A stretch of 64,000 bases of DNA, taken from NCBI GenBank assembly GCA_948473115.1, contig CAOKWI010000003.1:44239-108238 (forward strand), in the 5' to 3' direction. Below, piece after piece: positions 1-64,000 of this stretch. The stretch comes from an uncultured Lachnospiraceae bacterium. GTDB taxonomy: Bacteria; Bacillota; Clostridia; Lachnospirales; Lachnospiraceae. Within the stretch, counting starts at the first letter, position 1. Each line of letters opens with the position of its first letter. The translations under genes and the position numbers were made by a program. Under the pieces are notes generated by a model that searched no databases, was not told the origin of the DNA, and saw only the letters and a list, made by a program, of their open reading frames with translations.

Positions 1-901
1 CTCTCCTGGCCCGGTCCCGCCGCACATCCAGAAAAGCCATCATATTTTCCATCACATCCAGATTCGCCCTGAGACAGATCTTCACCACGTTTTTCAGCCG
101 CGCCGACAAAGGATAATTGAGGAAACTCATGCCCCCGAAAAGCTGCAGCCAAAACTGGTTGACCATGTGATTAGCAGTCTCCGCCATTTTCAATATCCTG
201 GCATCCACCTGGTCCTGCTCGACGGCCTTCCTGATCGTCTTCCAGTTCGCCAGCACAGCGGGATCCATATAGATCTGAGAAAGGCTGTCCACGATCTCAT
301 CCTCGTACTCCCGCATCAGCCGGGCATCCTGTCCCTCCAGACTGCCCTGCCCCGCATCGGGATATTTCGCCACAAAGTATGCGCCAAAAAGGACCAGACG
401 GCCCGCAGGCGATTTGTTTTTCTGATAGGCAAGAGCCTTCAGGATATTTTCGGGATCGCCGTCAGCCGCCTTGATTAAATCAGGAATCGAATTGGGGCGG
501 CGCAGATACGTCACATCCCCCATCTTTGGCGCATAAACCGCCGCCCTCTTCTCCGGCTCAGAGGGGAAAAAGTCAAGGTGCCTGCCATAGTAGAGCGGAT
601 GCCTGGGCATCAGCACCGCCATGCTTGTGGACTGGCCTGCGGCAAAAAGGAACTGCGCCATTCTCCTGGCTTCCCCGCTCCCGCCCTGATTCATCAGCTG
701 GGACAGCGCCGATTCACATTGCTGCGCCTTGTCGGAAGAAAGATTTGACATATCCCGGAACGCCACCTTCTCCAATTCCTGCTGCTCCACACTTCCCAGC
801 AGATAATCCTCCGCCAGCGACAGTTCGTCATCCGTAAACAATTCTGTCTGTTCCAGGGCTTCCCTGGCTTTTGTAATACGTTGGTCTTCTGAATGAATCA
901 T
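1..901 (-). CDS. Large conserved protein, 5' part only (runs off the left edge)
   Basis: An open frame of 300 codons starts at ATG 901, with AGGAGG seven bases upstream, and stays open to the window edge, so the C-terminus is missing. The protein begins MIHSEDQRITKAREALEQ. It is predicted all-helical and soluble, with no signal peptide and no catalytic motif that I recognise. Helical-repeat-like segments continue to the edge. It may be the N-terminus of a DUF4132-type protein, a family often found near MoxR/vWA/SWIM clusters like the one at 4.4-11 kb, but this is inference from style and context and not a motif match. A gap of almost 1 kb precedes it, so it probably has its own promoter. Confidence 0.7.
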   Translation of the reverse strand, partial: MIHSEDQRITKAREALEQTELFTDDELSLAEDYLLGSVEQQELEKVAFRDMSNLSSDKAQQCESALSQLMNQGGSGEARRMAQFLFAAGQSTSMAVLMPRHPLYYGRHLDFFPSEPEKRAAVYAPKMGDVTYLRRPNSIPDLIKAADGDPENILKALAYQKNKSPAGRLVLFGAYFVAKYPDAGQGSLEGQDARLMREYEDEIVDSLSQIYMDPAVLANWKTIRKAVEQDQVDARILKMAETANHMVNQFWLQLFGGMSFLNYPLSARLKNVVKICLRANLDVMENMMAFLDVRRDRARR

Positions 902-1348
902 ATTTCCTCCTGTTCTGACCGCCCTGCGGCAGTCTGCTTTTGTTTCTTTCCTCCTCGCAGATGCCGGCGTAAACGACAAGTACCGAGTCATTCGAGTAGG
1001 ATGCGGCGACCAACCGCCGTCCTCACACACTATATTACGTATCCAAATTGATAAAAATATTTCTTGGGTGCTATCGTTTTTACATTTACTGCAAATGCCC
1101 TAAAATAAACACTTTTCAAAAAGGCATATGCACCCAAGCATAAGCAGCTACCGTTTTAATAGTTAGGATTGCTGCATTTTTGATTTTTCAGAGTGTAAAA
1201 TTTGACGGTAAACCATTTTCAGAGAGGTTATCGTTATTTTTTTCACCCAATACTCTCGCATTATATTTTACCAGAATAAGCGGCGGATTTCCATACGCAA
1301 AAACAGCAAGCAGGATATCCGGAACTCCCTGGAACCTGCCCGCAGCCA

Positions 1349-1435
1349 TCAAATCTCTGTGCTGACTTCCGCCCCGTTACGGAAGGTGAACACCACCCTG
1401 CCGTCGGAATGCACCGTTGCATAACCAAGACTTGA
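1349..1435 (-). pseudogene. Possible C-terminal remnant of a serine recombinase
   Basis: A short open stretch ending in TGA reads ATVHSDGRVVFTFRNGAEV. This resembles the beta-strand tail (xDGRVVFTFxxG) that closes many large serine recombinases of Firmicutes. No upstream recombinase domain is present, so at most this is the scar of a departed mobile element. The rest of the 902-1898 gap holds no convincing gene. The open frame at 1439-1624 lacks a ribosome site and looks accidental. Confidence 0.3.
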
Positions 1436-1750
1436 TTTCTACAGAAACATGGGAGATATCCCTCCTGCTATAACGAAAATACTTTTCAGAATTGTGAGGA
1501 TTCTACACATCCCGCTTCTCTGCGGTCGCCTCTCTACAGAAAGTGCAGTCTGCGCATCCCGTCCATAAGCAATAAAAAAGAACAGCTCTGCCCCAAAAGA
1601 AAACAGCACTGACATTTCTGCCAATGCTGTAAAATATACGCCTACACAATTATCGAATACCCTGGGGTTCTCACCAAGAACTGATGCCCATATGATTTAT
1701 ATACCTATGGTGTTAGTCTGAATGTTGTCGCTCATATTCCTCCTTGTTGG

Positions 1751-1775
1751 ACAATGCGTCCTGTGGACGCATTGT
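1751..1775. other. Perfect 11-bp hairpin in intergenic DNA
   Basis: ACAATGCGTCC and its exact complement GGACGCATTGT are separated by three bases. On the plus strand a short T-rich stretch follows (TATTTTGATATT), so it may act as a weak plus-strand terminator or be a relic of a mobile element. It lies 120 bases beyond the stop of the Rpn-type gene and has no T-run in that gene's direction. Confidence 0.5.
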
Positions 1776-1898
1776 TATTTTGATATTATACTGCATAACG
1801 CTGAATACTGCCTAATGTAATCATGCGATTGAACCAGTCAGCGTTATGCAGTCTGGTTTCACGGCAAGTGAAATCGTTAAGCAGTATAAATTGTTGAT

Positions 1899-2738
1899 TT
1901 ATGCCAGTTGCATAATTTCGGCTTCTAATTCCTTGATGTCACTATCAAGCAAATTAGGAAAACAATCAGATACTTCATCAATTTTTATCTTCCCTAATTT
2001 CAAAAGTCTACGGGCATTTTCTTTTGTTTCTTCATAACGCTCACTCTTAATAAACGACTTCATAATCTGTTCATCATCAAACAAACTCATCATAATCGTC
2101 ACAACCTCCTTTTCCCTGTCTAGCAAATATTCCTTTAAGACATTCCTGTCTTTGCATATACGGATTGTTTCCGTAACTGCCTTTTGTGTCATTCCATGCT
2201 GTTTTGTCTGCTCGTTAAAAACTTTGCAGAAAATAATGTACTGATTGATAATGTCATCTGTATCGCTCTCATAGATAACCTTTGCTTTTACCTCAATATC
2301 TATATCCGCGCCCTCGAAAAATTCTTTCGACAGAGATATTTTATCGGGTTTCCTCCCTTTGTTTCCCGTAAAAATCACATAAAGTTCAGGCTTTGGCATT
2401 TTTACTTTCCTGCTTTTGTAATAGTCTTGGCAGGTACGCTGAAAATATTCGTGATAGCTTTGCGCCAGATATAGCAAAACTCTTACTAAAATATTCACTG
2501 TCCATGTAGATTGTGCCTCCACAAGTATCATCAGCTTATTATTAGCAATAAAGCCTAAATCATTATACAGATTATCCGTCAATACATTTGTGATCGTCAC
2601 ATCTGTAAGGGAATCCTCTGTTGCCGTGGTGTCCTCTGGGTGGAGCGTTTTATACAACTTTAGCAGATAACTTTTGTTTTGAAAAAGGTCAAGGAATACG
2701 CTGTTTTTTGCTGTACGTTTTGCCATGCGACGTGTCAC
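1899..2738 (-). CDS. Rpn/YhgA-family PD-(D/E)XK nuclease (recombination-promoting nuclease / putative transposase)
   Basis: The protein has about 279 residues. It carries the family signature: an N-terminal VFLDLFQNKSYLLKLYKTL block, then NNKLMILVEAQSTWT, where E-x-Q stands in for the E-x-K of the PD-(D/E)XK core. The regions LYVIFTG and IIFCKVFNEQ follow, with a charged helical tail. Rpn proteins are DNA endonucleases linked to RecA-independent recombination and sometimes to phage defence. I chose the GTG at 2738 (GAGG eight bases upstream) because a strong promoter at 2841-2869 puts the transcript start near 2834, where the longer ATG-started frame would be leaderless. Its AT-rich composition differs from the GC-rich neighbours and suggests acquisition. 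Confidence 0.8.
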   Translation of the reverse strand: MTRRMAKRTAKNSVFLDLFQNKSYLLKLYKTLHPEDTTATEDSLTDVTITNVLTDNLYNDLGFIANNKLMILVEAQSTWTVNILVRVLLYLAQSYHEYFQRTCQDYYKSRKVKMPKPELYVIFTGNKGRKPDKISLSKEFFEGADIDIEVKAKVIYESDTDDIINQYIIFCKVFNEQTKQHGMTQKAVTETIRICKDRNVLKEYLLDREKEVVTIMMSLFDDEQIMKSFIKSERYEETKENARRLLKLGKIKIDEVSDCFPNLLDSDIKELEAEIMQLA

Positions 2739-2840
2739 ATTGACTTCCTCTATCTGTTTTGTATCGTCCTGCACTTTAACACCTCGATTTCTAAAATCTG
2801 TGACACAAGATACGATATATCTTGTTCTTGCCATACTTCA

Positions 2841-2869
2841 ATTATACAAAAAAACGTCTGCTTTTACAA
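2841..2869 (-). promoter_or_regulatory. Sigma-A promoter of the Rpn-type gene
   Basis: On the minus strand TTGTAA (2869-2864) and TATAAT (2846-2841) are separated by exactly 17 bases. The expected start point is near 2834, about 96 bases before the GTG start chosen for the gene. Confidence 0.65.
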
Positions 2870-2927
2870 TAAAATTCACATTAAATTGTTAGTGCTGTTT
2901 CTTTCTACAAATGAAAATCAGCAAATA

Positions 2928-3620
2928 TCAATCAAACATTATCAATAATTTATCCAATGAACTTATTTCTTTATCTTGCCCATAACATTTAATTGCATTA
3001 TCTCTATTTATTAAAATAGAATATGCTCCCGCATTGACGGCACACATTATATCTTTTTCTTCATCACCGACAAATGCCATTTCCTTAATATCAATCTGCA
3101 TTTTTCTCGATAGAAGTTTTAATCCATCTGCACATGGTTTTCTGTAACCCACATCATTGGAAGTCAGCGGATAATCTATATACTTTATTATTGCACTGAT
3201 ATCTTCCAAAGCGTACACATTGTCCATACCATACGGAACATCAGATAACGTGCCTAACAATATTCCTTTATCGGAAAGTCGTTTTAGAGTTTCTTCAACT
3301 TCCGAGAACACAGTGCAATCGCGCCTAAAATATAAAAAGAAGTGATGTTTAACTTGCTCTATATCTTCCATTGGAATATCCATAGCACTCAGAATTTCAT
3401 TAAAAATCCGCTCGGAGGATACTTCATAATCCCGTGGATTCACTCTTGTATTATATTTAGTCAATATCCGATAGGCAAGCTGATAATGACTTTCCGAAAA
3501 AGTGTAACCGCATTTTTCGGAGATGCTTTTAAATGCTGATCTATATAATTCCGACCAATTTAATGGTTTTTTATACTCAACCAAAGTTTGCCCAATATCA
3601 AACACAATAGCTTTAAGCAT
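2928..3620 (-). CDS. HAD-superfamily hydrolase (subfamily IA)
   Basis: The protein has 230 residues, starting at ATG 3620 behind AAAGGAGGG. All four HAD motifs are visible. Motif I is VFDIGQTL near the N-terminus, motif II is the LSD in GTLSDVP, motif III is the Lys of YRKP, and motif IV is GDEEKD. A helical cap lies between motifs I and II. Motif I has Gly where phosphatases usually have the second Asp (DxD). This variant also occurs in active HAD enzymes of the FDxGxTL type, so a small-molecule phosphatase role remains possible but the substrate is unknown. It stands alone between the Rpn-type gene and a small helical protein. Confidence 0.88.
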   Translation of the reverse strand: MLKAIVFDIGQTLVEYKKPLNWSELYRSAFKSISEKCGYTFSESHYQLAYRILTKYNTRVNPRDYEVSSERIFNEILSAMDIPMEDIEQVKHHFFLYFRRDCTVFSEVEETLKRLSDKGILLGTLSDVPYGMDNVYALEDISAIIKYIDYPLTSNDVGYRKPCADGLKLLSRKMQIDIKEMAFVGDEEKDIMCAVNAGAYSILINRDNAIKCYGQDKEISSLDKLLIMFD

Positions 3621-3801
3621 GATCAATTCCCTCCTTTCCGCCAGTAACGCGTAAATACTATGCCGTGGCTGGTTTGAATATATAACCAGCGCCATTTCGC
3701 TTTCCTCTGCCATCCTATCCCCTTAGATACTTCCGACTTATCCTTTCCCCTTCTCCCCATATCCCTATGGATATTTTTCCGGTATACGTCTAAAATTCCT
3801 A

Positions 3802-4176
3802 TCACGCGTTAAAAACGCACCCAAATTTACGGGATGTACCGACATACCGCTCCATCCCGCGGTCATATGTTACCTTCTGCCTGCATAAATATAAATATTC
3901 ATTGATCTGCGTGTACAACTCCGCTATCTGTGCTGTTTTTCTCTCCATCTGGTGACGGCCTGCGGAAATATAACCCGTCAGTTCCTCCAACAGCTCCGAC
4001 AGGTATTTCATTCCATACCGCCGGGTCTTTACCGCCGCTTGTTCCATACCCTGTATGGTACTGTCGTGCACCGTGTCAAAACCGCTCTGGCACAGTTCCG
4101 TCATCAGCGCAAGGACGTCCTCCGCGATCTCTCCCACTGCTGCATATTTTGATCCGGAATCCTCAGCGAACTCCAT
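3802..4176 (-). CDS. Small helical protein of unknown function
   Basis: The protein has 124 residues from ATG 4176, preceded by GGGAGGA at good spacing. A longer in-frame start upstream lacks a ribosome site. It is predicted to be mostly helical (EIAEDVLALMTELCQSGF, LSELLEELTGYISAG, KTAQIAELYTQINEYL), with a run of Met, Gln and Glu that could form a coiled coil. I do not recognise a family. It follows the SWIM gene after 198 bases that include a palindromic element, so it may be the distal member of the MoxR operon or an independent gene. Confidence 0.6.
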   Translation of the reverse strand: MEFAEDSGSKYAAVGEIAEDVLALMTELCQSGFDTVHDSTIQGMEQAAVKTRRYGMKYLSELLEELTGYISAGRHQMERKTAQIAELYTQINEYLYLCRQKVTYDRGMERYVGTSRKFGCVFNA

Positions 4177-4300
4177 ATGCGTCCTCCCTTCCATGCCACT
4201 GTACTGCGCCCAGCCAGACCCCGCAGAAGCTCCCTGCAACCAACAGAGGGTCGAACCAGAGCGCAATACATCCATAAAAAGCTGCGGTCAAGCCCTTTAG

Positions 4301-4394
4301 GACATTGTAACCCTCGCGGCATTCGCCAGTATGTCCAAACCAGCCAAAGGTTGGTTTTAAGCAGCCGCTTGGCTCATTGCCCGCGGGAGCAAAG
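4301..4394. repeat. Palindromic intergenic element, family B (short copy)
   Basis: The left end reads TGTAACCCTCGCGGCATTC and the right end TTGGCTCATTGCCCGCGGGA. Near-identical ends recur at about 52186 and 52305. An inner hairpin (AAACCA...TGGTTT) lies between them. The right end overlaps the last codons of the SWIM gene, so the element supplies that gene's C-terminal residues and stop. Confidence 0.5.
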
Positions 4395-6191
4395 ATTCTC
4401 CTGCATCGCCACCGGGTACATCCGCAGCCTTCCCTCCTTCAGATATACTTTTCCCACAAAGCAGGGCAGTCTTTGCTCCGAAAGCTTTTCCAGGTATCGG
4501 ATCGTGCCGGCTTCCTCCTTGGAGTATGCCACCTCTATGGCGACCTCCCGCTCCGCTTCGTCATACAATGCCATGGAAAGCAGCTGTCCTGTCTGGGAAA
4601 ATTCCGCAGCCTTCCGGGCAGCCGGCTGTACAAAAACGAGCTCCGCAGCCTCCTGGGAACTGTTCCCTGCAAGCCATGCTTTCCGTCGCTTTCCGATCTG
4701 TTCCGAGAAAAGCTTTCCGAAATCCCTGTAATACCAGCCTTCTATATCGGACAGCGACAGCCTTTGCTCTCCCGTGATCTCGCCCCTGGTATCCTGGCTG
4801 GCGGAGAGCCGTCCCCTCTCGTCACATTTCGCCCCTGTCAGGCTGATCCTGACTTTCAAAAGCTCCTCCATGGAAATCCCCAGTCCCCAGGGAGCCTGCG
4901 CTTTCTCCGTAAATTTCCTTCTCCTTCCCTTTTCATAAAATACGGGTCTGGCATTGGTATAAGTGTACCACTTTTTCGTATTCTCTTCCAGGAAATATAC
5001 CGTTTCCCCCTCATAGCCTGTGCCGCTGTCAAAGTGCTCCAGCCCGATACCGATGAGATCCAGCCTGCCCACGGGAACATATTCCGCACGAAATTCCCCT
5101 GCGTATTGCTTTACTTCCATGCTGCTGCCCGCCTGCCGCAGAAGTCTTACACGTCTGTAAAGCCTTGTGATCTGCCCCATGAGATCTTCCGTTTGAAAGG
5201 CGGCTTTCCGTTTGAAATATCCCTCATAGGATGTAAAAAGCCCCCGGAAATACCCTTCAAACCTGGCAAGCCCTGCATTATGGGCAAGGACAGCAAGCCG
5301 TTCCATATGATCCAGCACATCCGGAGAAGTCCTGGAAAGCCCGGTTGCCAGAAGTTCCTCTAAAAACTGCTGCATCTGCCCCGCCGCCTCCTGCACTCTG
5401 TCCATGTCATAAGCCGGCTCACCCGCTGCCTCCCCTGTCAGTTCCTCCCTGGTCAGCTTTCCGGTCTCCAGCCTGCACCAAAGGATAGCGGCGGCCTTGT
5501 GCGCGCACAGTTCCTTTTTATGACAGGTACAGGAGGAATATTCCAGGGGAGACAGGAGTTTGACCACCGCGCCCGCATCCGCTTCCCTGCCGGGGAGATG
5601 CACGGTGACAGTAGAAGCATACCGGATCTGAGGCCTGATCCCTGACAGAACCTGACTGATAAAATTTTGGAACTGTCGGTTACCAAGGGCTTTTTTAAGG
5701 GTCTGGAGGGGATACCCGTCGATTTCCCGTAGGACTTTTTGGGAGGCTGCGAACTCCATGGATTCTCCCGTCTGTTCAGGCTCCTTTTCCGGCGGAAGCT
5801 TTCCTTCCTCCCCCTGTCCGGAAACTGCTGCCTTTGCCGCATCCCCTTTCACATTTTCCACCACATCAGAGCCACCGGAAGTTTCCTGGGCGCTTTCCCC
5901 CATATCAGGACTGTCAGCGGTTCGCCGGACGCTTTCCTTCAGCGTCAGTACCGCCTGCACCACATGGCGGCAGATACTCCGGGAAGGGCAGCTGCATCCG
6001 CTTTCCCCCAGTGGAAACCGGACTGTCACCGTCTCCCCTCCCACTTTCACAACAGTCTCTTCGCCCAGGCTCAGGACTTCCGCCGCGGACTCTTCCTTAT
6101 CCTTATACGCCCGCTTTACAATTCCTCTATTGCTGATGCCAATGAGGTAATCGTCATCCACATCCGCCAGCCGTTCCTTCCAGTCAATCAT
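4374..6191 (-). CDS. SWIM zinc-finger protein of a MoxR/vWA cluster
   Basis: The protein has 605 residues from ATG 6191 (MIDWKERLADVDDDYL). Two SWIM-type zinc-binding segments are visible: CSCPSRSICRH at about residues 66-76 and CTCHKKELCAH near residue 220. Both fit CxCx(n)CxH. SWIM domains bind nucleic acid or protein partners. The rest is helical, followed by a beta-rich C-terminus. Its start codon overlaps the stop of the second of two repeated micro-ORFs (ATGA), so translation is probably coupled to the upstream vWA gene. SWIM proteins of this layout accompany MoxR, DUF5682 and vWA genes in many bacteria. The molecular function is not established. Confidence 0.85.
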   Translation of the reverse strand: MIDWKERLADVDDDYLIGISNRGIVKRAYKDKEESAAEVLSLGEETVVKVGGETVTVRFPLGESGCSCPSRSICRHVVQAVLTLKESVRRTADSPDMGESAQETSGGSDVVENVKGDAAKAAVSGQGEEGKLPPEKEPEQTGESMEFAASQKVLREIDGYPLQTLKKALGNRQFQNFISQVLSGIRPQIRYASTVTVHLPGREADAGAVVKLLSPLEYSSCTCHKKELCAHKAAAILWCRLETGKLTREELTGEAAGEPAYDMDRVQEAAGQMQQFLEELLATGLSRTSPDVLDHMERLAVLAHNAGLARFEGYFRGLFTSYEGYFKRKAAFQTEDLMGQITRLYRRVRLLRQAGSSMEVKQYAGEFRAEYVPVGRLDLIGIGLEHFDSGTGYEGETVYFLEENTKKWYTYTNARPVFYEKGRRRKFTEKAQAPWGLGISMEELLKVRISLTGAKCDERGRLSASQDTRGEITGEQRLSLSDIEGWYYRDFGKLFSEQIGKRRKAWLAGNSSQEAAELVFVQPAARKAAEFSQTGQLLSMALYDEAEREVAIEVAYSKEEAGTIRYLEKLSEQRLPCFVGKVYLKEGRLRMYPVAMQENLCSRGQ

Positions 6192-6241
6192 AAAACCATC
6201 TTCCCCATCCATTCCGCCAGCCTTTCCTTCCAATCACTCAT
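6188..6241 (-). CDS. 17-codon micro-ORF 2 created by tandem duplication
   Basis: It reads MSDWKERLAEWMGKMVL then TGA. Its ATG overlaps the stop of micro-ORF 1 (ATGA) and its own stop overlaps the SWIM start in the same way. The sequence is a hybrid of the SWIM N-terminus and the vWA C-terminus. Its likely effect is to pass ribosomes along the junction. A function for the peptide is not indicated. Confidence 0.45.
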   Translation of the reverse strand: MSDWKERLAEWMGKMVL

Positions 6242-6291
6242 AAAACCGTCTTCCCCATCCATTCCGCCAGCCTTTCCTTCCAATCACTCAT
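6238..6291 (-). CDS. 17-codon micro-ORF 1 created by tandem duplication
   Basis: It reads MSDWKERLAEWMGKTVL then TGA. Its start overlaps the vWA stop codon at 6288-6290 (ATGA), and its stop overlaps the start of micro-ORF 2. It is identical to micro-ORF 2 except for one residue. Confidence 0.45.
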   Translation of the reverse strand: MSDWKERLAEWMGKTVL

Positions 6292-7415
6292 AAAACCGTC
6301 TTCCCCATCCATTCCGCCAGCTCCTCCGGCGTCATGGCTCCCACAAAGGCGCCCATATCCGCCAGTTCCGCCGCGGCATTTCTATTATAATTTGGAACCG
6401 CCTCCATATCCAGCGCCGTCAGCACCACCAGCTTCGCACCGCTCTCAATGATCCCCCGGGCAACACTGTAAAGAGGCTGGCAACTCCCGCCCTCATACAG
6501 ATCCGTGACTAACACCACCATGGTACGATAAGGAAAATCGATCAGCCCTTCACAGTAGGACAAAGCCCCGGCAATATTGGTGCCTCCTCCCAGCTGAATG
6601 CTCATCAGCGTCTCCACAGGGTCTTCCACGTAACCGCTGAGATCCACCACATTGGTGTCGAATATGACCAGCCTGGTGTCCAGCATGGGCAGCTTTGCAA
6701 AGATACCTGCCATGACCGCGCTGTGAATCACGGAATCCAGCATGGAACCGCTCTCATCCACACATATCACCACACGCCACCGGTGATATTTTCTCATGCG
6801 GGAATTGAAATAAACCTTTTCCAATATCAGCTGTCGGCGCTCCGTGTCATAGTTTTTCAGGTTCCTGCGGATGGTTTTCTTCATATCCAGATTTCTGGCC
6901 GATCTCACCGGACTGCTGGCGTTGCGGTCCAGCTGGCCGAAGAAGGATCTTCTGACCTCCTGCTCCAGCTTCCCCGCTATTTCCTCCGCCACTTTCTTCA
7001 CGATCTCCCTGGCCAGTTCCAGCACTTCACCCTTCATCATGTGCTTCAGTTCCAGGATGGTCTTTAAAAGCTCCTTATTCGGCTCCAGCTTCCTCAGCAC
7101 CTCCGGATCCGTAACCAGTTCCGTCATTCCATACTTTTCCAGCGCGTGTCTCTCCAGGATCTCCACTGTCCGCTTTGGGAACAGCCTTTTGATCTGGCGC
7201 AGCCAGTAAGGCACGGTAAGGCGGGAGCCTTCGCTGCCTCCCGTCCTGTCCTTACGCACCTCCTGCTCCTCGCCATACTCCCTGGAGTACAGGTAATCCA
7301 ATACGCTTTCCATATCCATATAATTGATCTCACCGGAAGAAAAAGAAATCTGTCCGGCGGAATATTTCCCCAGAACCAGCCGCCACCGGTTCAGTATCTC
7401 CTGCTCGTCAGCCAT
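6288..7415 (-). CDS. vWA-domain protein partner of the MoxR ATPase
   Basis: The protein has 375 residues. I chose ATG 7415 because GGAGGTGG sits at ideal spacing before it. An in-frame GTG three codons earlier is the alternative. Residues 1-210 are helical and charged. A C-terminal von Willebrand A domain follows, with the metal site DESGS at about 220-224, a GGGTN segment, and VLVTDLYEGG as the third metal-site loop. In MoxR systems the vWA protein is the metal-dependent adaptor that docks the AAA+ ring on its client. The gene lies 42 bases after the DUF5682 gene and its stop overlaps the following micro-ORF. Confidence 0.9.
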   Translation of the reverse strand: MADEQEILNRWRLVLGKYSAGQISFSSGEINYMDMESVLDYLYSREYGEEQEVRKDRTGGSEGSRLTVPYWLRQIKRLFPKRTVEILERHALEKYGMTELVTDPEVLRKLEPNKELLKTILELKHMMKGEVLELAREIVKKVAEEIAGKLEQEVRRSFFGQLDRNASSPVRSARNLDMKKTIRRNLKNYDTERRQLILEKVYFNSRMRKYHRWRVVICVDESGSMLDSVIHSAVMAGIFAKLPMLDTRLVIFDTNVVDLSGYVEDPVETLMSIQLGGGTNIAGALSYCEGLIDFPYRTMVVLVTDLYEGGSCQPLYSVARGIIESGAKLVVLTALDMEAVPNYNRNAAAELADMGAFVGAMTPEELAEWMGKTVL

Positions 7416-7457
7416 TTTGTCCACCTCCGCCCGATACTTTGCAAGTCCCTGTTCCTC

Positions 7458-9836
7458 TCAGTTCATTTCCGCCTTCACATACGCGTCAACTTCCGCCCCG
7501 TAGGCATACCAGTCGGGCAGTATTTCTTCCCGTTCCAGGATATCCGCCTGTTTCCTTCCGTGAAGTGCCGCTGCCTTCCCGGCGATTTTGTCCGTCTCCC
7601 TGGGGGTGAACCAGGTAAATGCCATGCGCAGTTCCGGCAGAAGCTCCATAAATTCCTCCGGTGTCACCTGCCCCAGGAATGTATCCAGCATCTTCAAAAA
7701 TGCATCCCCGATAAAGACCAGGTCACGGGCGGTATAAAACAGCCCTCTAAAAAACTGTGCCGTTCCCATAAGCTGTCCGCCGGTTCCCGTCAGGTATCCC
7801 CGGCATACCGTCTCCACCTCCGCTGCCTTCTCCCTGCCGCTGCCGTAGAGAATCCCGTGGATACAGCCGTTCAGTCCCGCATGAATCTGACTGTCCCGGA
7901 TCATTCTGGAAAGAGCGTCAAAATAGATCCCCTGCACGTCCTGCTCCCGCCCCGAGACCTGGTACAACAGCTTCAGCGCATTCATACAGCCCGTCAGATC
8001 CTCGTCCTTTATTCTGGTCATGGAAGGCAGAAGGCTGATCAGCTTCCTACATCCCGTCTGTACCAGGCTTCCAAATTCCATGGAAGACCCATACAGCTCC
8101 CCCAGCTCCTCCATCATCAGCAAAGACCGCAGCGCCTCCGCCAGGGAATAGAAATCCGTATCCCGCAGCATCAGTTCCCGGACTCTTTCATAGACAGGCT
8201 GCAGCTGATCCGTCAATCCCATCTCAAAGACATGGGTTAGAAGCTCTGCGCCTTCCCGCGCCCCCATCTCCTTTACAAGCCTTTCCTTTACGATGCCCGA
8301 CGCCGCCTCCTCTATGGTTCCGCCGTACACGGACACATCGATCAGGGCTGCATTTACCTGGGCGCTCCATTTATATTTCCAGATCTCCCGCATCAGGTTC
8401 CGGTCCTTCCTCAGCTGCAGGTTCGGTCCCTTCACCTTCCTGGCAAAGGCCGTGCCGAGAAAGGCCATCCGGTGAAAGAAAATGCCGGTCTGCCTGTGCC
8501 TTGGATTGGAAAAGATGGACAGGGTGGCCTCTGATTCCAGGGTGGAGCCGGTCTTTAACCGGAATGTCCTGCACTGTGCCTCAAAATCATGGATAATGGG
8601 CGGCACATCGGCCTGTTCACACAGCTTCCCCACCTTTTTCCCTGTCATACGCCTGCGCAGGATCCGCATGGGGGTGTCCGTGGCAAGGCTGTACTCTCCC
8701 TTCACGAAGGAGGACAGCACCGCATCCATCAATTCGTAGGCTCCCGGCTCCCGCTTCCCCCGCAGTCCCGCCAGCCCCTCCGCCATGGAGCAGGCGCAGA
8801 TTTCGTCACAGGTGGACAGACCGCCCTCCTTCCGGCGGGTCTCCTTGCCGGAAGCCACAATCATGTCCAGCACCACGCCGCCGTAGGGGGTATTTGTGTC
8901 CCCCTCCCGCAGTGCCTCCCAGATCTTCTGGTAAAATCCTGTGAAGGGCATCCCGCTGGCATATCCGTTCAGCGCATCCGCCGCCTCCATGGAATAAGGC
9001 ATGAGGTAGACGCTTTGATCCTCTCTGGGCACCATGGCGGTTCGATCATTCCTTTCCGCAGCTTCCTTCCCGCCCTCTCCTGTCAGCAGCGTCTTCAGCG
9101 CCGTCGTATGAAAGCCGCCTGTGACCACCAGAACAGGAGCCTCCCCGGAGCAGGCGGCCCTGGCATATTCCCTGATCCGCCCTGCCATATACCGCTCCCG
9201 GGCAAGGCAGCCTTCCTCCTCCAGCATCTCCTCCCGGCTGTTCTCCCTGGCGAGGTTACAATAGGTCAGCAGATTTGAGAACCATACCTGATCCGTCTGC
9301 GCCAGCCCGCCCAGTTCAAAATACTTTTCCCAGAACTCGTCAAAGCAGCGGAGTCCCGTCCTCTCACAGAGCTGTCTCAGATACTCGTTCCGGGAGAGGA
9401 AATGATCGTCGTTGTAATTATTTTTCTCCGCTTCCCTGTTCAGCAGCCCCCTGCCTTCCCCGGAGGCCGCCAAAATATCCCCGTAAGGCAGGTCAATGAA
9501 CGCCGTCCTGCTCCCCTGCCGTTCTCCCTCCCGCAGCGCCGCCAGTTCCGGCGAATAGTCCAGGAAGGGGTAATAGCATTTATACCGCTCCTTTTCCTCA
9601 GAGATCCGCCCCAGCCGGTCATGATAGGAGTAATAAATGGCAAAGGGCGCCTCCGTGTCCTTATGTACCATGACCGGTATCAGGGGACTGGCATTTTCCG
9701 GTCCCTCCACAAGGATGACGCAGGGACGGATGCTCTCTATGGCCCTGCCCACATGGAAAGCGCAGGCCGGACTGTGATGGCGGACAGGAAGCAGGATTAT
9801 CTCAGCCATTTCCTCGCTTCGTAATATTTTCTCCAT
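7458..9836 (-). CDS. DUF5682-family protein (ChaN/EreA/TraB-like fold) of the MoxR cluster
   Basis: The protein has 792 residues. The N-terminus carries family hallmarks: LLPVRHHSPACA, then VILVEGPEN, and later VLVVTGGFHTTAL. These resemble the His/Glu-containing core of the ChaN, TraB and erythromycin-esterase-like superfamily. A long helical C-terminal half follows. In this family the N-terminal core is suspected to bind metal or act as a hydrolase, but no substrate is known. ATG 9836 has GGTGG upstream and overlaps the MoxR gene by 40 bases. ATG 9809 (MAEIILLPVRHH) overlaps by 13 bases and is also plausible. Overlap on both sides implies translational coupling. Confidence 0.85.
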   Translation of the reverse strand: MEKILRSEEMAEIILLPVRHHSPACAFHVGRAIESIRPCVILVEGPENASPLIPVMVHKDTEAPFAIYYSYHDRLGRISEEKERYKCYYPFLDYSPELAALREGERQGSRTAFIDLPYGDILAASGEGRGLLNREAEKNNYNDDHFLSRNEYLRQLCERTGLRCFDEFWEKYFELGGLAQTDQVWFSNLLTYCNLARENSREEMLEEEGCLARERYMAGRIREYARAACSGEAPVLVVTGGFHTTALKTLLTGEGGKEAAERNDRTAMVPREDQSVYLMPYSMEAADALNGYASGMPFTGFYQKIWEALREGDTNTPYGGVVLDMIVASGKETRRKEGGLSTCDEICACSMAEGLAGLRGKREPGAYELMDAVLSSFVKGEYSLATDTPMRILRRRMTGKKVGKLCEQADVPPIIHDFEAQCRTFRLKTGSTLESEATLSIFSNPRHRQTGIFFHRMAFLGTAFARKVKGPNLQLRKDRNLMREIWKYKWSAQVNAALIDVSVYGGTIEEAASGIVKERLVKEMGAREGAELLTHVFEMGLTDQLQPVYERVRELMLRDTDFYSLAEALRSLLMMEELGELYGSSMEFGSLVQTGCRKLISLLPSMTRIKDEDLTGCMNALKLLYQVSGREQDVQGIYFDALSRMIRDSQIHAGLNGCIHGILYGSGREKAAEVETVCRGYLTGTGGQLMGTAQFFRGLFYTARDLVFIGDAFLKMLDTFLGQVTPEEFMELLPELRMAFTWFTPRETDKIAGKAAALHGRKQADILEREEILPDWYAYGAEVDAYVKAEMN

Positions 9837-10909
9837 AATCCACCTTCCCTGTCGCTCTTATCCTTGATGACAGTGTTAAAATAATCCTTTACCTTCTCCA
9901 GATCGTCCTGGTTCTCCTTGGCTACCGCACCCACCAGGTTCTGCACCAGACAGTCCATGTCGATCCTGTCCTCCCCGTAGTAGTAGCCCGTGATCATTGT
10001 CTGATAATACACCGACACAGCCTCCGCCGTGCTCATCACCGCCGCCGGTTTATCGATCCTGTGCCCGTAGGAGGAGACGCCCTCCCGCAGCTCGTGGTAG
10101 GTGGAAGCCAGGATCTCTGCCACATCCTCGTCCGCCTGCATCTGAATATGGCTCTCCTCCGCCAGCCTGTTCACCTCGTTCAAGATGATCCTCTTCTCCA
10201 TGGCCGCTTCCCGCACAGGCATCACTGTCTCGAAGTTAAAACGCCGCTTCAGGGCGCTGCTCATCTCATTGACGCCTTTATCCCTGGTGTTCGCCGTCCC
10301 GATCACGTTGAAGCCCGCCCTGGCAAACAGAAACCCGTCATCCCCAAGCTCCGGCACATTCAGGACCTTGTCGCTGAGCACGCTGATCAGGCTGTCCTGG
10401 ATCTCCGCAGGGGTTCTGGTAATCTCCTCAAACCTTGTCAGAATCCCCTTTTCCATTCCCACATACAGAGGGGCGGGCACCAATGCTTCCCGGCTGGGTC
10501 CCTGGGCCAGCAGCATGGCATAATTCCAGGAATATTTGATCATGTCCTCCGTGGTTCCGGCGGTTCCCTGTATGGTATTGGTGCTGACGCCGCTGATGGC
10601 CGCCGAGAGCAGTTCCGAGAGCATGGTCTTTGCCGTTCCCGGTTCCCCCACCAGCATCAGCCCGCGGTTGCCCGCCAGTGTCACGATGCAGCGCTCCACC
10701 AGGGCATCATTGCCGAAATACTTTTTCTCGATGGCGTATTCCTTTCCCTCATATTCTATGGGCTTAGGACTTCCCAGGAGGAAGGTCCTGACCGCCCGGG
10801 GAGACATCTGCCAGTTTTCCGGCCTGCGCCCCGTGTCAGTGCCCTTTAATGCCTCCAGCTCCCCCCGGTATCTCACTTCCACAGGGGGCTTAATCAATAC
10901 CTGCTCCAT
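9797..10909 (-). CDS. MoxR-family AAA+ ATPase
   Basis: The protein has 370 residues from ATG 10909 (GGGAGGA seven bases upstream). An ATG two codons earlier lies too close to the ribosome site. Walker A is GEPGTAKT at about residues 88-95. The Walker B region reads ILTRFEEITRTP, with Glu replacing the usual Asp, as is common in this subgroup. Sensor 1 is NVIGTANTRDKG and the arginine finger region is SSALKRRFNFE. MoxR ATPases act as chaperone-like remodellers with vWA partners. It starts only 12 bases after the Rad50-like gene, whose stop is at 10922, and overlaps the DUF5682 gene, so all are probably one transcript. Confidence 0.92.
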   Translation of the reverse strand: MEQVLIKPPVEVRYRGELEALKGTDTGRRPENWQMSPRAVRTFLLGSPKPIEYEGKEYAIEKKYFGNDALVERCIVTLAGNRGLMLVGEPGTAKTMLSELLSAAISGVSTNTIQGTAGTTEDMIKYSWNYAMLLAQGPSREALVPAPLYVGMEKGILTRFEEITRTPAEIQDSLISVLSDKVLNVPELGDDGFLFARAGFNVIGTANTRDKGVNEMSSALKRRFNFETVMPVREAAMEKRIILNEVNRLAEESHIQMQADEDVAEILASTYHELREGVSSYGHRIDKPAAVMSTAEAVSVYYQTMITGYYYGEDRIDMDCLVQNLVGAVAKENQDDLEKVKDYFNTVIKDKSDREGGLWRKYYEARKWLR

Positions 10910-10921
10910 ATTCATTCCTCC

Positions 10922-13594
10922 CTATTCTCTCGCGGCGCTGCACGTAAAGTAGATGATCTGATACTTTTCTCCCAGGTTTTCCAGGAAATTCCTGCACGCG
11001 CTGACCTTTCTGTCATCCAGGCTGACAAAGGGATCGTCCATGATAAGCACCGGTTCCTCCTCCTGATACATGGCATCCACAAGCGCCATCCTGAGACAGA
11101 TCCCGATCAGATCCCTGCAGCCGGAGCTGAGCGTATTGGTGTCCCGCTGTTTCCCCAGCTCATCCAAGGTAACGGATGTATTGGCATCTATACGGAAGCC
11201 TGCGGCTTCCCTGCCGGAGATCATCTCATAATATCTCCGGAATCCCTGCAGGATCGGATCCGCATATTTGGCGGTCATGGTTTCCTTCGCCAGCTCCAGC
11301 TTTTTCCTGGCCAGGCTGACGTTCCTGTATTTTTCCTCCTCCGCGGATTGCTGCTCCCTCAGTTCCTTCAGCTTCGCGCAGCTCTCCTCCCATTCGTCGC
11401 TGGCCTCCCGAAGATCCTCCAGTGTCTTGTTGTAGCTGCCTATCCTGTTGTGGACTTCCTCCCTCTTTTCCGCCAGCTGCTGTATCGCCTGATGCAGTTC
11501 CTCCAGCGTCGGAAGGGATGCATCCGCCTGTATTTCATCCGGATCAGAAAGCGCGTTTTCCGCCTTAAACTGCTCCAGCTCCTTTTCCGCTTCCACCAGC
11601 GCGGCCGCGGCATCCCGGTATTCGTCCGCCTGGTCCCTGATCTCATTTAACAGCGCCGACAGTGCCGGGAACTGCTTCGGCGGTTCGTAATTGTATTGTC
11701 TTAAAAAAGCCAGGATTTGCTTTCCGATTGCCTTATACTCCCTCGCCGCACTCTCGTAATTGCTCATTCTTTCCAGGAGCGCCTTATATTTTTCCGCCCT
11801 GCCCCGGAGTATGTACAGATCGTCCCCAAACCCTGTGTCCGCCGACTCTATTCCGTACCTGATAAAGAACATATGCAGGGAACGCCGTAATCTTTCCAGT
11901 TCTGCCGTCCTGGCGTCATCAAAAGATTTCCGGATCTTTTTCTTTAAGGAAATATATTCTATGGACTCCTCCGTGATCTCCTGCAAAACGTCAGATACCG
12001 TTTCCTCATAAAAAGTTCTCCCGTGAGCCGTAAGATAGTCGGACACCATTTCATCCGCCTCAGCGATATATGCCTGGTCTTCCCCGATATCCCGTCTCAG
12101 GTCCTCATACTCCGAAGAAAATTCCGCCGATGCCGCCCTTCCTCTCTTCCTGCCTGCCAGTACGCCGGCAAACATACAGGCTGCCCCGGCTGCCGCCGCC
12201 AGGATCCCTGCCGCAGCCGCCGTGATACCGGCCGCTGTCCCCAGTCCGCCTGCGGCGGGAGACAGAAACACAGTCAGCAGCACCCCCGCCATAGCCAGTA
12301 AGATCCCCAGGGGAAGCAGGAGGGACGCCCCTTTCGATCCCTGCTGCCTCCGGGAACCCAGGGAAGTCTCCAATGCCGCAAGCGCCGCCTGTTTGGAGGG
12401 AAGCGCCGCCTGCCTTGCATTTCTGCTATTCCATTTACCCACAATGGAGGTCACGCTTTCCAGGTCATCCGCAAAATACGGCTCCAGCTCCGCAAGCCTT
12501 TCCTGCTCGGCGGGACGCAGCTGCTCGGACTGGCACTCCTGGCTCAGTTCCCGGAATCTAAATATCTCTTTCAGCTTCCCTTCGATTTCTGCATCCGATG
12601 GCATGCCATTCCTGAAAATGCCGCCCAGGGAATCGAGTTCCTCCTTCTCTGCTTCCGGGATCCGGTACATGGAGGCTCGTTCATACGCTTTTCCCATGTC
12701 ACCGCATTCCGCAATCTTCTGCTTCACATCCTCCAGCGCCGGAACCTCCCCGGGAAACCTTCGCCGGATGGCTGCCTTTTCCTCCGCCCTTCTGGCAGCA
12801 TTCCTCTTCAGTCTCTCCCACTCCGACTTCTTTGCCAGGACAGACTGCCGCTCCGACACAAGCCTCTGCTTCTCCCCCGCCTCCTGCATCTGTATTTTCA
12901 GCAATTCATAGGTCTCTTCCTGGCCGCGCAGATATTCCTGGTATTCCGCAATGCTGTCGGAAATTCCCTCCCCGCCTTTGACGATCCTCTCATACCTTGC
13001 GATCTCCTCACTCCTTTTGGCAATGGAGCCAGACACACGTCTGGGATTTAACTGATTCAGGATTTCCGTCAGTCTGGCGGCGGCAGCTTCATAGTTGTTC
13101 AGGTCGTTTGCATTGTCCGCAAGCTTCCCGATCTTTGCATTAATGTCGTCCGAAGAGGACGTTTCACACTGATTCTGTCCGATGAAGGCTGTCCTCAGAA
13201 AAGATTCCCTGTTTATTTTAAAAAGTTCCTCCCCGATCTTATCGGAATAATCCTCAGAAGGGAGATTGGTTCCTGCGTCCCTGAGTTCAAACTCGTCGTT
13301 GGCTTCCTTGTCCTTAAATATCCTTGAGACCAGGTACGTTTTCCCCCGGGTTTCAAAAACCAGCTGGCCGCCAAAGACTCCGCCCTGCCACGGCCTGTAT
13401 CTTTTGCGCTCATTCTCCTCAATACTTCTTTTCCGGTCTCCGTCCAGTCCATAGAACATAGCCCTGACAAAGGATGCGAAGGTACTTTTTCCCCAACCGT
13501 TCTCTTCACAGATCATATTGGCTCCCTCACGAAACTCCATGGAATAGTCATGAAGCTTCCCGAAATTTTCTATATGACAGGATAAGATTTTCAA
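10922..13594 (-). CDS. Rad50/SbcC-like (YhaN-type) ATPase with a central membrane hairpin
   Basis: The protein has 890 residues with a TTG start at 13594 (GGAGGAGG upstream), two bases after the phosphoesterase gene. Residues 1-140 form the N-terminal ATPase lobe, with ENGWGKST at 31-38 as Walker A (Glu in place of the first Gly) and a Q-loop in FIGQNQ near 140. Long coiled coils follow. Two hydrophobic segments lie at about 424-445 and 452-481, then more coiled coil. The C-terminal lobe has signature TLSSGCRDL and Walker B VLIMDDPFVSLDD. YhaN of Bacillus is the closest architecture I know. The membrane hairpin suggests an SMC-like nuclease partner tethered to the membrane. Confidence 0.88.
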   Translation of the reverse strand: MKILSCHIENFGKLHDYSMEFREGANMICEENGWGKSTFASFVRAMFYGLDGDRKRSIEENERKRYRPWQGGVFGGQLVFETRGKTYLVSRIFKDKEANDEFELRDAGTNLPSEDYSDKIGEELFKINRESFLRTAFIGQNQCETSSSDDINAKIGKLADNANDLNNYEAAAARLTEILNQLNPRRVSGSIAKRSEEIARYERIVKGGEGISDSIAEYQEYLRGQEETYELLKIQMQEAGEKQRLVSERQSVLAKKSEWERLKRNAARRAEEKAAIRRRFPGEVPALEDVKQKIAECGDMGKAYERASMYRIPEAEKEELDSLGGIFRNGMPSDAEIEGKLKEIFRFRELSQECQSEQLRPAEQERLAELEPYFADDLESVTSIVGKWNSRNARQAALPSKQAALAALETSLGSRRQQGSKGASLLLPLGILLAMAGVLLTVFLSPAAGGLGTAAGITAAAAGILAAAAGAACMFAGVLAGRKRGRAASAEFSSEYEDLRRDIGEDQAYIAEADEMVSDYLTAHGRTFYEETVSDVLQEITEESIEYISLKKKIRKSFDDARTAELERLRRSLHMFFIRYGIESADTGFGDDLYILRGRAEKYKALLERMSNYESAAREYKAIGKQILAFLRQYNYEPPKQFPALSALLNEIRDQADEYRDAAAALVEAEKELEQFKAENALSDPDEIQADASLPTLEELHQAIQQLAEKREEVHNRIGSYNKTLEDLREASDEWEESCAKLKELREQQSAEEEKYRNVSLARKKLELAKETMTAKYADPILQGFRRYYEMISGREAAGFRIDANTSVTLDELGKQRDTNTLSSGCRDLIGICLRMALVDAMYQEEEPVLIMDDPFVSLDDRKVSACRNFLENLGEKYQIIYFTCSAARE

Positions 13595-13596
13595 AC

Positions 13597-14697
13597 CTAC
13601 TGTACCTCCTCCCCGGCAATTGCCAGCAGTCCATACCGGATGATCACTTTCCTGTCTTCCTCGGGAATGGATGCATCCGCCATTACCTGGCGCACAAATT
13701 CCCCTTTCAGCGACTGGTCCAGCATATAATCCCCGGCATCCATTTTCAGCCCGGTCTCGTCATACACTTTCACATAGTAAAAGCGCTGCCGGAACAGGGA
13801 TTGAAAGTACACAATATCCTTTTCACATTCCACGTCAAGCGTCCCCCTCAGCACGATCTTGACCAGTCCTTCCTTCCCGCAGCCCGCCTCTTGCAGACAA
13901 AGCTCCGCCTTTTCCACCATCTCCGCCGTTGTCAGGCAGTCCGTCACATCCACCTCCACAGTGTACAGCTTCCTCCGGGCGAAGGGAATAAACTCATGTG
14001 TGTAATTCCCCGCGTCCTCATCAATGTCAAGCACCACAAAGCCGTGTTCCCCGCACTCGTCAAAGCCCCTTCCCTCCAGACACCCGGGATAGCAGTATGT
14101 CCCCCTGGCATCCAGCCTCTCCTTCTTGTATGCGTGGACATGCCCCAGCGCAAGGTAATCGATTCCCTTGTTTCTCAATGCCTTTATATGGATGATCTCC
14201 GCTTTATCCTTCGATGCCCCCTGAGATTCCTGCCCGTGCAGCATTACGATATTAAACCTTCCGGAGTCCAGCACCAGCGATGTATATGCCGATTCCCCGT
14301 TCCCGCCGGACAGCTCCAGCCCTGAAACTGCGATCCTCCCACCGGCTTCCCAATATGTGACCCACCGGGATCCGAACATTTTCAGATTCCGGGGGATCTC
14401 TTCCAGTCCGGAAAGGAAGTTGTCATTGTCATGATTCCCCCTCAAATAATAGAAATTGATCTCCGGATGACCGGTAATATTATGCAGGACCACATTCCTG
14501 ACGGTGGCGGAAATATTGCCCGTGTCAAACAGATCCCCCGCAATCAGAATGGCAGACACCCGGTTCTCATCCGCATAGGCCACCATCCTTTCAAAGGTGT
14601 GCAGTATTTCGCTTCTTCTCTCTTTGGCGTTTTCCCTGTCCAGATTCGCGTTCATTTTGGAATCCAGATGCAGATCTGCGCAGTGTATGATTCTCAT
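13597..14697 (-). CDS. Mre11/SbcD-like metallophosphoesterase (YhaO-type)
   Basis: The protein has 366 residues from ATG 14697 (AGGTG seven bases upstream). The calcineurin-like motifs are in order: HCADLHLDS, IAGDLFDTG, YLRGNHDND, VMLHGQES and ALGHVHAYK. These ligate two metals in the Mre11/SbcD nuclease family. The C-terminal ~130 residues form a capping domain that should contact the Rad50-like partner encoded next. It is the first gene of the operon. The 360 bases upstream carry a palindromic repeat element. The pair resembles YhaO-YhaN and would be expected to process DNA ends. Confidence 0.9.
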   Translation of the reverse strand: MRIIHCADLHLDSKMNANLDRENAKERRSEILHTFERMVAYADENRVSAILIAGDLFDTGNISATVRNVVLHNITGHPEINFYYLRGNHDNDNFLSGLEEIPRNLKMFGSRWVTYWEAGGRIAVSGLELSGGNGESAYTSLVLDSGRFNIVMLHGQESQGASKDKAEIIHIKALRNKGIDYLALGHVHAYKKERLDARGTYCYPGCLEGRGFDECGEHGFVVLDIDEDAGNYTHEFIPFARRKLYTVEVDVTDCLTTAEMVEKAELCLQEAGCGKEGLVKIVLRGTLDVECEKDIVYFQSLFRQRFYYVKVYDETGLKMDAGDYMLDQSLKGEFVRQVMADASIPEEDRKVIIRYGLLAIAGEEVQ

Positions 14698-14896
14698 TGG
14701 CATTCACCTTTTCTTCCACAGCTCCACTCGATATCCTTGTTTTGCATCATAGCCTTATTTTGCCACATGCTATCCCTCTGCCTGTTGCCTTGATTTCACC
14801 GGGGAAACAACGTTGACCTGCATTTCCCCGATGCAAATATTTTACCACAGGGATCCTTATATTTCCAGATTCTTTGGCTTCTCTCCCCTTCTCATC

Positions 14897-15057
14897 GTAA
14901 CAGTTCAGCCTTCGGCCAAACTGTTACGAGAATGCACACAAAATGAGTTTTCAACTCATTTTGGCGCCTGCAAGTCTCGCAAAATTGCACAGGAGTGTGT
15001 CCCCATGGGACACACTGCAATTGTTGACTTCGCGGTGCCGTATGGCTGAACTGTTAC
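14897..15057. repeat. Palindromic intergenic element, family A (161 bp)
   Basis: The element is bounded by perfect 14-bp inverted repeats, GTAACAGTTCAGCC on the left (14897-14910) and GGCTGAACTGTTAC on the right (15044-15057). Inside are nested hairpins: the left end pairs with AACTGTTAC at 14918-14926, AATGAGTTTTCAACTCATT is nearly self-complementary, and GTGTGTCCC pairs with GGGACACAC. It lies between the ABC-F stop and the phosphoesterase promoter region. No protein is encoded. Confidence 0.85.
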
Positions 15058-15060
15058 TTC

Positions 15061-16605
15061 TCATCCCCTTTCCGGCCTCAATCCGGTTTCCGTCAGCCGG
15101 TACACCTTGCTGCACACTTCATCCATATATTTCCTGTCATGGGAAATGCTGATGACGGCTCCGGGAAACTCCGCCAGCATACGGCGAATGACCGGGCCGG
15201 ACAACGGCGAAAAATTGCGGGTCGGCTCATCCAGCAGCAGGACATTTGCCCCGGACAGGCTCATTTTCAGCAGCAGCACCTTCGCCTTCTGCCCTCCTGA
15301 CAGCTGAGCCATGGGATGATTCATCTCGTCAGCGGTATATTTCAACGCCCCCAGGTACGTCCTGATCCGGGTTCTCTCCTCCTTCTCTCCCGAAGTATCC
15401 AGATAGTCCACAGGAGTCAATGTCAGATCCAGCAGTTCCTCATAATTCTGGGGCATGTATTCCGCATGGATGTCCTCCCTCCCCAGAAGTTCCTCCGCCA
15501 TCTGCCTTAAAAGCGTGGTCTTCCCTGCGCCGTTTTTCCCAACGATACAGACCTTCTCAGGCCCCCTGACCAGGAGGCGGATATTCTGCGCGAGCACCCT
15601 TCCCTCCTGCGGCGCACACAGCCTGTCCAGGGAGAAATCGATCACTCCCTTTCCCGCCGGAACCGCAGAAGCTTTGTCCCCCAGCTGGAAATAAATGGCA
15701 TTTTCCTCCTCCGGCCGTTCCGTCATCTCCCGATCCTCCCGCTCAAACCGTCTCTCCATGGATTTTACGGCATGCATTTTCTTTTTCAGCAGCCTGGCCT
15801 TTCCTGGATTTTGCCTTGAGATCACGGCCTGCGCGTGATCCACGCTCTGGTAGATCCTCCGGTATTTTTCATCCCGCAGCTTCTTTTCCCGCTGCTCCTC
15901 CATGGCCTGCTGCTCCTGCTTCGCAAACTGCTTCTGCCGCTCCTCCAGGTACCTTCCGTATGGCAGGCGGGCAATGGTATACCGGGGCCGGGTCTTCCGC
16001 CGTATCTGCTCCATGTGGATCACCAGGTTCGCGGTGTTTTCAATCAGCGTTTCATCATGGGAGATAAAGAGAAGAATATGCTCCCAGCCGCAAATCATTT
16101 TCTCCATCCATTCCAGCGTCTCCACGTCAATATCGTTGGACGGCTCATCCAGCAGCAGCACCGTGGGCTCCGCAAGGAGCAGCCGCATCATCTGCGCCTT
16201 CACCTTCTCTCCGCCGGATAAGGTCCCCATCAGCTGTTCCCCGTAGAAAAAGTCCCCGGAAACATTAAAGTCCCTTGCAATCCTGCCCAGCTCCTTTGGC
16301 GTCCGCTCATAAAAGGCAGGTTCCTCCGCAAAAAATTCATAGATCGTCTTCCCCGCATATTTCTCCGGCAGCTCCTGGGGCAGATAGGCAAGCCGCTCCC
16401 CGCTCACGATCCTCTCCCCCGCCGCCTCGGCATATCCGTCTATCAGCTCCGGGCTGTAGATCCACTTTAACAGCGTGGACTTTCCATCCCCTTCCTCCCC
16501 GATGATCACAGCCTTATCCCCTGCATTTAACACACAGGAAAAATCCTGCAGAAGCATCCGTAAATCTTTTTTGTGTGTGATGTTCAAATTCTTTACCTGT
16601 AACAT
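15061..16605 (-). CDS. ABC-F family ATPase (probable ribosome-protection type)
   Basis: The protein has 514 residues from ATG 16605 behind TTTGGAGGG. Two ABC domains are fused without membrane segments. The first has GEEGDGKST, LSGGEKVKA and LLLDEPSND. The second has GKNGAGKTT, LSGGQKAKV and LLLDEPTRN. A charged linker rich in Arg, Gln and Glu lies between them, where ABC-F proteins reach toward the ribosomal peptidyl-transferase centre. Many stand-alone ABC-F proteins of Firmicutes confer resistance to lincosamides, streptogramins A or pleuromutilins. The leader with attenuator upstream fits antibiotic-induced expression. I cannot assign the drug spectrum. Confidence 0.88.
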   Translation of the reverse strand: MLQVKNLNITHKKDLRMLLQDFSCVLNAGDKAVIIGEEGDGKSTLLKWIYSPELIDGYAEAAGERIVSGERLAYLPQELPEKYAGKTIYEFFAEEPAFYERTPKELGRIARDFNVSGDFFYGEQLMGTLSGGEKVKAQMMRLLLAEPTVLLLDEPSNDIDVETLEWMEKMICGWEHILLFISHDETLIENTANLVIHMEQIRRKTRPRYTIARLPYGRYLEERQKQFAKQEQQAMEEQREKKLRDEKYRRIYQSVDHAQAVISRQNPGKARLLKKKMHAVKSMERRFEREDREMTERPEEENAIYFQLGDKASAVPAGKGVIDFSLDRLCAPQEGRVLAQNIRLLVRGPEKVCIVGKNGAGKTTLLRQMAEELLGREDIHAEYMPQNYEELLDLTLTPVDYLDTSGEKEERTRIRTYLGALKYTADEMNHPMAQLSGGQKAKVLLLKMSLSGANVLLLDEPTRNFSPLSGPVIRRMLAEFPGAVISISHDRKYMDEVCSKVYRLTETGLRPERG

Positions 16606-16614
16606 AAATCCCTC

Positions 16615-16652
16615 CAAATAGAAAAGTCTGTTCCCGTTGCCGAAAACAGACT
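16615..16652 (-). terminator. Attenuator terminator in the ABC-F leader
   Basis: AGTCTGTT (16652-16645) pairs with AACAGACT (16632-16625) around a 12-base loop and is followed directly by TTTTCTATTT. It ends ten bases before the ABC-F start codon, just ahead of the ribosome site. That is the position of an attenuator, since readthrough is needed to make the protein. Confidence 0.75.
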
Positions 16653-16822
16653 CACACACAAACAAAACTTATCTATTTGTCATTGAGGACAGCAGTCAGG
16701 CAGTCCTCTGACAAGACCAACGGTTTCGATATAAGCGAGATAATCTGATCCGGCGTACGCAAACTAAACCGGGCCGGCATTCCGGCCTTTCCAAAATTGC
16801 TGTCTGCTTCTTCCTGCTCAAA

Positions 16823-16837
16823 CTATCTGCCGCTCAT
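16823..16837 (-). CDS. Four-codon leader peptide of the ABC-F gene
   Basis: ATG AGC GGC AGA TAG encodes Met-Ser-Gly-Arg. GAGGTGA sits at proper spacing before it. It lies about 170 bases upstream of the attenuator, with a strong GGCCGG/CCGGCC hairpin between. Very short leader ORFs that stall drug-bound ribosomes control several ABC-F and Erm genes. The role here is inferred. Confidence 0.5.
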   Translation of the reverse strand: MSGR

Positions 16838-16979
16838 TTCTCACCTCACACAATTCTGTGCCTTTCTTCTTGATGTCCCGATATTACAGGAAACGCTACG
16901 CGAATCCTGTAAGTTATCTTATCACGTTACCCTATGATTTGCAAGCTGAAACTTCAATCCTAATACAGGCAGTAACAGT

Positions 16980-17114
16980 TCAGAAATCTGTCTGATCCGC
17001 CAGCGCAACGGTCAGCAGCACGATCATCAGGCAGACACAGGCTTCCATTGTGCCCGCCAATGCTTTTACCTTCCTTCTGTGCTCCCGGTGGCTTTTGTTC
17101 CGTTCCTTCCCCAC
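16980..17114 (-). CDS. Possible small single-pass membrane protein
   Basis: A frame of 44 codons from GTG 17114 encodes a basic N-terminus (VGKERNKSHREHRRKVKAL) and one hydrophobic segment (ACVCLMIVLLTVALA). Its stop overlaps a copy of the GTAACAGTTCAG repeat end at 16972-16983. The frame stays open a further 16 codons upstream without an ATG. It could be a decayed or truncated gene. The ribosome site is weak. Confidence 0.3.
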   Translation of the reverse strand: MGKERNKSHREHRRKVKALAGTMEACVCLMIVLLTVALADQTDF

Positions 17115-17199
17115 GAGACCTGTGCGGTTGCAATCCGATATCCTGCACAGGTGGAACTATTTTACTTCCTTACGATAAATGTCAATGATCCGATTCCTT

Positions 17200-18066
17200 T
17201 CAGGAGAAAACAGCCATTAACAGCGTCGCCGCCGTCATAAGGCAAAGCCCGATGAAAGCTTTCAAACTTAATTTCTCATGAAAGACAAGAAAAGAAAAAA
17301 GCACTGTCACAAGGATACTCATTTTATCAACCGGAACCACCACACTGACAATCCCGTTCTGTATCGCATAATAATAGCAGAGCCAGGATGCACCGGTGGC
17401 AAGACCCGACAGGGATATAAAACATAATTCCCGCCTGTCGATCCCTGCAATCCGCTTCTGTTTCCCCTTGGAAAAGACAATGCCCCATGCCATTAGGAGC
17501 ACCACAATGGTGCGCAGCGCCGTGCCGAGATTGGACTCCACCCCGGTGATGCCCACCTTCGCCAGGATGGAAGTCAGCGCCGCAAACACGGCGGAAAGGA
17601 GGGCATAAAACATCCATCCCCTCCTGATCTTCTTCCGCTCCTCCTGCTTTCTCTCCACCATCATGATGATTCCCACGGTAAGCAGCGCCGTACAGCCCAG
17701 CTTCACCGGAAGATGCCCCGTCTCCCCGAAACAGAGTATGGCAAGAAGCACGGAAAAAACCGTGCTTAACTTATCGATGGGAACCACCTTGTTCACATCT
17801 CCCATGGAAAGTGCCTTGAAATAGCAGATCCAGGACGCGCCGGTGGCAAAGCCCGACAGGATCAGGAACAGAAGAGACTTCGGCGCAATTTCCGCGATCT
17901 GGCTTTCAGAACCCACAACAAACACCATCACCCACGAAAAAAGCAGGACTACCACCGTCCGTATCGCCGTAGCCACATCCGAATCCGTCTTTTTAATGCC
18001 GCATTTCGCAAGGATAGAAGTCAGTCCCGCAAAAAAAGCCGATAAAACCGCCATAACCAGCCACAT
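17200..18066 (-). CDS. EamA-type drug/metabolite transporter
   Basis: The protein has 288 residues, starting at ATG 18066 after GGGAGG. Ten predicted membrane helices fall into two homologous EamA halves. Each half begins with an SAFFAGLTSILAKCGI-like block (second copy SAVFAALTSILAKVGI) and contains LSGxATGASWxCYxxA. This clear internal duplication is typical of DMT permeases with inward-facing repeats. It is likely an exporter or metabolite carrier in the cytoplasmic membrane. The substrate cannot be read from the sequence. Gaps on both sides suggest it is monocistronic. Confidence 0.92.
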   Translation of the reverse strand: MWLVMAVLSAFFAGLTSILAKCGIKKTDSDVATAIRTVVVLLFSWVMVFVVGSESQIAEIAPKSLLFLILSGFATGASWICYFKALSMGDVNKVVPIDKLSTVFSVLLAILCFGETGHLPVKLGCTALLTVGIIMMVERKQEERKKIRRGWMFYALLSAVFAALTSILAKVGITGVESNLGTALRTIVVLLMAWGIVFSKGKQKRIAGIDRRELCFISLSGLATGASWLCYYYAIQNGIVSVVVPVDKMSILVTVLFSFLVFHEKLSLKAFIGLCLMTAATLLMAVFS

Positions 18067-18226
18067 AATGACACCTCCCGGTACACTGTTATGTTAAACC
18101 TGCTCCTCAATCACGCATCGATACTTCTTCCTGCCAGTATCTTGACTGCCTTTCGCAGAGCATCCTGACTTCTCCTTCCGTCAATCCAAAAATGCGGATA
18201 CGGACAGATGCATTGCAGGACAACCA

Positions 18227-19903
18227 CTACATATCCGACACGCCCGCATCCTCCAGGATCTGATAAACCTCTTCCATAGATTCATAGCCCACAGCCCAAT
18301 AGCAGACCGAGTCCAGGAAAATATCCCCTTTCCCCGATAACGCGAAAGGATTGGACTCTATATCCGTGTCATGGAACCTGTCGATCAGGATAAAGACAGG
18401 TCCCTCCGGGACGGTATCCAGGTATTCCCTTTTCTGGAGCCACTCTCTGACCTCCAGATTATTGACATTCACTGAAATCATTTCTACCTTGCCGTCCGTC
18501 AGCTCCGTGATCGTGGAAGCACTCCAGTGGGACGCAAACCCCTGGGTATATCCGCTTTCTAAAATGGCATTCACCGCCTCTTCTATATTATGTTCGCCGT
18601 TCAGAGGAGCGTTATATTCATATAGGATGGCTCCCACAGCCGCCAGTGTCACCACACCGGCAAACACTCCGTACACCCACTGGCGTAAGACCGCCCAGTC
18701 AAACGATTCCGTATCCAGCTCGATCTGCACCATGGCCAGGATGACCGGAACCAGCGGGATCCAGTAATTGGAATGGTACCCCTGGAAATAGACGCTGGAA
18801 AATGCAAAAATACTGCCGCACACCAACAGTCCCGCAATCGCCGTCATCAGGATCAGCTTCTGCTGCAGATTCAGTGTACGGTATCGCATACACAGACGGA
18901 CCAGGCTGAATACGACCACCGCCGCAAAGGCGATCCCGCACAGGGAGGCAATGCCACCCAGTGTATACAGGTATACCTTGTCCTGATAACCAAACAGACT
19001 CAGCAGATCGGACCAGACTGCCAGAAGACTGTCTATCGTAAATATCTTATCAAATTGTACAAAATTGTAGAAGACAAAATCGTATTTCTGGGAAAGTACT
19101 TTATAATTGAACAGATACCCCGCTATATTAAAGCAGGTCGCAAAGATGACCCAGCCGGACAGCCGGATTGTCTCCCTGCACTGTGCCATGCATTCCCGGA
19201 CCGATCTCACTTTTTTCCGCCTGACCTCCAGCCAGAATACCAGCGCCATACCTACGAAAAGCGGGACAAATGTCATCATCGTCTGCCGGACGCCGTTTAA
19301 CCCACTGGCCACTGAGGAGAAAGCAAGCAGCCCCGCCAGCAGAAGCTTCTTCCACCGCTTATGCTTTTTCCATGCCAGGGAAGAGACCAGGCCAATGGCA
19401 AAGCAGGCGTATATGATATAGATCGCGTAACAGCCCGTAAATCCCACCTCATAGAAATACAGCCTGCCAAAAGGCCAGAGCATGGCTCCCGCAGTCCATA
19501 CTCCCATTCTCGGAAATCCCAGCGAATAGGACATATAGAGATACGCCAGGACAAAGACCAGCATGATGAGCGCAATCGTCAGGGTTCTCGCCAGATGCCA
19601 GTTATTCGGAAAGATCAACAGGGCAAGACGGAAAAACCACTGATAATGGAATACATGCAATTCCGTGGAATAAAACCAGTTGTGGGTTAGAATACTTTTT
19701 TCCTCATTCAACAGTTTAGCCAGAACCATCTGCGAGGAGATGTCTCCATCCACCAGCCATCTGCCCGGTACAAGCTGATACCATACCAATATCACATAAC
19801 CTGTCAGCAGCCACAGCCATGGTAAAACACGCCAAACATCTTTTCCCAGTTTTTTCCAGTCCAATTTTCTCCAATCCAGTTTCTTACCGTTCTGATTTTC
19901 CAT
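18227..19903 (-). CDS. Polytopic membrane protein (possible GT-C-like enzyme)
   Basis: The protein has 558 residues. I chose ATG 19903 because GAGGAGAGG lies just upstream. Upstream ATGs lack a site. A basic N-terminus with a repeated LDWRKLDWKK is followed by about eleven hydrophobic segments. A large extracytoplasmic loop with WLVDGDISSQMVLAKLLNEE lies after the first helix, and a soluble C-terminal domain of about 110 residues ends the protein. The topology, with an acidic residue in the first outer loop, is that of GT-C glycosyltransferases. I see no decisive family motif, so the function stays open. It is the last gene of the glycan locus, 278 bases beyond the GH3 stop. Confidence 0.65.
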   Translation of the reverse strand: MENQNGKKLDWRKLDWKKLGKDVWRVLPWLWLLTGYVILVWYQLVPGRWLVDGDISSQMVLAKLLNEEKSILTHNWFYSTELHVFHYQWFFRLALLIFPNNWHLARTLTIALIMLVFVLAYLYMSYSLGFPRMGVWTAGAMLWPFGRLYFYEVGFTGCYAIYIIYACFAIGLVSSLAWKKHKRWKKLLLAGLLAFSSVASGLNGVRQTMMTFVPLFVGMALVFWLEVRRKKVRSVRECMAQCRETIRLSGWVIFATCFNIAGYLFNYKVLSQKYDFVFYNFVQFDKIFTIDSLLAVWSDLLSLFGYQDKVYLYTLGGIASLCGIAFAAVVVFSLVRLCMRYRTLNLQQKLILMTAIAGLLVCGSIFAFSSVYFQGYHSNYWIPLVPVILAMVQIELDTESFDWAVLRQWVYGVFAGVVTLAAVGAILYEYNAPLNGEHNIEEAVNAILESGYTQGFASHWSASTITELTDGKVEMISVNVNNLEVREWLQKREYLDTVPEGPVFILIDRFHDTDIESNPFALSGKGDIFLDSVCYWAVGYESMEEVYQILEDAGVSDM

Positions 19904-20093
19904 CTGACCTCTCCTCATGAAAACTCGCAAACCCGCGCTTCCCGCGCTCCTTGCACGATTTTATCGGACGTTTGCCCGTCAATATTCATTATTCCATATT
20001 ACCAGCAACGGACGCTTTTCGCAAGGGAAAAAACAGACGGCCTGATCCGTCAAAGATCCGCCGCCTGTCCTGCGCTGATGAACCGTCATATCA

Positions 20094-20180
20094 TTCCGTG
20101 ACTGCCACGCACCGATAAACCATCCTACGATTCCGTGACCGTCACGCATGGACGAACCGTCACATTATCCCGCGACTGTT
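20094..20180. repeat. Imperfect tandem repeat behind the GH3 gene
   Basis: About 37-bp units beginning ATTCCGTGACTGCCACGCA, ATTCCGTGACCGTCACGCA and ATCCCGCGACTG follow each other directly after the GH3 stop codon. They are degenerate and non-coding. This is one of several minisatellites at gene ends in the window. Confidence 0.6.
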
Positions 20181-20181
20181 C

Positions 20182-22341
20182 CTACACCAAGACGATCCTC
20201 ATTGAGATACATTCTTTCCCGGTCAGCTCCCTGGTCCGCGCATCCGGCTGTCCAAAGCCTGCGCTGACAGTAAAGTGCGTTCCGTCCACCAGCCGCTCTC
20301 CCTCGTCATTTACCACCGTGAAGGCGTCCCTGGCAACAGGGATCTGCACCTGCTTTGTCTCCCCGGGCTGTAGGGAAACCCTGGCAAAGCCACAGAGCTT
20401 TGGCGCCGGTGTGGCATGGGCGGAATCCTCATCCCTGATGTAGACCTGCACCACCTCTTCCACAGCCTTCGCGCCCGTGTTGGATACGGTGGCTGTCAGG
20501 GCAAGAGGACTGCCGGACCGTAATTCCACGATCTGTCCTTCTCCCGCCTCCCTGTCCACGACAGTCCCGCAGCAGTCCACACGCTCCAGCGCCGCGTCGC
20601 CGTAGGTCAGGCCATACCCGAAGGGATAGAGGGGTGTCCCGGCAAAGTAACGGTAGGTTCTTCCCTTCATGGAATAATCCTGGAAGTCAGGCAGATCCGC
20701 CGTGTCACGGTAGAAGGTGACAGGCAGTTTGCCGGAGGGCGCCACGTCCCCGAACAGAATGTCCGCGATCACCCTTCCGCCCCTGGCGCCGGGATACCAT
20801 GCCTGCAGCACCGCGGCGCAGTGTTCATGGGCATATCTCAGGTCCATGGCGCTTCCGGTCATATTGACCAGTACCACAGGCCTTCCAACCTTCGTCACCG
20901 CCTCCAGCAGCCTTCTCTGGGATTCCGGAAGCAGCAGATCCGTCTTGTCTCCCGAGGCATCGCGGTTACTCGTATCTCCCTCTTCCCCTTCCAGGCTCTC
21001 GTCAAGTCCCACACAGAGGATGACCACATCGCTGTGTCTCGCCACTGCCACCGCCTCGCTGATCCGGTCCGGACCTGCGGACAGGTTTTCCACCTTTTCC
21101 CTGAACAGATGGCAGCCCTCGGAGTAATACACCCTGATCCCTTCTCCCGCGGCGTCCTGTATTCCCTCCAGGACAGTGATGTACCGGGAGGAGGTGCCGT
21201 GGTAATTTCCGATCAGCGCCGCCCGGCTGTTGGCATTGGGTCCCACCACGCCGATGGTCTTCACCCTGCTCCTGTCCAGGGGCAGGACGCCGGTATTCTT
21301 TAAAAGCACCACCGACTCCGCCGTCGTCCGGTCCGCCAGCAGCAGATGCTCCTTACACTCTATCTTCTCAAATCCGATCCGGTCAAACTCGGTGTCGTCG
21401 AACAGTCCCAGCAGGAACCTGGTGGTAAACAGTCTCTCCGCCGCCCGGGTAATGTCCTCCTCCGTAATCAGTCCCTGGCCGTAAGCCTTCATCAGATGCA
21501 GATATGTATTGCCGCAGTTCAGGTCACAGCCCGCTTTTAACGCCATGGCCGCGGACTCCTCCGCCGTATCCGTCACCATATGCTTTGTATGGAAATCACG
21601 GATGGCCCAGCAGTCGGACACAAAATGGCCTTCAAACTCCCACTTTCCTCTCAGGATCTCCCCGATCAGCGTGTCACTTCCGCAGCAGGGTTCCCCGTTT
21701 GTCCTGTTGTAGGCGCCCATGACGGATTCCACCCCGGCCTCCCTGACCAGCTTTTCAAAGGCCGGCAGATACGTTTCCCACATATCCTTCTTCGTGGCCT
21801 TCGCGTCAAATTCATGGCGTATTCCCTCCGGTCCGGAATGCACCGCGAAATGCTTCGCGCAGGCAGCCGCCTTCAAATACTCGCCGTCTCCCTGCAATCC
21901 CTCCACGAAGGCTTTCCCCAGTTCTCCCGTCAGATAGGGATCCTCGCCATAGGTCTCGTGCCCCCGGCCCCATCTGGGATCCCGGAAGATATTCACATTG
22001 GGAGACCAGAAGGTCAGACCTTTGTAAATATCCCTGTCCCCCTCCTTACTGTAGGCATTATACTTCGCCCTGCCTTCCGTGGCGACCACATCGCCCACCT
22101 GACCCACAAGTTCCGTGTCAAAGGTGGCGCCCATACCGATGGCCTGTGGAAACATGGTGGCCACACCGGCTCTCGCCACGCCGTGCAGTCCCTCATTCCA
22201 CCAGTTATAGGCGGGCACGCCCAGCCTCTCGATGGCCGGCGCGCCATAGCTCAGCTGTTCCGCTTTCTCCTCAAGGGTCATCTTGCCCACCAGTTCCCTG
22301 GCTCTGTCTCTGGCTTTCTTTCTGTCCATATCCATACCCAT
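20182..22341 (-). CDS. GH3 beta-xylosidase/beta-glucosidase
   Basis: The protein has 719 residues with no signal peptide, so it is cytoplasmic. The N-terminal GH3 barrel begins with KMTLEEKAEQLSYGAPAIERL and NWWNEGLHGVARAG. KHFAVHSGPEG and the nucleophile Asp in FVSDCWAIRDF follow. The middle alpha/beta sandwich has VVLLKNTGVLPLD and VVGPNANSR, and the C-terminus is a fibronectin-III-like domain. NExLHGVA and SDCxAI are seen in beta-xylosidase-like GH3 enzymes, which fits a xylan-derived oligosaccharide locus. Strong Shine-Dalgarno sequence is not obvious at the chosen ATG. The next ATGs three and five codons in are alternatives. Confidence 0.9.
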   Translation of the reverse strand: MGMDMDRKKARDRARELVGKMTLEEKAEQLSYGAPAIERLGVPAYNWWNEGLHGVARAGVATMFPQAIGMGATFDTELVGQVGDVVATEGRAKYNAYSKEGDRDIYKGLTFWSPNVNIFRDPRWGRGHETYGEDPYLTGELGKAFVEGLQGDGEYLKAAACAKHFAVHSGPEGIRHEFDAKATKKDMWETYLPAFEKLVREAGVESVMGAYNRTNGEPCCGSDTLIGEILRGKWEFEGHFVSDCWAIRDFHTKHMVTDTAEESAAMALKAGCDLNCGNTYLHLMKAYGQGLITEEDITRAAERLFTTRFLLGLFDDTEFDRIGFEKIECKEHLLLADRTTAESVVLLKNTGVLPLDRSRVKTIGVVGPNANSRAALIGNYHGTSSRYITVLEGIQDAAGEGIRVYYSEGCHLFREKVENLSAGPDRISEAVAVARHSDVVILCVGLDESLEGEEGDTSNRDASGDKTDLLLPESQRRLLEAVTKVGRPVVLVNMTGSAMDLRYAHEHCAAVLQAWYPGARGGRVIADILFGDVAPSGKLPVTFYRDTADLPDFQDYSMKGRTYRYFAGTPLYPFGYGLTYGDAALERVDCCGTVVDREAGEGQIVELRSGSPLALTATVSNTGAKAVEEVVQVYIRDEDSAHATPAPKLCGFARVSLQPGETKQVQIPVARDAFTVVNDEGERLVDGTHFTVSAGFGQPDARTRELTGKECISMRIVLV

Positions 22342-22488
22342 CCGCGTGTTGCGACACGCACTCAGTCCAATCAGTTGAATACGCTTTTTTATCCAACCTT
22401 TCTATTACAATACTGCCACTATGTTCCATTCTATTTACTATATCACATACAGGTATCTATTTCCTATCAGTTAGTGCTAATTTTGCTG

Positions 22489-25400
22489 TCATTTTTTGCG
22501 GGAGCAGTAAGATTCCTCCGGTCCCAGGTAGCTTTCCGGAAGCTGTCTGTCAACGGGACAGATCCTGATGCGCTCCAGCACCACCCCCGCTTCCATGGCG
22601 CCCACGGACAGCCGCTGTACGCCCTCCTCCAGATCAAAGGAGACGGATGCACTCCTGATCTGATCCAGCACGCCCCTGCACCAGTCTTCATCCCTGTGGT
22701 CTCCCGCGCGGAATCCTTCTCCCACCAGCTCCGCCGTCCTGGTGCCTGCGCCTTCCACAGAGACCAGGAGCCTGAGCGCCTTCCCCTGCTCGGGGGAATT
22801 GGTGGGAGCCGCCAGAAGCTCTACCCGGTAACAGCCCTTTCTCTCCACCAGAAACTGATAGGTCAGACGCGGCCGCTGTCCGGCCGCTGCCGGACTCTGT
22901 GCAAAACTCTCTTCCTTCAGGGAATTCCCCGGTTCCCGGCCAGACTTTTGTAAAGACGCGGTCTCCCCGAAGGACGCCGTGACCGGAAATACCTTCATGC
23001 CGCTGCCATAGATCCCGTAGTCCTCCAGCAGCCTGAACCCGGCTTCCCCTGCCGTCTCCTGCCCTGTGAAATGTCTCGCGTCCATGACCACCACATCGTC
23101 CCTGGGCAGAAAAGTCATGGGCGGCAGTTCTTCCGTATCCACCCTCCGGGCGGAGATCTCCACCGCCACAGTGGTGTCCCCGTCCGTGACGAGAAGCCTC
23201 TCTTTTGAAATCCCCCGGGGGAGCTTCTGTCTCAGGCAGCAAAGCTCCACTTCCCTCTGCGCCTGTCCGCTCTCTCCCGCAAGCTCCACCGCCACAGCAT
23301 CCCCGTCGGCCATATCCTCAGGCCAGGTCTCCTGAGCCTGCTTCTTCCCCTCCCCGTCAGATATCCTGATCTCCAGCCATTCCGGCAGCTTCCCCGAGGC
23401 AGGCACCACACGGCAGCACAGGGTTCCCCTGCCGTCGTTTGCCAGCTCCAGCGCCACACTGTCACAGCCGGCGCTGAGGAAATCGTCCACCCGGATCACA
23501 TCGGGCTCGCCATAATTTTTATAGTGGACCGCCTCCCCGTCCTTCCGGGAGACACTGAGTCTGGGGTACGGGAGGGGCGTCACCCTGCAGATCACAGGAT
23601 ATCTGCAGCCATCCTCATTCCACTTGACAAATCCGATATGCCGTTCCAGCTGCATACCGCTCCACTTACCGCCTTCAAAGCCTTTGAATTCCTCCGCAAG
23701 AGCCAGATCCCTGGCAATACATTCCTCCGCCAGCTTCCCGTACTCATTGGCGATGACGCGTCTCTGCTCCCCATAGTGATTGTTTTTCCCCGCGTACAAA
23801 TGGAGTTTCATCAGGTTCATGCCTGCCATGAGCGGATAATGGACCATACTGTAATATCCCTTTCTCCCGCTCTCATCCAGCTCTTCCAGGACCTCGCGGG
23901 ATGCCTGCTCCACATCCAGGACCCTTCTCAGAATCCGGTCGGCCTCCAGATAGTGGCAGGGATGATACGTATGTTCATTCAATGCCTCCGGCCTGCGCAG
24001 GGACAGCAGATCGATATATTCCGTGTAGATCTCCGCAATTTTCCCCCCAAGGCCGCCCTTCACCGCCTCCGCTGTTCCTGATGCACCGGGGCTTTCCGCT
24101 TCCTGAACGGCCTCCCCATTTTCCGACACGCCGGGGCTTCCCGACAGTCCAAAGTTTTCTGACGCCCACTTCCCCGTAAACTCCGCCGCGCTGCGGAAGT
24201 TGGCCGATCCCCACTTTTCATAGTCATAGGCCAGATTCATAAAGTATGTGAGCGGAACCTCATGGAACTTGATATCTCCCACATTGACGATCCACAGCCT
24301 GCGTATCCCGTATTCATACGCCATACACATCTGCTCCCATGTCTTTGAAAAGGGCGTGGAGTCAATCCACTCATGGGAGACGGGTCCGCCGTGGTAATCA
24401 AAATGATAGTACATTCCGAAGCCGCCCCTGTGATTCCGGATCTCCTCTGTGGGAAGCGTCCTCATATGTCCGAAGTTATCTTCGCAGAGCATACAGATCA
24501 CGTCCTCCAGTTCCTCCCAGTCCTTCAGCCCGGGAACGGTTCCGTCCCCGTAAAAATAGGCTTCCACCTCCTTGTACAGTGCCAGCATCTGGGGAACCTT
24601 CGACAGATCCTCATTGACATGCCTGCGGATCAGCTGTCTCTGCTTCTGAATGATTCTTTTCAGCAGCGCAACATTCTCCGCCACAGTGGCATCGTCCCCA
24701 AGCATGGAAGTATCCCTCTCCCCGCGCATGCCGATGGTGATCACATTCTCATATTTCCCGCTTCTTTTCAGAGCGTCCTCCCAGTAACGCAGCAGCCCCT
24801 GTTCATTGGTATAGAAATTCCATTCGTTGCCGTATGGGCTTTCCTCTCCCCTGACCTGATCCCACTCCTCGCTGGCCCGCAGACAGGGCTCATGATGGGA
24901 GTAACCCATGATCACGCCATAGAGATCCGCCAGTTCCTCATTGGCAGCGCCGGGCCCGTCCAGGGGGAAGGAAGCCGTCCACATGGCGGGCCAGAGATAA
25001 TTTCCCTTCATGCGCAGCAGAAATTCGAAGACATGCTGATACGCCTCCGCGTTGAAGCCTCCGAAATGCTCCGTAACCCATGTGCCAAAGCAGGGCCACT
25101 CATCATTGATAAAGAACCCCCTGTAATATACGCTTGGCTCCTTTGACACCGTACAGATATCCTCTCTGACCACAGGCCGCTCCCAACGTCTCGGCGCGGA
25201 GTCGCCCCAGTATACCAGCGGCGTGACGCCCAGATACTCCGACAGGGCAAACATCCCATAGATCGTTCCCCTCTTATCGCTGCCGCAGATCACAAGCGCC
25301 TGCTTCACTCCGGGGAAGGGATCCCGCTCCATAAAGATCTGATACACTTCACGTTTTCCCCTGATCCCGGACAGGCGGTGGGCAAACCGATCCAGCAGGG

Positions 25401-25737
25401 AACTCCTGCCCAGTGTCGCGCAGAAAATCACTGTCTCCGCGGTGCTGCCTCCCGGATTTCCGGCAAAGCCCTCCGCCTCCGCGGCGCAGTCTCCCGGATT
25501 TCCGGCAAAGCCCTCCGCCTCCGCGGCGCTGCCTCCCGGATTTCCGGCAAAGCCCTCCGCCTCCGCGGCGCTGCCCTCCCGACCCAGTTCCTTCTCCGTG
25601 ATCACCCGGGGCCTGCGCCCCGTGACCAGCTCCAGGTCCGACGCCACCGCCTCGCCGATCCGGCGCACTCCCCCGTAGGCGCATTCCTCTATGAGAAGCG
25701 GCGCAATCCCGCTGTTGCTCACCAATGATAATTCCAT
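22489..25737 (-). CDS. GH115 alpha-glucuronidase
   Basis: The protein has 1082 residues from ATG 25737 (GGAGG spaced nine bases). GH115 hallmarks include IYGMFALSEYLGVTPLVYWGD, the FINDEWPCFGTWVTEHFGGFN block, a GNYLWPAMW segment and IGMRGERDTSM. A catalytic-barrel region with YYHFDYHGGP follows. The C-terminal beta-rich modules are typical of the family's full length. GH115 removes (4-O-methyl)glucuronic acid from xylan, including from internal residues. No signal peptide is seen, so substrates are imported. A 14-residue segment (SAAEAEGFAGNPGG type) is repeated three times in the N-terminal domain. It lies 151 bases before the GH3 gene. Confidence 0.9.
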   Translation of the reverse strand: MELSLVSNSGIAPLLIEECAYGGVRRIGEAVASDLELVTGRRPRVITEKELGREGSAAEAEGFAGNPGGSAAEAEGFAGNPGDCAAEAEGFAGNPGGSTAETVIFCATLGRSSLLDRFAHRLSGIRGKREVYQIFMERDPFPGVKQALVICGSDKRGTIYGMFALSEYLGVTPLVYWGDSAPRRWERPVVREDICTVSKEPSVYYRGFFINDEWPCFGTWVTEHFGGFNAEAYQHVFEFLLRMKGNYLWPAMWTASFPLDGPGAANEELADLYGVIMGYSHHEPCLRASEEWDQVRGEESPYGNEWNFYTNEQGLLRYWEDALKRSGKYENVITIGMRGERDTSMLGDDATVAENVALLKRIIQKQRQLIRRHVNEDLSKVPQMLALYKEVEAYFYGDGTVPGLKDWEELEDVICMLCEDNFGHMRTLPTEEIRNHRGGFGMYYHFDYHGGPVSHEWIDSTPFSKTWEQMCMAYEYGIRRLWIVNVGDIKFHEVPLTYFMNLAYDYEKWGSANFRSAAEFTGKWASENFGLSGSPGVSENGEAVQEAESPGASGTAEAVKGGLGGKIAEIYTEYIDLLSLRRPEALNEHTYHPCHYLEADRILRRVLDVEQASREVLEELDESGRKGYYSMVHYPLMAGMNLMKLHLYAGKNNHYGEQRRVIANEYGKLAEECIARDLALAEEFKGFEGGKWSGMQLERHIGFVKWNEDGCRYPVICRVTPLPYPRLSVSRKDGEAVHYKNYGEPDVIRVDDFLSAGCDSVALELANDGRGTLCCRVVPASGKLPEWLEIRISDGEGKKQAQETWPEDMADGDAVAVELAGESGQAQREVELCCLRQKLPRGISKERLLVTDGDTTVAVEISARRVDTEELPPMTFLPRDDVVVMDARHFTGQETAGEAGFRLLEDYGIYGSGMKVFPVTASFGETASLQKSGREPGNSLKEESFAQSPAAAGQRPRLTYQFLVERKGCYRVELLAAPTNSPEQGKALRLLVSVEGAGTRTAELVGEGFRAGDHRDEDWCRGVLDQIRSASVSFDLEEGVQRLSVGAMEAGVVLERIRICPVDRQLPESYLGPEESYCSRKK
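25451..25576. repeat. In-frame 42-bp tandem repeat inside GH115
   Basis: Three near-identical 42-bp units start at 25451, 25493 and 25535. Each encodes 14 residues, SAAEAEGFAGNPGG or SAAEAEGFAGNPGD, inserted between the first beta-alpha unit of the N-terminal domain and STAETVIFCATLG. The length is a multiple of three, so copy-number change would keep the frame. Confidence 0.95.
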
Positions 25738-25776
25738 GTCACGTCCTCCTTCAAAGCCTCCCGAGCCACTGACTGA

Positions 25777-27528
25777 TCACGCTTCCGGACCTGTCCCCAT
25801 TTCCGCCTGGGGATAATCCACATACCCGAAGCCCAGAATGGTAAACTGCTTTTCCGCATCAACCTCCGCCATCCGGATCTCCACATGATGCTTCTTCCGC
25901 TCCTTACCCCGGAAGAGGATCAGGGCATTGCAGTGTACCCAGCCCACCTCCCTGGGGTCGATCACCCGCGCCTTCTCTCCGTCCACAAAGATCTCCGCCC
26001 GCCCTGCGCGGGGGGAAGCGGAATCCTTCTCCACGATCAGCAGCGCACTGCACCAGATATCCATACGGAAGGGGCTCTCTCCCGACACATGCATCCAGTT
26101 ATCGGGAAACTCCGGTGTGCGGAACAGATTTCTATCGCGCTCCACCGCCTGGAGATCCGTATCAGTCTCCGAAAAGTCTCCGCAGTCGATCTCAGCGACG
26201 CCCTCCGCGCTTTTCCTGTCAAAGAACCTGACATCCGTAAATTCCACTCCATACACAGGGGAAATAGCCTCCGGCGAGACCTCAGGCCCGCATTCTGCCG
26301 CCACATCCACTTTCCGGATCAGGTGCATCAGACAATCCGCCATCACCCTGTGACCGGTATTGGAGGGATGGTACACGTCATAAAAGTACTGGTTTTTGCT
26401 GACAACCCTGCCCGTCTCAGGCCTGCGGTAAAACTGCTCCACCACACAGTCCTTCAGGCTCACCATGGGCAGACTGTACGCCTCACCCACCTTCCGCAGG
26501 CGGTCCTGCAGATTCATGTCATCGGAAAACACGGAAAACAGCAGGATGACCGCGGGCTCCCCGGGGCTTTTCAGGATCTTTCTCACCAGGCATTCAAAGC
26601 ACTCGCCGCCCGTCTCGTCCCCCTCGTCATTTACGGCAAATTCAACCACCACCAGGTCAGGGGTCACCGTTCCTTCACCGCACACATCCCTGTCGTAGCG
26701 CACCATGCCAAGCTCCGAGGAGGTTCCTCCCACTCCCGCCTTTACATAACGTATGTTTTCTTCTGTCCCCCTGCCGCACAGCTCACAAAAGTCCTGAAAC
26801 ATCTTCCACGCGTAACACTGTTCGTGGATGGGGATGGCGCCAGCACCCAGGGTGATGGAACCGCCGATAAAAGCCACAGTGGTCTCCTCCCCTGCCCTTG
26901 CCTTTTGGAGGACACGCTTAAGCCTGCCGTAATGCCCCATACTGAGCAGCGACTTTTCCAGCATGTTCCCGTAGGCGGGAAGGCTGAAATCCACCGCCTC
27001 TTCCTCCACCGGCTCCGGCGCGTCGAAACCCTCCTGGAGATACAGCCGCACGGACACCTTTGCCAGAGTATTGGCCCGGGGAAACCCGAAACGAATCTGT
27101 CCCGGCGTATCGTCATCCTCAGACCATTCCACATCGGACATTTTTACCATGCGCTCCATACCGTCCGCCTGCAGGGCCGCCTGATACTGTGTGCCGGTGA
27201 CATAGGGGTCTGTCTTTCCATACATCTGCAGCACGAAGGCAGTCATTTCACCGGGCTCCTCCGTCTCCACGGATACGCCCAGGGCATACACCAGCCTGCG
27301 GAACCCCTCCGCCGTGTGGAGCAGCTCCAGGATCCCTTCGTCGGAAATCCCTCCCGCAATCCTGGCAAAGCTCACCAGCCGCTCATCATTCAGGAAAATG
27401 ACCTGCGTACCGCTGCCGTCCGCCTGGGGGGAACCCGCCACCTGCTTGTTGCGCATGATATAAAAGCTCTTTCTCTTTTTCTCCGGATCCTTTGGCGCTT
27501 TCGGCATCAAATCTCTCACTTCTTCCAT
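25777..27528 (-). CDS. SGNH/GDSL-type carbohydrate esterase
   Basis: The protein has 583 residues from ATG 27528 (GGGAGGG upstream). A longer frame starts 20 codons earlier without a site. Residues ~1-190 are a beta-rich N-terminal module. The SGNH core follows: VAFIGGSITLGAG (nucleophile Ser), VKAGVGGTSSELG (oxyanion Gly), VEFAVND (Asn) and DVYHPSNTGH (Asp-His). A C-terminal beta module ends the protein. Similar esterases deacetylate xylo-oligosaccharides, which fits its place between the sugar-binding protein and GH115. The family number cannot be fixed by eye. It lies 83 bases after the binding-protein gene. Confidence 0.85.
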   Translation of the reverse strand: MEEVRDLMPKAPKDPEKKRKSFYIMRNKQVAGSPQADGSGTQVIFLNDERLVSFARIAGGISDEGILELLHTAEGFRRLVYALGVSVETEEPGEMTAFVLQMYGKTDPYVTGTQYQAALQADGMERMVKMSDVEWSEDDDTPGQIRFGFPRANTLAKVSVRLYLQEGFDAPEPVEEEAVDFSLPAYGNMLEKSLLSMGHYGRLKRVLQKARAGEETTVAFIGGSITLGAGAIPIHEQCYAWKMFQDFCELCGRGTEENIRYVKAGVGGTSSELGMVRYDRDVCGEGTVTPDLVVVEFAVNDEGDETGGECFECLVRKILKSPGEPAVILLFSVFSDDMNLQDRLRKVGEAYSLPMVSLKDCVVEQFYRRPETGRVVSKNQYFYDVYHPSNTGHRVMADCLMHLIRKVDVAAECGPEVSPEAISPVYGVEFTDVRFFDRKSAEGVAEIDCGDFSETDTDLQAVERDRNLFRTPEFPDNWMHVSGESPFRMDIWCSALLIVEKDSASPRAGRAEIFVDGEKARVIDPREVGWVHCNALILFRGKERKKHHVEIRMAEVDAEKQFTILGFGYVDYPQAEMGTGPEA

Positions 27529-27611
27529 TGTGACCCTCCCTGAATTTCCCTCAGATAGTATGAGGGCGCGACACCAATGGTGCCGCACCCTCCGTGTACC
27601 GTTCTATTCCA

Positions 27612-29339
27612 TTATGGAAGCATATCCACGTCGCCGTAGGTAGCAACCCACTTCTCAGCACGCTCATCCATGATCGCCTGGCCGCCTGCATCCAGATAAT
27701 CCTGGACTCCCTGATCCCATACCTTGTCGAAATCAGCCACAGGTGCTTTCACCGCGTTATCATACACGATATCTCTCTTCTCGGAGAGAACAGTGCCCAT
27801 GCCTTCTTCTGCAGCGATTGCGCCCACATTTACATTCTTGCCGACCTTCATATCTGTCTGTGCAATCTCGTTAGCGCCCTGAACGATTGCCGCGTCAATA
27901 CCCGCATAGTTGTGTGCCACTGACAAAGCGGTCTTCTCCTCGTCCGCCATCTTCAGGCCGTTACAGGTAATTGTGTAGTCGATGTTCATACCGGAGTTCT
28001 GGATCGCGTCACCGGTTGCCGCCATCGTTTCCACCGCACCGTCCGCCAGTACGTTATGGGTCACGCCCTCGTCACCGATCTGCAGATACTCGATATGCTC
28101 GGGATCACTGATCCAGTCGAGATACAGCATACAAGCCAGAGGCTCGTCGTTGGTGCTGGGGAAGAAAATCTTACGGTCAATGGGACCGGGAACGAACTTG
28201 GTGTAATTGCCGTTCTTGTCCTCGAAACAGTCAACCGCTATATATGCGGCATTATCGCCGACGATTCTCTGCAGGGAAGCATTGATGCTGTCCTCGCCGT
28301 TACGGAAAGGATAGTCCCAGTTATGGGTGAATGCGCCTACATAGCCCGCCTTCATCATGTCGTCCTCGGTGCTGTCGCCGCTCTTATACAGTGCAAAATC
28401 ATCCCAGAGCAGACCTTCATTATACCATTTATTCAACAGCCTGATCGCTTCCTTGGTGCCTTCCTGGGTCAGCTTTCTGTCATCAAAGCCGTTTACATAA
28501 TACTCTCTGTCGGAGATTGCGGGATCGATAAAGGACTCGATCAATGTCGCCGCTCTCCAGCCTACATCGAAGCTTACGGAATAAGGAATCATGTTAGCCG
28601 CGTCATCGCCCAGCAGCTTATCCGCGTTGTCCCTGAACGCGATCAGCATTTCCTCAAACTCCTGCTTGTTGGTGGGCGGATCCATGTTCAGGGCCTCCAG
28701 CCAGTCCTTGCGGACAAAGGTATTGATACGGTTGCTGGTAGCCAGCTTCGCCTCGATACCCCATACGGTGCCTGTCTCAGGATCTCTGTCCCAGTAGAGG
28801 TTCATCTCTCCCAGCCAGTCCCAGAGATTGGGCAGTTCAGACTTATAATCTTCCAGATAAGGAGCCAGGTCAAGAACCCCCCCCATATTGGCATACGTCT
28901 GAATCGTAGGATAATCATAGGTCACACAGATATCAGGGGCATCGCCTGCCGCCAGAAGGTTGTTGATCTGCTCCACCTCTGTCCAGCGGGGTACGGATAC
29001 AAATTCAACCTGCACATTATGGTCTTCCAGCATACCCTTCTTGATATATTCGGTATACATGTTGTTTGTAGGATCGGAACCGCCGTCGTTTTCACGGTTG
29101 TATACCTCTACGGTAATGGTCCTGGTCTCGGCAAACTTACCGTCAACCAGCTCGCCGGAAGCGTTTCCCGCATCCGCTGCGGAAGATCCTGTGGAGCCGC
29201 CGGAACTGGTGGAACCACCGGAACTGGTAGAGCCGCCGGATGCCGCGGAAGACTGGTCGTTTCCGGAATCGCCGCCGCATGCCGCCATGGACATTACCAT
29301 AGCGCCTGCAAGTAAGATAGATAATACTTTCTTCTTCAT
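27612..29339 (-). CDS. LplA-type substrate-binding lipoprotein of an oligosaccharide ABC transporter
   Basis: The protein has 575 residues from ATG 29339 (GGGAGG upstream). A lipoprotein signal (MKKKVLSILLAGAMVMSMAACGG) has Cys in the lipobox AACGG. A Ser/Gly-rich tether with repeated SSGGST follows, then a large family-1 type solute-binding domain, with WTEVEQINNLLAAGDAPDICVTYDYP and a C-terminal DKVWDQGVQDYLDAGGQAI. Size and layout match LplA-like proteins that, with LplB and YtcP, take up aldouronates in Paenibacillus. It follows the permease genes after 212 bases that hold a small duplication. Confidence 0.92.
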   Translation of the reverse strand: MKKKVLSILLAGAMVMSMAACGGDSGNDQSSAASGGSTSSGGSTSSGGSTGSSAADAGNASGELVDGKFAETRTITVEVYNRENDGGSDPTNNMYTEYIKKGMLEDHNVQVEFVSVPRWTEVEQINNLLAAGDAPDICVTYDYPTIQTYANMGGVLDLAPYLEDYKSELPNLWDWLGEMNLYWDRDPETGTVWGIEAKLATSNRINTFVRKDWLEALNMDPPTNKQEFEEMLIAFRDNADKLLGDDAANMIPYSVSFDVGWRAATLIESFIDPAISDREYYVNGFDDRKLTQEGTKEAIRLLNKWYNEGLLWDDFALYKSGDSTEDDMMKAGYVGAFTHNWDYPFRNGEDSINASLQRIVGDNAAYIAVDCFEDKNGNYTKFVPGPIDRKIFFPSTNDEPLACMLYLDWISDPEHIEYLQIGDEGVTHNVLADGAVETMAATGDAIQNSGMNIDYTITCNGLKMADEEKTALSVAHNYAGIDAAIVQGANEIAQTDMKVGKNVNVGAIAAEEGMGTVLSEKRDIVYDNAVKAPVADFDKVWDQGVQDYLDAGGQAIMDERAEKWVATYGDVDMLP

Positions 29340-29412
29340 TCTTTTACCTCCCTTAATAGTAAGTGTAAATATTTGAATCAACGGGCCGCACAACCGGCAG
29401 CCCGGTTATTCC

Positions 29413-29515
29413 GATCTGTCGCTGTCCAGTATGGCACTGCATTCCTGAACGGGCAGTGCTCACTGTCCAGCATGGCATTGCATTCCCGGGTAAGCAGTGT
29501 TCACTGTCCCGGAAC
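29413..29515. repeat. 41-bp tandem duplication between transporter genes
   Basis: TGTCCAGTATGGCACTGCATTC... and TGTCCAGCATGGCATTGCATTC... are consecutive, about 41-bp, slightly diverged units. They are followed by a partial third (TGTCCCGGAACCATGCC). They lie between the second permease and the binding-protein gene and contain no gene. Confidence 0.7.
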
Positions 29516-29551
29516 CATGCCCGCATATTCCTCCGGACAGCCCCGGCGCGC

Positions 29552-30424
29552 CTACCCTTTGACAGCGCCGAGGGTCACTCCGTGGATAAAGTACTTCTGC
29601 AGCCAGGGGTAAATGCAGAGGATGGGCACTGTGGAGAACATGACGATGGCCGCTTTCAGGGACTCGGTCAGTCCCGGTGCGGAGAAGCCCTCCTGGGTAG
29701 CCACCTCCACGGAATTAATATTGTTCAGTATATTATACAGAAGCAGCTGCAAGGGGTAGAGATTCGGCTTGTTGATATACATCAGCGCGTCCGAATATCC
29801 GTTCCAGCGGCCTACCGCGTAGAACAGGGCCAGCGTTGCCAGCACCGGTTTGGACAGAGGCACATATATTTTCACAAGGATCGTGAAAAAGCTTGCCCCG
29901 TCGATCTCCGCCGATTCCCTTAAGCTGTCGGGAATCCCGTAGAAAAAGCTTCTCATGATGATCATATTGTAAACGCTCATACAGCTGGGAATGATCAGCA
30001 CCAGGGGATTATTCAAAAGTCCCAGCGGCTTCATCAGCAGGTAATTAGGTATCGTACCTGCATTGAAGAACATGGTGATGGTGATGAAAATATTGATCAG
30101 CGAGCGTCCCTTCAAGCCGCCGAATATCAGCGGATACGCACAGAGCGTCGTCATGGTCAGCGAGACCAGCGTACAGACCACCGTCAGAAATACCGTCCAG
30201 AAAAATGCCCTGATATATTTTGCATCCTTAAGCACCGTGCCGTATGCTTCCAGATTCCATCCCTTGGGCCAGAGATACACCTCATGTCTGATCAGTGCAT
30301 CTGTGGAACTCAGCGACCTTGCCAGCAGATTCACCATGGGGAGCAGACAGACCACGCTCACCAGCAGACAGATTATCACAAACGCCCAGTCGCCTATTTT
30401 AGCGGATTTTGATTTTACTTTCAT
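29552..30424 (-). CDS. ABC transporter permease, YtcP/LplC type
   Basis: The protein has 290 residues from ATG 30424 (GGAAGGAG upstream). A longer reading frame would start inside a minisatellite and is rejected. Six membrane helices are predicted. The EAA loop ESAEIDGASFFTILVKIYVPLSKPVLATL carries the cytoplasmic coupling helix that contacts an MsmX-like ATPase. No ATPase gene is present in the locus, as is usual for CUT1 systems that share one. It ends with VTLGAVKG, the tail usual in this subfamily. Confidence 0.93.
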   Translation of the reverse strand: MKVKSKSAKIGDWAFVIICLLVSVVCLLPMVNLLARSLSSTDALIRHEVYLWPKGWNLEAYGTVLKDAKYIRAFFWTVFLTVVCTLVSLTMTTLCAYPLIFGGLKGRSLINIFITITMFFNAGTIPNYLLMKPLGLLNNPLVLIIPSCMSVYNMIIMRSFFYGIPDSLRESAEIDGASFFTILVKIYVPLSKPVLATLALFYAVGRWNGYSDALMYINKPNLYPLQLLLYNILNNINSVEVATQEGFSAPGLTESLKAAIVMFSTVPILCIYPWLQKYFIHGVTLGAVKG

Positions 30425-30473
30425 ATCCCTTCTCCTTCCACTCCATACCTTACCGTCATGCCGCCAAGAGGGG

Positions 30474-30565
30474 GCAACGCCCACCTCTTTGGGGGAGCAA
30501 CGCCCACCTCTTTGGGGGAGCAACGCCCACCTCTTTGGGGGAGCCATGCCCACCTCTTTGGGCCG
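30474..30565. repeat. 23-bp tandem repeat (four copies) between two permease genes
   Basis: The unit GCAACGCCCACCTCTTTGGGGGA occurs three times exactly, then once altered (GCCATGCCCACCTCTTTGGG), at 30474, 30497, 30520 and 30543. It lies in the spacer between the LplB- and YtcP-type genes, which is otherwise only about 300 bases long. Confidence 0.95.
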
Positions 30566-30649
30566 GCACTAACATTCAGTGCAAATCCGGAAGAATGCCC
30601 GCATTTTTGGCATTCTTCTGTGTGCATAGATTCCGCTCTGCGGAATCGT

Positions 30650-30714
30650 AGATTTTCTTAGTCAGTGTCCAAAGAGGTGTGTTTACACATCCTCTTTACT
30701 GACTTAGAAAATCT
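30650..30714. other. Long hairpin between the permease genes
   Basis: AGATTTTCTTAGTCAGT pairs with ACTGACTTAGAAAATCT (one mismatch). An inner AAAGAGG/CCTCTTT stem adds to it, giving about 25 paired bases. It starts just beyond the LplB-type stop codon. It has no U-tract in the direction of transcription, so it may be an mRNA-stability or processing element rather than a terminator. A second small hairpin (GATTCCGC/GCGGAATC) lies at 30629-30647. Confidence 0.75.
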
Positions 30715-30724
30715 TTGCACACTT

Positions 30725-31675
30725 TTACCAGATACCCTGTTCACCCAGTTTCCTGGAAATCCAGTTGGCCGTCAGCAGGAAGAATACACCCACCACCGAC
30801 TGGAACAGGCCTACCGCAGTAGTCAGGGAGAACTGCAGGCCTTTGATACCTACCTTATACACATATGTGGAAAGGACATTTGCCACATCCATGACCAGAT
30901 TGTTCTGCAGTGCGAAAGGACGGTCAAAATTGCTTCCCAGGATATTTCCCAGATTCATGACCAGCAGCACCACTATGGTCGGCTTGATTCCCGGCAGTGT
31001 GATATGCCACATTTTCTTAAACCGTCCGGCCCCGTCCACAGAAGCCGCTTCATAGAGTTCAGGACTGATTCCCGCGATGGCCGCAAGGTACACGATAGAG
31101 CCCCATCCGAAATTCTGCCATACGCCCAGTCCGATGTAAGTAGCCACCCAGTGGCTGGAGTCGTCCAGGAAAGGAATCGATGACATGCCCAGATTATTCA
31201 GGATCATATTGACGAAACCGGTGGAAGGCGCAAACAGCTGTAATGCCAGCCCGTAAATGATGACCCAGGAAAGGAAATGGGGCATGTAGGCGATGGTCTG
31301 CACCACTTTCTTAAACCGTTTAAAACATAGTTCGTTCAGAACCAGGGCAAAGATAATGGGGGCCGGAAAGCCAATCACCAGATCCAGCAGATTCAGTCCC
31401 ACCGTATTCCTCAGGGCCAGGATGAAATCCTTACTCTTGAACGCCTTGATAAAATACTCAAATCCATGGTTTGCAGCCAGCGGCAATTTCCAGACGCTTT
31501 CCACGATACTGTACTTCTTAAAAGCGATCTGTATGTATATCATCGGTATATACTTAAAGATCAGCAGATACAGAAGCGGCAGTACAAGCAATGCGTATAA
31601 TTGCCAATAACGCTTCATGTAGACAGAAAAACTGACTTTTCGCCGCGGTGCTACTTCTTGCTTGTTGCTTTTCAC
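30725..31675 (-). CDS. ABC transporter permease, LplB type
   Basis: The protein has 316 residues. I chose the GTG at 31675 because GAGGAGG lies nine bases upstream and the promoter's -10 box at 31725-31730 rules out the in-frame ATG at 31726. Six membrane helices are predicted, with the EAA motif YEAASVDGAGRFKKMWHITLPGIKPT. The C-terminus ends FLLTANWISRKLGEQGIW, as is typical of LplB proteins. It is the first gene of the transporter operon and is transcribed divergently from the AraC regulator. Confidence 0.92.
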   Translation of the reverse strand: MKSNKQEVAPRRKVSFSVYMKRYWQLYALLVLPLLYLLIFKYIPMIYIQIAFKKYSIVESVWKLPLAANHGFEYFIKAFKSKDFILALRNTVGLNLLDLVIGFPAPIIFALVLNELCFKRFKKVVQTIAYMPHFLSWVIIYGLALQLFAPSTGFVNMILNNLGMSSIPFLDDSSHWVATYIGLGVWQNFGWGSIVYLAAIAGISPELYEAASVDGAGRFKKMWHITLPGIKPTIVVLLVMNLGNILGSNFDRPFALQNNLVMDVANVLSTYVYKVGIKGLQFSLTTAVGLFQSVVGVFFLLTANWISRKLGEQGIW

Positions 31676-31724
31676 AGAATCATTCCTCCTCACAAATTTA
31701 TTTTCGTTCCTCAGTGGTAACTTC

Positions 31725-31730
31725 ATTATA
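31725..31730 (-). promoter_or_regulatory. -10 box of the transporter operon promoter
   Basis: TATAAT on the minus strand lies 50 bases before the GTG start. No good -35 sequence is found 17 bases upstream (TAAGCA). A weak -35 is expected of a promoter that needs an activator, and the divergent AraC-type regulator starts about 330 bases away. The AT-rich intergenic region contains no other gene. Confidence 0.5.
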
Positions 31731-32062
31731 ACATGGTTCTCACTTATTGCTTATCACATATTGCTAATAATTGTACTGATATTGCGATTTTAAGGTTTGG
31801 TATGTTGTTTTATTGATCATATTGCCTTTTTATCACCGATGTGTTATGATTTTATATAGATATTTTGTCTCTAATTTCATTGATTTTGTCCTTTCTATTA
31901 TGCAATTTGACACTCTCATTTATTGCGTATTAGCAATTATTGCAAATTGCACATATAAGAAGGAATACACAAAGCATGTGAACGCAACGCGTATGGACTC
32001 TTTGTAGCATGGAAGGACAGGATTCCGGACAGTTGTGGCCATTTTGGGGAGGATTTCGGGAT

Positions 32063-33022
32063 ATGGATGATATGAGCCTGCTTTATCTGGACGATGATCT
32101 GTTAGGCAAATATAAGAATCAGCAAAAGAAAAACAACTTTTCCAGAACCCTGAACGGAAACTCCGAGTCGGTTTCTTACCTGCCCGGTTCCACCGTCCGG
32201 TTCTGGCTGAATGACGAGCCGGACGAGTATGCCATGCACTGGCATCCCGCCATAGAGATGGTCATTCCCCTGGAAAATACATATACCGTGATCGCCGGGC
32301 AGGATACCTACGAGCTGGAGCCCGGGGATATCTTCATCATTCCCGGCGGCGAGCTTCATCATCTCATCGCGCCTGCCACAGGGCGGAGGTTGATCTATCT
32401 CGTTGAACTGGAGCCGCTCTCCGGCATCAGGGGCTTTTCCTACCTGACCTCCTTCCTGTCACAGCCGGTGCTGATCAACAAAAGCGGCTGTCGGCCTATT
32501 TATAAGGAAGAAGCAACCCTGATCGCCGAGCTGTGCCGCGACTATTTCAGCAATGACAGCCTGCGGGACATGATGATCTACTCGCACCTTCTGGCGTTTT
32601 TTGTGAATTATGTGAGGTACCGTATCTCCGTGGAGGACATGACAGGAAGCAACTCTGTCAGCGAGGCGCGCCAGAAGGATCTGACAGAAAAATTCAACAC
32701 GGTCTTCGACTATCTGGATGAGCATTACGCGGAGGACATCACACTGGAAAAGATAGCCGATGTGGCGGGGTTTTCCAAGTTCCACTTCTCCCGGCTGTTC
32801 AAGCAGTGTTCCGGCTATAATTTTTATGACTATGTGTGCTACCGCAGGATCAAGGCCGCCGAGACCCTGCTGCTGAAACCGGGCAACTCCATCACGGAGG
32901 TGGCTCTGCAGTCCGGCTTTTCCAGCCTCTCCACCTTTAACCGCACCTTCAAAAAGGTCAAGGGCTGTACTCCCTCCGAATACCGGAATCTGTTCAGCTC
33001 CCAGATACATCCGTTTCTGTGA
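32063..33022 (+). CDS. AraC-family transcriptional regulator
   Basis: The protein has 319 residues from ATG 32063 (GGGGAGG nine bases upstream). An in-frame ATG at 32009 lacks a site. The N-terminal cupin domain has MHWHPAIEMVIPLE and ELEPGDIFIIPGGELHHL as its sugar-binding face. The C-terminal pair of helix-turn-helix motifs is in DITLEKIADVAGFSKFHFSRLFKQ and SITEVALQSGFSSLSTFNRTFKK. It is divergent from the transporter operon and probably activates it in response to imported xylan oligomers. A terminator follows the stop. Confidence 0.93.
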   Translation: MDDMSLLYLDDDLLGKYKNQQKKNNFSRTLNGNSESVSYLPGSTVRFWLNDEPDEYAMHWHPAIEMVIPLENTYTVIAGQDTYELEPGDIFIIPGGELHHLIAPATGRRLIYLVELEPLSGIRGFSYLTSFLSQPVLINKSGCRPIYKEEATLIAELCRDYFSNDSLRDMMIYSHLLAFFVNYVRYRISVEDMTGSNSVSEARQKDLTEKFNTVFDYLDEHYAEDITLEKIADVAGFSKFHFSRLFKQCSGYNFYDYVCYRRIKAAETLLLKPGNSITEVALQSGFSSLSTFNRTFKKVKGCTPSEYRNLFSSQIHPFL

Positions 33023-33068
33023 ATTCAGCCACCATAAAACAAACCTTCCATACAGTCTTAACATTATA

Positions 33069-33098
33069 AAAACCGCCCGTAATTTTACGAGCGGTTTT
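33069..33098 (+). terminator. Terminator of the AraC-type gene
   Basis: AAAACCGC pairs with GCGGTTTT, and CGTAA with TTACG inside, 46 bases after the stop codon. A T-rich stretch follows. Its symmetry means it could also stop transcripts arriving on the minus strand. Confidence 0.7.
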
Positions 33099-33229
33099 CG
33101 GTCTTTATAAAAATCTTTTTTCCATAAATCCGGTAAAATACACGATAATTTCCGTTTATGGAAAAACGGTAATTGCTTTCTGTGTTGGCAACCGAAGAAA
33201 GCAGTGTAAAAACCGCAAAAACACCATTG

Positions 33230-34069
33230 TTATTTTTCGCCATAATCTAAATTCTTCATTTTCTCATAATACTTTTGCAGTTTATTTGCCAGCTGTACCG
33301 ATCTTTGGAATTCAGGACTTATAACTGTTTTTTGCAGTTGCTGGAATTCCGGTTTATTGTAAGTTTCCAACAATTTCATAACTGTCGGATCAAATACTAT
33401 TTTTTCAATATCTTCCATGTTTTCTTTTCCAGATATTTTATCTGTGCCGTTTAGCAAGGACTGATTTAGAACAAACTCATTTTTTAAGTCTTCTGCTTTT
33501 ACTGCGTCCGGAGCATTATTACCAAGGCTATTTAATATTTTAACCCATAATTTTAGCAACTCTTCCTTTGTGTAATGCTGATCAACCAGAAATGCATCAT
33601 CATCAGGTTGAATAAATAATTTCAAATCTTTGGGATGAAGAATTTGGTCGAATATGTGATAAGCATATAATGCAATATATCCAGAATTAAATGATATTGC
33701 ATATGTTGTTTCTTTATACTCATCATCCAAAAAAACACCAGGCAAGTAGAACCTAGTATATTCTTTAACCATTAACCCTTGTTTGATCATAGCTTTGCTA
33801 TCTTCCCATATGGCAGAACCATTTGAGGTTTGCTCATATAGGCTATTTAAAAAATCGTCATTTGCATATGAGTTATATCCTACCACTTCATCGAGTGATA
33901 CATGAAAATAATTTGCTATATTAACTATTTTATCAATAGAGGGAGATTTATCTTTCCACCGGCTGATTAATGACGGACTATATTTAAGGTCATTTTCTAA
34001 TTGTGAGACTGTTATATTATTCTTTTGACATAACTGCTTAATTGATCTGACAAGATTTTCATTATCCAT
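33230..34069 (-). CDS. Helix-turn-helix regulator of an AT-rich acquired cassette
   Basis: The protein has 279 residues. The N-terminus is an XRE-type helix-turn-helix (NITVSQLENDLKYSPSLISRWKDKSPSIDKIVNIANYFHVSLDEVVGY). The C-terminal ~200 residues are unfamiliar, with aromatic-rich strands (YTRFYLPGVFLDDEYKETTYAISF) and a helical tail. The gene is far more AT-rich than its neighbours and uses different codons, which points to horizontal transfer. Its own promoter has a 12-bp operator-like sequence in the spacer and copies around it, so it probably represses itself. It separates the glycan transporter from the GH2/GH67 genes. Confidence 0.8.
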   Translation of the reverse strand: MDNENLVRSIKQLCQKNNITVSQLENDLKYSPSLISRWKDKSPSIDKIVNIANYFHVSLDEVVGYNSYANDDFLNSLYEQTSNGSAIWEDSKAMIKQGLMVKEYTRFYLPGVFLDDEYKETTYAISFNSGYIALYAYHIFDQILHPKDLKLFIQPDDDAFLVDQHYTKEELLKLWVKILNSLGNNAPDAVKAEDLKNEFVLNQSLLNGTDKISGKENMEDIEKIVFDPTVMKLLETYNKPEFQQLQKTVISPEFQRSVQLANKLQKYYEKMKNLDYGEK

Positions 34070-34079
34070 AGTTTTCTCC

Positions 34080-34172
34080 GGTTCATTTCTGAAATATTTT
34101 TCATTTCTGAATTGACATATGATTTATAATATGCTATATTGACATTATAGGCAGAAATGAACCATTTGTAAA
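34080..34172. promoter_or_regulatory. Divergent promoters with repeated operator-like sites
   Basis: On the minus strand TTTACA (34172-34167), 17 bases and TATAAT (34149-34144) drive the regulator. On the plus strand TTGACA (34112-34117), 17 bases and TATATT (34135-34140) point toward the small toxin-like gene. GGTTCATTTCTG at 34080-34091 is an exact inverted copy of CAGAAATGAACC at 34152-34163, which lies inside the minus-strand spacer. A third TCATTTCTGA is at 34101-34110. This is the layout of a lysis-lysogeny-type switch. Confidence 0.7.
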
Positions 34173-34227
34173 TAGTGAATTATGTTTCATATGCTGTTAT
34201 TATACCTATTCATTTACAAATGACCAT

Positions 34228-34266
34228 CAAAAAAGAGATAGCACCGTGCATAACGGTGCCGTCTCT
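34228..34266 (-). terminator. Terminator facing the regulator from the small toxin-like gene
   Basis: On the minus strand AGAGACGGCACCGT pairs with ACGGTGCTATCTCT and six T follow directly. It would end a transcript that starts near 34704, giving an RNA of about 475 bases with one tiny gene and a roughly 310-base 3' part. Confidence 0.75.
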
Positions 34267-34581
34267 CCATACACATACAAATTCAATTCCATAATTGCTG
34301 GTCATGAATTTGTTTTTGCAACTAGCCACGTTGCAATCCGGATCTTTAGATCAGGAAATCTCTGTATGTTTGTAAAACCATTTGTTCATTACTAATTATA
34401 ACAAGTCTAGTAATATTGTCAAGCAAATGTTTTCTCTACTTACTTCCGTTATATCTTGGCGCATACGTGAACATAGGATTTGTATTATTGTTGTGTGTAA
34501 TAGAAAATGGCTGGTTTTCTACCGCAACCTCAAATTCACTTTCATAAGTAGATACTCACATCTGTAGTGCTTTTTAAATCA

Positions 34582-34668
34582 TTACTTCTTTTTATGATCC
34601 CTGCAAACTGTATATATAAGCCCTAAGACCGCAACACAGGCAGAAACTATTGAACAAACGGTTTCCAT
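34582..34668 (-). CDS. 28-residue hydrophobic peptide, type I toxin-like
   Basis: METVCSIVSACVAVLGLIYT followed by VCRDHKKK has one membrane helix and a basic tail. This is the size and layout of the TxpA/BsrG-like or holin-like type I toxins of Firmicutes. AAGGA lies ten bases before the ATG. An extended -10 box (TGTTATAAT, about 34711-34719) precedes it, and the terminator at 34228-34266 ends the transcript after a long non-coding 3' part. A plus-strand promoter at 34112-34140 could make an antisense RNA. I see no conserved toxin sequence, so this assignment rests on architecture. Confidence 0.5.
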   Translation of the reverse strand: METVCSIVSACVAVLGLIYTVCRDHKKK

Positions 34669-34771
34669 CTCAGAAATTCCTTATCTACCTATGTCACCAC
34701 AGATAAAAACATTATAACATGATGCGGAATTATATGGTAGTGAGAACATTTGTTTAGATCAAATACCGATC

Positions 34772-37700
34772 CTATACCCTTTCAAACCGCACCGAGATCA
34801 GGTCAAAGCAGCTCCCCGGCAGGAAGATAAATTCCACCCTGCCGCGGCCCGTCAGCTTTTCGATGGTGAAGGCCTGCTCCGTCTCCTCACCGTTTCCCCC
34901 GGCAAATTCCAGGATGCGGTTCACCGTCTCCCCCTGCAGATCCGTAAAATGAATGTGGATGGAGTTCCGCTCCAGAGGCGTGCGGCCGCAGATTACTACG
35001 CTTTCAGTCCCTCTTTCCCCGAAATCCATGTTCTCGTAGACCAGGGTCACATTATTGCCGATATCGCGGACGGCCCTGTCTTCCCTCCGGAAGCTGTCGC
35101 CGTACACACTGTCCGCCTCCGCCGCCCACAAACGCTCATACGCCTTCTCCAGCCTGGTAAACCGGAAACCCTTCAGATGCACCTTTGCCCGCATCACAAA
35201 CCCCAGCGCCGCGATCCCTCTGATCCTCTCCGGCAGTCTGTAGGTCTCCTCCTGGTACGTATTCCATATGGAAGGCTTCTGATAGATCACAGTGTCCAGC
35301 AGACGGCTGTCCGGTTCGCAGGGCTTTCCCAGCCAGATCTCAATGGGATATTCCCCATCGGACAGCGCGAACACGGGCAGCGTGATTTCATCCGAACCAA
35401 ATTCCCCGAAATCTATGCCCTCATAGACCACGCCGCTGGCGCCGTCCCTGGCGGTGGCAATCCCCTTTTCGTTGCCGTTTCCGATCTCTCCCAGGGTATC
35501 CGTGTACAATCCGGCGGAGACCAGCTCATAAGGGTTCAGAAACGCCTGACCCAGCCCCTGCGCCTGAAACTCCAGCTGGGAGATCAGCGTGACCCTGCCT
35601 CCTTCCCTGGCCATACAGCGGACATAGAACCTGCCGTCGCCCCAGGCCGTAAGCACAGCCTTGCATGCAGAGGCTCTTCCCGCCGCTCCTGCGGATTCCC
35701 GTCCTAAAACACCGTCCTGCGCAGATGCCTCCCTGACACTGGCATATCCAATCTCAATACCGCTCTCGTTCACAGCCTTCCAGACCAGCTCCGGCTCCGC
35801 CGCTGGAGGATAAACCACCGCTTCCACTGCAAGAGCGCTTTTCTCTTGCGTGATGCACTGTCCCTGCGGCGCACAAAGCTCCACCTTTCGGACGGGATGC
35901 CGCCCTGTCTGTGCGCCGGCTTCCGTCCGCGCCCCTTCCCCGAAGCCGCCGGGACAGGAAGCTTCGCCACAGAAGGCCTGCCCCTTTTCCTGTCCTCCGC
36001 CCGGCATGCTTTCCGACATGGTTTCCGCCGGATTCAGCCGCTTCCCTGCGGATGCACGCTGGGATGTCAGGCAGGCGCGCAGAACAACCCGGGCGGGTTC
36101 CAGTCCCTCCCCGGTGACGGTGACCCTGATCTCGCCTTCCTCCCCGACACTGCCGATCACCGCCAGCAGCTTTCCGGAAAACAGCTTCCGCACATTGGTC
36201 TTATACTGGTCATAGTCCGTGCTGTCTCCGTTGTCCATGCCCAGCAGCCGACCCGGCCCGGCGATATCCACCCGCACATAATCCGCCGCATTCTCCACGG
36301 GGTTTCCCCGCCTGTCCACCGTCCGGATCGTGAGAAAGCACAGCTCATTTTCGTCTATCCGCAGCACCTCCCTGTCCGCTGTCAGCTGTATGGCATGACT
36401 GTCCCCGAAGGAGCTGCGGCTCTCCCTGGCGATCTCCCGCCCTTCCCCGTCATAGGCTATGGCCGTGATCATTCCCGGCTCATAAGGCACCTGCCAGTCC
36501 CCCAGAAGCTTTTTTCCCTTTTCATTGCCGACGGCCTGCCTGCCCAGGGAAACCCCGTTTACAAACAGCTCCACTGCAGCGCCGTTGGTGCAGGCCCGCA
36601 CATCGATCCTCTGTCCGGGATTGAAGTCCCAGTAGGGAAACAGATGCACCATGGGCGCTTTTTCGGGATCCGTCCACGCCGCCTGGAACACATAGTACGC
36701 ATCCTTCGGGAAGCCTGCCGTGTCAATCTGCCCGAAATAGGAATTTTTCGTGTGGTAGGGCGTGGGCTCTCCGATATAATCAAAGCCGGTCCACAGAAAC
36801 TGCCCGAAAATATATCCTTCACGGTCTCCGGCTATACATTGTTCCAGGCTTTTCGCCCCCCAGCTGGTGGCGGAATTGCCCAGCGCGGAACACTGTTCGT
36901 CCTCCTCCGCGAGGAGGGGCTGTTTCAGCGGGAAATGATAGATTCCCCTGCTCTGCACCAGGGACGCCGTCTCGCTGCCGTACATGATCCAGTCAGGATG
37001 CTCCCTGTGCTGCTCCTCATAATATTTCTCCCCGTAATTGTACCCTGCAAACTTTACAATATCGGCGCATTTCCGCGCGTTTTCCCAAGCCATGTAATTA
37101 GAGCCTATGGTAACCGGCGCGTTCTTCTCCGGATCGTGCTCCCTGACTTCAGCCGCCAGCTGTCTCGTTATCTCCTGCCCGCGCTCCTGTGCATGGGTGT
37201 CGTAAATCTCATTGCCGATGGACCACAGCATGACACAGGGATGATTGCGGTCGCGGCGCACCCAGCTTCGCACATCCTTTCGAAACCATTCCTGAAAGAA
37301 ACGGGCGTAATCATATGTTGTCTTCGGCTTCTCCCACATGTCAAAGGCCTCGTCCACCACCAGGAACCCCATGCGGTCAGCCAGTTCCATAAATTCCGGA
37401 TCCTGCATGTTATGGCTGGTTCGAATGGCATTCACCCCCATGGCTTTCAGCATCCGAAGCTTCCGCGCCATGGCTCCCCCGTGAAATGCCGCGCCCAGGC
37501 ATCCCAGGTCGTGATGTTCACAGACACCGTGGATTTTCAGATTCCTGCCATTTAAGAAACATCCGTTATCTGAATCAAATGTGATCCTGCGGAAACCGAT
37601 GGTGATACGATCCCAGTCCATGACATTATGTGTTTCCCCTGCGCCGGGCGATTCCTTTCCTGTGCCAGCTTCTTCTTTCCCTGCGCCGGGCAATTCCTTC

Positions 37701-38497
37701 CCTGCGCCAGTTTCTTCTTCCCCTGCGCCGGGTAATTCCTTCCCTGAACCAGTTTCTTCTTTCCCTGTGCCGACCGATTCCTTCCCTGTTTCAGGCTGCC
37801 CGCAGAGCTCCACCAGCAATTCATAGCACTGGGGATCCTCCACATCCCACAGAAGAGGCTGCTCCACCTCTGTGCGCAGAGGTTCCCCGCAGGGAAGCAC
37901 TGCCAGATCCCGCACTTTTTTCGCGTCCTTCCACAGACTGTACCGCAGAAAGCAGTTTTCCGTCTCTCCCCCGGTCTCCGTCCGGGCCTCCAGCAGGAAA
38001 CGATCCGCAGTACCGCAGGGCCGGATGGTCACGTAAGTACCGTCCAGAGGCAGCCAGGCTCTTCCGCAGCATTTGAGCCACACCCTGCGGTAAATACCCG
38101 CTCCGGAATACCAGCGGCTGTTGGGCGCCTGAAATCTGACCCGGACTATGACTTCATTGTCCCCCGCCCCCAACGCCTCTGTGATATCCGCGTCAAAGGT
38201 GGAATATCCGTACTTCCAGTCCATCACCTTCCCGCCGTTGACGTAGACGGTGGAATCCATATATACGCCGTCAAACCGCAGGATGACCGGCCCGCCGTTG
38301 ACCCTGGGCCGGAACCGCTTGCGATACCAGCCGCAGCCGTCCTGATACAGATTTTTCACATCATGGATCAGCCAGTCGTGAGGGATCTCCACCGGCCGGA
38401 ACAGATCCGCTGCCGCCAGCGCCTCCTCCAGGCCGACAGAAAGCTCTGTCCTGCAAAATTCCCACCCCTGATCAAAAGAAACCACATTTGCTCCCAT
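34772..38497 (-). CDS. GH2 family glycoside hydrolase
   Basis: The protein has 1241 residues from ATG 38497 (AAGGA six bases upstream). The N-terminal jelly roll has FDQGWEFCR, PHDWLIHD and GWYRKRF. The barrel motifs are GVCEHHDLGCLGAAF, NAIRTSHNMQ, VVDEAFDMW and the acid/base Glu in WSIGNEIYD. The nucleophile is Glu in MYGSETASLV. Two or three C-terminal beta modules and a carbohydrate-binding-like end follow. It has no signal peptide. Beta-galactosidase-like GH2 enzymes of this kind vary widely in substrate, and here a xylan side-chain sugar is likely. A 14-residue repeat interrupts the second beta domain, and a Gly/Glu-rich stretch lies near residue 830. Confidence 0.88.
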   Translation of the reverse strand: MGANVVSFDQGWEFCRTELSVGLEEALAAADLFRPVEIPHDWLIHDVKNLYQDGCGWYRKRFRPRVNGGPVILRFDGVYMDSTVYVNGGKVMDWKYGYSTFDADITEALGAGDNEVIVRVRFQAPNSRWYSGAGIYRRVWLKCCGRAWLPLDGTYVTIRPCGTADRFLLEARTETGGETENCFLRYSLWKDAKKVRDLAVLPCGEPLRTEVEQPLLWDVEDPQCYELLVELCGQPETGKESVGTGKEETGSGKELPGAGEEETGAGKELPGAGKEEAGTGKESPGAGETHNVMDWDRITIGFRRITFDSDNGCFLNGRNLKIHGVCEHHDLGCLGAAFHGGAMARKLRMLKAMGVNAIRTSHNMQDPEFMELADRMGFLVVDEAFDMWEKPKTTYDYARFFQEWFRKDVRSWVRRDRNHPCVMLWSIGNEIYDTHAQERGQEITRQLAAEVREHDPEKNAPVTIGSNYMAWENARKCADIVKFAGYNYGEKYYEEQHREHPDWIMYGSETASLVQSRGIYHFPLKQPLLAEEDEQCSALGNSATSWGAKSLEQCIAGDREGYIFGQFLWTGFDYIGEPTPYHTKNSYFGQIDTAGFPKDAYYVFQAAWTDPEKAPMVHLFPYWDFNPGQRIDVRACTNGAAVELFVNGVSLGRQAVGNEKGKKLLGDWQVPYEPGMITAIAYDGEGREIARESRSSFGDSHAIQLTADREVLRIDENELCFLTIRTVDRRGNPVENAADYVRVDIAGPGRLLGMDNGDSTDYDQYKTNVRKLFSGKLLAVIGSVGEEGEIRVTVTGEGLEPARVVLRACLTSQRASAGKRLNPAETMSESMPGGGQEKGQAFCGEASCPGGFGEGARTEAGAQTGRHPVRKVELCAPQGQCITQEKSALAVEAVVYPPAAEPELVWKAVNESGIEIGYASVREASAQDGVLGRESAGAAGRASACKAVLTAWGDGRFYVRCMAREGGRVTLISQLEFQAQGLGQAFLNPYELVSAGLYTDTLGEIGNGNEKGIATARDGASGVVYEGIDFGEFGSDEITLPVFALSDGEYPIEIWLGKPCEPDSRLLDTVIYQKPSIWNTYQEETYRLPERIRGIAALGFVMRAKVHLKGFRFTRLEKAYERLWAAEADSVYGDSFRREDRAVRDIGNNVTLVYENMDFGERGTESVVICGRTPLERNSIHIHFTDLQGETVNRILEFAGGNGEETEQAFTIEKLTGRGRVEFIFLPGSCFDLISVRFERV
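37638..37790. repeat. In-frame 42-bp tandem repeat inside GH2
   Basis: Units start at 37638, 37680, 37722 and 37764, each 42 bp. They encode 14-residue blocks of the form GAGKEEAGTGKESP between LVELCGQPETG and THNVMDWDRITIGF. That is the second beta-sandwich domain, where other GH2 enzymes have only a short turn. The frame is kept in all units. Confidence 0.95.
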
Positions 38498-38633
38498 ATT
38501 ATATCCTTTCCCCTTCTCGGCCTGACTATTTTTCAAGGCTTTCTACCGTTTCTCTTCCGGTTTTCCAGGTATTCCCCACAGTGCCATTCAAAAGCATAAC
38601 CATCGTTACCGAATCATTCGGCAAAGCGCTTCC

Positions 38634-40628
38634 TCAGTAGATCTCCCTGCCCTGCTCGTCCTCAATCCCGCTCTTGCGATAAAAATAGGAATTTACCTGA
38701 TCCCGCCATTCCCTGGCATTATACAGCTGTCTGTCAAAACGTTCCCTGACTGTCCGGTAGGCGCTTTCCGGAACCTTTCCCTCCAGGCTTTCCCAGACCC
38801 TGATCATTTCCTCCACCTCTGCCACGCCCTCGAAATGGGTGTCATAGATATGCTGTATCAGCGTCTTTCCCGATTTCAGCCGATACGCATAGGGAACATG
38901 GTGGAAAAATAACAGCAGTTCTTCCGGACAGGTCTCCGGCTCATTGTACATGGAAGCGTTGGGCTCATGATATTGCTGCGCATACCCCGTCCCGCGGGAG
39001 CTCCTGTCCACTCCCAGCCCCAGGTGATCCGCCCTGTGATAGGTTCCCCACCGGGAATACTCATAGCCGTCCACACTACAGCCGTAATGGGTGTTCGGCG
39101 CCACCATCCAGCCGATCCCCAGGGGACAGGTGTACTTCTCATATGTCCTGCGGGAGCCCAGAAGGATCCCCTTCACCTTCTCCACCACTTCCGCGTCATT
39201 GGAGAGACTCAGACGAATCCATTCCTCCGCGATCTCCTCCGGGGACAGTCCATGACAGAAGGCCAGACGTCCAAAGCCGTAAAAGTTGGCCGCCGCCAGG
39301 TCATTCCCCGTCCAGTTCCCGTCATTGCCGGTATTGCACACCGCCGCAAAGCCTGTGTTTGTATTTCCGTAAGTCCTGCCGCTGATGAGATCCGAAACCG
39401 TGTCGCAGGCCTCCCCACAGCAGGTGTGGAAATCCAGCACCTCCTTAAACAGCGGAATTAAATAACAGATGTCTATCTGTTGTCCCGTATATTCCTGCGC
39501 CACCTGGACCTCCAGCATCTGGTTCGTCCTCCTCAGACCGCCAAGCAAAGGCGACACCGGCTCCCTGACCTGGAAATCCATGGGACCATTCTTGATCTGC
39601 AGGATCACATTGTCGCGGTAATCGCCGTCCTGGGCAATAAAGTTGTCATACCCCGCCCTCGCCCGATCCGTCTTCTGATCCCGCCAGTCCTGGGTGCAGT
39701 TGTACACAAAGCATCGCCAGATAATGATACCGCCGAAGGGCTTTACCGCATCTGCCAGCATATTCGCGCCCTCCGCCTGGGTGCGCCCGTAGGTGAAGGG
39801 CCCCGGACGTCCCTCGGAGTCTGCTTTCACCAGGAATCCTCCCAGATTGGGAATCTCCGCAAACACCTCCTCCATCTTCCGCTCCCACCAATGGCGCACC
39901 TCAGGATTCAGCGGATCCGCGCTGTCCGGCCCGCCCAGCTCCAGGGGAGCAGCATAATTCAGGGACAGATAAAGCCTGATCCCGTAATCCGCAAAGATCT
40001 CGGACAGGGCGGCAAGATCCTTAAAATAGCGTTCTGTGATCAGCCATGTGGCCGCCTGTTTTACGTTCACATTGTTGATGACCACGCCGTTGATCCCGAT
40101 ACTCGCCACAAACCTGGCATAATCCCTGGTCCGCCGGTTCACCAGTATCTCATCCTGCCGGAAGAAAAAGGATTCGCCGGAATAGCCCCTCTCTATGCTT
40201 CCGTCCATGTTATCCCAATGATCGTACATACGCAGGGGATCATCCGGATCGACAACCTGCAGGATCCCTTCCAGGGGCTTCTCCATGGCGATCAGGCGCA
40301 GCAGATGGAATACGCCATACAGAAGGCCATTTTCGTCCGCCGCCGACAGGGTCAGCACGCCCTCCTGTTCCCGCAGGGAGAAGCCTTCTTTCTTTCTGTC
40401 GGTGCTGTTCCCCAGCACAAGGGAAGCCTCCCCCGGGTCTGACACCATGCGCATGGTGATTCCCAGCATTTCATGGATGCCGTTATTTAATTCCTCCAGC
40501 GCATGGGCAATGACCCTGTTTTCCGCGGAAAATCCTTTCAGCGCCGCCTTCGCGACGTATGCGCCGTTTCCGCAGTCCCGCTTTCTCTCATATTTCAGCC
40601 ACAGCTGTGTCCAATCTGTCTTCTGCAT
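38634..40628 (-). CDS. aguA: GH67 alpha-glucuronidase
   Basis: The protein has 664 residues from ATG 40628 (GGGAGGG upstream). Family signatures are clear: YDHWDNMDGSIERGYSG, INGVVINNVN, the proposed acid Glu in GGFLVKADSEGRPGPF, and the basic pair Asp and Glu in NGPMDFQVREPVSPL and EVQVAQEYTGQQ. Length matches intracellular AguA, and no signal peptide is present. It removes 4-O-methylglucuronic acid from the non-reducing end of imported aldouronic acids. The GH2 gene follows 136 bases later. Its upstream region carries a long minisatellite. Confidence 0.95.
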   Translation of the reverse strand: MQKTDWTQLWLKYERKRDCGNGAYVAKAALKGFSAENRVIAHALEELNNGIHEMLGITMRMVSDPGEASLVLGNSTDRKKEGFSLREQEGVLTLSAADENGLLYGVFHLLRLIAMEKPLEGILQVVDPDDPLRMYDHWDNMDGSIERGYSGESFFFRQDEILVNRRTRDYARFVASIGINGVVINNVNVKQAATWLITERYFKDLAALSEIFADYGIRLYLSLNYAAPLELGGPDSADPLNPEVRHWWERKMEEVFAEIPNLGGFLVKADSEGRPGPFTYGRTQAEGANMLADAVKPFGGIIIWRCFVYNCTQDWRDQKTDRARAGYDNFIAQDGDYRDNVILQIKNGPMDFQVREPVSPLLGGLRRTNQMLEVQVAQEYTGQQIDICYLIPLFKEVLDFHTCCGEACDTVSDLISGRTYGNTNTGFAAVCNTGNDGNWTGNDLAAANFYGFGRLAFCHGLSPEEIAEEWIRLSLSNDAEVVEKVKGILLGSRRTYEKYTCPLGIGWMVAPNTHYGCSVDGYEYSRWGTYHRADHLGLGVDRSSRGTGYAQQYHEPNASMYNEPETCPEELLLFFHHVPYAYRLKSGKTLIQHIYDTHFEGVAEVEEMIRVWESLEGKVPESAYRTVRERFDRQLYNAREWRDQVNSYFYRKSGIEDEQGREIY

Positions 40629-40669
40629 ATTGTTGCCCTCCCATTTGATTTCTCCTGTTAAATTTCTAC

Positions 40670-40936
40670 TGTCATTTTTTCTCTGTCAATTTTCTTCTGT
40701 CATATTTCCTCTGTCAGACTTCCTCCTGTGAAACTTCCTCTGCCAGGCTTCCTCCTGTCAGTTTTCCTCCTGTCAGTTTTCCCCTTGTCAAATTTCCTCT
40801 GCCAGGCTTCCTCCTGTCAGTTTTCCCCTTGTCAAATTTCCTCTGTCAGGCTTCCTCCTGTCAGTTTTCCCCTTGTCAAATTTCCTCTGTCAGGCTTCCT
40901 CCTGTCAGTTTTCCCCTTGTCAAATTTCCTCTGTCA
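40670..40936. repeat. 44-bp minisatellite upstream of the GH67 gene
   Basis: Units of 44 bp, each made of three sub-units of 14-15 bp (GCTTCCTCCTGTCA, GTTTTCCCCTTGTCA, AATTTCCTCTGTCA), repeat at about 40759, 40803, 40847 and 40891. Decayed copies run almost to the GH67 start codon. On the minus (mRNA) strand each unit carries GACAGGAGGAA or GACAAGGGGAA, so the leader has many Shine-Dalgarno-like sequences without start codons. Confidence 0.95.
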
Positions 40937-41164
40937 ACATTTCTCTTTCTATCACTTTAGCATTGGCTTTCGCAGTTTTCTCTCTAATCTTTGCTTTCCA
41001 GTAAGCATATTTTGCTAAGAGTGCTTCGGCCATGCCAGTAGCGCACTGACATAGTTTAAACTGGCATGGTAAAAAAGTTATGTTCTGGTACTTTTTAACA
41101 TTCCACTCCTTCTGTATACTGCTATTAATCCATGGAAATGATGAAAGAGAAAGGTGCAATAATT

Positions 41165-42100
41165 ATGGAAAGAAATACGGAAAAGAAACGGAGTTATGGA
41201 ATGCTGATCGTAGGGGCGGTCCTGTTGATCGTCTCAGTCCTCCTGGCAGTATACACATACAATAACAGTTATCAGGAGTCGGTTGCCACAGGCAGCGCGC
41301 TATCCGAGGTGAAAAAGCAGATCTCCGCCATTGAATCAGGCTCCGCCGCAGGCGACCTGGATGCCCTGAACGCACAGAAAGATGCTCTGTCCGCTGAAAA
41401 GCTATCCCTGGAGCGCCCCTATTCTTACAGCCTGATCCTGCTGTTTTTCGCGATCCTGCTGACCATTAAGGGAATTTACAATGCCGTTGCAGGCGTTGCC
41501 CCGGCGGGAGACAATGCAAAACGGCTGGCACAGGCGGGACTTCTGGCGGCTCTCTGCTATATCGGGTTTGCCTTTTTTAAGATCGACATCCCTGTGGGAC
41601 CCGAGAAGACATCCTTTCACTTCGGCAATGTCTTCTGCGTCCTGGCTGCCCTGCTCATAGGCGGCTATTGGGGCGGCCTGGCGGGAGCCGTGGGCATGAC
41701 CATCGGCGACCTGACCACTTCCTATGTCACCAGCGCCCCCAAAACGTTCTTCCTGAAACTGTGCATCGGACTGATCGTGGGGCTGGTGGCGCACAAGTGC
41801 TTCCGGGTCAGCCGTGACCATTCCCCGAAATACGTGGCCGGCGTCACCGTACTGGCCAGCGTATGCGGTATGGGATTTAACGTGATAGCGGATCCACTGG
41901 TGGGATACTTTTACAAGACCTACCTGCTGGGTGTCCCCCAGGACATCGCCTCCGCCCTGGCCAAGATGGCAACCGTCACCACCAGTGTCAACGCAGTAAT
42001 AGCGGTGATCGCTGCTTCCGCATTTTACCTCGCCCTGCGTCCGGCGCTGAGAAAGGCAGGATTGTTTGTAGAAGTCTCTCCCGTAAAGGATCAAAAGTGA
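41165..42100 (+). CDS. ECF transporter S-component with an N-terminal extension
   Basis: The protein has 311 residues from ATG 41165 (AAAGGTG upstream). An ATG 33 bases earlier has no site. Residues ~15-115 hold two membrane helices around a short coiled coil (SALSEVKKQISAIESG and LNAQKDALSAEKLSLERPY). A standard S-component core follows: LLAALCYIGFAFFKIDIPVG, FGNVFCVLAALLIGGYWGGLAGAVGMTIGDL and a Gly-rich end. GNxFxxLAALLLG is typical of the core that binds a vitamin-like ligand and docks to a shared ECF module encoded elsewhere. The ligand is not obvious. The plus-strand orientation isolates it from neighbours. The 100 bases upstream contain a CATGCCAG/CTGGCATG hairpin. Confidence 0.85.
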   Translation: MERNTEKKRSYGMLIVGAVLLIVSVLLAVYTYNNSYQESVATGSALSEVKKQISAIESGSAAGDLDALNAQKDALSAEKLSLERPYSYSLILLFFAILLTIKGIYNAVAGVAPAGDNAKRLAQAGLLAALCYIGFAFFKIDIPVGPEKTSFHFGNVFCVLAALLIGGYWGGLAGAVGMTIGDLTTSYVTSAPKTFFLKLCIGLIVGLVAHKCFRVSRDHSPKYVAGVTVLASVCGMGFNVIADPLVGYFYKTYLLGVPQDIASALAKMATVTTSVNAVIAVIAASAFYLALRPALRKAGLFVEVSPVKDQK

Positions 42101-42139
42101 ATCAATGCCCGCCAGGGGCGGACAGGAAAATATAAGCAT

Positions 42140-42180
42140 GGAAAAAGGCGGGATATGCACCGCCTTTTTCCATTATTGTC
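42140..42180 (+). terminator. Terminator of the ECF S-component gene
   Basis: GGAAAAAGGCGG pairs with CCGCCTTTTTCC around nine bases, 40 bases after the stop, followed by a T-rich run. The next 80 bases (42176-42262) consist of 15-bp TTTTCTGCCTTTTT-like units that extend into the last codons of the hemerythrin gene. Confidence 0.85.
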
Positions 42181-42262
42181 TGCTTTTTTTTCTGCCTTTT
42201 TTATTGTCTGCCTTTTCATTTTCTGCCTTTTTTATTTTCTGCCCTTTTCATTTTCTGCCTTT
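42176..42262. repeat. 15-bp T-rich tandem repeat at the end of the hemerythrin gene
   Basis: Degenerate units of about 15 bp (TTTTCTGCCTTTTTA) repeat five to six times. The last unit encodes the C-terminal codons EQEKGRK of the hemerythrin-CheX-receiver protein on the minus strand. Confidence 0.75.
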
Positions 42263-43621
42263 TTCCTGCTCCTCGCCCCTTTTCACAAAGAAGTCATCAA
42301 TCATTTTCTTGATGCTTTCTTCCGGCATCGTCTTTAAGAGATAGCCTTCCGGTTTCAGTGCCATAACCTTTTTCACGCTCTCCCTGTCTCCCTTACCTGT
42401 CAGGAACATAACCGGAATATCCGCAATGTCCGCATCGGAACGGATCATTTCCAGAGCCTGTCTCCCATCACAGACAGGCATCTCATAATCCAAAAGGACC
42501 AGATTCGGACGATTGACAGCTATCTTCTTGATGGCAGAAATACTGGAGCTTGCCTCCAGCGTGTCATAATCCTTCTCCAGCAGCTGGATCATTCTGCTGC
42601 GCATAAAGTCAGAGTCATCCACCACAAGGATTTTCTTCCTCCGCTCCGTATTTTCCTCTTTCTCTTTCACCAGATATTCCTGCACTGCGGACATGGCATT
42701 CTGGCTGTTGATCTCTGTCGTAAATTTGCCATGGATCGAATCGGCGCTTGACGCACAAAATGCAAAATATCCCTGGCCGCCGGTGGCAAACAACAGGCTG
42801 CAGGCTGGCTGCTGCCGCCCAAAGGAATTTACCAGCTGCTCATGGGTCAGCAGGCACTCCTTTTCCAGCTCCATCAAGTCCATGGCCGGAAAGCTTTCCC
42901 TGACCTTCTCCAGGAACTGTCTGGAGAGATATCTGGTGACATTGAGCACCATATCATCCACTTTCGGGTAATCCGCATTCAATATGTCGCTTATAATCTT
43001 CAGCAGAAGTCTTTCTTCATATATAAAGGTAACTTCCCACTTCTCCTTATTACTTCCCCGATACAGGAAACGGCAGCATACCATTTTCCCAAAATCTTCC
43101 CCCGCAAACTGCGCGCTGACCAGCTTTGCCTTCAGGTGGAACATTTCCTGTGCAAGCTGCTGAATCGTTGCTTCCAGGGCATTCTTCTCTTCCTCCTGAG
43201 GCAGATCCTTCCATTTGTTTACCGTCTTTCCCACAATCGCCTGATCTTCCGTCTGCGTATGGGCAACCACCCAGCCGATACAGACGCCGAGGAAATGTCG
43301 GATGGACTCCTCGGAATACCCGGTCTCCTCCAGTTCCTCCTCCAGTGCCGGCAACGTCGTATAGCGGAAATTGTCATGAAGACGCTTATGTATGTCATAT
43401 TCGGCATAGTTGATCGACCGCATATAGGCCTCTTCATGTTCAAAATGCTCCTCTGTATGGTGTTTCACATATTTTACGCCTTCCCGACAGGCCCACTCAG
43501 TTTTTTCCTCATTCTCACTGAGCTTGATCAGCTTATTCATCCTTGAAAAAAGTTCCTTGTGCTCTTTATCAATGAAATCCACGCCGATCTTATAAATGTC
43601 CTTCCATACTACCTGGTTCAT
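42248..43621 (-). CDS. Hemerythrin-CheX-receiver fusion protein
   Basis: The protein has 457 residues from ATG 43621 (GGAAGGGG upstream). Residues 1-135 are a bacteriohemerythrin domain with the di-iron ligands visible: His in DKEHKEL, HHTEEHFEHEE, His in HKRLHDNF and HTQTED. Residues ~150-300 resemble CheX/CheC-type phosphatase domains (AKLVSAQFAGEDFG, DMVLNVTRYLSRQFLEKVRESF). Residues ~340-457 are a receiver domain with VVDDSD, phospho-acceptor Asp in LLDYEMP, and the Lys in LLKTMP. The order suggests an oxygen or nitric-oxide sensor that tunes a phosphorelay in an anaerobe. No partner kinase is nearby. Confidence 0.88.
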   Translation of the reverse strand: MNQVVWKDIYKIGVDFIDKEHKELFSRMNKLIKLSENEEKTEWACREGVKYVKHHTEEHFEHEEAYMRSINYAEYDIHKRLHDNFRYTTLPALEEELEETGYSEESIRHFLGVCIGWVVAHTQTEDQAIVGKTVNKWKDLPQEEEKNALEATIQQLAQEMFHLKAKLVSAQFAGEDFGKMVCCRFLYRGSNKEKWEVTFIYEERLLLKIISDILNADYPKVDDMVLNVTRYLSRQFLEKVRESFPAMDLMELEKECLLTHEQLVNSFGRQQPACSLLFATGGQGYFAFCASSADSIHGKFTTEINSQNAMSAVQEYLVKEKEENTERRKKILVVDDSDFMRSRMIQLLEKDYDTLEASSSISAIKKIAVNRPNLVLLDYEMPVCDGRQALEMIRSDADIADIPVMFLTGKGDRESVKKVMALKPEGYLLKTMPEESIKKMIDDFFVKRGEEQEKGRK

Positions 43622-43738
43622 TTCACTACCCCTTCCCAATGTTCTTGTGACGGACAGAGAGCACCCTGCCCTTTTGGGATATTGTATCACAAATTGTATG
43701 GTTTTGCCAATTCATAACTTAATCTTTCCAGGAATATT

Positions 43739-44071
43739 GTAACAATTCAGCCCGCGCCATTCGTAAAGTCGCGCCTGTGGCGTGATAAAACCAAAGCGAT
43801 TAGAATAATCGCTTAGACAACTGTGCGCGAAACCGATGTTCTGCGGTTTCTGTGCACATGTTACTGGTCACAGAGTGAACAGTAACTAATCGCTCAGCCA
43901 GCCGATGTAATCAGCCGAAAATCGTGCTCGCACAAATTCTCGGCTGATTATAGCGGCTGAGGTAACGCCGTCTTATGGGCAAAGACCGCTGCGAAACTGC
44001 GAAAAGCGCCGCAATGCAGTCAGGAGTGGGCTTTCCCATCTCGTTGGGAATGGCGTGGGCTGAACTGTTAC
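43739..44071. repeat. Palindromic intergenic element, family A (333 bp)
   Basis: Ends are GTAACAATTCAGCCCGCGCC on the left and the inverse of GTAACAGTTCAGCCCACGCC on the right (44057-44071 and inward), continuing to CCATTC on both. Inside are several hairpins, such as AAAGCGATTAGAATAATCGCTT and GCTGAT...ATCAGC pairs, and no gene. It fills most of the gap between the hemerythrin and DUF4097 genes. Confidence 0.85.
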
Positions 44072-44098
44072 AGATATTTGTAACAGTCCTCCGGCTTC

Positions 44099-45094
44099 CT
44101 ACTCCGCAAACTGTATTGTCACATTCCCAACGGCACAGTCTACAACGATGGTCTTTATCGCGCCGTTATCCAGATACCTTTCACTGGAGAAGCCGCTGCT
44201 GGAAGAATTGCCCAGGGTCACGTTTCCCAACGCCTTGGAGAGTTCATAATTGAAATCAAGCTGATTTCCCTCCAGTGTCAGGGAAACATTCCCCATGGAA
44301 CATTCCACGTCCGCGTCACCGTTCAGGGTTCCCCGCGCTACAAATTCCCCCATGCCGACCTCAGCGTCCAACTTGCCCATGATCGCTTCGTCAATCGTTA
44401 TCTGTCCCATTCCCAGGCTAACCTCCAGGTCGTTTGTCATTAAACCGTCCAACCGGATCTCCCCGGCTCCTGCGGACAGGGAAACCTCCCTGGCCTGTAG
44501 GTCGTCAAACTCCAGTTTCCCTGCGCCCACCTCGATCTCTGCATCGTCAAAGGCTGCGCCCTCCGGAACATACAGGATGACCCGGCATCCCTGTAGTTCA
44601 TTCCACTGGTTGACCGATGCCGTGGACCGGATATAAAGTGTCCTGTCCTCCACGTAACTCTGCAGCTTTCCGGCATACTCCGCTTCCAGATAGAAATTTT
44701 CGTCCGGGGATGGTTCTGTGATGAAGCTGCATGCGCCTATCTCAAAATCCAGTTCACTGATATTGCTTCTGTTTCCCAGGCTGAATCTCTCCACACTGCC
44801 CTTCAGAATGTTGTAGTGACTGTTAAATCCGATGTTTTCATCTATGATATAGTCAACCTCATCCAGGATCTCCATATCGTCCACCCATCCCACAAGGTCA
44901 TGATCGTTCACATAGATTCCCCACCAGTTCGAAAAAGGGTTTAAGCGAAGATTGACGCGTCCCCCAGTGACGCTTTCCACCACATCCTCAATAGCGGTCC
45001 TGCCTCTGATGGAGCTTGCCACCGTGGCAAGCACAAAGCCTATGACAAATAATACAAGCGCTGTATATCCACAGCCTTTCATAAATCTTTTCAT
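44099..45094 (-). CDS. DUF4097-type beta-helix membrane protein
   Basis: The protein has 331 residues from ATG 45094 (GGGAGG seven bases upstream). One N-terminal membrane helix (ALVLFVIGFVLATVASS) is followed by an extracytoplasmic repeat of short beta strands. These strands (LEVSLGMGQITIDEAI, AEVGMGEFVARGTL, VECSMGNVSLTLEG) form the single-stranded right-handed solenoid of DUF4097. Such proteins accompany PadR and DUF1700 genes and are thought to respond to cell-envelope stress. It lies 21 bases after the DUF1700 gene. Confidence 0.9.
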   Translation of the reverse strand: MKRFMKGCGYTALVLFVIGFVLATVASSIRGRTAIEDVVESVTGGRVNLRLNPFSNWWGIYVNDHDLVGWVDDMEILDEVDYIIDENIGFNSHYNILKGSVERFSLGNRSNISELDFEIGACSFITEPSPDENFYLEAEYAGKLQSYVEDRTLYIRSTASVNQWNELQGCRVILYVPEGAAFDDAEIEVGAGKLEFDDLQAREVSLSAGAGEIRLDGLMTNDLEVSLGMGQITIDEAIMGKLDAEVGMGEFVARGTLNGDADVECSMGNVSLTLEGNQLDFNYELSKALGNVTLGNSSSSGFSSERYLDNGAIKTIVVDCAVGNVTIQFAE

Positions 45095-45115
45095 TTCCAT
45101 TCCTCCCTGCCCGTT

Positions 45116-45769
45116 TTATCCATTTTTACGCAGCTTGTTAAACAGCCTGCATATTCCATTAAAGACCGCCGGTGTGACAATGCCGGCCATAGCCACTGTC
45201 AACATGAGGAACAGGATACTCAGCGCGCCGCACACCAGGCCGCCGCCCAGCAGCGCCGCCCCCGCCAGAGGATCTACCCACATACACATGATGCCTACGA
45301 CCAGCAGCACCAGCAGTACGACAAACAGTGCAAGCGCCGTAACGCCGAAGCCGAAGATCAGCGCGAACCATCCCACAATGATGCTCACAAGTGTACCCAG
45401 CGCTCCGCCGGCAAGTCCAAGAGCCGCCGGGGAGAGAAGGATTGCTCCGATGATGATGAGTACCAGCGCCCATGTGGGTATACTTTCTTTTTTGGGTTCC
45501 TGCCATGTGCCGGTGGCAGTCTGCTGATATTGGACCACTGCCCTGTTCTGGGGCTTCTGGCATCCCGCATCCCCTCTGCCGTTGATGTCTCTCTTGATAT
45601 TTTCCGCCACCTTCGCCGGATTTCCCAGCGCTTCGATGACTGCCTGCTCATTTTCCGCGCCCGCGTCATCAAAATATTCATTATAATACTGTAACGCCTC
45701 CTCGCGCTCCCCAGGAGAAATATTTTGAAGCAGACTCTCCAACTGTCTCATAAAATCAACTCTGTTCAT
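45116..45769 (-). CDS. DUF1700 family membrane protein
   Basis: The protein has 217 residues from ATG 45769, overlapping nothing but following the PadR stop (45772) by two bases. The N-terminal helical domain MNRVDFMRQLESLLQNISPGEREEALQYYNEYFDDAG is diagnostic for DUF1700. Four membrane helices follow from about residue 95. It works with PadR and DUF4097 partners in envelope-stress operons. The mechanism is unknown. Confidence 0.93.
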   Translation of the reverse strand: MNRVDFMRQLESLLQNISPGEREEALQYYNEYFDDAGAENEQAVIEALGNPAKVAENIKRDINGRGDAGCQKPQNRAVVQYQQTATGTWQEPKKESIPTWALVLIIIGAILLSPAALGLAGGALGTLVSIIVGWFALIFGFGVTALALFVVLLVLLVVGIMCMWVDPLAGAALLGGGLVCGALSILFLMLTVAMAGIVTPAVFNGICRLFNKLRKNG

Positions 45770-45771
45770 AA

Positions 45772-46137
45772 TCAATTCCCACTCCCTTCCGGGTTATCCT
45801 TTCCCTCACTTGAAATGATGTCCGTTCTGCCCTCGAACAGACCTGTAACCTTATCTGAATACCTGCGCCATTCGCTCTCATAGAGCCTGAGCTGTGCCCA
45901 GCCTCTGCTGGTCACCTTATAATAACGCCTGTTTCTGCCGGCACACTCCCTGTCGTATACCTCCAGACATTCGTCTTTTTGCAGCCTTCTAAGCACCGGA
46001 TAGAGTGTGGACTCTGACAGTTCAATGACCTGTCGTACATCCTGTGTAATCTTGTACCCGTAGGTTCCTTCCGGCTCCTTAGAGACAACAGCCAGCACAA
46101 TGGCATCCAGAAGAGCCGAACCTGTGTTAAATACCAT
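45772..46137 (-). CDS. PadR-family transcriptional regulator
   Basis: The protein has 121 residues from ATG 46137 (TAGGAGAG upstream). A longer in-frame start near 46281 would lie in the operator and is rejected. The winged helix is visible in LLDAIVLAVVSKEPEGTYGYKITQDVRQVIELSESTLYPVLRRLQKD, with the wing RRYYKVTSRG. PadR regulators of this size usually repress their own operon. A large palindrome covers the promoter here. DUF1700 and DUF4097 genes follow. Confidence 0.95.
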   Translation of the reverse strand: MVFNTGSALLDAIVLAVVSKEPEGTYGYKITQDVRQVIELSESTLYPVLRRLQKDECLEVYDRECAGRNRRYYKVTSRGWAQLRLYESEWRRYSDKVTGLFEGRTDIISSEGKDNPEGSGN

Positions 46138-46206
46138 GTCATCTCTCCTATTCCATTGTCGTCTCCGGGCTTTCCGCTCCGAGACTGTTTTAGGGTTCCC
46201 GTTTTC

Positions 46207-46273
46207 TGCCATATAATAATATATGGCATATAATATCTCAGCTGATGAGAATACTATATGCCATATAATATTA
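46207..46273 (-). promoter_or_regulatory. PadR operator palindrome over the operon promoter
   Basis: AATATATGGCATATAATATC and ATACTATATGCCATATAATA form long inverted arms around a palindromic centre (CTCAGCTGATGAG). Each arm contains ATATGGCATAT, close to the ATGT/ACAT palindromes of PadR proteins. TATAAT-like boxes lie within the arms. Binding would block transcription of padR and the two genes that follow. Confidence 0.65.
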
Positions 46274-46364
46274 TGTGTCAATATATATTTGTCAAATATT
46301 TTCTAAAGAAATCCTAAAGATGCTCTGTCCACGTTGCTGTCCACTCTGCGACAGCATCGGCGGC

Positions 46365-47678
46365 TTATTTCTCCATCTTCCAGAAATATGCGCTGTAGGC
46401 GGGAAGTCTGCTGCCACCGCCAAAATCGTGATCCTCACCGCTGATCAGATCCACCGCAGTGCCGCAGCCTGCGTCAAAGTGGGCATCAAAATCCTCCCCG
46501 TCGGCATTGATCGCTACAAGCACTCTCTCCTGATCGGTCTTTCTCTCGAAAATGCACTGCCTGTTGGTCAGAAGGACGGAACGGAACGCGCCGTAATTCA
46601 AAGCCGCGGAATGCTTTTTGGCCTCCGCCAGCCTGCCGATCCACTCGCCCAGCCCGTTCCACACAGGCTCCTCAAAGCAGGGACGGAGCGCGGGATCTCC
46701 CTGGGATTTCTCGCCCTTTGCTCCCCATTCACTTCCATAGTAGACACAGGGAATGCCCGGCATCCCGAACTGGAGGGCATAGATCAGGGGCAGGTGCTTC
46801 TCATTTGCAAGAATACTTGCCACCCTGGTGACATCATGGTTATCCACGAAAGATAACAGATGCTTTCCTTTATAGAGCGTCCAGTTCTCCGGTCCGAACT
46901 GCCTCATCAGGGAATGGACGATCTCAAACATATTCATGCTGTTAAAGCTGCTGTACAATCCTTTATAGCACTCATAGTTGGTGACGGAATGCAGCATGCT
47001 GTCATTCATCATACGGTTGTAGTCGCCGTGAAGCATCTCCCCGATCAGCACGAAATCTTCCTTCAATCCGTCCGTAAAGCTTCTCAGCCTGCGCACGAAG
47101 TCCTCATCCAGGCTATACGCCACGTCCAGGCGCAGGCCATCAATGCCAAATTCCTCCACCCAGTATTTCACGCTGTCCAGCAGGTAATCGACCACCTCCC
47201 CATTGCGCAGGTTCAGCTTCACCAGGTCGTAATTGCCCTCCCAGCCCTCATACCAGAGACCGTCATTATAGTTGGAATTGCCGCCAAAATCAATGCGATG
47301 GAACCAGCCGGTATACCGGGAGCCCTCCCGGTTCCTCACCACGTCCTGAAAAGGCCCGAAGCCTCTTCCCACATGGTTGAACACGCCGTCCAGCACAACC
47401 CTGATCCCGTTCTCATGAAGCTTTCCACATACCTCTTTAAAGTCCTCGTTGGTGCCGAGACGGGTGTCCAGCCTGCGGTAATCCCTTGTATTGTATCCGT
47501 GCGTATCGGATTCGAAGACAGGGGAAAAGTAGATCGCGTCCACCCCCAGTTTCTTCATATGGGGAATCCAGTCCAGCACCTTCAAGATCCGATGCTCCAG
47601 CACACCGTCATTCTCAAAGGGTGCTCCACAGAACCCCAAGGGATAAATCTGATAAAAAACACTTTCGTACGCCCACAT
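46365..47678 (-). CDS. GH13 alpha-amylase-family enzyme
   Basis: The protein has 437 residues from ATG 47678 (GAGGAG upstream). All four GH13 regions are present: region I LDGVFNH, region II GLRLDVAYSLD (nucleophile Asp), region III LIGEMLHGD (acid/base Glu), and region IV FVDNHDVTR. No signal peptide or starch-binding module is seen, so it acts in the cytoplasm on maltodextrins. It is short for the family and ends with a small C-terminal beta domain (VLVAINADGEDFDAHF). The closest named activities would be cyclomaltodextrinase or maltogenic amylase types, but specificity cannot be fixed. Confidence 0.92.
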   Translation of the reverse strand: MWAYESVFYQIYPLGFCGAPFENDGVLEHRILKVLDWIPHMKKLGVDAIYFSPVFESDTHGYNTRDYRRLDTRLGTNEDFKEVCGKLHENGIRVVLDGVFNHVGRGFGPFQDVVRNREGSRYTGWFHRIDFGGNSNYNDGLWYEGWEGNYDLVKLNLRNGEVVDYLLDSVKYWVEEFGIDGLRLDVAYSLDEDFVRRLRSFTDGLKEDFVLIGEMLHGDYNRMMNDSMLHSVTNYECYKGLYSSFNSMNMFEIVHSLMRQFGPENWTLYKGKHLLSFVDNHDVTRVASILANEKHLPLIYALQFGMPGIPCVYYGSEWGAKGEKSQGDPALRPCFEEPVWNGLGEWIGRLAEAKKHSAALNYGAFRSVLLTNRQCIFERKTDQERVLVAINADGEDFDAHFDAGCGTAVDLISGEDHDFGGGSRLPAYSAYFWKMEK

Positions 47679-47696
47679 ATTCGTTCTCCTCTCATG

Positions 47697-47815
47697 CCTT
47701 AGTTTGCCCAGGAACCTTCAGATTCCTTATCAGGATTCCCTGCACGGTCTTCTTGTCAAGGTTCCTTATTAAGACTTCTTGCACGGTCTCCTTGTCAAGA
47801 CTCCTTGCTCAGGTT
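47697..47815. repeat. Degenerate tandem repeat upstream of GH13
   Basis: Units of about 40 bp with CCTGCACGGTCTTCTTGTCAA, CTTGCACGGTCTCCTTGTCAA and related TTCCTTATTAAG segments alternate between the GH13 start and the DnaA-box-like region. They are non-coding and imperfect. Confidence 0.6.
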
Positions 47816-47882
47816 CCATATTAAGTTGTAACTCCTTCATTGACTGATCCAGTACTATGAAGGATAACTTGCAACTGGCTTT

Positions 47883-47961
47883 TGTGGATAAAGTGAATAT
47901 CTGTGTCACTTTTTTAGAAAAAAGCAAGAAGAAATCCACCAAATCCACAAAGTTATCCACA
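47883..47961. promoter_or_regulatory. Two perfect DnaA-box sequences
   Basis: TTATCCACA occurs on the minus strand at 47883-47891 and on the plus strand at 47953-47961. A near-match AATCCACAA lies at 47941-47949. The intergenic stretch 47816-48085 is AT-rich and has no gene. dnaA itself is not nearby, so this is not an obvious origin. It could be a DnaA-binding locus or coincidence. Confidence 0.4.
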
Positions 47962-48085
47962 GTTACACCTCTGTCATTTTACCACAATCTGACTGTCAGT
48001 TCCACCATTTTGTTATCTCCTTCAACAATGACACTACCAATCCATTCACAACATGACCACGATTACAGTCCCTTAGAATAAAAAC

Positions 48086-50710
48086 TTATAACCAGGAATC
48101 CCAGAATCGCTCCACGCGCTTCGCCACGGTATCTACCGTCACCGTCTCAAAGCGCTCCCACTCCCTGGGGAAGAGCCTGCGGTAGGACATCTGCAAAAAG
48201 CGCTCGTCCAGCAGGGCAATGATCCCCACATCCTCCACCGTGCGGATCACCCGGCCCGCGGCCTGCAGTACCTTGTTCATGCCGGGATAGCGATAGGAGT
48301 AGTCAAACCCGTTATCCCCCTCCGCGTCAAAATAGCCCTTCAATATTTCCCGTTCACTACAGACCTGGAGCAGTCCCGTGCCTACAATGATGGCTCCGAT
48401 CAGGCTGTCATTCTTCAGGTCGATTCCCTCGCTGAAAATCCCTCCCAGCACACAGAAGCCGATGAGGATCATATCCTCTTCCTCCTCGATCTCCATTTCC
48501 ACCGCGGCCTGCAGGTCACAGTCCTCATTCCCCCGGAACCGGGAGAGAAAATCCTCCCTGTCGCCCTCACTCATATACTCGCCCTGCAGGACACATTCCT
48601 TTCCCTCATCCGCGAAATGCTCCATATATATGTCATATATTGTGTGCAGAAACGCATAGGAGGGGCAGAAAACCATATAGTTTCCATGCCTGTTCTTCAC
48701 GATCTCATTAATATAACGGGCGATATTATAATATTCCGTATCAGAGCGCCTGGTGTATTTGCTGGTCACATCACTGGCGAGGAATAACGCCCTCTTTTCC
48801 GGATCAAACACAGACTTCGCATAGACCTCGTAGTCCTCCTCCTCCCCGCCCAACAGCTTTTTGTAATACTGAACCGGCAGGAAGGTGGCGGAAAACAGAA
48901 TGGTGCTTCGCCCCTTCAACATACAGTTTTTCAGGTTTTCCGCCGGATTGACACAGAAGAGCTTTATCAGGAAGTCTCCATCCTCCCCCAGCTGGGTGTA
49001 CTTGACATAATGTTCATCCAGAAGCTCATACATCTCCAGGAAATGCCTGATATCAAAATAGAAATCAAGCAGCAGCTCCCTCACCGGCAGCTGTTCTTCC
49101 TCCTGCTCCGACAGGTATTCCTCCATGTCGGCATGGAGACGCATCAGATGCTTTACAAAGCCGTCTATCCCCTCCACAGTCCGCCACCCGTCGCATTCCC
49201 GCTTCAACGTCAGCAGTTCCGCGTTGCACTTCTCCATGTGATGGGCCATTTTTGCAGCGTAGCCCTGACGGACCAGAATACTCCTGCCCCCGTGAAGCTT
49301 TTCAATACTGACCCGGTCAATCTCTGCAGGGTATGCCTGCAAATCTGACGTCGTCGTCACATCTAACGTCATTTGTCCGGAAATCTCTTTATTTTTTAGG
49401 GGTTTTGATATTTCTGACAGGATTGTCTGTTTCAATTCCCTGCGGATCTCCAGGAAAGTATCCTTATAGAGAGAGGCACTGTACATTTCCCTGCCCCGCT
49501 CCAGCAGATTGTGTGCCTCATCTATCAGAAAGATATACTTTCCGCCGCTGCCCTCCGCAAAAAACCTTTTTAAGTATATATGGGGATCAAAAAGATAGTT
49601 ATAATCGCAGATGACAGCATCCGAAAACAGGCTCATGTCAAGACACATCTCAAAAGGACAGACCTGATGCCTTTCCGCGTACTCCGCGATCTGCTCCCTG
49701 CCGAAGCTTTCCTCCGAGGTCAGCAGTTCATACAGAGCGTCATTGATCCTGTCAAAATGCCCCCTTGCGTAGGGGCAGTATTCCGGGTTACACTCCGTCT
49801 GTTCCATAAAACAGCTTTTTTCCTTTGCCGTCAGGATCACGCTCTTGAAATGAAGCCCCTTCTCCCGGAGCAGCGCAAAAGCCTCCTCCGCCACTGTCCT
49901 GGTAATGGTCTTGGCCGTCAGGTAGAAAAGCTTCTCCCCCATTCCCTGCCCCATAGCCTGAACGGCAGGATAAACGGTGGAAATGGTCTTTCCCACTCCG
50001 GTGGGCGCCTCCAGGAACAGTTTCTTCTTATGATAAATGGTGCGATAGACATTTGCCACCAGTTCCTTCTGTCCTTCCCTGTAAGGAAAGGGAAATTCCA
50101 GACCGGTTATGGACTGCTGTCGGATCCGCTGCCAGCCGCAGGAATAATCCGCCCACTTCCGATAGGCTTCCACAAGCTCCACGAACCAGCTCTCCAGCTG
50201 CTGAAAGGTATAATCCTCATGGAAATAGCGCAGCTGCTCCGTCTCCATATTGCAATAGGTCATACGCACCCTGATCTCTTTCAGTTCCTCCTTCAGGGCG
50301 CAGATATAGGCATAGCACTTCGCCTGGGCTATATGCAGGGGCATTGGGGCCTTCATCTTCTCCAGGTCGCGGTATGTACCCTTGATCTCGTCTATGATCA
50401 CCTGTCCCTCATGATGGATAATGCCGTCTGCGCGCCCTTCCACCACCAGGATATATTGATCCGTGGGCATCGTATAGCGGAGCGTGACCTCTGCCTCATA
50501 TTCCGCTCCCATCCTGCGCTGTATCATGCGGTGGATACGCCCGCCCTCCTGCATGGCATTGTCCGGAGACACATGATGCCTGTTATCAATATCCCCGTGC
50601 CGCAGGATAAACTCCACCAGGGTTCTGACCGAAACCCTGATCTCCATTGGGGAAAGTACTGTTTCCACAGGACCGTTATCCGGTTTTCTTTGAACGATTT
50701 CCGTTCCCAT
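48086..50710 (-). CDS. XPD/DinG-like Fe-S helicase with an N-terminal PD-(D/E)XK domain
   Basis: The protein has 874 residues from ATG 50710 (GGAGGGGG upstream). Residues ~20-190 contain a RecB/Cas4-like nuclease core with VVEGRADGIIHHEGQVIIDEIKG (D...ExK) and HIAQAKCYAYI. The helicase has Walker A EAPTGVGKT, the Fe-S cysteines in CFMEQTECNPEYCPYA and CPFEMC, and the DEAH box in FLIDEAHNLLERG. The C-terminal RecA lobe has FSATFLP and QAAGRVIRTVED. This layout is a known family of nuclease-helicases thought to act in DNA repair. It stands between the DnaA-box region and the HPr-like gene, with its own terminator region upstream. Confidence 0.92.
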   Translation of the reverse strand: MGTEIVQRKPDNGPVETVLSPMEIRVSVRTLVEFILRHGDIDNRHHVSPDNAMQEGGRIHRMIQRRMGAEYEAEVTLRYTMPTDQYILVVEGRADGIIHHEGQVIIDEIKGTYRDLEKMKAPMPLHIAQAKCYAYICALKEELKEIRVRMTYCNMETEQLRYFHEDYTFQQLESWFVELVEAYRKWADYSCGWQRIRQQSITGLEFPFPYREGQKELVANVYRTIYHKKKLFLEAPTGVGKTISTVYPAVQAMGQGMGEKLFYLTAKTITRTVAEEAFALLREKGLHFKSVILTAKEKSCFMEQTECNPEYCPYARGHFDRINDALYELLTSEESFGREQIAEYAERHQVCPFEMCLDMSLFSDAVICDYNYLFDPHIYLKRFFAEGSGGKYIFLIDEAHNLLERGREMYSASLYKDTFLEIRRELKQTILSEISKPLKNKEISGQMTLDVTTTSDLQAYPAEIDRVSIEKLHGGRSILVRQGYAAKMAHHMEKCNAELLTLKRECDGWRTVEGIDGFVKHLMRLHADMEEYLSEQEEEQLPVRELLLDFYFDIRHFLEMYELLDEHYVKYTQLGEDGDFLIKLFCVNPAENLKNCMLKGRSTILFSATFLPVQYYKKLLGGEEEDYEVYAKSVFDPEKRALFLASDVTSKYTRRSDTEYYNIARYINEIVKNRHGNYMVFCPSYAFLHTIYDIYMEHFADEGKECVLQGEYMSEGDREDFLSRFRGNEDCDLQAAVEMEIEEEEDMILIGFCVLGGIFSEGIDLKNDSLIGAIIVGTGLLQVCSEREILKGYFDAEGDNGFDYSYRYPGMNKVLQAAGRVIRTVEDVGIIALLDERFLQMSYRRLFPREWERFETVTVDTVAKRVERFWDSWL

Positions 50711-50760
50711 ATCCGCTCTCCCCCTCCTTTTCCGTTTCGTTGTCCAAGCCAACGCAAGTC

Positions 50761-50806
50761 AATATAAAACTCCCTATGAAGATAGTACTCTATCCTGCAT
50801 AGGGAG
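50761..50806 (-). terminator. Terminator of the HPr-like gene
   Basis: On the minus strand CTCCCTATG pairs with CATAGGGAG around 19 bases and runs into TTTTATATT. It lies between the HPr-like stop (50949) and the helicase start. Confidence 0.8.
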
Positions 50807-50870
50807 TCAAATTGCTTTTTCGGGACATTCAGGCAGACACATCTGCACACTGACAGCCACTCTGCTTACT

Positions 50871-50950
50871 GATAAGCGCACCTGCTCTCTGGCATACGCA
50901 CCTGTTCTCCGGCATACGCGCCTGCCCTCTGGTAAGCGTACCTGCTCTTT
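50871..50950. repeat. 20-bp tandem repeat (four copies) behind the HPr-like gene
   Basis: Four 20-bp units, GATAAGCGCACCTGCTCTCT, GGCATACGCACCTGTTCTCC, GGCATACGCGCCTGCCCTCT and GGTAAGCGTACCTGCTCTTT, follow head to tail. The first bases of the HPr-like stop codon lie at the edge of the last unit. Confidence 0.9.
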
Positions 50951-51173
50951 AACAGGCTACAGCCAGCTGCTTCAACACTTCCTCCAGATCCGCGTTATAA
51001 CCGTCATAGGAAACTTTCAATGGATGATCGAAATTCAACCCATACACTCCTAAAAACGATTTGGCATCCACTATATATCTGTTGTACGATATATCAATGT
51101 CAAAGTCACACTTGGAAGCTACGTCCACAAAGTGTTGCACATGATCGGGTGTCAAGCGAATTGTTTTTACCAT
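50949..51173 (-). CDS. HPr-like protein without the phosphorylatable histidine motif
   Basis: The protein has 74 residues from ATG 51173 (GAAAGGA upstream). The fold of HPr is recognisable from spacing and from AKSFLGVYGL, which corresponds to the region around regulatory Ser46. The usual G-x-H-A-R-P active site is replaced by TPDHVQHFVDVA. It is therefore unlikely to carry phosphate in the phosphotransferase chain. It could act as a Crh-like regulator. Its gene is monocistronic with a clear terminator. Confidence 0.85.
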   Translation of the reverse strand: MVKTIRLTPDHVQHFVDVASKCDFDIDISYNRYIVDAKSFLGVYGLNFDHPLKVSYDGYNADLEEVLKQLAVAC

Positions 51174-51307
51174 ACTAACCATCCTTTCTAAATCTTAAGC
51201 TATCTGTTTCCTGCTCCTATATTTAATCATTATATCCCTAAATTCTTAATTGTAAAGCTTATAAATTTTCAAAATATTTGTCCGAAAAACGGTATTTTTT
51301 GTGCATT

Positions 51308-52075
51308 TTACTTATTATCCCTGAATTCTGTCATATTTCTCCTAAACCGCAGGGGAAGCATATTCTGCTGCAGTTTCAGATTCTTTCGCTCTTCAATGGC
51401 TATTTTATGGCAGAAATACCGAAAAAGTTCCTGATATTCCTGTTCTTCCTCCGATATCCTGAAAGCGGATTCCGTCTCCTGTTCCCCGGCGTAAAACAGA
51501 TACCACTGCTTTCCCGCCGGATGTATGGCGAAAATGCCTCTCTGCCCATCCCGGATCATAAAGTTCTCCTGAGGCAGCCTGTCCGAAAAATGCGGCATCA
51601 GAAAGGCTGTCACATTGTTCTTCGGGTCTATCCGGGCGTAAAGAACGCCGTTATCCAATTCCTCAAAGCGCACAAACTCCCGCAAATGCCCTATCTCTCT
51701 GCCCACTACCCTGGCAATGGCAAATGCCCGGTGCACTTCGTCATTGGCGAGATTGTCAAACAGATGCCCCGCCCTGCGCCTGGCTGACAGCCCGTCCACC
51801 ACGGTCCGGTATACTGCCTGCGCTTTCCCCTCGTCTTCCGATGCAAGCGCCATGCACAGGGACATATAATCCTGCTCTCCAAAAATACGGTGCAGGGAAC
51901 GTATTACCTTATTCATTTTCTCCTGATCCGGTTTAACATATACATCTTCCGCAAATAAAATCGGCTCATCCGTCAGGCTGATGCAGGTATCCATATGGTC
52001 CCGCTTCTCCTCATAGGCCAGATAAATCGCTGTAAATATGCTTTCCAGGGAATCTTCACACCTATATACTGTCAT
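51308..52075 (-). CDS. TIGR03915-type DNA repair protein (partner of a radical-SAM protein)
   Basis: The protein has 255 residues, starting at ATG 52075 (MTVYRCEDSLESIFTAIYLAYE). GGAGGAG lies somewhat far upstream and CAGGAT is nearer. Longer in-frame starts would begin in the palindromic element and are rejected. Segments FDNLANDEVHRAFAIARVVGREIGHLREFVRF and FMPHFSDRLPQENFMIRD are typical of the family, which always neighbours the radical-SAM TIGR03916 gene. In some bacteria it is fused to UdgX-like uracil-DNA glycosylase. It probably serves in DNA modification or repair. Confidence 0.88.
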   Translation of the reverse strand: MTVYRCEDSLESIFTAIYLAYEEKRDHMDTCISLTDEPILFAEDVYVKPDQEKMNKVIRSLHRIFGEQDYMSLCMALASEDEGKAQAVYRTVVDGLSARRRAGHLFDNLANDEVHRAFAIARVVGREIGHLREFVRFEELDNGVLYARIDPKNNVTAFLMPHFSDRLPQENFMIRDGQRGIFAIHPAGKQWYLFYAGEQETESAFRISEEEQEYQELFRYFCHKIAIEERKNLKLQQNMLPLRFRRNMTEFRDNK

Positions 52076-52123
52076 ATGATATCCTGTTTCTCCTCCGGCA
52101 ATCAAAGACCCCGCTGCAAGCAA

Positions 52124-52312
52124 CGGGGTATCAAGCTTGCAGCGCTGCAGAGCAGAAGGTGTCCTTTGGACACCTTGGTATTGTGACCTTCGCGGCATTC
52201 GCCAAGTCAACCGTGTTGACTTTATGCTATTGCTTAACAAGCAATTTGTGCAAGCAGCGGCACAAAGTCAGTTACACTGACTTGGCCCATTGCTCGCGGG
52301 AATAAATCGTTA
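52124..52312. repeat. Palindromic element, family B, with four hairpins
   Basis: TTGTGACCTTCGCGGCATTC and TTGGCCCATTGCTCGCGGGA are the same ends as in the copy at 4301-4394. Four hairpins stand in a row: AAGGTGTCC/GGACACCTT, AAGTCAA/TTGACTT, ATTGCTT/AAGCAAT and AAGTCAGT/ACTGACTT. It separates the two repair genes, which are usually adjacent. Confidence 0.75.
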
Positions 52313-52334
52313 TGACCTGATCTTTCACATCTTC

Positions 52335-53687
52335 TCACAACTGTCCCACGGCGGCCTGGATCCTGTCCGCCGCTGTCACGGGCTGTTCAAAGCTGCCCAC
52401 GTCAAACAGGGACATCTGCCGGTAACTCATGCCGTCGCTTCCAAACCGGATCCGCTCCTGCTCCTCCGTCAGGTTCCGGACAATGTAGTCCTCCTCCAGT
52501 TTTACAGGATACATCATCCTTCCGCTGCAGGTGATAAAATATAACGCCCGTTTCAAAACAACGCCAATCTTTTTCAAATCCGCAAAGGTAAGGTTTGCGC
52601 TCCTGCGCGCCGCCACGATCCTCCGGGCGCTCTTCACCCCCACGCCGGGAATCCTCAGAAGCCGCTCCATGGGAGCCTTGTTGATCTCCACCGGAAACTG
52701 CTCCAGATGCCTCACTGCCCAATCCTCCTTTGGATCCAGCATCACATTGAAAAAGGGACGCTTCTCATCCAGCAGCTCCTCGGCTTTAAACCCGTAGAAC
52801 CGCAGCAGCCAGTCCGCCTGATACAGGCGATGCTCCCGGAGCAGTGGCGGTCCTCCCGGCAGGGCGGGAAGCTGCTTGTCCCCGGTGACATTTACAAACG
52901 CGGAATAGAAAACTCTTTTCAGGTCGAACTTCTGGTATAAGTTCTCCGCCACATTCAGGATCTGATAATCGTTCTCCGGCGTCGCCCCGATGATCATCTG
53001 TGTCGCCTGCCCGCCTCCCACGAAGGTAGGCGCATTCCGATAGAGTACCAGCTCATTCCTGTTCTCCGTGATTCCGTTCTGGATCTGCCGCATAGGAGTG
53101 AGAATGCTTTTCCGGTGCTTGTTAGGCGCCAGGGTGCGCAGCCCTTCCGCTGTGGGCAGCTCCAGATTAACGCTCATCCTGTCCACCAGGAATCCGGTAC
53201 GCCGGATCACCTCCGGATCGGCGCCGGGAATCGCTTTCACATGGACATAGCCGTTAAAGCGGTACTGATTCCTCAACAGCCAGATGGTTCGAAAGATCAG
53301 CTCCATGGTAAAGGTAGGGCTGTTCAGAATACCGGAGCTTAAGAAAAGCCCTTCTATATAATTCCTGCGATAAAATTCCACTGTCAGCCTGCATATCTCA
53401 TCCGGTGTGAAGGTCGCCCGCGGCACATCGTTGGAGCAGCGGTTCAGGCAGTACTTACAGTCATAGATACATTCGTTGGTGAGCAGGATCTTCAAAAGGG
53501 AAATACAGCGCCCGTCGCTGCTAAAGCTGTGGCAGATACCTGCCGCCACACAATTCCCCATATCCACCCCGTTCCCCTTACGATCCACGCCGCTGGAAGT
53601 ACATGCCACATCGTATTTCGCCGAATTGGCCAGAATCCCCAGCTTTTCCATCAAAGGCATCTCCTGCCTCCCGGTCAAAAACTCCAT
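52335..53687 (-). CDS. TIGR03916-type radical-SAM DNA modification/repair protein
   Basis: The protein has 450 residues from ATG 53687 (GGAGAG upstream). The radical-SAM cluster motif is CIYDCKYC, preceded by an N-terminal iron-site-like block (CVAAGICHSFSSDGRC). A helix-hairpin-helix follows at PMERLLRIPGVGVKSARRIVAARR, which would bind DNA. Together with the TIGR03915 protein it forms a widespread repair pair. Two SOS boxes lie upstream, so it is probably induced by DNA damage through LexA. Confidence 0.92.
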   Translation of the reverse strand: MEFLTGRQEMPLMEKLGILANSAKYDVACTSSGVDRKGNGVDMGNCVAAGICHSFSSDGRCISLLKILLTNECIYDCKYCLNRCSNDVPRATFTPDEICRLTVEFYRRNYIEGLFLSSGILNSPTFTMELIFRTIWLLRNQYRFNGYVHVKAIPGADPEVIRRTGFLVDRMSVNLELPTAEGLRTLAPNKHRKSILTPMRQIQNGITENRNELVLYRNAPTFVGGGQATQMIIGATPENDYQILNVAENLYQKFDLKRVFYSAFVNVTGDKQLPALPGGPPLLREHRLYQADWLLRFYGFKAEELLDEKRPFFNVMLDPKEDWAVRHLEQFPVEINKAPMERLLRIPGVGVKSARRIVAARRSANLTFADLKKIGVVLKRALYFITCSGRMMYPVKLEEDYIVRNLTEEQERIRFGSDGMSYRQMSLFDVGSFEQPVTAADRIQAAVGQL

Positions 53688-53715
53688 AGCGACTTCTCTC
53701 CTCCTTCTGTATTCA

Positions 53716-53751
53716 GAACATCTGTTCTAATACATATTAGCACATATGTTC
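53716..53751 (-). promoter_or_regulatory. Two LexA (SOS) boxes
   Basis: GAACATCTGTTC at 53716-53727 fits the Firmicute SOS consensus GAACN4GTTC exactly. GCACATATGTTC at 53740-53751 differs by one base. Both lie 29-64 bases upstream of the radical-SAM start codon, in the promoter region. Confidence 0.8.
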
Positions 53752-53801
53752 TGCTTTTGCAAGCGGATTTAGCAAACAGATTTATTTTTGAAAATGTCAA
53801 T

Positions 53802-54900
53802 ATTAAATGCGACACTTTTTTAATTTTTTTCACCCGATTTTCTTAAGCTCTTCCTCGAAGAGTTCCCCGGCAGAATGATAGCCATGTATGCGGCGGGGAT
53901 AGTTATTTATCCAGTTTTCCATTGCCTCTACCTCTGCGTCTGTCATTCCGTCAAAATTTGTCCCCTTTGGTACTTTGCGCCGTACCATTTTATTAGTAAC
54001 CTCATTTGTGCCACGCTCCCAGCTGCTATACGGGTGGCAGTAATATAGCTGCGTCCGTTTCCCCTCACCCAGTATAGAGCGTTCCAGCTCTTCACAATAT
54101 GCAAACTCACTGCCATTATCTACGGTTATGCTTTTAAAGACTTGCTTAAACATACCGCCCCATTTTCTTTCTAATGCGTCTAAAGCATCTACTACCGCCT
54201 CTGCCGTCTTGTCCGGCAGCTTAAATATGATCTCGTCCCGCGTCTTTCTTTCCGTCAGTACCAGCAGGGTATTTTTAGATTTCCCCCGCTGCCCTATTAC
54301 GCTATCCATTTCCCAGTGTCCGAACTCTTCCCGCTTGTCTACCTCTTCCGGGCGCTTTTCTATGCTTGTGCCTGCTGCCGCCCGCGCCTGCTGCCTCTTC
54401 ACTTTCTTATAGTCCCTCTTCTTGTTTGCCTTTACTGGTAAATCTTTATTTGTAAGCTGTAGAAAGATACCCTTATCAATATAGCTGTAAAGTGTCGTTA
54501 CGCAGATCGTAACGGAAAATTCCCCCTCTTTCCCTTGTGCCTTAAGCTCTCCCAGAACGGCAGCCGGGCTATATCCCTCATTTACTATTTTATCCTCTAT
54601 ATAATTTGCTAACTTAATATCGTTGCCGATCTTAAGAACGCCGCCCTTGCTTTTCAGATTCTCCCTGTACTTATCGTCTGCAATATCCGGGCTGTATCGC
54701 TCTTCCTGCGTGAGATCAGAATTAAGCGCGGTATAAACTCCCCTCTTTATTTCCCGGTATATTGTGCTGCGGTGTACATGCAGCATGTCTGCGATCTCTT
54801 TTTTACCATGTCCTGCCTTTAGCAATGCTTCTAATTTTATCCGATCTGCCTTTGTTAAATGCTTACCCATTTTTCTTACCTCTCTTTTGTCCCATATACG
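53802..54900. mobile_element. IS30-family insertion sequence
   Basis: A transposase gene fills the element. Candidate ends are TAAATGCGACA (53804-53814) and TGTCCCATATA (54888-54898), which are imperfect inverted repeats. The size of about 1.1 kb is normal for IS30. No target duplication can be recognised. It sits exactly at the border between the chromosomal repair gene and prophage DNA. Confidence 0.75.
53830..54870 (-). CDS. IS30-family transposase
   Basis: The protein has 346 residues. An N-terminal helix-turn-helix (LLKAGHGKKEIADMLHVHRSTIYREIKRG) is followed by the DDE catalytic domain: Asp in HWEMDSVIG, Asp in ITVDNGSEFA and the Glu in SSWERGTNEVTNKMVRRKVPKGT. The ending YPRRIHGYHSAGELF is family-typical. 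It is full-length and apparently intact. Its codon usage is close to that of the prophage genes. Confidence 0.95.
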   Translation of the reverse strand: MGKHLTKADRIKLEALLKAGHGKKEIADMLHVHRSTIYREIKRGVYTALNSDLTQEERYSPDIADDKYRENLKSKGGVLKIGNDIKLANYIEDKIVNEGYSPAAVLGELKAQGKEGEFSVTICVTTLYSYIDKGIFLQLTNKDLPVKANKKRDYKKVKRQQARAAAGTSIEKRPEEVDKREEFGHWEMDSVIGQRGKSKNTLLVLTERKTRDEIIFKLPDKTAEAVVDALDALERKWGGMFKQVFKSITVDNGSEFAYCEELERSILGEGKRTQLYYCHPYSSWERGTNEVTNKMVRRKVPKGTNFDGMTDAEVEAMENWINNYPRRIHGYHSAGELFEEELKKIG

Positions 54901-54904
54901 ACGA

Positions 54905-54938
54905 AAAGCCGCAAACTCTTTTACAAGTCTGCGGCTCG
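54905..54938 (-). terminator. Terminator at the end of the prophage late operon
   Basis: On the minus strand AGCCGCA pairs with TGCGGCT around an inner stem (ACTT/AGT region) and is followed by TTTTCG. It lies 12 bases after the TGA of the Cys-rich C-terminal frame and just outside the IS30 end. Confidence 0.7.
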
Positions 54939-54949
54939 CTATTTTCGCC

Positions 54950-55164
54950 TCATTTACAGCATTTCTTACAAGCTGTATACTTCTTTTTTGCTTGGCTTAG
55001 TGGTATGCTCTTTGGGTTTTTCATTCCAGAACATGTAGGCTTACTATGGTACTTTTTGCTGCTACGGTCTATATATACGATTGTCTCGCCCGCTGGCTGC
55101 GCTGCGCGGCTTTTCTTTTCTTCTATGATAACGTCAAGCTCTATATTACACCCAAACGTTTGTA
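54950..55164 (-). pseudogene. Out-of-frame Cys-rich C-terminal domain of the HIRAN-like protein
   Basis: After the G-tract the alternative frame reads VQTFGCNIELDVIIEE and runs to a domain with VYIDRSSKKYHSKPTCSG and AKKKYTACKKCCK before TGA 54950. The H-x(n)-C...C-x2-C spacing resembles the small zinc-type tail found on some nucleases and SH3-like proteins. Codons are clean for about 70 residues. Loss of one G (10 instead of 11) would fuse it to the upstream protein. Confidence 0.6.
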
Positions 55165-55646
55165 CCCCCCCCCCCGGAAATTTCCAGTATTTCTGCGGTG
55201 TAGCGGGCTTGCGGGTATTTCCGTGCTAAATCCTTTGCCAGTTCTGCCGATAGATTCCCCAGTACCTTATTGCCCCACTTGATGCACGCGGCAGGCTCCC
55301 CATTGTATGTATATTTTTCTACCGTTATGTCCTCGTCTCCTGTCATGGTTCTTAATATGTCCTGGCGGTTTTCCCCGTCCTCATTATCAAAAGTCACGCC
55401 TACTATTTTTGTGCGTATAGTTTCCGCAATCCTGCTACCAGATGCAGCGGCAGGCGTTCCCGTTGCCCTCGGCTCTTCCTGCTGCCCTGCTGCCTCTTTC
55501 GCTGGCTTGCGTGCCAGCAGAAAGCATACGGCAGCAATCACTATACAGCCGATACCGCCCGTAATATTCCCGGACGGCAGCGCCACAATTCCGCTTACTG
55601 CAAATAAAGCAGCCACAATATATAAAATAATTTGTTTCTTTGCCAT
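55146..55646 (-). CDS. Membrane-anchored HIRAN-like protein with a G-tract near its 3' end
   Basis: The product in the present frame has 166 residues. Two membrane helices near the N-terminus (IILYIVAALFAVSGIVAL and IGCIVIAAVCFLLA) are followed by a linker. A HIRAN-like domain then covers about residues 80-155 (KIVGVTFDNEDGENRQDIL, DEDITVEKYTYNGEPAACIKW, LGNLSAELAKDLARKYP). HIRAN domains bind DNA ends or single strands in helicases. The last codons run into eleven G and stop five codons later. It is in the prophage operon, downstream of a small XRE regulator. Confidence 0.75.
   Translation of the reverse strand: MAKKQIILYIVAALFAVSGIVALPSGNITGGIGCIVIAAVCFLLARKPAKEAAGQQEEPRATGTPAAASGSRIAETIRTKIVGVTFDNEDGENRQDILRTMTGDEDITVEKYTYNGEPAACIKWGNKVLGNLSAELAKDLARKYPQARYTAEILEISGGGGTNVWV
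55165..55175. repeat. Homopolymer of eleven G (minus strand) within the HIRAN-like gene
   Basis: Eleven C on the plus strand separate a short C-terminus (ISGGGGTNVWV) from a long Cys-rich one (ISGGGVQTFGCN, if ten or thirteen G). Slippage at such tracts is a common phase-variation mechanism. It is also a classical sequencing-error site. Confidence 0.9.
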
Positions 55647-55669
55647 AAATAAGCCCTCTCTTTCGCCTT

Positions 55670-55864
55670 TTAGTTTAATTCTAATATTTCATCAGCAGAG
55701 GCGTTAAGCTCCCTGCATATTTTTATAAACATTTCCAATGTAGGCGCGTGCGCCCCATTTTCCCAGCGGCTTATATCCTTTTGGTGGACTTGCAGGCGTT
55801 CCGCAAGTTCTTTTTGTGAAACGCCCGCCGCTTTTCTTGCTTTTCTTATATTGTTTCCGATCAT
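55670..55864 (-). CDS. Small XRE-family regulator of the prophage
   Basis: The protein has 64 residues and is almost entirely a helix-turn-helix (KAAGVSQKELAERLQVHQKDISRWENGAHAPTLEMFIKICRELN). Its ATG overlaps the stop of a 32-residue gene (ATGA), so translation is coupled. The HIRAN-like gene follows 24 bases later. It probably controls this small accessory group. Confidence 0.9.
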   Translation of the reverse strand: MIGNNIRKARKAAGVSQKELAERLQVHQKDISRWENGAHAPTLEMFIKICRELNASADEILELN

Positions 55865-55959
55865 GCCTTACCTCTTTTCTCTTTAGCTCTCATTATAAGG
55901 GCTATGCAGAGTTTTACCGTTCCTACGGCTACCAAAAAAATACCTAATTTCAGAATCAT
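55861..55959 (-). CDS. 32-residue membrane peptide coupled to the XRE regulator
   Basis: MILKLGIFLVAVGTVKLCIAL followed by IMRAKEKRGKA gives one membrane helix and a basic C-terminus. AAAGAG stands before the ATG. The stop overlaps the next start (ATGA). Function unknown. Confidence 0.5.
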   Translation of the reverse strand: MILKLGIFLVAVGTVKLCIALIMRAKEKRGKA

Positions 55960-55995
55960 ACTCTTTACTCGGCTTTGGGTTTATGATATATTTTT

Positions 55996-56024
55996 TATAG
56001 GCGGCGGGCTTTCGCCCGCCTATA
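55996..56024. other. GAAA-loop hairpin similar to the one behind the DGR variable repeat
   Basis: TATAGGCGGGC and GCCCGCC...TATA enclose GAAA on the minus strand. Sixteen bases (GGGCTTTCGCCCGCCT on the plus strand) are identical to the hairpin at 60326-60354. No U-tract follows in either direction, so it is not a standard terminator. It lies directly behind the 38-residue gene. Confidence 0.6.
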
Positions 56025-56027
56025 GGT

Positions 56028-56144
56028 TTAACCTATGTACTTGTCGATAATGATAAGTATTATGCCTATGATTAAGTCTATCAGTGCGTTGACCGTCAAA
56101 TCTTGCCACTTGATAGGCTTTTTCTTTTGTTTCTTCTTACCCAT
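56028..56144 (-). CDS. 38-residue membrane protein of the prophage
   Basis: A basic start (MGKKKQKKKPIKWQDLT) and one hydrophobic helix (LIDLIIGIILIIIDKYIG) follow a CAGGAA ribosome site. Similar lysine-rich single-pass peptides often lie near phage lysis genes. No function is assigned. Confidence 0.6.
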   Translation of the reverse strand: MGKKKQKKKPIKWQDLTVNALIDLIIGIILIIIDKYIG

Positions 56145-56309
56145 TTCCTGCCGTTTCTCCTTTCCAGTGCTTTACACTTATTTTTCTTTTCTCCTTTCTA
56201 TGCTTTAATTATATACCAACTTTGGTATATTGTCAATCAAATTTCAAGAAAATTATGGTAAAAAAATAAAGGGTATGCCGCCCATGAACGACATACCCCA
56301 GCAGATACA

Positions 56310-57785
56310 TTATAACCTTGTGCAATAGTCCAGCGATACCCAGCCGTCCCTATTCTCTTCATACGCTTTCAGCAGCCCCCAGCCTGCGGCGCTGCCCTCT
56401 CCGGCTTTTACCTCAACAATGGTAAACACTCCGATTCCTGTATACTTTCCCGTCTTTGCAAAGTCCGTGCCTGCGCCCGCCCTTATTCTAAGATCGGTTA
56501 TATCTACCTTTACCTTAAAGGGAATCTTTGCCGCCTCTGTCTTTCCCTGTCCTGCGTTTCCGGCTGCCCCGGTTCCGGCGTACCTGTCGTAATACTCCTG
56601 CCCGTATGCTGCCCGGCGCTGCTTTACTGCCTCGCTCTGGTCTTCTGGCTTTTCGTACCCGGTCAGCACTGCATCAGAGGCAGCCCGTACCGACGTTGCA
56701 GCCATAAGCGCGGAAATAACGCCCTTGTAGCCCTGTAATTCCTGCCACAAAAAGGCAAGCTGCATATCTAAGCAGCCTATAGACGCGCCCGCCGTTTTCG
56801 CGTAATAATATAGCGCCTGTTTGCGGCTGTAGTACGTCCACTGTGCAAGCCCGTAGCCTGCGCTGTCCCTCACAAAATTTGTATAGCTGCCGCTGTCTAC
56901 AGCCGCCGTATATTCTGCGTCCGTCATTTCCAGCTGCGTATTAAAGGAATTTTGCAGATTATCTGCTTTAAGCCCGCTTTCTGCAAAAAGGTTCCCCATA
57001 AGCCCGGCTGTTGCATAGGCATTTAAGCCTTTGCCTGTCAGAAAAGCCCAGATCATGCTTTCCGCGCCGCCTGCTGCCGTCTGCTGCTCATTTCCTGCAA
57101 AAGCGCTGTATACTGCCTTTCCGTCCCAGTCATACACATTATAGCCAGCAATGCAGGCTTTCTTTGCATTTTCCAGACTTTCAAAAGCTCCCAGCTGCCC
57201 GGCTGCATCTTCCCAGCGCTTACGCACCCTGTAAAGTTTCTTTCCCCCGCTCCCGGCAGAGGCAGCGCCGCCGCTTATCAGCTTTTTAAACTCGTCCCAT
57301 GTATGCGCTGTTGTGTTATATACATACGGGTTAGGGCAAATTTTCCCGGTAACGTCGTAATGCCTTATGACATGATCGGCAGGCACGCCGTACTTATCCA
57401 TTAAGTACCTTGTCAACTCTGCCGCCGCCTCTACCGTCGCGTCCTCAAAATACCAGTCCTTATCTGTCGCGCCCTGGCTGGCGGTGTTCCTTTTCCTTAC
57501 GCATAACTCAATACCTATGCTGTTTGCGTTCCGGCACTCCCCATGCTTATAGCTCTTTGCGCCGCAGTGCCACGCTATGTTAGCATCTTCCACGCACTGC
57601 CAGATTTCCCCGTTGTGATCTACAAAGTAATGTGCGGACGCATTTCTATTGCCGCCTGCAAAATATTTACAGTTTGCCTGCGCCCCGCTCAAACCGCCCA
57701 CGTAATGAATTACAATGTACTTGATACGGGAAACGCTGCCCGGATTGAAATTGTACCCGCTTATCAGCCTGTTAATGTTCCTCAT
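56310..57785 (-). CDS. Modular endolysin: amidase, tail-lysozyme-like and SH3 domains
   Basis: The protein has 491 residues. The N-terminal N-acetylmuramoyl-L-alanine amidase (Amidase_2) has YIVIHYVGGLSG, SAHYFVDHNGEIWQCV and DHVIRHYDVTGKICPNP, with zinc ligands His, His and Cys visible. The middle has a phage-tail-lysozyme-like module (IWAFLTGKGLNAYATAGLMGNLFAESGL and AGYGLAQWTYYSRK). The C-terminus is an SH3-type wall-binding domain (VDITDLRIRAGAGTDFAKTG). It lyses the host at the end of the phage cycle and follows the holin gene. Confidence 0.93.
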   Translation of the reverse strand: MRNINRLISGYNFNPGSVSRIKYIVIHYVGGLSGAQANCKYFAGGNRNASAHYFVDHNGEIWQCVEDANIAWHCGAKSYKHGECRNANSIGIELCVRKRNTASQGATDKDWYFEDATVEAAAELTRYLMDKYGVPADHVIRHYDVTGKICPNPYVYNTTAHTWDEFKKLISGGAASAGSGGKKLYRVRKRWEDAAGQLGAFESLENAKKACIAGYNVYDWDGKAVYSAFAGNEQQTAAGGAESMIWAFLTGKGLNAYATAGLMGNLFAESGLKADNLQNSFNTQLEMTDAEYTAAVDSGSYTNFVRDSAGYGLAQWTYYSRKQALYYYAKTAGASIGCLDMQLAFLWQELQGYKGVISALMAATSVRAASDAVLTGYEKPEDQSEAVKQRRAAYGQEYYDRYAGTGAAGNAGQGKTEAAKIPFKVKVDITDLRIRAGAGTDFAKTGKYTGIGVFTIVEVKAGEGSAAGWGLLKAYEENRDGWVSLDYCTRL

Positions 57786-57872
57786 GCCTTTTACGTCCTT
57801 TCTGCAATGAAATAAGCGCCTACGGTTTCCCGTAAGCGCCCTTTGCTGCTTTTCCTGTCTGATCTGTTATTC

Positions 57873-58361
57873 TTATCTTTCCTGCTGTTTATGCCCCTCT
57901 ACGCTGCCCGTGGTGCTGTTTCCGTCCAGTTCGTCCGTGTCCGGCAGCTCGTCCGTATACTTGGAAAGAAAGCCCCGCACACTCGCCCATACCTTTTTTA
58001 CGGGCAGCCCGCATAATGCCATATTCTTAAAAATGCTTGTGATCTCATAGGCTATGTAAAGCAGGCTGAAAAACTCCGCTACTCCTACCGTCTTAAGCCC
58101 CAGATAACCCCGCGCCGTTTCCGGGATAAACCCGATCAGATTGATCTTGATAAGCATGTCGATTGCCAGCATGAATACAAGGGAAATCAGCATTGCCACT
58201 TTCCGTATTGCGCCGTCAATCCCCGCGCAGCTGTTAAATTTCTTTTCTTTCACTGCCCGCAGTACCCCGAAAATAGTATCAAATACAATCGCCAGTATTA
58301 CCAGCTCGATCACCTTATTGTGTGCCGCTGCGTCGATAAACTCCATTATTTTCATTTCCAT
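57873..58361 (-). CDS. Phage holin (toxin-secretion/lysis holin family)
   Basis: The protein has 162 residues. Three membrane segments, VIELVILAIVFDTIFGVL, VAMLISLVFMLAIDMLI and a third around FFSLLYIAYEITSIF, are typical of the TcdE-like holin_4 family (including DTIFGVLRAVKEKKFNS). The hydrophilic tail has TDELPDTDELDG. The start overlaps the previous 61-residue gene by ten bases. It permeabilises the membrane for the endolysin. Confidence 0.93.
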   Translation of the reverse strand: MEMKIMEFIDAAAHNKVIELVILAIVFDTIFGVLRAVKEKKFNSCAGIDGAIRKVAMLISLVFMLAIDMLIKINLIGFIPETARGYLGLKTVGVAEFFSLLYIAYEITSIFKNMALCGLPVKKVWASVRGFLSKYTDELPDTDELDGNSTTGSVEGHKQQER

Positions 58362-58537
58362 AAATCCTGCCTTTCTGCTTTCTGCAAATTTAATGCCCGC
58401 TCTTTCAGTTCCGCGCCGTCGTACCCTGCTACGCTCTCCCAGTTTTCCAGAGTGGCGGTTAATTCAGCAATAAGCCTGCTCTGCTTTTCAATAGTTTCCT
58501 GCTGCTCATGCAGCACTTGTAGCAAAATATTACTCAT
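58352..58537 (-). CDS. 61-residue protein between RT and holin
   Basis: MSNILLQVLHEQQETIEKQS and RLIAELTATLENWESVAGYD are predicted helical with heptad-like hydrophobics, so a short coiled coil is likely. Its start overlaps the RT stop (58534-58537, ATGA) and its end overlaps the holin start. It may regulate the holin or serve as a spacer. No family recognised. Confidence 0.7.
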   Translation of the reverse strand: MSNILLQVLHEQQETIEKQSRLIAELTATLENWESVAGYDGAELKERALNLQKAERQDLWK

Positions 58538-59628
58538 GTACTCACTCCTGCGCCTGCTGGCTGCGCTGCCTGCGCTCTCTCCTGCGCATCAGCCGCCATT
58601 TTTATTATTTTCTTTCGTAAGTGATAGCTGTCGGCGTGTCCTGCGTGTCCCGTCCAGCTTGCAATGCTCTTTTGTAGATTTTCCCTTGTGATCTCACCCC
58701 TTTCGTACTTCTTGACTGTCCGCTTGATACGTTTAATGCTGTCTGGTCTTACTTTCCTGTGTGTCGCCCTGTGCTTATAACCTACAAAGTCTATGCCGTT
58801 CTTTACGCATAAAATGGCAGTCTTTGGGTTCAGCTCTAAAATAAGCTCTTCCCTTAAGAATCTTTCAATATCAGCCAGCCAGCGCCGCAGCTCTTCCTTA
58901 TCCGGGCTTAATATAATAAAGTCGTCCATGTAGCGCATATACATACCCGCGCCCAACGTATGCTTTATGTACTGGTCTAGCTTATTAAGATAGATATTTG
59001 CGAATAGCTGGCTTGTAAGGTTCCCTACTGGTATGCCTGTACCGTCCGGCATCTGCCCGTTATGGTCTATGATCTTGTCGATCAGTGCCAGCGCCCCTGC
59101 GTCCTTTATTACTTTCCGTATCTCTGCCTTAAGCACATTATGGTTAATGCTCTGGAAATAGTGGTGTATGTCCGCTTTGATTGCATATAGCGGCGTGTCC
59201 GGGTGGAATCTCTGCCACTCATAAAGCCAGCTTTTCAGCGTGTCAGACGCAGCGTGCATACCTTTATTTTTCCGGCAGGCGTAAGAGTGGAAAATAAAAC
59301 GCTTTTCAAAAATCGGTTCCAACACGTTGTTAATGGCGTGCTGTACTACCCTGTCATAAAACGGCAGCGCCATGATCTGCCGCTCTTTCGGTTCATATAC
59401 CTTAAAATATCGGTACTCGCTCGGCTCATAGGAAAGCCCCAAAATTTCATTTCGTACCCGCTCTAAATTTTCCTCTTTGTCTTTGGTAAATATTAAAACG
59501 TCCTTGCGGTATCGCTTGCACTTCCGGGCTTTATTGTATGCTTTCTGCACACTCCCGTAGTCAGCCATAGCCTCTACAAGCGTAAGCCGCCTGCCGTTTT
59601 TGTCCGTGATATGCCCTATTCGTTTCAT
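58534..59628 (-). CDS. Diversity-generating retroelement reverse transcriptase
   Basis: The protein has 364 residues from ATG 59628 (GGCAGGAG upstream). The RT core has YRYFKVYEPKERQIMALPFYDR, YAIKADIHHYFQSINH (motif A), GIPVGNLTSQ at about 198-207 and the active site YMDD at about 233-236. GNLTSQ is the DGR-type motif 4, where group II introns have QGGxxSP. No maturase or endonuclease domain is present. The gene lies 165 bases after the template repeat and follows target, accessory gene and template in the usual DGR order. It reverse-transcribes the template RNA with adenine mutagenesis. Confidence 0.95.
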   Translation of the reverse strand: MKRIGHITDKNGRRLTLVEAMADYGSVQKAYNKARKCKRYRKDVLIFTKDKEENLERVRNEILGLSYEPSEYRYFKVYEPKERQIMALPFYDRVVQHAINNVLEPIFEKRFIFHSYACRKNKGMHAASDTLKSWLYEWQRFHPDTPLYAIKADIHHYFQSINHNVLKAEIRKVIKDAGALALIDKIIDHNGQMPDGTGIPVGNLTSQLFANIYLNKLDQYIKHTLGAGMYMRYMDDFIILSPDKEELRRWLADIERFLREELILELNPKTAILCVKNGIDFVGYKHRATHRKVRPDSIKRIKRTVKKYERGEITRENLQKSIASWTGHAGHADSYHLRKKIIKMAADAQERAQAAQPAGAGVST

Positions 59629-59793
59629 GTAAAAAGCTCCTGCCTTTCGCCTTAAGCTACTAACCAGCAGCCCTGCTTTTTCTCTTTGCCTTGCGGCGGG
59701 ACAACCCCTCTGATTCTGGAATATTAAGCACTCTTAATATTCAAACCCTTGCTAGTGTTCCTTAGATACGCTAAGCCTGTAATGCTTTCACCA

Positions 59794-59919
59794 AATCACA
59801 CGCCCCGCGCACGCCGATATTCGTGTTCACGTTCCACGGGTAATTGTTGCAATTCACGGCACGCGCGCCCGCGTTCACGCCATTGTTCCAGTTGCCGCCC
59901 GCGATCAGCGCCGCCAGAG
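59794..59919 (-). repeat. DGR template repeat (TR), 126 bp
   Basis: Identical in length to the variable repeat at 60359-60484. The two differ at 12 sites. At all 12 the template strand has A, in Asn or Thr codons (AAC, AAT, ACG). It contains 25 adenines, many clustered in AAY codons, as is usual in templates. It lies between the accessory gene and the RT gene and is not translated. Confidence 0.97.
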
Positions 59920-59951
59920 GGCTGTAATAAGCGGCTGCCCCATATGAAAAG

Positions 59952-60308
59952 CTATTTTGCAGCTTTTACCTCTTCTATGATCTCCCCCAGCATAACGCCC
60001 AGCTCCGTAAGTTTCCTGCCGCACTCCCCGTAATGCTGCTTATTCATTGCGCTGTATTTCAGATCATTTGCCAGCCGCAGCAGCTCCTTACTCTGCTGCA
60101 ATGCCACATCTGCCGCGTACAAGTGGCTTTTCGTCGCCGTTTTCTGCCACTTTATAACGTCTTGCAGCATTTCCAGCACGGCGTTTCTGGTTGCCGTCTG
60201 CAAGCTGAATTTTTCATACTTTGGGTACTTGCTTAGCAGGGGATATATGTACAGCAGGAAATCATATATTTTCTGGTGTAGTATGTCGCCTTTATCTCTT
60301 ATTGACAT
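59952..60308 (-). CDS. avd: Avd-type DGR accessory protein
   Basis: The protein has 118 residues, all helical, in a pattern of a four-helix bundle (ILHQKIYDFLLYIYPLLSKYPKYEKFSLQT, ATRNAVLEMLQDVIKWQKT, LQQSKELLRLANDLKY, GRKLTELGVMLGEIIEEVK). This sequence pattern and place, between target and template, identify Avd. In Bordetella phage, Avd forms a basic barrel that binds RT and template RNA. Overall charge here is also basic. Confidence 0.93.
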   Translation of the reverse strand: MSIRDKGDILHQKIYDFLLYIYPLLSKYPKYEKFSLQTATRNAVLEMLQDVIKWQKTATKSHLYAADVALQQSKELLRLANDLKYSAMNKQHYGECGRKLTELGVMLGEIIEEVKAAK

Positions 60309-60325
60309 TTTTTATCCGTCCCCCT

Positions 60326-60354
60326 GTAGCGGCTGGGCTTTCGCCCGCCTCTAC
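60326..60354 (-). other. Hairpin with GAAA loop directly behind the variable repeat
   Basis: GTAG-A-GGC-GGGC, GAAA and GCCC-A-GCC-G-CTAC pair over 11 bases with one bulge and one mismatch. It begins four bases after the VR end and overlaps the target stop codon. In Bordetella phage BPP-1 a hairpin at this distance with a GRNA-type loop boosts retrohoming. Confidence 0.85.
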
Positions 60355-61493
60355 ATAGAATCACACGCCCCGCGCACGCCGATAGACGCGCCCACGTGCC
60401 ACGGGTAATCGTCGCAATTCACGGCACGCGCGCCCGCGTTCACGCCATGGCTCCAGCAGCCGCCCGCGATCAGCGCCGCCAGAGAATACGCGTAATACTG
60501 GTAAATGTTTCCTACGTCGTACTTTGTGGCATTATCCTTTAAGGGGCTTTTCTTATCCCAGCCCCACGCCGCCGTAGGGTGATAGTCTGCATTTGTGGCG
60601 TGTTCTGCCCGCGTAATCAGATCATTAAGCCATTCCCAGACGCGCCCCACGGCATCAACGCAGCCCACGGCAGAAACGGCATTTACCACGCTGCCCGTAG
60701 TCCCCCTGCCCGTGTTCGTCGTCGCCGTCCATGCGTTTGTATTTGCCCCGTCAAGCCCCTGCGGGCTGCCGAAAGCATAAGCGCAAAATTCGCTGTAGTC
60801 CGGCATACGCTTACCGCTTTTCATAAGCCTTTCCGTGAACGTGTACCAGTTCATGCCCTCCGTACCTGTCATTGGCGCACAATTATATTCCGACTTCAAG
60901 CCCTGTGCGCCGTCGTCAGAATTAAGATAAATGTCTACCCATGTGCCGCCGCCCAGATATACCATACCCTCCGGGCTGCATTTCGGGCGGTGTCCCAGCG
61001 TCCATACGCTGCGCGGCACAATCCCGTTGCTTACCGCGCTTTCCCAGCCCGTACCGAAAATAGCGCCGCTGCTGTTCACGGGCTGCAAGTTTTCATTGAT
61101 CTTACGGCAGCGCCCATAATGAAAGCCGCCGATCTTGCGGCTGTTGCTGGCGTTCCACCCGCTCGGATATGTAGAGTTAAGGGAAATAATATACTGCTCG
61201 TCCTGTGCGTCCTGCCTGCTGTCGCAGATATAAACGTAATAGTCGCAGCCCACGGAAAAAGCCGCGCCTACGTCCAGATTAGAGGCATTAAGTACCGTGT
61301 TCCCCGTCTGGAAGATACCAGCGCCTCCCACGGCAATTACGCAGCCCTCTATTACGGTGATCTCATTCGCCCCGCTTGCGTATAAATACTGGCTCGTCGG
61401 CGCTACAATGTCGCTGATCGTCGCCAGCTTGTTTACATTCAAAAGCGCCCTGCGGTCTGTCTTTGTCACATCATCAACAAATATCCTACTCAT
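60351..61493 (-). CDS. DGR variable target protein (C-type-lectin-like tail protein)
   Basis: The protein has 380 residues from ATG 61493, overlapping the stop of the preceding gene. The N-terminal half is a beta-rich phage-like domain. The C-terminal ~200 residues are the FGE-type C-lectin fold of DGR targets (GMNWYTFTERLMKSGKRMPDYSEF, VWEWLNDLI, then GGCWSHGVNAGARAVN and GASIGVRGACD). Variable residues lie where TR encodes Asn or Thr: Cys, Ser, His, Asp, Asp, His, Gly, Ala, Ser replace them. It is the presumed receptor-binding protein of the prophage and changes by template-driven mutagenesis. Confidence 0.95.
   Translation of the reverse strand: MSRIFVDDVTKTDRRALLNVNKLATISDIVAPTSQYLYASGANEITVIEGCVIAVGGAGIFQTGNTVLNASNLDVGAAFSVGCDYYVYICDSRQDAQDEQYIISLNSTYPSGWNASNSRKIGGFHYGRCRKINENLQPVNSSGAIFGTGWESAVSNGIVPRSVWTLGHRPKCSPEGMVYLGGGTWVDIYLNSDDGAQGLKSEYNCAPMTGTEGMNWYTFTERLMKSGKRMPDYSEFCAYAFGSPQGLDGANTNAWTATTNTGRGTTGSVVNAVSAVGCVDAVGRVWEWLNDLITRAEHATNADYHPTAAWGWDKKSPLKDNATKYDVGNIYQYYAYSLAALIAGGCWSHGVNAGARAVNCDDYPWHVGASIGVRGACDSM
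60359..60484 (-). repeat. DGR variable repeat (VR), 126 bp
   Basis: It covers the last 42 codons of the target gene. Against the template it has twelve substitutions (A to T, G or C) and no other change. The 3' end has a GC-rich stretch (ATCGGCGTGCGCGGGGCGTG), identical in TR, that serves as the initiation-of-mutagenic-homing site in known DGRs. Confidence 0.97.
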
Positions 61494-61923
61494 ACTGTTT
61501 TAACACTCCTTTCAGCGCTGTAATGTCGTCTGCGGTCATTCCTGCCACTGCCTCCGCCTTTTCCAGCCCTATAGCCGTATTTTCTGCGGTAATGCCTTTT
61601 GACAGTGTTAATACCGTCCTGTCGTTGCCCGTCTCGCCCGCTGCTGCCGCCTCGTCCGTCCGGGTATGCGTTACCGCCGTGATCGTCCCGGAAATGCCGC
61701 CAGCCACAAAAGCCATGCCCGGCGCTGCCTCGTCGCAGTAATATACTGTCACTGCTTTCTTTTCCTCTGCCACCGATACAATAGCACACTGTATGTAGCG
61801 CTGCTTTTCCAGACTTTCAATTTTTGCCAGCAGATCAGCCGCCGCCAGCTGCCCGGCTGCCACCATAGCAAGGCAGTTGTAGTAATCGTCTTTTGTCTTT
61901 AATGTTTTGGGAAATCCTTTCAT
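61486..61923 (-). CDS. Phage structural protein upstream of the DGR target
   Basis: The protein has 145 residues. An N-terminal helical part (KTKDDYYNCLAMVAAGQLAAADLLAKIESLEKQ) is followed by a beta domain with AVTVYYCDEAAPGMAFVAGG. Its stop (TAG 61486-61488) overlaps the target's start region by eight bases. Length and position suggest a tail-fibre assembly or connector protein. No family recognised. Confidence 0.7.
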   Translation of the reverse strand: MKGFPKTLKTKDDYYNCLAMVAAGQLAAADLLAKIESLEKQRYIQCAIVSVAEEKKAVTVYYCDEAAPGMAFVAGGISGTITAVTHTRTDEAAAAGETGNDRTVLTLSKGITAENTAIGLEKAEAVAGMTADDITALKGVLKQYE

Positions 61924-61938
61924 AATCTGCCCCTTTCC

Positions 61939-63075
61939 TTAAAATGTATTTGCAAGATAGGAATTGCCGATATATGCAATTCCCAATACTGCCGTTTCCT
62001 CTGTTCTTTCGTAATGCTGGCACATGTAGGCAGCTCCCAGATAGCACAAGCCTAAAACGGCATCATGCTTATAATTGATGTTCCAGCCGTTTTCAATCAG
62101 CGTAACCCGCCTGTCAAGCTCTGCCAGCGTCTCTGCCGTCGCCGTGCCTCCTGCCTCTGCCTGCTGCCGCAGCTGTTCTACCGCGTCTGTCAGCCCGTCT
62201 ATTTGCAGTTGCAGGCTGCCTGCAATGTCCCCGCCCAGCTTTTCCTTAATGTCCTCAAACCATGCGTTAAACTCGCTTTCTGCCCCTGTCTGGAAAAGCG
62301 TAATTTTCGCCATGAAAGCCGTGTAGGCTTTCAATAGCTCCGCGTCCCAGCCGTCAAGCGTGCTTTCAAAGGAATTGTACCGCTCGCTAAACTGGTTCTC
62401 GTACTGGTTAAACAGGCTTTCTGTCATGGTTATGTAGTTCTCATAAATGCCCGCGATCTCGCTTAAATACTTTTCCATGTCCTGCTTATATATGCTGAAC
62501 TCGTCCAGCACTGCCTGGCTGTAGGTTTTGAAAAAGTCATTAAACTGTTTCGTCAGTACGCTTGCGTCGATCTCTTCTATTGTGCCTTTCACAATGCCAC
62601 ACAAGGCACTGTTAAAGCGCTGGTCTGTAATATCCTTTGTCTGAATCTTTGTTACGCCTTTCCCCACGTAAATATCAGCTATGGCAAGCTCCCATATTTC
62701 CGTATTCCGGGTTAATGCTGCTGCCGTAGGCTTTGCAGACGGCGCGCCCTTTAAGACGGTCAGATACATGTCCCTCTGCGTCAAGTCCCAGCGTATAATT
62801 ACCCGGTCTATGCGGTTAAGCGCCCCCTCTGCGGTGCTTAACGTAATACCCATGCTTACAGGGTTTCTGAAAGCGTAGCCGTTGATAAACGCATACCCGG
62901 CATTTACCCTGATTTCCATTTTGTCATAGGCTATAACCTGTAGCCCGTCGCTGGGTTTCGGGAAAACGCCGTTTGCTATGAACGTGGCAAAATACCACGC
63001 CCAATCCTCGGCTTTATATACCCTGTCGTATTCTTCATCTACCAGAATGGCATTGAACGGCAGACAATCAGCCAT
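61939..63075 (-). CDS. Phage baseplate/tail-fibre protein
   Basis: The protein has 378 residues. The N-terminus (MADCLPFNAILVDEEYDRVYKAEDWAWYFATFIANGVFPKP) resembles upper-baseplate (BppU-like) proteins. A long helical coiled-coil middle follows (ENYITMTESLFNQYENQFSERYNSFES, LQLQIDGLTDAVEQLRQQAE). The C-terminus is Tyr- and Gly-rich. It probably anchors the receptor-binding protein to the baseplate. It precedes the 145-residue gene by 15 bases. Confidence 0.8.
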   Translation of the reverse strand: MADCLPFNAILVDEEYDRVYKAEDWAWYFATFIANGVFPKPSDGLQVIAYDKMEIRVNAGYAFINGYAFRNPVSMGITLSTAEGALNRIDRVIIRWDLTQRDMYLTVLKGAPSAKPTAAALTRNTEIWELAIADIYVGKGVTKIQTKDITDQRFNSALCGIVKGTIEEIDASVLTKQFNDFFKTYSQAVLDEFSIYKQDMEKYLSEIAGIYENYITMTESLFNQYENQFSERYNSFESTLDGWDAELLKAYTAFMAKITLFQTGAESEFNAWFEDIKEKLGGDIAGSLQLQIDGLTDAVEQLRQQAEAGGTATAETLAELDRRVTLIENGWNINYKHDAVLGLCYLGAAYMCQHYERTEETAVLGIAYIGNSYLANTF

Positions 63076-63080
63076 GCTTT

Positions 63081-64000
63081 TTACCTCACTTTCCTTATCT
63101 GGTCTACCAGCGTAGGCAGGCTGTCCCCAAACGTCGCCTCTATTTCCTCTGCGCCTTTCTGGTATGTCTCTGTTACCTCTGTTATGCGTGCGTCAATCTG
63201 TATGCCCCACTTTGTTTCCTTGCATGTGATCCTGTCCCCTAAATCAAAATCCTGCTTAAACTTAAGGTTGGAATTTGTGTTAATGGTGCTTACAAAATTT
63301 ATGATCTTTCCGTAGTTTTCCAGCTCTGCCGCCGCCCTTGTCTTAAGCATCTGCAAATAGGTATTAAGCGGTATTGTTACCTCTGTTTCCCCGCTCTGGT
63401 ATTTCCGGGCTATGTCCGTCGCGTCACAAAATACCTCTGTCAGCTCCAGACCAGACGCGCCCTCACCGTCTACCGTCGTCACGGGCTGGCTGCCGCTGTC
63501 GTCTGCCGCGCCCTGTATGTAAATGAAATTCCCGCAGTTTTCTATACTGGCTGTATATTCCTGCTCATTTACATTGTCAAAATCCCTTGAAAAGATACAA
63601 GGCGTGTTGCCCTCGCTGTTTTTCGCGGTAAGGTCTTTGCCCTTATACAGATAAAAGCCGTACTGCCGCGATCTCTCGTTAATCAGAATGTCATATCCCA
63701 GCTTTCCTGCCTGCGCCCTCGCCTTTACTTCCTGCCCCAGCTTTGCGTATACCTCGTTTGCATACTCTACTGCGCTGCCTGCTATGGTTTCCTGCGCCAG
63801 CATGATAAAGCGCGGGAAACGTCGCTTTGTACTCGCACTGCTGCCGCAGTTATTCTTTACCATTGTGTTAATAAGGCTCTGGTTCGTCGCCGTCGCTATG
63901 ATCTGCGGGTTTATGCAGCGCTTGTTAAGCCACCAGCTAAGCATATAGCCCTGTGCCTCTATCTGCTCTAGCCCGTTCTCGTCTTTGGTAATGTGTACAT
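63081..64000 (-). CDS. Phage tail protein, siphovirus Gp37-like (5' end missing)
   Basis: 306 codons are open to the window edge. The N-terminus lies beyond it. The sequence (LSWWLNKRCINPQIIATATN, RFPRFIMLAQETIAGSAVEYANEVYAKLG, DLGDRITCKETKWGIQIDARITEVTETYQKG) resembles ReqiPepy6 Gp37-like tail proteins. These form part of the tail tip in siphoviruses of Gram-positive hosts. It ends six bases before the baseplate gene. Confidence 0.8.
   Translation of the reverse strand, partial: VHITKDENGLEQIEAQGYMLSWWLNKRCINPQIIATATNQSLINTMVKNNCGSSASTKRRFPRFIMLAQETIAGSAVEYANEVYAKLGQEVKARAQAGKLGYDILINERSRQYGFYLYKGKDLTAKNSEGNTPCIFSRDFDNVNEQEYTASIENCGNFIYIQGAADDSGSQPVTTVDGEGASGLELTEVFCDATDIARKYQSGETEVTIPLNTYLQMLKTRAAAELENYGKIINFVSTINTNSNLKFKQDFDLGDRITCKETKWGIQIDARITEVTETYQKGAEEIEATFGDSLPTLVDQIRKVR

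What the first reader, a model, noticed from the sequence alone, without database searches (positions are those of the whole stretch)
58534..61493. Complete diversity-generating retroelement in a prophage tail module
Template (59794-59919) and variable repeat (60359-60484) are each 126 bp. They differ at exactly 12 positions. On the coding strand every one is A in the template (AAC to TGC, AGC, GAC, CAC, GGC; AAT to CAT, GAT, TCT; ACG to GCG), and all other bases match. Nine residues of the lectin-like C-terminus are altered. The four parts (target, Avd, TR, RT with GNLTSQ and YMDD) are in canonical order. This indicates an active or recently active system that retargets phage or cell binding.
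Basis: seen in the sequence. Interest (0 to 1): 0.95.

Follow-up and report, generated by a model that had tools for sequence, protein, structure and literature searches.

The report
Active self-rewriting phage tail protein
A prophage in a Lachnospiraceae bacterium carries a complete retroelement whose template stays nearly constant while the matching end of a predicted tail protein differs, almost only at template adenines, in each of the four close relatives compared; it is therefore likely an active system, predicted to let the phage change what it binds, and it is a clear but ordinary example of a known kind.

Summary
The target is a homologue of Mtd, the tropism protein of Bordetella phage BPP-1. 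Relatives support recent activity. In five close prophages (the window and four with RTs 95-99% identical to it) VR pairs differ at 13-20 of 25 template-adenine positions but 1-4 of 101 others, while TR pairs differ at 1-5 of 126. At the five non-adenine columns where TRs differ, each VR carries its own TR's base (25 of 25 cells). Among 119 listed database relatives of the target, the largest group with an identical 337-residue body (20 proteins) varies at exactly the 14 template-adenine codons upstream of the A-free 3' stretch, and nowhere else. The last template adenine is unchanged in 15 of 15 pairs. This is a new member of a known kind. Change of binding or host is inferred, not shown. The most novel lead, an error pattern unlike that published for BPP-1, has mixed support.

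The parts
60351..61493 (-). target gene: Mtd-like predicted tail protein, 380 aa, VR at its C-terminus
   Evidence: Pfam mtd_2nd E 1.1e-41; PDB Mtd 1yu4 E 2.8e-21, second stretch on the VR; phrog_11262 tail protein E 6.3e-93
60359..60484 (-). variable repeat (VR), 126 bp
   Evidence: 12 mismatches to the TR, all at TR A
60362..60382 (-). 21-nt A-free, G/C-rich 3' stretch of the VR, candidate site of cDNA joining (IMH by analogy with BPP-1)
   Evidence: variation stops here: TR A at position 102 varies, A at 124 is unchanged in 15 of 15 pairs; residue 378 invariant in 119 of 119 proteins; A positions listed
60331..60349 (-). hairpin after the VR: 7-bp G/C stem with one bulged A, GAAA loop, 9 nt from the VR end
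   Evidence: DNA fold z -4.1; position; pairs in 70 of 70 cells of 10 aligned sequences; same type in Guo et al. 2011
59952..60308 (-). Avd accessory protein, 118 aa
   Evidence: NCBIfam NF033474 88.6 bits, cut-off 80; Pfam bAvd 72.2, cut-off 40; phrog_3206
59794..59919 (-). template repeat (TR), 126 bp, 25 A
59629..59793 (-). 165-nt spacer between TR and RT, conserved, predicted structured RNA
   Evidence: 0-3 of 165 differences among five close prophages; consensus fold, 7 of 28 pairs changed on both sides
58534..59628 (-). reverse transcriptase, 364 aa
   Evidence: PF00078 E 3.2e-21; phrog_1423 E 5e-136; PDB 8ub7 E 1e-53
61486..63998 (-). upstream phage genes: 145-aa gene without a family, 378-aa virion protein (61939-63075; PHROG labels say head), Sipho_Gp37-like tail protein cut by the contig end (63081-63998)
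56310..58361 (-). downstream lysis genes: holin (57873-58361) and endolysin (56310-57785)

Best explanation
This is a complete diversity-generating retroelement of the BPP-1 type in a prophage of a Lachnospiraceae bacterium of the same genus as Acetatifactor muris, and it has likely been rewriting the C-terminus of an Mtd-like, predicted tail protein recently and repeatedly. Inferred mechanism: RNA spanning the TR and the conserved spacer is copied by the RT with Avd, with errors opposite adenines; the cDNA replaces the VR, joining at the A-free, G/C-rich 3' stretch next to the GAAA hairpin; the TR is left as it was, so the cycle can repeat. Shown here: the parts, the adenine-only TR-to-VR differences, the nearly constant TR, the VR tracking its own genome's TR, and the sharp 3' limit of the variation. 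Inferred from BPP-1: the biochemical steps, display of the protein at the tail tip, and a switch of receptor or host.
For: (1) 12 of 12 TR/VR mismatches at TR A. (2) Five close prophages including the window: VR pairs differ at 13-20 of 25 TR-A positions and 1-4 of 101 others; TR pairs at 1-5 of 126; spacer pairs at 0-3 of 165. (3) At the five non-A columns where these TRs differ, the VR equals its own TR in 25 of 25 cells. (4) 21 distinct TR/VR pairs from 23 rows: 252 of 537 A changed, 23 of 2075 non-A changed, 18 of those 23 in the first five or last two bases of the repeat. (5) 119 target proteins: mean entropy 2.42 bits at the 15 VR codons with A in position 1 or 2, 0.007 at the 26 other VR codons, 0.035 in the rest. 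(6) 15 groups with identical 337-aa bodies, 89 proteins: 165 variable C-terminal columns, 162 in TR-A codons; the largest group, 20 proteins, differs by 6-13 residues per pair, at exactly 14 codons. (7) RT codon changes against four relatives, synonymous/other: 17/3, 14/7, 42/16, 46/17. (8) Families and solved structures as listed under parts.
Against: No experiment and no read-level data from one culture. The proteins are the best 120 of 1272 hits in a non-redundant collection, so that they are distinct is partly by construction; what counts is where they differ. No Avd match in the PDB by sequence. The lectin fold was not confirmed (model pLDDT 30.7), and the FGE-sulfatase match is below its cut-off (19.7 of 23.3 bits). 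NCBIfam's best hit for the RT is a group II intron maturase, far below its cut-off (147 of 300 bits). Five internal non-A mismatches occur in the 21 pairs. The error contexts do not follow those published for BPP-1 RT in E. coli. None of 50,697 phage records matches the cassette's DNA.
Confidence: 0.95

Rival explanations
1. The element is a relic in this lineage: its VR was diversified in the past and is now frozen.
For: One genome cannot tell active from recently active, and the phage is seen only in part.
Against: RT, Avd and target frames are open; RT changes are mostly synonymous; VRs of prophages with 95-99% identical RTs differ at more than half of the TR-A positions while carrying their own TR's base at non-A sites; proteins with identical bodies differ almost only in TR-A codons.
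Confidence: 0.07
2. The VRs differ by recombination among phages that carry different VR cassettes, not by mutagenic copying.
For: Phage tail genes recombine often (general knowledge); the TR columns 29 and 44 group the five prophages differently, which suggests some exchange.
Against: Recombination does not explain why 12 of 12 and 252 of 275 TR-to-VR changes sit on TR adenines, nor why each VR carries its own TR's base at non-A sites.
Confidence: 0.02
3. The DGR works, but the varied protein serves something other than choice of host receptor, such as adhesion of the particle to gut surfaces or other cells.
For: No binding partner is known here; [quoted passage not shown]
Against: Homology to Mtd and place among tail and lysis genes.
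Confidence: 0.15

Closest known systems
Bordetella phage BPP-1 DGR (Mtd, Avd, TR, bRT)
   Same: Same parts in the same order (order in BPP-1 recalled); target homologous to Mtd including the VR end; RT best matched by PDB 8ub7 (that 8ub7 is the BPP-1 RT complex is recalled); GAAA hairpin after the VR as in Guo et al. 2011, PMC3240598 (passages read).
   Different: Other phage and host phylum; Avd matches no PDB sequence; 7-bp stem with a bulged A, 9 nt from the VR, against 8 bp and 4 bp in BPP-1; A-to-C changes are not raised before C as measured for BPP-1 RT in E. coli (PMC12875486 section 7, read).
DGRs of gut Firmicutes phages, such as Faecalibacterium prophages (PMC11792537, passages) and a Clostridium clostridioforme prophage with RT and Avd (PMC11318856, passages)
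   Same: Prophage-borne RT with TR/VR and a tail target; Lagaffe_CP target proteins are also reported similar to Mtd.
   Different: Not compared by sequence here, except that the DNA has no match in the phage collection searched.
DGRs in other Lachnospiraceae genomes (L003-L013, L015-L027)
   Same: RT 68-99% identical; 22 of these 24 loci show an adenine-biased TR/VR pair; same hairpin type.
   Different: Different TR letters, and VR alleles that differ except in two identical pairs of rows.

Membership tests
Diversity-generating retroelement | Template and variable repeats that differ at template adenines | tested here: met
   12 of 12 mismatches at A; 252 of 537 A against 23 of 2075 other bases in 21 pairs
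Diversity-generating retroelement | Reverse transcriptase of DGR type next to the repeats | tested here: met
   GNLTSQ and YMDD in an open frame; best PDB match 8ub7 E 1e-53; phrog_1423. NCBIfam holds no passing model for it.
Diversity-generating retroelement | Accessory protein Avd | tested here: met
   NF033474 above its cut-off
Diversity-generating retroelement | TR constant while the VR changes | tested here: met
   five close prophages; L026 is an exception among relatives
Diversity-generating retroelement | RT-dependent mutagenic copying from TR to VR | not testable with these tools
   needs a culture and RT removal
BPP-1-type (Mtd/Avd) phage DGR | Target homologous to Mtd with the VR at its C-terminus | tested here: met
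BPP-1-type (Mtd/Avd) phage DGR | C-type lectin fold of the variable domain | tested here: inconclusive
   model failed, pLDDT 30.7; FGE-sulfatase below cut-off
BPP-1-type (Mtd/Avd) phage DGR | Hairpin after the VR: 7-10 bp G/C stem, GRNA loop, 4-34 bp from the VR (Guo et al. 2011) | tested here: met
   7 bp with one bulge, GAAA, 9 nt
BPP-1-type (Mtd/Avd) phage DGR | Switch of phage tropism | not testable with these tools
   needs induced phage and host strains

The most novel reading that the evidence does not exclude
This Lachnospiraceae RT lineage has its own error code: it lacks the BPP-1 rule that adenines before C turn often into C, and instead turns them mostly into G, while adenines before T turn into C at least as readily; DGR lineages would then tune which amino acids a tail protein can sample through both the RT and the template's choice of AAC or AAT.
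Probability: 0.15. Interest if true: 0.5.

Novelty: new member of a known kind. Interest (0 to 1): 0.35.

Why it matters
It gives a naturally replicated test of DGR activity: 108 different C-termini among 119 listed relatives of one tail protein, in a phage family with a relative in a deposited strain, Acetatifactor muris DSM 23669 (L018). That makes phage retargeting in Lachnospiraceae open to direct test, and offers a second RT in which to ask whether the DGR error spectrum is fixed or evolves.

Tried and rejected
Further VRs in the host assembly: none found; the TR as query gives two places, the target as query gives the target and the TR itself. The assembly is 86.6% complete.

Other RTs in the host assembly: four hits, this one among them. 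The one other that I read (L051) has GLVTSP and YADD and looks retron-like (label recalled). L052 and L053 were not read.

Rfam: no match in 57500-62000. Phage DNA: no match among 50,697 records at blastn sensitivity.

Structure model of the target: failed, pLDDT 30.7 with 17 aligned sequences; not used, no fold search made.

Hairpin covariation: one of seven pairs changes on both sides, and 50 of 500 shuffles reach that, so the support is conserved pairing, not covariation. Ten rows were aligned, of 22 sequences printed. Spacer fold: 12 rows of those 22; 0 of 500 shuffles reach the 7 pairs changed on both sides, but 495 of 500 reach the count of further pair types, and the structure was derived from the same alignment.

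Codon tables: the codon frame was wrong, and for some loci (stop codons appear inside VRs), so no codon table from either is used. The per-base counts and the TR-column listing do not depend on the frame.

TR/VR pairs: 36 sequences scanned (35 loci and the window); 33 show an A-biased pair in the rows printed. L011 and L023 show none (their contigs begin shortly before the RT); L033 shows only tandem repeats in the four rows printed. One search used 23 rows (window and 22 loci), leaving out L011, L014, L023 and L028-L037; two rows repeat others and were counted once. One search also left out L026, so 20 pairs.

Full report
What is there. On the minus strand the order is target (60351-61493), Avd (59952-60308), TR (59794-59919), RT (58534-59628); the three genes are open frames. 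TR and VR are 126 bp each with 12 mismatches, every one an A in the TR; were 12 mismatches to fall at random, all on the 25 A, the chance is 2.7e-10, and the similarity stops at the repeat ends.

What the proteins are. The RT matches PF00078 (3.2e-21), PHROG 1423 (5e-136) and, in the PDB, 8ub7 (1e-53 over residues 13-337); that 8ub7 is the BPP-1 RT complex is recalled. Avd passes the NCBIfam cut-off for DGR Avd (88.6 against 80 bits) but matches no PDB sequence. The target has Pfam's Mtd second domain (1.1e-41) and matches solved Mtd proteins (best 2.8e-21); a second, weak stretch of that match (19.7 bits) lies on the VR. The lectin fold could not be confirmed with a model.

Setting. Upstream lie a Sipho_Gp37-like tail protein and a 378-aa virion protein, downstream a holin and an endolysin. 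The nine proteins tested between 41 and 53.7 kb look like host genes, with a transposase at 53830-54870 between. The window ends with its contig, so the phage is cut in its tail genes; of a 5.2-kb stretch from the relative L015 only the last 1.57 kb is found in this assembly, at the contig end. The host shares its genus handle with G003, whose contig 45 has the length and TR position of Acetatifactor muris DSM 23669 contig 45 (L018). In that genus 6 of 138 genomes, the window's own included, give a match to the TR; some of these are weak and belong to other repeats.

A fifth part. Nine nt after the VR, at 60331-60349, lies a 7-bp G/C stem with one bulged A and a GAAA loop. Guo et al. 2011 (PMC3240598, passages read) report 7-10 bp G/C stems with GRNA loops 4-34 bp from phage VRs, and show that the structure is needed for target recognition in BPP-1. 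The stem pairs in all 10 aligned sequences; L010 has one pair changed on both sides (50 of 500 shuffles reach as much), L026 has a GGAA loop that still fits GRNA, and L013 carries the hairpin farther on. The 165 nt between TR and RT align across 12 sequences with a mean column identity of 78%. In their consensus fold 7 of 28 pairs change on both sides; 0 of 500 shuffles reach this and slid pairings give 1-4, but the structure comes from the same alignment, related sequences can exceed shuffles without structure, and the count of further pair types is reached by 495 of 500. In a family-wide sample 8 of 397 genomes match this spacer, four of them (the window's own included) over nearly its whole length.

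Is it active? In five prophages (window, L015-L018; RTs 95-99% identical to the window's) VR pairs differ at 13-20 of 25 TR-A positions and at 1-4 of 101 others; TR pairs differ at 1-5 of 126 and the spacer at 0-3 of 165. These TRs differ at five non-A columns, and in all 25 cells the VR has its own TR's base; they also differ at one A column (45, A or C). That is what repeated copying from TR to VR predicts. Over 21 distinct pairs, 252 of 537 TR A are changed in the VR against 23 of 2075 other bases; 18 of those 23 lie in the first five or last two bases of the repeat and 5 inside. RT changes against the four relatives are mostly synonymous (17/3, 14/7, 42/16 and 46/17 codons).

Many natural variants. 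A search with the target returned 1272 proteins; the best 120 were listed, 119 of them 380 aa long. In these 119 the 15 VR codons with A in position 1 or 2 have a mean entropy of 2.42 bits, the 26 other VR codons 0.007, the rest of the protein 0.035; 108 different C-termini occur. The window's own protein is not among them; its nearest body differs by 2 residues and that C-terminus by 10. Fifteen groups (89 proteins) have identical 337-aa bodies; of their 165 variable C-terminal columns, 162 are TR-A codons. In the largest group, 20 proteins, pairs differ by 6-13 residues, at 14 codons and no others. The fifteenth such codon, GAT 378, does not vary in the 119; at DNA level the same last A is unchanged in 15 of 15 pairs. 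So variation stops within the 21-nt A-free stretch 60362-60382, which fits cDNA joining at a G/C-rich 3' segment as in BPP-1. The collection is non-redundant, so distinctness itself proves little; the placing of the differences does.

A possible difference from BPP-1, with mixed support. In E. coli, BPP-1 RT puts G opposite A (A to C in the VR) more often when C follows the A than when T follows (26.8% against 2.5%; PMC12875486 section 7, read). Here I see no such rise. At four single-A codons of the 119 proteins, A to C makes up 24 of 57 and 24 of 57 changes before T (342, 371) and 3 of 30 and 4 of 39 before C (363, 369) (counted as if every TR had the window's codon; other residues, 0, 8, 1 and 1, left out). 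At DNA level in 20 pairs the changes are G 27, T 19, C 13 before T and G 55, T 7, C 8 before C (chi-square p 0.0004, on pairs related by descent). Against a reversed rule: the share of A to C alone, before C against all other contexts, does not differ significantly (8 of 70 against 36 of 178, p 0.14), and at the second A of AAC and AAT codons it is alike (45 of 152 and 27 of 93, with 87 and 39 S residues left out because S cannot be read). The first A of AAC has more A to T than that of AAT (24 of 62 against 14 of 48), as BPP-1 would predict, but not significantly (p 0.32). Selection on the protein could make all of this.

Verdict. A complete, recently active DGR of BPP-1 type: a new member of a known kind. 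Work in print already shows such elements in gut Firmicutes phages (PMC8144416, PMC11792537, PMC11318856; passages read). The listings of the searches for DGR with Lachnospiraceae and prophage (6 papers) and for two or more of Acetatifactor, prophage and retroelement (10 of 199 listed) showed no title about this cassette; I read no more of them than the passages named.

Noticed in passing
L026 7701-7826 (TR) and 7104-7229 (VR): The TR of this relative holds only 17 A (20 in L027, 22-30 in the others counted) and its VR shares the changed bases, with four more A-to-G changes: the template looks overwritten by a mutated copy, which would narrow what the element can still vary.
   Followed up: partly
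L046 828-1599 and L047 1234-1574: Other adenine-biased repeat pairs in two genomes of the same genus (G002, G012), with repeats of their own: probably further DGRs.
   Followed up: no
G000:C57 (L051 1201-2115, minus): A second reverse transcriptase of the host, with GLVTSP and YADD, retron-like by recall, beside a 413-aa gene.
   Followed up: no
59873-59876: The template itself changed here: GTG AAC in the window and L016, GTT CAC or GTT CAT in L015, L017 and L018; residue 352 is H or R in 80 of 119 proteins, so changes in the TR seem to set which residues can be sampled.
   Followed up: partly
53830-54870: A transposase-like gene (HTH_38 above its cut-off, rve just below) lies between host genes and the phage end.
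   Followed up: no
L028-L032, L034-L036: Distant relatives (mostly named Saprospiraceae) have the TR downstream of the RT and the VR about 1.7-1.8 kb from the TR, an order unlike this cassette.
   Followed up: no
L054 2877-3002: A short viral contig with a sixth close VR, again a different allele; found with an A-as-N pattern, so its adenine bias is no independent evidence.
   Followed up: no
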